From the NCBI GenBank assembly GCA_001303705.1, contig LJUI01000087.1, forward strand, positions 1-14,349: 14,349 nucleotides of DNA. Reading direction: 5' to 3'. Position numbers and translations under genes: made by a program. Source of the stretch: a candidate division TA06 bacterium SM23_40 (GTDB lineage: Bacteria > LJUI01 > SM1-40). Shown one piece after another: positions 1 to 14,349 of the stretch. Below the pieces are notes generated by a model. It ran no database searches. It saw only the letters and a list, made by a program, of their open reading frames with translations, and was not told the DNA's origin. Each line of letters begins with the position of its first letter. Positions within the stretch are counted from its first letter, which is position 1.

Positions 1-12
1 ATATTCGGGTAG

Positions 13-225
13 TCAGTCTGTTGTGTCACAGATTGCCCTCTCCTTTCTCGGCACCTTCGCCGACTCCACTTCCCGCCCAAGGGCGGCGGGAAGTAGGTTC
101 GACGTTAGTCTTGACTTGCGTATAGCTTGCTCATGGTCAGTCTTCCTTGCTCCTTCGCGGGCCCGCATCCTGCGGTACAGGGCGCGGGCGGTTGTGGTCG
201 CTAGTTCTTCGGTCTGAGTCGCCAT
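13..225 (-). CDS. Small leftward hypothetical protein (70 aa) with strong promoter
   Basis: Function unknown. The product is 70 aa, rich in Arg, Ala and Glu, predicted mostly helical, with no cysteines pairs, signal peptide or membrane segment. I chose the ATG at 225 because an AAGAAGG Shine-Dalgarno motif lies 8 nt upstream on the minus strand. A near-perfect sigma70 promoter at 266-294 points at it and would give a leader of about 35 nt. A TTG codon at 252 in the same frame would extend it by 9 residues but would sit almost on the transcription start. The gene faces away from the packaging operon, as early or regulatory phage genes often do; that role is only inferred. Codons 44-52 or so are encoded by a 10-bp perfect inverted repeat (68-94), which is odd for a coding region and is the main argument against the call. 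Confidence 0.5.
   Translation of the reverse strand: MATQTEELATTTARALYRRMRAREGARKTDHEQAIRKSRLTSNLLPAALGREVESAKVPRKERAICDTTD
68..94. repeat. 10-bp perfect inverted repeat
   Basis: ACTTCCCGCC at 68-77 is followed by a 7-nt loop and its exact complement GGCGGGAAGT at 85-94. No T-run follows on either strand, so it is not an ordinary intrinsic terminator. It lies inside the leftward 70-aa ORF. It could be an RNA hairpin, a protein-binding palindrome or simply coding sequence. Confidence 0.6.
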
Positions 226-265
226 GGGTCTCGCCTTCTTGCGTGGGTGCAATGTCTACAGCCAG

Positions 266-294
266 ATGATAGCACCCCGCGGCAGACGTGTCAA
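266..294 (-). promoter_or_regulatory. Sigma70-type promoter for the leftward gene
   Basis: Read on the minus strand, there is a perfect -35 TTGACA (294-289), a 17-bp spacer and a -10 TATCAT (271-266) that matches consensus at five of six positions. The expected transcription start is near 259, upstream of the ATG at 225. This is the best promoter in the window. It implies constitutive or repressor-controlled leftward transcription away from the terminase genes. Confidence 0.75.
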
Positions 295-369
295 CAGGGG
301 GGTGTGGACAAGGTCGAATTTTCTCCGTGCCAGCCCGAACGACCAAGCAAGACCTGTGGGGAAATCACC

Positions 370-385
370 GTGACGAATGGGTCAC
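370..385. promoter_or_regulatory. Operator-like palindrome GTGAC-N6-GTCAC
   Basis: GTGAC at 370-374 and GTCAC at 381-385 are separated by six bases. The dyad lies about 75 bp upstream of the -35 of the leftward promoter. Dyads of this size bind dimeric helix-turn-helix repressors in many phages, but no repressor gene is visible here, so the role is inferred. Confidence 0.3.
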
Positions 386-506
386 ACACACCCTTGTGAT
401 GCCTCAAAATTAGGCAGGCAGCTCGGTGTGAGCCGTGATGGGGGCCTACAAGCCAGCGACGAGCTCAACATTGATGGCTCGAGGTTGCGTTGGGCTGTTC
501 GTCTCG

Positions 507-521
507 TGACGCTGGGCGTCA
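507..521. promoter_or_regulatory. Short palindrome TGACGC-TGG-GCGTCA
   Basis: A six-base dyad with a 3-nt centre lies in the non-coding region between the leftward promoter and the dif-like site. It could be an operator or a small hairpin. There is no T-run after it, so it is not a terminator. Confidence 0.3.
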
Positions 522-616
522 GGTTGGGCGAGTTGGGGCAACGGCACCCAGATACAGTCAAGGGTGAATGCAGATAAGTAAGTAATTCCGCGGGCTTACG
601 TGATCGGCGGGTTTCT

Positions 617-644
617 ATTTAACATAATCGATCTTATCGGACGT
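617..644. other. dif-like XerC/XerD recombination site (candidate attachment or resolution site)
   Basis: The 28-bp layout matches a dif site read in reverse. ATTTAACATAA (617-627) is the exact complement of the 11-bp XerD arm TTATGTTAAAT known from E. coli dif. A 6-bp centre TCGATC (628-633) follows, then TTATCGGACGT (634-644), which keeps the inner ATAA of the XerC arm but differs further out, as XerC arms often do. The site is an AT-rich island in otherwise GC-rich, gene-free DNA. Known uses of such sites outside the chromosome terminus are integration of phages and islands that exploit host XerCD, and dimer resolution of plasmids. Either would fit here. No recombinase gene is in the window. 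Confidence 0.5.
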
Positions 645-670
645 ACGTGCCGGTGTGTCACTTCCCCAGG

Positions 671-700
671 GGGCGATTGGGCAATTGGGCGAATCGGCAT
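671..700. repeat. Four 8-bp iteron-like direct repeats
   Basis: The units GGGCGATT, GGGCAATT, GGGCGAAT and a degenerate CGGCAT-containing unit follow one another in phase from 671 to about 700. They begin 27 bp after the dif-like site and end at the C9 tract. Spaced short direct repeats are used as binding arrays by small terminases and by replication initiators; both are inferences here. Confidence 0.45.
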
Positions 701-701
701 A

Positions 702-807
702 CCCCCCCCCTCCCCCTGGGGTGGGGCAAGAGTCCCCTCTTCCCACCGGAATTCCAAAAGCGTGATTCCGGCACGAAAAGGGGGTGGATTGGGGGTCTTA
801 TGGGGGG
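702..807. repeat. Poly-C tract and clustered G-runs
   Basis: A C9 run (702-710) and C5 (712-716) are followed by G4 runs at 718-721 and 723-726. G5 at 780-784, G5 at 791-795 and G6 at 802-807 follow. The last three runs are close enough to contribute to a G-quadruplex if paired with nearby GG steps. The C and G blocks can also pair with each other as hairpins. No coding function is evident. Confidence 0.45.
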
Positions 808-908
808 TTTTTGTGCCTGGTATTCCGGAGCTGGTCTGCGGGCAGAGGACTTCTTCCCCGCATTCCCCTGGGGGAAAATCAGCGCGCGCGGGCTAAGAAG
901 CAGCCTCG

Positions 909-1370
909 CTACTGGGGTTTTGCCAGTCGCTCTAACGTCGCGCTGAGTGCTGCGGGTTCTTCCTCTACCCTGGCTGCGCAGGATGGGTTCCTGGGCAGCG
1001 CGCCGCGTCCGGGCGGTGTGTCCGGTCGGCGCTCCAGCGGGGGACTTTCGGCCCGTCGCTGGCCCGCGGGCAGCCGGGTGGCTTCAGCGTCCCGGCGTGT
1101 CTCTCGCATTTCTGCCGCTGAGCCGGCAGCGGAGCCGAGCATCGAGAGCTTCGGACTGCTCGAGCAGGGTTGCTCCTTCTCCCCCCTGGTTCCGGCGGGG
1201 GTTCCTGCGCCCTCGCGGTGGTTTTCCCCTGTCGTGCCAGGTGTGGAAGCGGCGTCCCGCGACAGGGGTTGGGGCTCATAGCCCCACCAGGCGATCTTCT
1301 GGATGAACTCGAGCAGATCCGGCGTTGTGTGTCGCTCTGCATAAGCTAGAAGCTCGTCCAGATAAGCCAC
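909..1370 (-). CDS. Doubtful leftward ORF (153 aa)
   Basis: The first 40 or so residues look like an ordinary folded, helical protein, with acidic, Leu-rich and Trp-Trp segments. The remaining 110 are Pro-, Ala-, Arg- and Glu-rich and would be disordered. The start is a GTG at 1370 with no good Shine-Dalgarno motif. A poor promoter (TTGCCA at 1405-1400, 16-bp spacer, TATTGG at 1383-1378) would put transcription almost at the GTG, giving a leaderless message. The DNA is much more GC-rich than the packaging genes (90 of 120 bases in 1021-1140), and long chance ORFs are common in such sequence. It lies divergently from the small terminase gene. I recognise no family. It may be a gene, the remnant of one, or chance. 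Confidence 0.35.
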   Translation of the reverse strand: MAYLDELLAYAERHTTPDLLEFIQKIAWWGYEPQPLSRDAASTPGTTGENHREGAGTPAGTRGEKEQPCSSSPKLSMLGSAAGSAAEMRETRRDAEATRLPAGQRRAESPPLERRPDTPPGRGALPRNPSCAARVEEEPAALSATLERLAKPQ

Positions 1371-1465
1371 GCACAGTCCAATACCATATTCTTGGTCTGT
1401 GGCAAGAAGCCCCTTTCTCTTGACTTTTGGGGCAAAGTTGGATACGGAGGGAGCAGAAGTCCCAC

Positions 1466-2269
1466 ATGGGGCATTTGGGGACCTTGGAGGGAAGGGCCAC
1501 GGAGTCCACCAAGCCCACAGGCCGCAAGAGGCAGCCGACCACTCGATTTGCCCGGGAGCGCGCGAGGAAGTATCTGGGCGCCAAGCGGGTCCGCGTAACG
1601 GCGGTAGAACGCGAAGCCTACGATCTTCGCGAGCAGGGTCTTACCTGGGCCGAGTGCGCAGCGCGTCTGGACAAGGATCAGCGCACGATCCAGCGCGCCT
1701 ACCAGCGTGCGTGCGTCAAGATTCCGAAGGAAGGCGAGCTTCAGATCCCGCCGCAGAGCATCATGGCGAGGGATCCGGAGAGATATGCGGAGCTGGTTGA
1801 CGAGCTCACGCGACCGGACGACGCCGATCAGACGCTCGACGATATCGCCAAACGCATGAACCTTCCGCAGGAGACGGTCTACAACGTCGCCAAGCGTCTT
1901 CGGTCGATCTACTTCCCCACGAACGTCGAGGTGCGAAAGGTCAAGCTCGAGCGCCTGAAGGATCTCTGGGGCATGCGTGCCGAGGAGGCGCTTCTTGCCA
2001 TCACGCCCGAGAAGCTGGAGAACGCAGGGCCACGAGATCTGGGAATCATCGCCGGCATCGCGACCGAGAAGCTTCTGCTCCTGCGCGGACTTCCCACTCA
2101 GATCGTCCGCAACGAGGCCGACAGGGGCAAGATCGAGATTCTCGCCCAGGCCTTCATCAAGGAGGCCGAGCGGCGGGGCTATCGGTTCGATGCCGATACA
2201 GCAACCGGCCGCGTGGACCTAGGCTACGTCAGCCGGCCGAAGCAGACGATTGACGTAGACCCGGGCTAG
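1466..2269 (+). CDS. Small terminase subunit-like DNA-binding protein
   Basis: This is probably TerS, which recognises the phage packaging site and hands the DNA to the large terminase. The product is 267 aa. Two helix-turn-helix-like regions are visible, at about residues 45-82 and 122-146. They are followed by a Leu-rich helical region (about 155-210) of the kind that forms TerS rings; it ends in an 'ATEKLLLLRG-PT' segment common in phage small terminases. Residues 20-42 are strongly basic. I chose ATG 1466, which has GGAGGGA at 1447-1453. A TTG at 1427 would add 13 residues but has no ribosome site. The stop lies 6 nt before the large terminase ATG, the usual TerS-TerL arrangement. Any promoter just upstream is weak (TTGACT at 1420-1425 with a poor -10). 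The call rests on position and fold features rather than on a decisive motif. Confidence 0.75.
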   Translation: MGHLGTLEGRATESTKPTGRKRQPTTRFARERARKYLGAKRVRVTAVEREAYDLREQGLTWAECAARLDKDQRTIQRAYQRACVKIPKEGELQIPPQSIMARDPERYAELVDELTRPDDADQTLDDIAKRMNLPQETVYNVAKRLRSIYFPTNVEVRKVKLERLKDLWGMRAEEALLAITPEKLENAGPRDLGIIAGIATEKLLLLRGLPTQIVRNEADRGKIEILAQAFIKEAERRGYRFDADTATGRVDLGYVSRPKQTIDVDPG

Positions 2270-2275
2270 GGAGCA

Positions 2276-4057
2276 ATGCTCGATAGGATCACGGAAGCCG
2301 GCTTCGATCTGGATTCGTTCGATCCGAGCGATCTGCAGAGCCTCGATCGAGACCAGTTTGCGAAGACCGGAGCCGCGATTCTCGAGCTCTACCGGGCCGA
2401 CCGTCAGGAGAACCAGCTTCGCTACTACAAGCCCGTGAGCCCTGCGGCGCGAAAGATTCACGAGGCGACCGAAACCATCATCGGCGTCGGGGGCGGCAAC
2501 GGCAGCTCCAAAACCGAGACGTGTATGGTGGAGCTGCTCATTCTCTCCACGGGCATCATTCCGGACTCGCTGAACGACGGAACGATCGATTGGAAAGCGA
2601 AATTCCGCGGACCCAGAAAGCAGCGAATCGTCGTAGAATCGCTGACGACAACGCTGCACACGATCATCCTTCCCAAGCTCAAGTGGTGGGTCTGGACGGG
2701 GCTAGGGGAGCCCGGAGGGCCGAAGGGGCACTGGGGCTGGCTGCCGAAATGGGCCTTGATCGATGGATCGTGGGACAAGAGCTGGAGCGAGAAGCTAAGG
2801 CTGCTGCGGTTTCTCTGCCGCAATCCGGACGATCCGGACGAAGTTCTGGGCGAGAGCACGATTCAGTTCATGGCCCACGGCCAGGAGCCGCAGGACTTCG
2901 CCTCCGGTGACTTCGACGAGGTGCTCCACGACGAGCCGCCGAGGCTCGCGATCTGGACCGAGAACGAGGCCCGGACCATGCGTGCGGACGGTCGCATGCT
3001 TCTTGCGATGACCTGGCCGGACGATCCTGCCATTCCGGTGGATTGGATTCATGACAAGATCTATGCACACGGAAGGGAGCCTGACAAGCGGGAAGACACG
3101 ATCTGGCTAGAGCTCTCGACATTCGACAATCCCCATCTGAATCAAGAATCAGTCAGATCGCAGGCCGAGCGCTGGGATTCGGTCACCCGGGCCGTGCGAT
3201 TCGAGGGCAAGCCGATCCGGTTCAGCAACCGGGTGCATCCGCTGTTCACCGATCGCGACGCTTGGTGGTGCTTCTCGTGCAAGAAGGACAGCTTCGTCGA
3301 GCTGCGTGAAGGCAAGTATCGCTGTGTCGAGTGCAACGGAACCAATGTCCAGCTCTACAATCACGTTGCCGCCTTCGACGTCGAGCCGACCTGGCCGACG
3401 GTCTATCTGCTGGACCCGCATCCGAGGAAGCCCCACATGATGCTCTGGGCACAGATTTCGCCGCAGGACGACGTATGGATTCAGAAGGAGCTCGAGCACG
3501 ACGGAGGTTGCGAGGAGGTATCCGAGCGTGTTATGATCATCGAAGAGGAGTTCGGATTCCAGGTAGCCAAGCGCTGGATGGATCCCAACATGGGCGCTTC
3601 CCCGGCCAATGCCCAGAGACGCGAGCAGACCTGGCAGGACGAGTTCTCGGATTCTGGCCTTCGCTGCGATCTGGCGGATGATTTCATGGGCGGACGCAAG
3701 CGAATCAACACCTATCTCGAGCCAGATCCGCGGACCTATGACGTAAGGATCCATGTTCACAGGGATCGCTGCCCCACGGTTGTCTCGCAGATGCTTCGCT
3801 ACTGCTGGGCCGATTACAAGCGAAGCACCGAACGGGATCAGCTTCAGAAGCCGAGGGACAAGTACGACGACTATCCGACGCTTTTGAAGTACCTGCTGAA
3901 CTCGAATCCGGAGTTCACGGTTTTGCGAACAGGCTCGCCCATCATTTCGCGTAGACGCGCGAACATTGAGGCAAGAAAGAATCCCAACAAAAACAGAGGA
4001 TCGGAATCATGGTCAAGAGAGCAATATTCACGGCGATATTCTACGGCGCATTGGTAG
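2276..4057 (+). CDS. terL: Terminase large subunit (ATPase-nuclease) with zinc-ribbon insertion
   Basis: This is the packaging motor: it hydrolyses ATP to drive DNA into the prohead through the portal and cuts the concatemer. The product is 593 aa. The ATPase domain shows a Walker A motif at 71-80 (VGGGNGSSKT), Walker B with the catalytic Glu at 213-220 (FDEVLHDE) and a coupling-type motif at 242-248. The nuclease domain has candidate metal-binding acids at D380 in LLDPHPR, D436 in RWMDPN and D531/D532 near the end. Between the domains, residues 332-353 carry CxxC-N14-CxxC, a zinc ribbon that standard large terminases lack. The gene follows TerS directly, with GGGAG overlapping the TerS stop codon. 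Its last 49 nt overlap the start of the next small gene. The basic, Asn/Ser-rich tail after residue 558 is probably flexible. Length and motif order fit the family well. Confidence 0.95.
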   Translation: MLDRITEAGFDLDSFDPSDLQSLDRDQFAKTGAAILELYRADRQENQLRYYKPVSPAARKIHEATETIIGVGGGNGSSKTETCMVELLILSTGIIPDSLNDGTIDWKAKFRGPRKQRIVVESLTTTLHTIILPKLKWWVWTGLGEPGGPKGHWGWLPKWALIDGSWDKSWSEKLRLLRFLCRNPDDPDEVLGESTIQFMAHGQEPQDFASGDFDEVLHDEPPRLAIWTENEARTMRADGRMLLAMTWPDDPAIPVDWIHDKIYAHGREPDKREDTIWLELSTFDNPHLNQESVRSQAERWDSVTRAVRFEGKPIRFSNRVHPLFTDRDAWWCFSCKKDSFVELREGKYRCVECNGTNVQLYNHVAAFDVEPTWPTVYLLDPHPRKPHMMLWAQISPQDDVWIQKELEHDGGCEEVSERVMIIEEEFGFQVAKRWMDPNMGASPANAQRREQTWQDEFSDSGLRCDLADDFMGGRKRINTYLEPDPRTYDVRIHVHRDRCPTVVSQMLRYCWADYKRSTERDQLQKPRDKYDDYPTLLKYLLNSNPEFTVLRTGSPIISRRRANIEARKNPNKNRGSESWSREQYSRRYSTAHW

Positions 4058-4212
4058 GCACCCTGGTTGGTGGCATATATGGTTTTTCGATTTCCGCAAG
4101 ATGCGATGGCTGGACGTGCTTCGGCCCTTGCGGAGGTCCTGGCCAGTGTCCCGGGTTTGGCTGCGTCTGCGTTGGCTACTCCACGGGCGTCGGGCGCTGC
4201 GTCAGCGAGTAG
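4009..4212 (+). CDS. Cysteine-rich single-pass membrane microprotein
   Basis: I do not recognise the family. The 67-aa product starts with a short basic N-terminus (MVKR), followed by one hydrophobic helix at about residues 5-28 and then a Gly/Cys-rich tail with seven cysteines (32, 37, 41, 47, 52, 54, 64). The positive-inside rule puts the N-terminus in the cytoplasm and the cysteine-rich part outside, where disulfides could form. AGAGGA lies about 10 nt before the ATG. The first 49 nt overlap the end of terL in another frame, so the start is well defined by context though unusual. The helix could also be read as an uncleaved or cleaved signal sequence. Possible roles, all inferred, are a lysis accessory, a superinfection-exclusion protein or a secreted peptide. 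A competing overlapping frame (3966-4226) lacks any coherent character. Confidence 0.65.
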   Translation: MVKRAIFTAIFYGALVGTLVGGIYGFSISARCDGWTCFGPCGGPGQCPGFGCVCVGYSTGVGRCVSE

Positions 4213-4227
4213 CTGAGAGAAGTTGAC

Positions 4228-4419
4228 ATGCCATACACACGGTTCAAGAGACGCGGGAAGCAGGTCGACGTCTACAAGGACGGCAAAGCGTTCACGAGCC
4301 ACTCGCCATCGAAAGCGAAGGCTCACAAGACGGCAGCGATGCGGGAGATGGCCGAGAAGGGAAAGCTCCGAGTCGCCAAGAAACGGAAGAGAAAGCCCCG
4401 CCGCACAAGAAGGAAATAA
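4228..4419 (+). CDS. Very basic small protein (63 aa)
   Basis: Twenty-five of 63 residues are Lys or Arg, with the last 15 or so almost all basic. No membrane segment or cysteine is present. Such composition suggests nucleic-acid binding or a virion-packaged histone-like peptide, but no family is recognised. A GAGAGAAG ribosome site precedes the ATG at 4228. The gene lies 15 nt after the microprotein stop and 5 nt before the next ATG, so it is part of the same operon. Confidence 0.75.
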   Translation: MPYTRFKRRGKQVDVYKDGKAFTSHSPSKAKAHKTAAMREMAEKGKLRVAKKRKRKPRRTRRK

Positions 4420-4424
4420 ACAAG

Positions 4425-4676
4425 ATGGCTATTACCGTTGTCTGTGATGGCGGCTGCGGAGCACAGACCGATAAGCTTGATAACTTTGAGCAGTTCGGAG
4501 CCATCAAGAAGGTCTGGTATTGCAGCAACTGCGCCGAGAAGATGAAGAAGCTCTACAGGACTCGAGATTCACTTCATTCGGATCATGCGGGGCTACTGAC
4601 CGATGCTCTGCTCTTTGAGATCGACAACTTCAAGAAGGAGTTGCCGAACGCGACGCTTCCTGATGCGCCCGAATAA
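4425..4676 (+). CDS. Small zinc-binding protein (83 aa)
   Basis: The N-terminal half has two cysteine pairs, C7/C11 and C33/C36, spaced like a small zinc ribbon. The C-terminal half is an amphipathic helical stretch rich in Leu, Lys and Asp. AAGGA lies about 10 nt before the ATG at 4425. The stop codon overlaps the start of the next gene by 14 nt. A zinc finger this small in a late operon could bind nucleic acid or protein. I recognise no named family. Confidence 0.75.
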   Translation: MAITVVCDGGCGAQTDKLDNFEQFGAIKKVWYCSNCAEKMKKLYRTRDSLHSDHAGLLTDALLFEIDNFKKELPNATLPDAPE

Positions 4677-5091
4677 GAAGAAAATAGGCTGCTGCACGCT
4701 ATGTGGAAAGGAGGTCTTTGAAATCCTTTCTCGATATCCCCAAGATCATCCGCTGGCCGGGGAGCCGCGAAAGCTGGGCAAACCGCTGGAAAGCGCTAGA
4801 CGAGTTGATCTGGTTCTGATTGGTGGATCGACGGCATCGGTTACGGTCTGCAGCTCCTGCGAGGTAAGTGACAAGACGCTTCCTAGACTGTGGAAGATAT
4901 GCTCGGATGCTAGCGGTCAAGAGATAACCGAGCCGGACAGGAGAGCCGCGAAGGGAATCAGGCAGTTGAAAGAAGAGCAGTATCATGCGGTCGTCGCTTC
5001 CGCGATTAGAATCGCTGCGGATCTTCCAATTTCCATTCTTTCAAACAGTAGCTGGAAGGAAATCTATGACATCGCCGCCCGTACCGGATAG
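4663..5091 (+). CDS. Zinc-ribbon hypothetical protein (142 aa)
   Basis: The start is the ATG at 4663, inside the end of the previous gene. An ATG at 4603 is in frame, but the extra 20 residues are an Arg/Ser-rich shadow of the upstream gene. Cysteines at 10, 11 and 14 near the N-terminus and a CSSC at 63-66 form a plausible zinc ribbon with about 48 residues between the pairs. The C-terminal third is helical. The stop overlaps the portal start by 26 nt, implying translational coupling to the portal gene. No function is recognised. Confidence 0.7.
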   Translation: MRPNKKKIGCCTLCGKEVFEILSRYPQDHPLAGEPRKLGKPLESARRVDLVLIGGSTASVTVCSSCEVSDKTLPRLWKICSDASGQEITEPDRRAAKGIRQLKEEQYHAVVASAIRIAADLPISILSNSSWKEIYDIAARTG

Positions 5092-7471
5092 CCCGCCTAG
5101 TCGTAGGCGACGACCGAGGCTTCGCGAGATCAAAGGCGGGACGAGAAGAACCCGTCCGAGAAGGCTGCAGCTCAAGCCCAAGTACGAGACGATCGCGCAG
5201 CGGGTAATCGACTTCGCCAAGCGCGACCGCGAGAACCGACAGGATGAGCGCGACCGAAGGCTTCAGCGTTGCGCGAAGCTCAGGATGTGGTCGGAAGCGA
5301 GCGATCAGTTTCCCTGGCCGGACTCTTCGGACTTCGCGGTTCCGGACATGGCAACCGCCTCCTTCCGTACCCAGGATACGCTTCACAATGCGGTCATGAG
5401 CCACAGGCCGCCGATGCTCGCGAAGTCTCACCACAAACACAACAAGGAGAAGGAGGAGACGATCAACGCGCTGCTTGATCATCAGTTCTTCGTTGAGCAG
5501 CCGGGGGAGCACATCGTCGAGGAGGCCGCTGACTGCTTCGTCAACGAAGGTGTGCTGACGCTCTTCGTTCCGTGGGTTCGCGAGCGAAGGCCGGTTAGCG
5601 ATCTGCGATTCTTCCCCAAGATCCCGCGCGAGATGGAGCCAGACGAATATTTCATGGCTCTTCTCGAGCAGGAGTTTCCGAGAACGTCCCATCGACGGCG
5701 TGGCGAGGAGGGCTGGGACTGGGAGATCTTCTCTGGAGACGATCGTTTCGATGTCTCCTTCTACACCGAGCCGAAGACAGAGAGCGTGAGAATGGTCATC
5801 GATCGTCAGACGACGATCTTTGATGGCCCACGGGTGATGGTCAAGGAGATGGACGATGTCCTCTGTCCACCTCGCTGCGCCAATCTCCAGCCCCCCGGAC
5901 CGTCGAATCCCGAGGGTGCGCCCCACGTCATTCTAGTCGAAAGACCGACCTTGGATGAGCTTCGTAGGCTCCAGAAGGACGGCTTCTACGATCGCGTCAG
6001 CGCAGAGGAGCTGGAGAAGCTCAAAGGCGTGACTCCAGAGAGATCCGATGATGATATCAGGCAGCAGCAGAAGGACGCGATGACCGGGGAGAGGGATCAA
6101 CCCGACACGCGAGTCAGCAGCCAAAATCGCTTTGAGATGTATGTCTGCTTCGATCGATTCGACGTCGATGGCGACGGGCTCGACGAGGATATGATTTGGT
6201 GGGTGCTGAAGGAGAAGAAGCTACTTCTGAAGGCTGCGATCATGACCGAGATGTACCCGATGAGCCCGCCCTGCAGGCCATTTGCGGAGAGTACGTTCTT
6301 GCCTGCGAAGGGTCGCCGGGAGGGAATGAGTTTGCTCGAGATCATGGAATCGACTCATGATCTGATCAAGGAGCTTTGGGATCAAATGGTCGATGCCGGA
6401 ACGATGGCAGTCTCCCCGCCTGGATTCTATCGACCGCAGTCGAACGTCAAGCCGGAAGTCCTCACCTACCTTCCTGGCGACCTCTACCCGCTGAATGATC
6501 CAAGCCGCGATGTCTCCTTCCCGCAGGTGGGAAACGCGAATCAGACCTTCTCGTTGAATGCAATCACGATCGCCAGACAGCTGCAGAGCGATGTGATCAT
6601 GATCAGCGATCTGAATCTCGGGAAGATTCCTGCCGGCAAGAGCTCGGCATTCAGGACGACTGGTACCACAGAGAACATACTGGCGCAGAGCGAGGCACGA
6701 CCGGAACGGATCCTGCGCCGCTTCTTCATGGCCTTCAAGCAGGCTTGGTGGATCATGCACGAGCTAGATAAGCACTTGCTTCCGGACGAGAAGAAGTTCA
6801 GGATCGTGGGATATAAGCCGGCAGGTCAGGATCCATATCGCGAGATCAAGAGCCGAAAGGATATCGAGGGATCCTACGAGTTCGAGTTTCAGGCGAACGT
6901 GGCGAACTCCAGCAAGATTGCGCTGCAACAGGCACTCATGCAGGCGTCCGCTGCCGTGCTCAATCCCGTTGCGATTCAGCTTGGCATAACGAGGCCCGAG
7001 GATGTCTATAACCTGATCTATGACATCCTGCGTGCCCTGGGTCTTGATAGCGACCAGTATACGAGCCCGCCGATTCCGGAAGCGCATCTTCTGCGCATCT
7101 TTGCGGAGGAGGCCATTAGCGCCATCTTGCTGGAGACCGCGCCTTATGGGGTTCCGGCCGAGCAGGGAGGCTGGAATGAGCATCTGCTGCGGTTGCGCGA
7201 ATTCATGAATGACGATGTGCGCTTTGCGGTCGTGGATACGCCCAAGGCGCAGCAGCTCTTCAGAGCCTATATGGAGAAGGTTAGCGAGGAGGCTGCCCGC
7301 GAGCGCGAGAAGGCCCAGCTCGCCGCTGCAGCAGCAGGGACGAGTCCGGGTCCGCCTGGAAGGTCCGGTCCGCCCGCGGAGGCTCGCCCGAATCTAGCCA
7401 CTCCGCGGGTTCAACCGGGCGAGCTGATCGAGGAGGCGCTGCCTAGCGCTGGCGGGGGTGCAAATCGCTGA
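5066..7471 (+). CDS. Portal protein
   Basis: This is probably the portal, the dodecameric ring at the capsid vertex through which DNA enters and leaves. It fits by position (after TerS and TerL, before scaffold and capsid), by size (801 aa, in the range of large P22-type portals) and by the absence of enzymatic motifs. The mix of acidic and aromatic alpha/beta segments in the core is followed by long helices and a disordered Ala/Pro/Gly tail (about 750-801). I chose ATG 5066 because GGAAGGAA stands 4-12 nt upstream. An ATG at 4985 in frame adds 27 residues that are only the shadow of the overlapping gene. The first 35 or so residues are Pro/Arg-rich and basic, probably flexible. The last base of the stop codon is the first base of the next ATG. 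I could not confirm the family by search. Confidence 0.8.
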   Translation: MTSPPVPDSPPSRRRRPRLREIKGGTRRTRPRRLQLKPKYETIAQRVIDFAKRDRENRQDERDRRLQRCAKLRMWSEASDQFPWPDSSDFAVPDMATASFRTQDTLHNAVMSHRPPMLAKSHHKHNKEKEETINALLDHQFFVEQPGEHIVEEAADCFVNEGVLTLFVPWVRERRPVSDLRFFPKIPREMEPDEYFMALLEQEFPRTSHRRRGEEGWDWEIFSGDDRFDVSFYTEPKTESVRMVIDRQTTIFDGPRVMVKEMDDVLCPPRCANLQPPGPSNPEGAPHVILVERPTLDELRRLQKDGFYDRVSAEELEKLKGVTPERSDDDIRQQQKDAMTGERDQPDTRVSSQNRFEMYVCFDRFDVDGDGLDEDMIWWVLKEKKLLLKAAIMTEMYPMSPPCRPFAESTFLPAKGRREGMSLLEIMESTHDLIKELWDQMVDAGTMAVSPPGFYRPQSNVKPEVLTYLPGDLYPLNDPSRDVSFPQVGNANQTFSLNAITIARQLQSDVIMISDLNLGKIPAGKSSAFRTTGTTENILAQSEARPERILRRFFMAFKQAWWIMHELDKHLLPDEKKFRIVGYKPAGQDPYREIKSRKDIEGSYEFEFQANVANSSKIALQQALMQASAAVLNPVAIQLGITRPEDVYNLIYDILRALGLDSDQYTSPPIPEAHLLRIFAEEAISAILLETAPYGVPAEQGGWNEHLLRLREFMNDDVRFAVVDTPKAQQLFRAYMEKVSEEAAREREKAQLAAAAAGTSPGPPGRSGPPAEARPNLATPRVQPGELIEEALPSAGGGANR

Positions 7472-7875
7472 TGGTCTTTCGGCGCGAGGAGTGGGAGGCG
7501 TTCAAGCGGACAGCGGCCATCAGGCGTGAGAGGGACCGCGAGCCGTATTATCGGGCTCTGGGCCAGGCCGAGGTGGGCGCTGCCCAGCTGACCAACCATG
7601 CGGCCTGGAATTGGTTCCTGCAGCTCTTGGCCTCTGCGAAGGCCGAGTCGGAGCAGTTTCTTGAGGGCATCAACGCAAATGCCCGAATTTCGGATGATTT
7701 TTCCTATGAGACGCTCTCCAAGGTGCAGGCAATTCGACGAGTACTCGATGCCCGGATCAAGACGCTTGAGGAAGTCATGGCGCTGCCAGCTCAGATCCTA
7801 GACGATGCGAAGATCGCCAAAAGGAAGCTGGGTGAGCTTAAATCAGCGAAATCAAAAGAGAAAGCAGCTGGCTAG
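7471..7875 (+). CDS. Helical structural protein of unknown function (134 aa)
   Basis: The ATG overlaps the portal stop codon by one base (TGATG), a typical translational coupling. The product is soluble and almost wholly helical with charged N- and C-termini (Arg-rich start, Lys-rich end) and no cysteines. A coiled coil is plausible over residues 55-110. Proteins of this size beside a portal gene may be head-assembly or ejection-related, but nothing here identifies one. The Lys/Ser/Ala-rich C-terminus could bind DNA. Confidence 0.75.
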   Translation: MVFRREEWEAFKRTAAIRRERDREPYYRALGQAEVGAAQLTNHAAWNWFLQLLASAKAESEQFLEGINANARISDDFSYETLSKVQAIRRVLDARIKTLEEVMALPAQILDDAKIAKRKLGELKSAKSKEKAAG

Positions 7876-7888
7876 GCAGCTTCGAAAC

Positions 7889-8044
7889 ATGCGCTGCCCG
7901 CGCTGCAGGAAGCTCCTGGCGAGGCTCGATCATGGCCGAGATGGAGCCGTGGAGATCCTCTGCCCGCGGTGCAAAGCCCTGGTATGGTCCAGTGTGAGCG
8001 GAACCAGTTTTTCGGATCCCCACTTGACAGCCACCGCACATTAG
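7889..8044 (+). CDS. Com-like small zinc-finger protein (51 aa)
   Basis: The product resembles the Com protein of phage Mu, a small zinc-binding RNA-binding protein that activates translation of mom. The match is in the layout: RCxxCxKLL at residues 2-10, an acidic/His linker, then an EI-x-CPRCK motif at 23-29. Cysteines are at 3, 6, 25 and 28. The ATG at 7889 lies 13 nt after the previous stop; the ribosome site is poor, so it may depend on coupling. An in-frame ATG at 7805 would add 28 residues read out of the upstream gene and is less likely. No mom-like gene is in the window. The 3' end carries a -35-like TTGACA (8024-8029), and a strong hairpin follows at 8096-8127. Com-like genes are common in late operons of prophages whose target is unknown. 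Confidence 0.75.
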   Translation: MRCPRCRKLLARLDHGRDGAVEILCPRCKALVWSSVSGTSFSDPHLTATAH

Positions 8045-8095
8045 GTTATCCGCATTCAATCATAGAGAGAGCCACGGAGCGCCTCTGAGCGCAGG

Positions 8096-8131
8096 AAGGC
8101 CGGGCGGCAGCAATGCTCCCCGGCCTTTTTT
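8096..8131 (+). terminator. Intrinsic (rho-independent) terminator
   Basis: A 9-bp perfect GC-rich stem, AAGGCCGGG (8096-8104) with CCCGGCCTT (8119-8127), encloses a 14-nt loop. Six T residues (8126-8131) close the structure. An outer arm AGAGCC (8068-8073) can also pair with GGCTCT (8132-8137), which could compete with or extend the stem. It splits the late operon between the portal block and the head block, so either it is partial, or the scaffold and capsid genes have their own promoter, or antitermination is used. The gap 8045-8207 holds no other gene. Confidence 0.85.
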
Positions 8132-8207
8132 GGCTCTAGGGCTCGCCCACCTCAAGGGCCGCGTCTGACCGTAGGGGTCTCGTCAACCCGAGAAGCAAGG
8201 AGAGATC

Positions 8208-8984
8208 ATGGCACAGCCGACCAGTTTCAAGGCTGATCCGGAAGGTAAGGCCGCTGGAGAGCAGAGAATTCCCAAGGAGCGCGTGGATGCCATGATCGCG
8301 AAGGCCAAGGCCGACGCGGAAGCGAAGGCTGCGGCTGCGGAGGAACGCGCTCGTCTGGAGTCGGAGAGGCGCAAGGAGCTGGAGGCCCGCAGCCATGCTC
8401 CTGCCGCTCCGGCCCCGAAGTCGGAGGAGAGGGCTCCGCTCTCGCGGGCACAGCTGAGAGCCCTCGTGGATTCCGGCGAGATCACGCAGGACGAGATGGA
8501 TGCCGAGCTCGAGCGCCAGATCGAAATGCGGATCGAGAAGCGGGTCTCATCCATTCAGGATGTGAAGACTAGGGCTGCCAAGATCAACACCGAAATCAGT
8601 CAATACATTGAAAGGGTGGGTGATCTAGATAACCCGACCAGTGACAACCACAAGCGCGTGAAGGCAGAGTTCAAGGCGCTTCGGGAGCGAGATTTCCCGA
8701 ATGATGCCACGACCGAGCTTTTAGCATTGCGTGCCGTTTTCGGCGATCTCGACAAGATCAGGATCCCGGAGACCGGCCACAAAGAGCGCGAAACGGACAA
8801 GACCACGCACAGCGGGGCTGGAGGCGAGGAGCAAGAGGAGACGCCGTCTGGCCCCGGTCCGCTCAAGGGTCTGAGCAAGGAGTACATCGATCACTACCAG
8901 AAAGGGATCGATGCTGGCCGCTACAAAGGCTGGGATGACGAGAGACTCATACGGATTCAGAAGAGGGCCTTAGCGAGAGGGTGA
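8208..8984 (+). CDS. Capsid scaffolding-like protein
   Basis: This is probably the internal scaffold that guides prohead assembly and leaves before packaging. The product is 258 aa, highly charged and cysteine-free. It has a long Ala/Lys/Glu coiled coil (about residues 23-62), a Pro/Ala linker, a second helical block (about 78-170), a Gly/Glu/Thr-rich flexible stretch (about 190-215) and a basic C-terminal helical segment of the type that docks onto capsid protein. AAGGAGAG lies just before the ATG. The position two genes before the decoration and capsid genes fits scaffold. A minor capsid or head protease function is less likely because no catalytic motif is visible. Expression must come from read-through of the upstream terminator or from a local promoter. 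Confidence 0.7.
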   Translation: MAQPTSFKADPEGKAAGEQRIPKERVDAMIAKAKADAEAKAAAAEERARLESERRKELEARSHAPAAPAPKSEERAPLSRAQLRALVDSGEITQDEMDAELERQIEMRIEKRVSSIQDVKTRAAKINTEISQYIERVGDLDNPTSDNHKRVKAEFKALRERDFPNDATTELLALRAVFGDLDKIRIPETGHKERETDKTTHSGAGGEEQEETPSGPGPLKGLSKEYIDHYQKGIDAGRYKGWDDERLIRIQKRALARG

Positions 8985-9394
8985 GCACACAGCTGATTCT
9001 TCCGAGCACGATCAAGCCTTCACCCAACTGGCGGAAAAGGGCCGGCCAGTTCGCGATGCGTCTGTCCAAAAACGGCAGGTCCGTCTGGAGGCAGACGAAG
9101 CCGAAGAATGCACCTCGGGAACATCCGGGACGCAGGATTGGCAAGCCAGAGGGCACATACATCATGGATCTCGTGGCTCTCAGGAAGGCGATCCTCTTGT
9201 GCTGGAGATGTCAGCCGCGCTTCAACCACAAGCGTGCCAACTACTACAAGGATGAGAGATTCCCATACGTTGTTGGTCGCTGCGATGGCTGCAGAAGATT
9301 CATGAGCCATCAGGCGAAGCTCTACATTCACGAATCTTTTCTAGGAGATCCAGGCGGCCGGCTCCGAGCTGGTCAATGTTGGACTCCGCTCTAG
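8981..9394 (+). CDS. Zinc-ribbon hypothetical protein between scaffold and capsid genes
   Basis: The GTG start at 8981 overlaps the scaffold stop (GTGA), implying translational coupling. The product is 137 aa. The first 60 residues are basic and Pro-rich. From residue 62 it becomes a compact domain with CWRC (74-77) and CDGC (101-104), a zinc ribbon, plus C133 near the end. An internal ATG at 9164 with AGAGGG upstream would give just the zinc domain (76 aa) and may be a second start. I recognise no family. The basic N-terminus plus zinc ribbon would suit nucleic-acid binding. Confidence 0.65.
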   Translation: MSTQLILPSTIKPSPNWRKRAGQFAMRLSKNGRSVWRQTKPKNAPREHPGRRIGKPEGTYIMDLVALRKAILLCWRCQPRFNHKRANYYKDERFPYVVGRCDGCRRFMSHQAKLYIHESFLGDPGGRLRAGQCWTPL

Positions 9395-9404
9395 GAGAAA
9401 CATC

Positions 9405-10196
9405 ATGGAATTCGCATATACGCTGAGCGGTGGCGCCCCGGTCAGAAAGAGGTACATGGCTGGCACCACGATGGCTACTGCTGGAATCCCGGTCCTCGGT
9501 GCGGTTGACGCTGCCACTGATCTCGGGAGCGTCGAGCCCATGGCCGCTAGCACGGCCGTCAACCAGGGAAGCCAGGTTGGTATTCTGCTCGATCCGTCGG
9601 GGACCGTTGCCGCAACGGGAATCACGGACTCGGAGGACCTGATGGTCTCGGTCATTATCAATCCCGATGCGGTGATCCGGGCGAGAATGAACAACGGTAC
9701 ATCATCTGGTACCGCTTTGAGCGTAACCTCGGCCACGGCCGCCGATACGACCGGAGTCACGATCACGGGCGCAACCACATTCGACAATGGCGCTGTCTGG
9801 GGGTATTCGGGCAACAATGTTGGCGAGTTCCGCCGCTGTGACGACACAGCAGGAAGCCTGTCGATCAACTTCCCGAACGGCATTCTCACGTCCGATGAGT
9901 ACATCGCGATCCACGGCTTTCCGTGCTCTGTCGAGCTCACGAACTGGGAATGCTACGACCTGACGACCGATCTCACCGAGATCATTGCCCAGACCGCGGT
10001 CACGGACATGGACAACTTCGCGACCGTGGATCTGGAGATGAACGATGCTTCCGACGATGGGAGAAACAACAGTTACTACCACCTGATCGCGAACAATCAT
10101 CTTTTCGGCTCCTGCTCGATTCGGAGACATTCTGGCTCCGGATTTCGAGGAGATATTCGACGAGGAGTACGCTCAGCACCCCTCGAAGAAGGATGA
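9405..10196 (+). CDS. Head decoration-like structural protein
   Basis: The product is 263 aa as read, Gly/Ala/Thr/Ser-rich and mostly beta, with few Lys and no enzyme motifs, as expected for a secreted-like decoration or stabilising protein on the capsid. GGAG lies 7-8 nt before the ATG, overlapping the previous stop. The sense of the sequence holds to about residue 234 (an Asn-His-Leu-Phe segment near 10095-10106). The last 28 residues turn into Arg/Ser/Gly-rich text that overlaps, in another frame, the start of the capsid coding sequence. So the natural end may be near 10110, or the frame may continue into the capsid gene by a +1 shift. Decoration is inferred from position directly before the capsid gene and from composition. 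Confidence 0.65.
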   Translation: MEFAYTLSGGAPVRKRYMAGTTMATAGIPVLGAVDAATDLGSVEPMAASTAVNQGSQVGILLDPSGTVAATGITDSEDLMVSVIINPDAVIRARMNNGTSSGTALSVTSATAADTTGVTITGATTFDNGAVWGYSGNNVGEFRRCDDTAGSLSINFPNGILTSDEYIAIHGFPCSVELTNWECYDLTTDLTEIIAQTAVTDMDNFATVDLEMNDASDDGRNNSYYHLIANNHLFGSCSIRRHSGSGFRGDIRRGVRSAPLEEG

Positions 10197-10233
10197 TCTC
10201 TATGGCACTCCCGAGAAGAGCACCAGAGACATC
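10087..10233 (+). other. In-frame upstream extension of the capsid coding sequence without a start codon
   Basis: In the capsid frame, codons from 10087 (just after a TGA at 10084) to 10233 are open and encode about 49 residues. They include an 'RFGDILAP' segment and an acidic, Tyr-containing helix, which look like the conserved N-terminus of HK97-type major capsid proteins. There is no ATG, GTG or TTG among them. A CTG at 10132 with GGAG at 10123-10126 is the only start-like arrangement. A +1 shift in the CTTTT run at 10101-10105 would join the upstream decoration frame to this frame. Confidence 0.7.
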
Positions 10234-11010
10234 ATGAAGTGGAGTGGAGTCGGCACGTTGCCAGACTTCAACGAGTTTACCGGCTTGATCGAGTACCAGA
10301 GCCAGAGCCAAGGCTACGATACGACGGCGACTCACATCGAGTTTGCGAATGGATGCCAGGTGGAGCGGAAGCTCTTTGATGACGATCAGTACAACGTCTT
10401 CAATCAGCGACCGGCTGCGCTCGGAGCATCCGCAGCGAGGACCAGGGAGAAGCACGCGGCCAGGCTACTGAATATGGCGTTCAGCAACGATACGTACTTC
10501 TACAACAACACGGAAGGCGTGGCGCTGTGTAGCAATAGCCATACGACCACATCGGGTGCGTCAACTGCGAGCGGATTCGACAACCTCGGGACCGCGTCCA
10601 TGACAGCGGTCGCGGTTGCTACAGGCCGAATCCAGATGGTCGGATTCCGCGGCGATCAGGCCGAGCGGATCAGCGTGATTCCGAATCAGCTCTGGTATCC
10701 GCCGGATCTCTATGAGAAAGCCTACGAGATCATCAACGCTTCTGGCAAGGTAGATACTGCGCTCAATAACCCGAACGTTCACGAGGGCAAGTATACCGGA
10801 CACGAATGGAACTTCCTTACCGACTCGAACAACTGGTTCATGATCGATTCTCGTACATCAGCCAGGATGTTCCACTGGATCGATCGAATTGCACTCGAGT
10901 TCGGGATGATCGAGGATTTCGACACGCTGATTGCGAAGTTCAGGGCATACATGCGATACAGCATCGCCTGGACGGACTGGCGCTGCATCTGCGGATTCCA
11001 GGTTTCGTAG
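10234..11010 (+). CDS. Major capsid protein (HK97-fold-like); N-terminus lies upstream
   Basis: This forms the capsid shell. The 258 aa from the first ATG show the usual layout of phage major capsid proteins: an N-terminal segment with 'GVGTLP' and 'IEYQ', a basic/acidic stretch ending in 'FDDDQYN', a 'LCSNSHTTTSG' loop, a central beta region with 'VIPNQLWYPPDL', and a C-terminal domain ending in aromatic strands. With ATG 10234 the product lacks roughly 35-50 residues that the upstream in-frame DNA encodes. The true protein is therefore probably 290-310 aa, or part of a longer fusion. No ribosome site precedes ATG 10234. The gene follows scaffold, zinc protein and decoration genes in canonical order. 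Family assignment is by pattern recall, not a search. Confidence 0.85.
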   Translation: MKWSGVGTLPDFNEFTGLIEYQSQSQGYDTTATHIEFANGCQVERKLFDDDQYNVFNQRPAALGASAARTREKHAARLLNMAFSNDTYFYNNTEGVALCSNSHTTTSGASTASGFDNLGTASMTAVAVATGRIQMVGFRGDQAERISVIPNQLWYPPDLYEKAYEIINASGKVDTALNNPNVHEGKYTGHEWNFLTDSNNWFMIDSRTSARMFHWIDRIALEFGMIEDFDTLIAKFRAYMRYSIAWTDWRCICGFQVS

Positions 11011-11019
11011 GAAGATCCC

Positions 11020-11208
11020 ATGGCGAATCCGAGATGGAACCCGCAAAAGAAGAGGAAGGGCCCGCCCACAGGCCAAGAAGGCGGGAAGGTTCCCAGCTGG
11101 AACGAGAGGACGGCTGCTTGGCCGGGCGTGCCTGGAAAGACGCAGCCGCGTGATCGCTCTGGCGGAACGAAGAAAATCAAGCAATCGATGAAGACGGAGG
11201 GAGTCTAG
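11020..11208 (+). CDS. Small basic Pro/Gly-rich protein (62 aa)
   Basis: The product is 62 aa, rich in Lys, Arg, Pro, Gly and Trp, and probably disordered. AGGAAG lies about 6 nt before the ATG. It starts 9 nt after the capsid stop and ends 1 nt before the next ATG, so it fits the operon exactly. Overlapping frames on both strands are less plausible. Function is unknown; a virion-associated or assembly role is only positional inference. Confidence 0.7.
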   Translation: MANPRWNPQKKRKGPPTGQEGGKVPSWNERTAAWPGVPGKTQPRDRSGGTKKIKQSMKTEGV

Positions 11209-11209
11209 G

Positions 11210-12148
11210 ATGCCGTATCTTACCTCCTACGGTGGTATTTGGGGCGCGATTCCGCAGAGCCAGGGTAGGGTTTTCTGGGTATCGGCAGGAGATTCGTGCG
11301 TGGTCAATGGGGAGACTTACCACGCGAGCGACAACAACGACGGCTTGTCTCCGGAACGACCTTGCAGGCGCGTGAATCATGTGATCGACAACCTCGTCAC
11401 CGCCAACGCTGGCGATGTGGTTGTCTTGCTCGCCGGAACCCACACACTGCAGAATGCCGCTGGAACATCGACTTCTCTCGCGATGGACACTGCTGGTGTG
11501 ACGCTCATGGGGCTTCCGTGCGGGCAGGGGAACTTCCTACAGCAGCGTACCACGATCGCAGCAGTAACTGGCGATCAGAACGTGAATGTCACTGCGGCGA
11601 ATATCGAGATCGCCTATCTGAACTTCATTCCAGTGACGGCCGACACAGCTATTGACATCAGCGCTGACGGCGACAATGTCCATATCCATCACTGCTCTTT
11701 CGATCTCAGCACGCCAGCTGCGGACACTGGGACAAAAGGAATTGAGTTCATCGGAGCCGCCAGCTATCCGCTGATTCATCATATCTACGCCTATTGTGAT
11801 GGGGCACAGGGCCCGGCAATCGAGCTCGGTACGATCAACTACGGAGTCGTGCGCGACTGCATCATGGTCTGTACTGCAGGTAGCTGGGCCGCGGCGATGG
11901 TGACTGGTGCCGGTGGGACGACCAACCTGGTTGAGAACTGCATCTTTCTGTGCGACGGGACGGCGATCACGGACGCAATCACGGGTGGGGCCAGCGCTGC
12001 CGGTGCGTGGACCTTCCGTTTCTGCCATTTCCCGGTGCTATGTGACGAACTCGACGGCTTCACGGCTACGCACGCAGAGCTTAACCAGTGCTACATCGCC
12101 ACGGTTGGTGGAGGATCGGGCGGAACGCAGGTGACTCCGACGACCTAG
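11210..12148 (+). CDS. Parallel beta-helix (pectate-lyase-fold) structural protein
   Basis: The product is 312 aa. After an N-terminal 'SAGDSC' segment there is a 'NDGLSPERPCRRV' motif and then 'AGDVVVLLAGTHTL', the usual entry of right-handed parallel beta-helix proteins. It is followed by repeated short beta coils rich in Val, Ile, Asn and Cys (about residues 85-290) and a Gly/Thr tail. GGAGG stands before the ATG. The domain is shared by tail spikes, polysaccharide lyases and some head fibres. Because the gene lies directly after the capsid gene rather than in a tail module, a head-surface or fibre role is suggested. No catalytic residues of a lyase can be assigned. There is no signal peptide. 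Confidence 0.75.
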   Translation: MPYLTSYGGIWGAIPQSQGRVFWVSAGDSCVVNGETYHASDNNDGLSPERPCRRVNHVIDNLVTANAGDVVVLLAGTHTLQNAAGTSTSLAMDTAGVTLMGLPCGQGNFLQQRTTIAAVTGDQNVNVTAANIEIAYLNFIPVTADTAIDISADGDNVHIHHCSFDLSTPAADTGTKGIEFIGAASYPLIHHIYAYCDGAQGPAIELGTINYGVVRDCIMVCTAGSWAAAMVTGAGGTTNLVENCIFLCDGTAITDAITGGASAAGAWTFRFCHFPVLCDELDGFTATHAELNQCYIATVGGGSGGTQVTPTT

Positions 12149-12155
12149 GATCGTT

Positions 12156-13001
12156 ATGAAGACCCGGCCGAACCATATCATCGTTGGGCTAGGCTCGGGG
12201 CGATGCGGAACGAAGAGCCTGGCGGCCATCCTTGGTCTCCCCCACGAGGCTGTTGCACTTCCGTGGGAGCATGACGAGCGGCTCTTCAGGGCGGCGATGA
12301 GCAAGCTGTCCCGCACTGGCGGTGATGTCGGCTGCTACTGGCTGACCTACGCCGAAAGGGTGCTAGAGACCTTTCCTGATACTAGGTTCATCTGTCTGAA
12401 GCGTCCCAGAAAGGAGACTGTGGCAAGCTGGGTGCGTCGCTTCGCTGGTGCAGAGACATTTGATCTCTTCGTCATGCACCTGGACGATGAGGCCCGGATT
12501 CATGCCCCGAGGATGTTTCCGGACTACGGAGATAGGCCGATTGCGGAGGCCGCCGGGCTTTACTGGGACGAGTACTATGAGAAGGCCGAGAAGCTTCAGG
12601 AGAGATATCAACAATGCTTCCGGATCTTCTCCATGTCTCCTGTCCTGAATGAGCCCATGGCGCAAGCCGAGATGCTCCGGTTCGTCGGATCTAAGCAGGC
12701 AACTTGGACGAACTTTCACAAGAACAAGGGAACGGTGAAGGATCCTCTTCTAGGCAACATTCTGAGGGACGTTCTCGGATATCTCATCCGAAACGAGAAG
12801 GTCTATGCAGGAACACGGGCCACCGTGACCCCGAAGGCTGGCTCTCAGCTCGGGAGAGCTGCAGTCAAGCGCGGTATATCGCAACAGGAGACGGATCCGA
12901 TTCTCTTGGATTTCGGGAAGCTCTCTGAGCATCGTGCAAGGCCGTTCGACTTTGACATGATTGCGCAGAATCCTAGGCAAGGAGTCATTCAACATGCGTA
13001 G
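12156..13001 (+). CDS. Sulfotransferase-like protein
   Basis: This is probably a PAPS-dependent sulfotransferase, transferring sulfate from 3'-phosphoadenylyl sulfate to a hydroxyl on a sugar or other acceptor. The product is 281 aa, usual for the family. The N-terminal strand and loop at about residues 8-22 (IIVGLGSGRCGTKSL) match the 5'-phosphosulfate-binding P-loop-like motif. FICLKRPRKETVASW at 78-92 matches the 3'-phosphate-binding strand-loop-helix with a conserved-type Arg and Ser91. The acceptor site cannot be read. AGGATCG precedes the ATG, 8 nt after the previous stop. The gene sits inside the structural operon and overlaps the next by 8 nt, so it is expressed with the late genes. 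Likely use, inferred: modifying a glycan on the virion or the host surface. A nucleotide kinase-like P-loop protein is the main alternative. Confidence 0.75.
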   Translation: MKTRPNHIIVGLGSGRCGTKSLAAILGLPHEAVALPWEHDERLFRAAMSKLSRTGGDVGCYWLTYAERVLETFPDTRFICLKRPRKETVASWVRRFAGAETFDLFVMHLDDEARIHAPRMFPDYGDRPIAEAAGLYWDEYYEKAEKLQERYQQCFRIFSMSPVLNEPMAQAEMLRFVGSKQATWTNFHKNKGTVKDPLLGNILRDVLGYLIRNEKVYAGTRATVTPKAGSQLGRAAVKRGISQQETDPILLDFGKLSEHRARPFDFDMIAQNPRQGVIQHA

Positions 13002-13656
13002 CTACCTTGGATACCAGCAGAGACAGGATCTCGAGGGAGACAAGGAGTACTTCGAGAACCAGCTCAAGAATCCGCTTGTACAGGACAAGCCCACCGTGCG
13101 GCGAAATCTGCAAAGGATCGAGCGCGATCTCGAGACTCAATCTCCACCGATTCTCAGCGGTCCTGATCTCGATAAAGTTGTGACTCGAGAGAAGGAGCTG
13201 CGTGAAGAGATTGTCCCGAACATGCTGTCGCAGGAAGAGATGCGAAAAGCCCCTGCAGGCTCGATTGGCCGAGAGATGGCCTTCCAGAAGAAGTACAAGC
13301 GAAAGATCATAGAATGGAAGAACTGCCGAAGGACGATCTACCGGGAATCGGATGATCCTGACGTTGCAAACCTCGAATGCTTCAGACCGGAGATATCACG
13401 TGGAAACGTTGAGAACTGCTTGATCCCGGGCCAGAAGTTCGATTTCCCGAGCCGCAGGTTTCAGGAAAACTACCCGACGATCGATTGGTCCAATCATGAC
13501 CGCCCAGAGGACCAAGAGGCGGAGACCGAAGCATCAAAGCTTCGCCGGATGAAGCTTGCCGAGTTGAGGGCGCAGATGGCAGAACTCGAAGCAGAGGAGG
13601 AAGCCGAGGCGACGGATTCCATATCTCGCTTGGGGCTTGAAGAGGAGGAGGCGTAA
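12994..13656 (+). CDS. Coiled-coil structural protein of unknown function (220 aa)
   Basis: The ATG at 12994 has AAGGAG 9 nt upstream and overlaps the sulfotransferase stop by 8 nt. An ATG at 12961 in frame only reads into the upstream gene. The product is highly charged and helical, with a coiled coil over roughly residues 10-50, a cysteine-containing middle, and a C-terminal run of Glu/Ala/Leu helix ending in a very acidic tail. No membrane segment or enzyme motif is visible. Position after the capsid block suggests a virion or assembly role. Confidence 0.75.
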   Translation: MRSYLGYQQRQDLEGDKEYFENQLKNPLVQDKPTVRRNLQRIERDLETQSPPILSGPDLDKVVTREKELREEIVPNMLSQEEMRKAPAGSIGREMAFQKKYKRKIIEWKNCRRTIYRESDDPDVANLECFRPEISRGNVENCLIPGQKFDFPSRRFQENYPTIDWSNHDRPEDQEAETEASKLRRMKLAELRAQMAELEAEEEAEATDSISRLGLEEEEA

Positions 13657-13658
13657 CA

Positions 13659-14349
13659 TTGGCGTTTCCCTACATCTTTGAAAGCAACTTTGAGCCCGGA
13701 TCCAATGCCGAGTGGGACTCGGAGACGGATACCGACAACGCACTGGACTTCCCGAGTTACAAAACGCTGGCGCGTCAAGGGCTTGAACCATTCAGCGGTG
13801 CTCATTGTATGAGATTGAGAGCCGGCCTTGGGACAAATGATGCAACGGTTACAGAGGGAGATATCGACATTGCGGATACCGTAACGCGCTATTTCAGATT
13901 CAATATCCTCTTTGCTGATGATTTTCGTTGCACTGCTACAGATGCTTCAGTCTCTTTGCTTGAGCTTCAAGGAGCCGCTAACGCGATTACCGCGTCTTTT
14001 GGTTTCAAAATTACGGTAAGCACAGATATCATAAATCTTGGTATAGGCTCAGCGAATGCGGCGGCTGTTCCTGCGACGTTTTCTACTCAGGCTGTAGAGA
14101 GGGGTGTCTGGTACACGGTTGAGTTGGCTGTTGACATCCAGACTGGCGGAACTGGAACGCTGGATATGTACGTGACTAGATGGGGAAGCACAGCTGCAAC
14201 AGGAGCCGAAGCCGCGCTGGCTACCAAGACGAATATCGCTGTAACGCATGGCGTGCTGGGTCTTCAGGACCATCTAGCGACTACTATCGGTACAATCTTG
14301 ATTGACAACTTCGTCATGGACGATGCAAGAATCTACCCGCAATCGGCTC
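13659..14349 (+). CDS. LamG/jelly-roll-like beta protein, partial (runs off the window)
   Basis: A TTG start at 13659 follows GAGGAGG at 13643-13649 and lies two bases after the previous stop; the frame is then open for 230 codons to the window end. It begins with MAFPYIFESNFEPG and reads as an all-beta protein: alternating strands, an 'FSGAHCMRLRAG' segment, an 'RYFRFNILF' strand, 'GVWYTVELAVD' and 'ILIDNFVMDDA'. This is the layout of concanavalin/LamG-type lectin folds used on phage fibres and heads for glycan binding. The DNA is AT-richer than its neighbours (106 G/C in 240 bases at 13801-14040, 44%). Because the start is TTG, gene callers limited to ATG/GTG may miss it. The C-terminus is outside the window. 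Confidence 0.8.
   Translation, partial: MAFPYIFESNFEPGSNAEWDSETDTDNALDFPSYKTLARQGLEPFSGAHCMRLRAGLGTNDATVTEGDIDIADTVTRYFRFNILFADDFRCTATDASVSLLELQGAANAITASFGFKITVSTDIINLGIGSANAAAVPATFSTQAVERGVWYTVELAVDIQTGGTGTLDMYVTRWGSTAATGAEAALATKTNIAVTHGVLGLQDHLATTIGTILIDNFVMDDARIYPQSA

Follow-up and report, generated by a model that had tools for sequence, protein, structure and literature searches.

A dif-like XerC/XerD site upstream of the terminase genes of tailed phages, a candidate attP

Described users of dif and the plasmid Xer sites

Filamentous phages, tailless phages and genetic islands are already described as integrating at dif through host XerC and XerD. The filamentous IMEX (CTXphi, VGJphi and TLCphi, as well as CUS-1 and Ypfphi) carry a dif-like attP that is recombined by host XerC/XerD (PMC5357621, PMC2731167), and they provide a precedent for integration without an integrase (PMC5357621). 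They differ from the phage considered here in their single-stranded DNA, the attP of CTXphi being folded ssDNA. Among double-stranded elements, the NO16 vibriophages (‘Asemoviridae’) are temperate, carry dif-like sites and have been proposed to integrate by XerCD, but they are tailless (PMC9966536); integrases are noted to be a regular feature of tailless prophages at dif (PMC11630473). The gonococcal genetic island is also a large double-stranded element, and its difGGI has a XerC arm equal to that of the host dif and a XerD arm that diverges, as our site has relative to the presumed host dif, although the island is not a phage and the difGGI center equals that of the host dif, whereas ours matches the presumed host dif at three of six positions (PMC5357621).

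Jorvik, a tailless, membrane-containing dsDNA phage of Rhodobacter capsulatus, has no integrase gene, its attP and attB are both dif-like, and integrated copies have been sequenced (PMC10589892). It shares with the phage family studied here double-stranded DNA, the lack of an integrase gene and a motif conserved among relatives, but it is a tailless relative of the Vinavirales with an attB in the RuBisCO operon, and it is not known to have a terminase-adjacent placement or a phased IHF motif (PMC10589892). Integration of Jorvik without an integrase, at a site resembling dif, makes the mechanism plausible for double-stranded phages. For tailed phages, a limited literature search with incomplete coverage of subscription journals found no description of dif/XerCD integration.

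The plasmid sites cer and psi likewise consist of two arms and a short center, are used by host XerCD and have a XerD arm nearly as in the site described below. They differ in that they are limited to intramolecular resolution, which involves accessory DNA for ArgR/PepA or ArcA, and in a XerC inner arm unlike that of dif.

The site at 617–644 and its probable host counterpart

The window, which is the whole stretch of 14,349 nucleotides analyzed here, is the entire IMG/VR contig IMGVR_UViG_2654588067_000003, identical to contig C36 of the bin. Its dif-like site of 28 bp (617–644, minus strand) consists of a XerC-type arm, ACGTCCGATAA (634–644), a 6-bp center that reads GATCGA (628–633) and a XerD-type arm, TTATGTTAAAT (617–627), so that the plus strand reads ATTTAACATAA TCGATC TTATCGGACGT. 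The exact 11-bp XerD-type arm reported in an earlier note on this DNA is borne out; it is canonical and matches that of E. coli K-12 dif at every position. Inner ATAA and TTAT are present in the 11-6-11 layout of dif-type sites, and the inner bases of the XerC arm are the dif-type ATAA rather than those of cer and psi. The pattern ATTTAACATAAN6TTAT with up to three mismatches has this one match in the window, and any such match occurred in 7 of 200 shuffled windows. A first-order Markov model predicts 4e-4 exact copies of the 11-mer per window, in line with the earlier view that it is unlikely by chance, and ∼5e-7 copies with a correctly spaced TTAT; this arm-plus-TTAT pattern is unique to the window site across the 2.88-Mb bin. 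The identification of 617–644 as a Xer-type site is well supported, and we predict that XerC and XerD bind and recombine it.

The description of the surroundings as gene-free DNA beside a packaging operon also holds. On the evidence of the ORF list and of synteny, the site occupies part of a control region in which no gene is supported (253–1426), a gap of ∼1.2 kb between a possible small leftward ORF (13–252, minus strand, 79 aa, TTG start), which may perhaps begin an early operon, and a rightward packaging operon from ∼1427. This operon encodes an HTH protein with sigma-70 region-4-like domains (1427–2269, plus strand), to which its position gives the putative role of small terminase, the terminase large subunit (TerL; 2276–4057, plus strand), with 22–24% identity to annotated Arthrobacter and Microbacterium phage terminases, an SU10-type portal protein (4985–7471, plus strand) and the major capsid protein (10234–11010, plus strand). 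The window record, a 14-kb fragment, has no match to the tyrosine integrase profile PF00589, and no IHF motif was found in the window. An ORF among the structural genes (12156–13001) bears a weak likeness to sulfotransferases (Sulfotransfer_3, below cut-off). The same bin's dataset holds a second, distinct phage of the window's TerL family, L030 (IMGVR_UViG_2654588067_000002), and the clade of L030 includes L029, which shares the window's XerC arm.

The earlier note had called for an alignment to the dif of candidate hosts. Apart from the window site, the bin has a single perfect match to ATAAN6TTATGTNNACT, at ∼88–115 of contig G000:C104 (ACGTCCGATAA GGGAGA TTATGTCTACT); this site, which adjoins a kinase/TPR gene, is probably the host dif. 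Its XerC arm is identical to that of the window site at 11 of 11 positions, as is that of the distant relative L029, so that the window's XerC arm, which had been called partial, is partial with respect to E. coli dif only. The centers agree at three of six positions and the XerD arms differ. The bin contains a XerC adjoining trmFO, which scores 331.6 bits where the XerC model requires 335.15 and is accepted by the wider tyrosine-recombinase model; no XerD was identified in this 90% complete bin. A tyrosine recombinase distinct from the trmFO-linked XerC is encoded on the contig of the probable host dif (L278, 5504–6571).

Conservation of the site and its relation to integrase genes

TerL searches yielded 98 relative loci, in which we sought the literature-type pattern ATAAN6TTATGNNAANT. 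The 0.38 Mb upstream of TerL holds nine perfect sites and the 0.78 Mb downstream none, compared to one and none, respectively, for a reversed-pattern control. The site-bearing loci form eight distinct lineages (the window, L007, L029, L045, L054, L059, L079/L081 and L089), all eight with the site upstream of TerL (P = 1e-4), and the TerL proteins of distant relatives with perfect dif-like sites are ∼48–55% identical. L050, L021 and L076 have near-perfect sites, and whole-record searches added G010 and L091 (= G002:C18) as site-bearing; the latter, a 47,051-bp contig of an alphaproteobacterial MAG, carries the site ACTGCGCATAA CCGTTA TTATGTTAAAT and a 141-bp terminal repeat, with no PF00589 match listed. 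A portal-based search returned zero further relatives. In L007, near-repeats (TATCAAYNNCTTRG...ATGCTGCGGTGC) surround the Xer site at 6740–6960 and are possible accessory binding sites. One prophage relative on a 290-kb gammaproteobacterial contig (L093) was set aside: its right junction lies in the 3′ end of a tRNA, so it looks tRNA-integrated, and its XerD-arm match is probably due to chance.

Among family records of at least 30 kb, the site and a tyrosine integrase never occur together. Seven have the site without an integrase (G004, G005, G006, G007, G008, G010 and L091), six an integrase without the site (G013, G014, G019, G035, G040 and G063) and three neither (G012, G018 and G062), a lack of overlap with P = 0.010; G007 was counted as site-bearing with one mismatch to the pattern, and the G040 integrase scores below the family cut-off. 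The site-only G004, G005 and L091 (141–144 bp) and the integrase genome G013 have terminal repeats and therefore look complete. We regard the exclusion as moderate evidence, because the records are related and most come without proof of completeness. In the TerL tree the site and integrase states interleave, with at least four changes when L091 is taken as unlabelled. The earlier note had named two outcomes that would speak against its reading, namely that no relative has a conserved site here, or that the element is found integrated elsewhere by its own integrase. The first is contradicted by the perfect upstream sites of the eight lineages, and, for the second, the family relatives with an integrase are those that do not have the site. 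Sinorhizobium phage phiM5, to which cluster 1 is most closely related among isolated phages, carries an integrase and lacks the site. The 17 family records, window fragment included, contain no ParA-type partition gene (PF13614), nor was a serine recombinase found in the 17. The complete, site-bearing G005 encodes DnaB, ERF, a Holliday-junction resolvase and an HTH_3 repressor-like domain.

Such sites extend well beyond this family. A scan with CCGATAAN6TTATGNTAAAT matched at least 120 viral contigs from many clusters, compared to an estimated chance expectation of ∼4 that we infer from an assumed collection size, and more than 100 other viral contigs outside the window's family carry sites of this kind. 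Profile matches identify several of the proteins encoded beside the sites as terminases. Among the matches listed, 107 sites have a detectable TerL, and 99 of these are no more than 1.5 kb upstream of where TerL starts, 8 at 1.5–5 kb and none downstream; the median distance among these matches is 630 bp, a value that is biased, since the TerL queries were partly chosen near such sites, while the side is unbiased. The site-bearing contigs represent nine terminase groups at 35% identity, across which the arms keep the dif pattern. The sites seemed at first to favor one orientation with respect to TerL (80:19 among the matches listed), but this preference disappeared once terminases were grouped by relatedness (4:4 at 35% identity).

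The IHF-consensus motif WATCAANNNNTTR is enriched 28-fold within 120 bp of the family sites (7 motifs at 6 of 12 sites) and 17.6-fold near the sites of other clusters. A composite of the site, 6–20 bp and TATCAANNNCTTA occurs in at least 120 contigs. At the 72 distinct composite sites among the matches listed, the gap is 14 bp in 46, 19 in 16, 20 in 4, 8 in 3, 13 in 2 and 18 in 1, with zero at 6, 7, 9–12 or 15–17 bp. The mirror composite, with the IHF motif on the XerC side, was found in nine contigs, eight of which have a gap of 16–17 bp. Integrases were found in 2 of 23 non-enterobacterial site-bearing records outside the window's family. One circular genome of 34.9 kb, phage C72C1 (OQ984150), has an annotated repressor, no annotated integrase and the site TTGTCGCATAA CGTCCA TTATGTAATCT immediately upstream of a TerL homologue. 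Two further observations concern multiple sites: G061 has four similar dif-like sites on contigs C12, C21, C42 and C53 (CCCATAAGAAATGTTATGTCAACT and variants), reminiscent of Xer-using mobile modules, and a single 155-kb phage contig carries two dif-like sites with different flanks (L143, 7404; L155, 3740).

The enterobacterial phages of cluster 2 mostly combine both features, with an integrase in 11 of 14 site-bearing records. An E. coli B379 prophage in dusA has the site GGTGCGTGTAA GGACCA TTATGTTAAAT (L284, 22326) and its own integrase gene, and Klebsiella phage Mulock has GGTGCGGGTAA CAGTCA TTATGTTAAAT (L286, 1489) with an integrase and an excisionase. The XerC arms of these phages end on the inside with GTGTAA or GGGTAA and look more like those of plasmid sites. 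Since integrase-bearing phages also have Xer-like sites, such a site may serve something other than integration and need not be an attP. The sites at L284 22326, L286 1489 and L287 18805 are psi-like and lie near terL/portal, and a 54-bp stretch around the enterobacterial site is 87% common to otherwise different phages, as if exchanged.

A duplicated or hybrid dif flanking the element, which the earlier note had proposed to look for, did not turn up in the fragmented bin or in the plasmid and chromid regions examined, and no integrated tailed phage with dif attL/attR was found there or in a few genome searches. In plasmid records, the TerL of the window or of L054 had no match; the terminases of two other groups had matches below 36% identity, and the four regions opened held no good site. 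The insertions at E. coli dif that were sampled proved to be two-integrase recombinase islands and not tailed prophages; at L470 and L471, in the E. coli dif region, islands encoding a pair of neighboring site-specific integrases as well as a hypothetical protein lie beside hipA at dif in some E. coli.

Proposed function, alternatives and implications

The reading that we favor, by a modest leaning and from sequence comparison, is that the window site is a genuine recombination site for host XerC/XerD and most probably serves as attP for a temperate tailed phage that has no integrase. Once in the cell, the phage genome would circularize, and host XerCD would recombine attP with the chromosomal dif; the resulting prophage would have the packaging operon at one end and the early genes at the other. 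An IHF-type bending site, which many related and unrelated phages have at a fixed phase but the window lacks, probably gives the synapse its shape in those phages. Against integration, the centers of the window site and the presumed host dif match at three of six positions and the XerD arms differ. XerCD binding, recombination, integration at dif and lysogeny are assigned here by inference, because the searches turned up no integrated copy bordered by dif junctions, and similar sites occur in integrase-bearing enterobacterial phages. More tentatively still, at somewhat short of even odds, a large polyphyletic class of tailed phages may have lost their own integrase and integrate at dif via XerCD, with a composite attP (Xer site and phased IHF motif) heading the packaging operon and with integrase and Xer-site modules repeatedly swapped.

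The same site could instead resolve multimers, with host XerCD turning a dimer or concatemer of a circular phage genome or plasmid prophage into monomers, as at cer and psi, and without integration. We consider this rather unlikely, though the chief alternative. It would fit the Xer-like sites of integrase-bearing phages (the B379 prophage, Mulock and the integrase-bearing records of cluster 2), a position adjoining the terminase would suit a link to the replication or packaging form, and the window center GATCGA resembles the psi center GATCCA. Within the window's family, however, the site replaces the integrase, ParA is absent from the 17 records, and the XerC arms are dif-type, with ATAA inside, unlike those of cer and psi. 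Moreover, plasmid Xer sites need long ArgR/PepA accessory stretches, whereas here a single IHF-type motif recurs.

We give a distinctly lower probability to a regulatory or packaging element, such as a late promoter operator or a cos/pac site seen by the small terminase, in which an AT-rich inverted repeat with IHF would have come to resemble dif by convergence. The position of the sites among the matches listed, always upstream of TerL and mostly within 1.5 kb, would suit such an element, and lambda cosB contains an IHF site. A site specific to a terminase or repressor, however, would be expected to vary with the terminase, not to converge on dif, yet the arms keep the dif pattern across nine unrelated terminase groups; the XerC arm of the phage equals that of the probable host dif exactly, and the integrase exclusion would be left unexplained. 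A chance resemblance without function could be entertained for one short motif on one contig. Given the expectation of 5e-7 per window, the recurrence of the site upstream of TerL in distant relatives and the more than 100 contigs that combine it with a phased IHF motif, we regard it as highly improbable, and conservation already refutes it.

The many unrelated tailed phages that carry such sites, mostly without a recognizable integrase gene, suggest that they borrow host XerC/XerD to join or separate DNA. Environmental tailed phages without an integrase are commonly taken as lytic; if the Xer site is an attP, part of them would be temperate, the arms would predict integration site and host, and dif would be a common docking point for tailed, filamentous and tailless phages. 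If it is a resolution site instead, host Xer proteins would have an unrecognized role in tailed-phage replication or packaging. Either reading yields a testable sequence rule, namely that a dif-like site precedes TerL and is often accompanied by a phased IHF motif.
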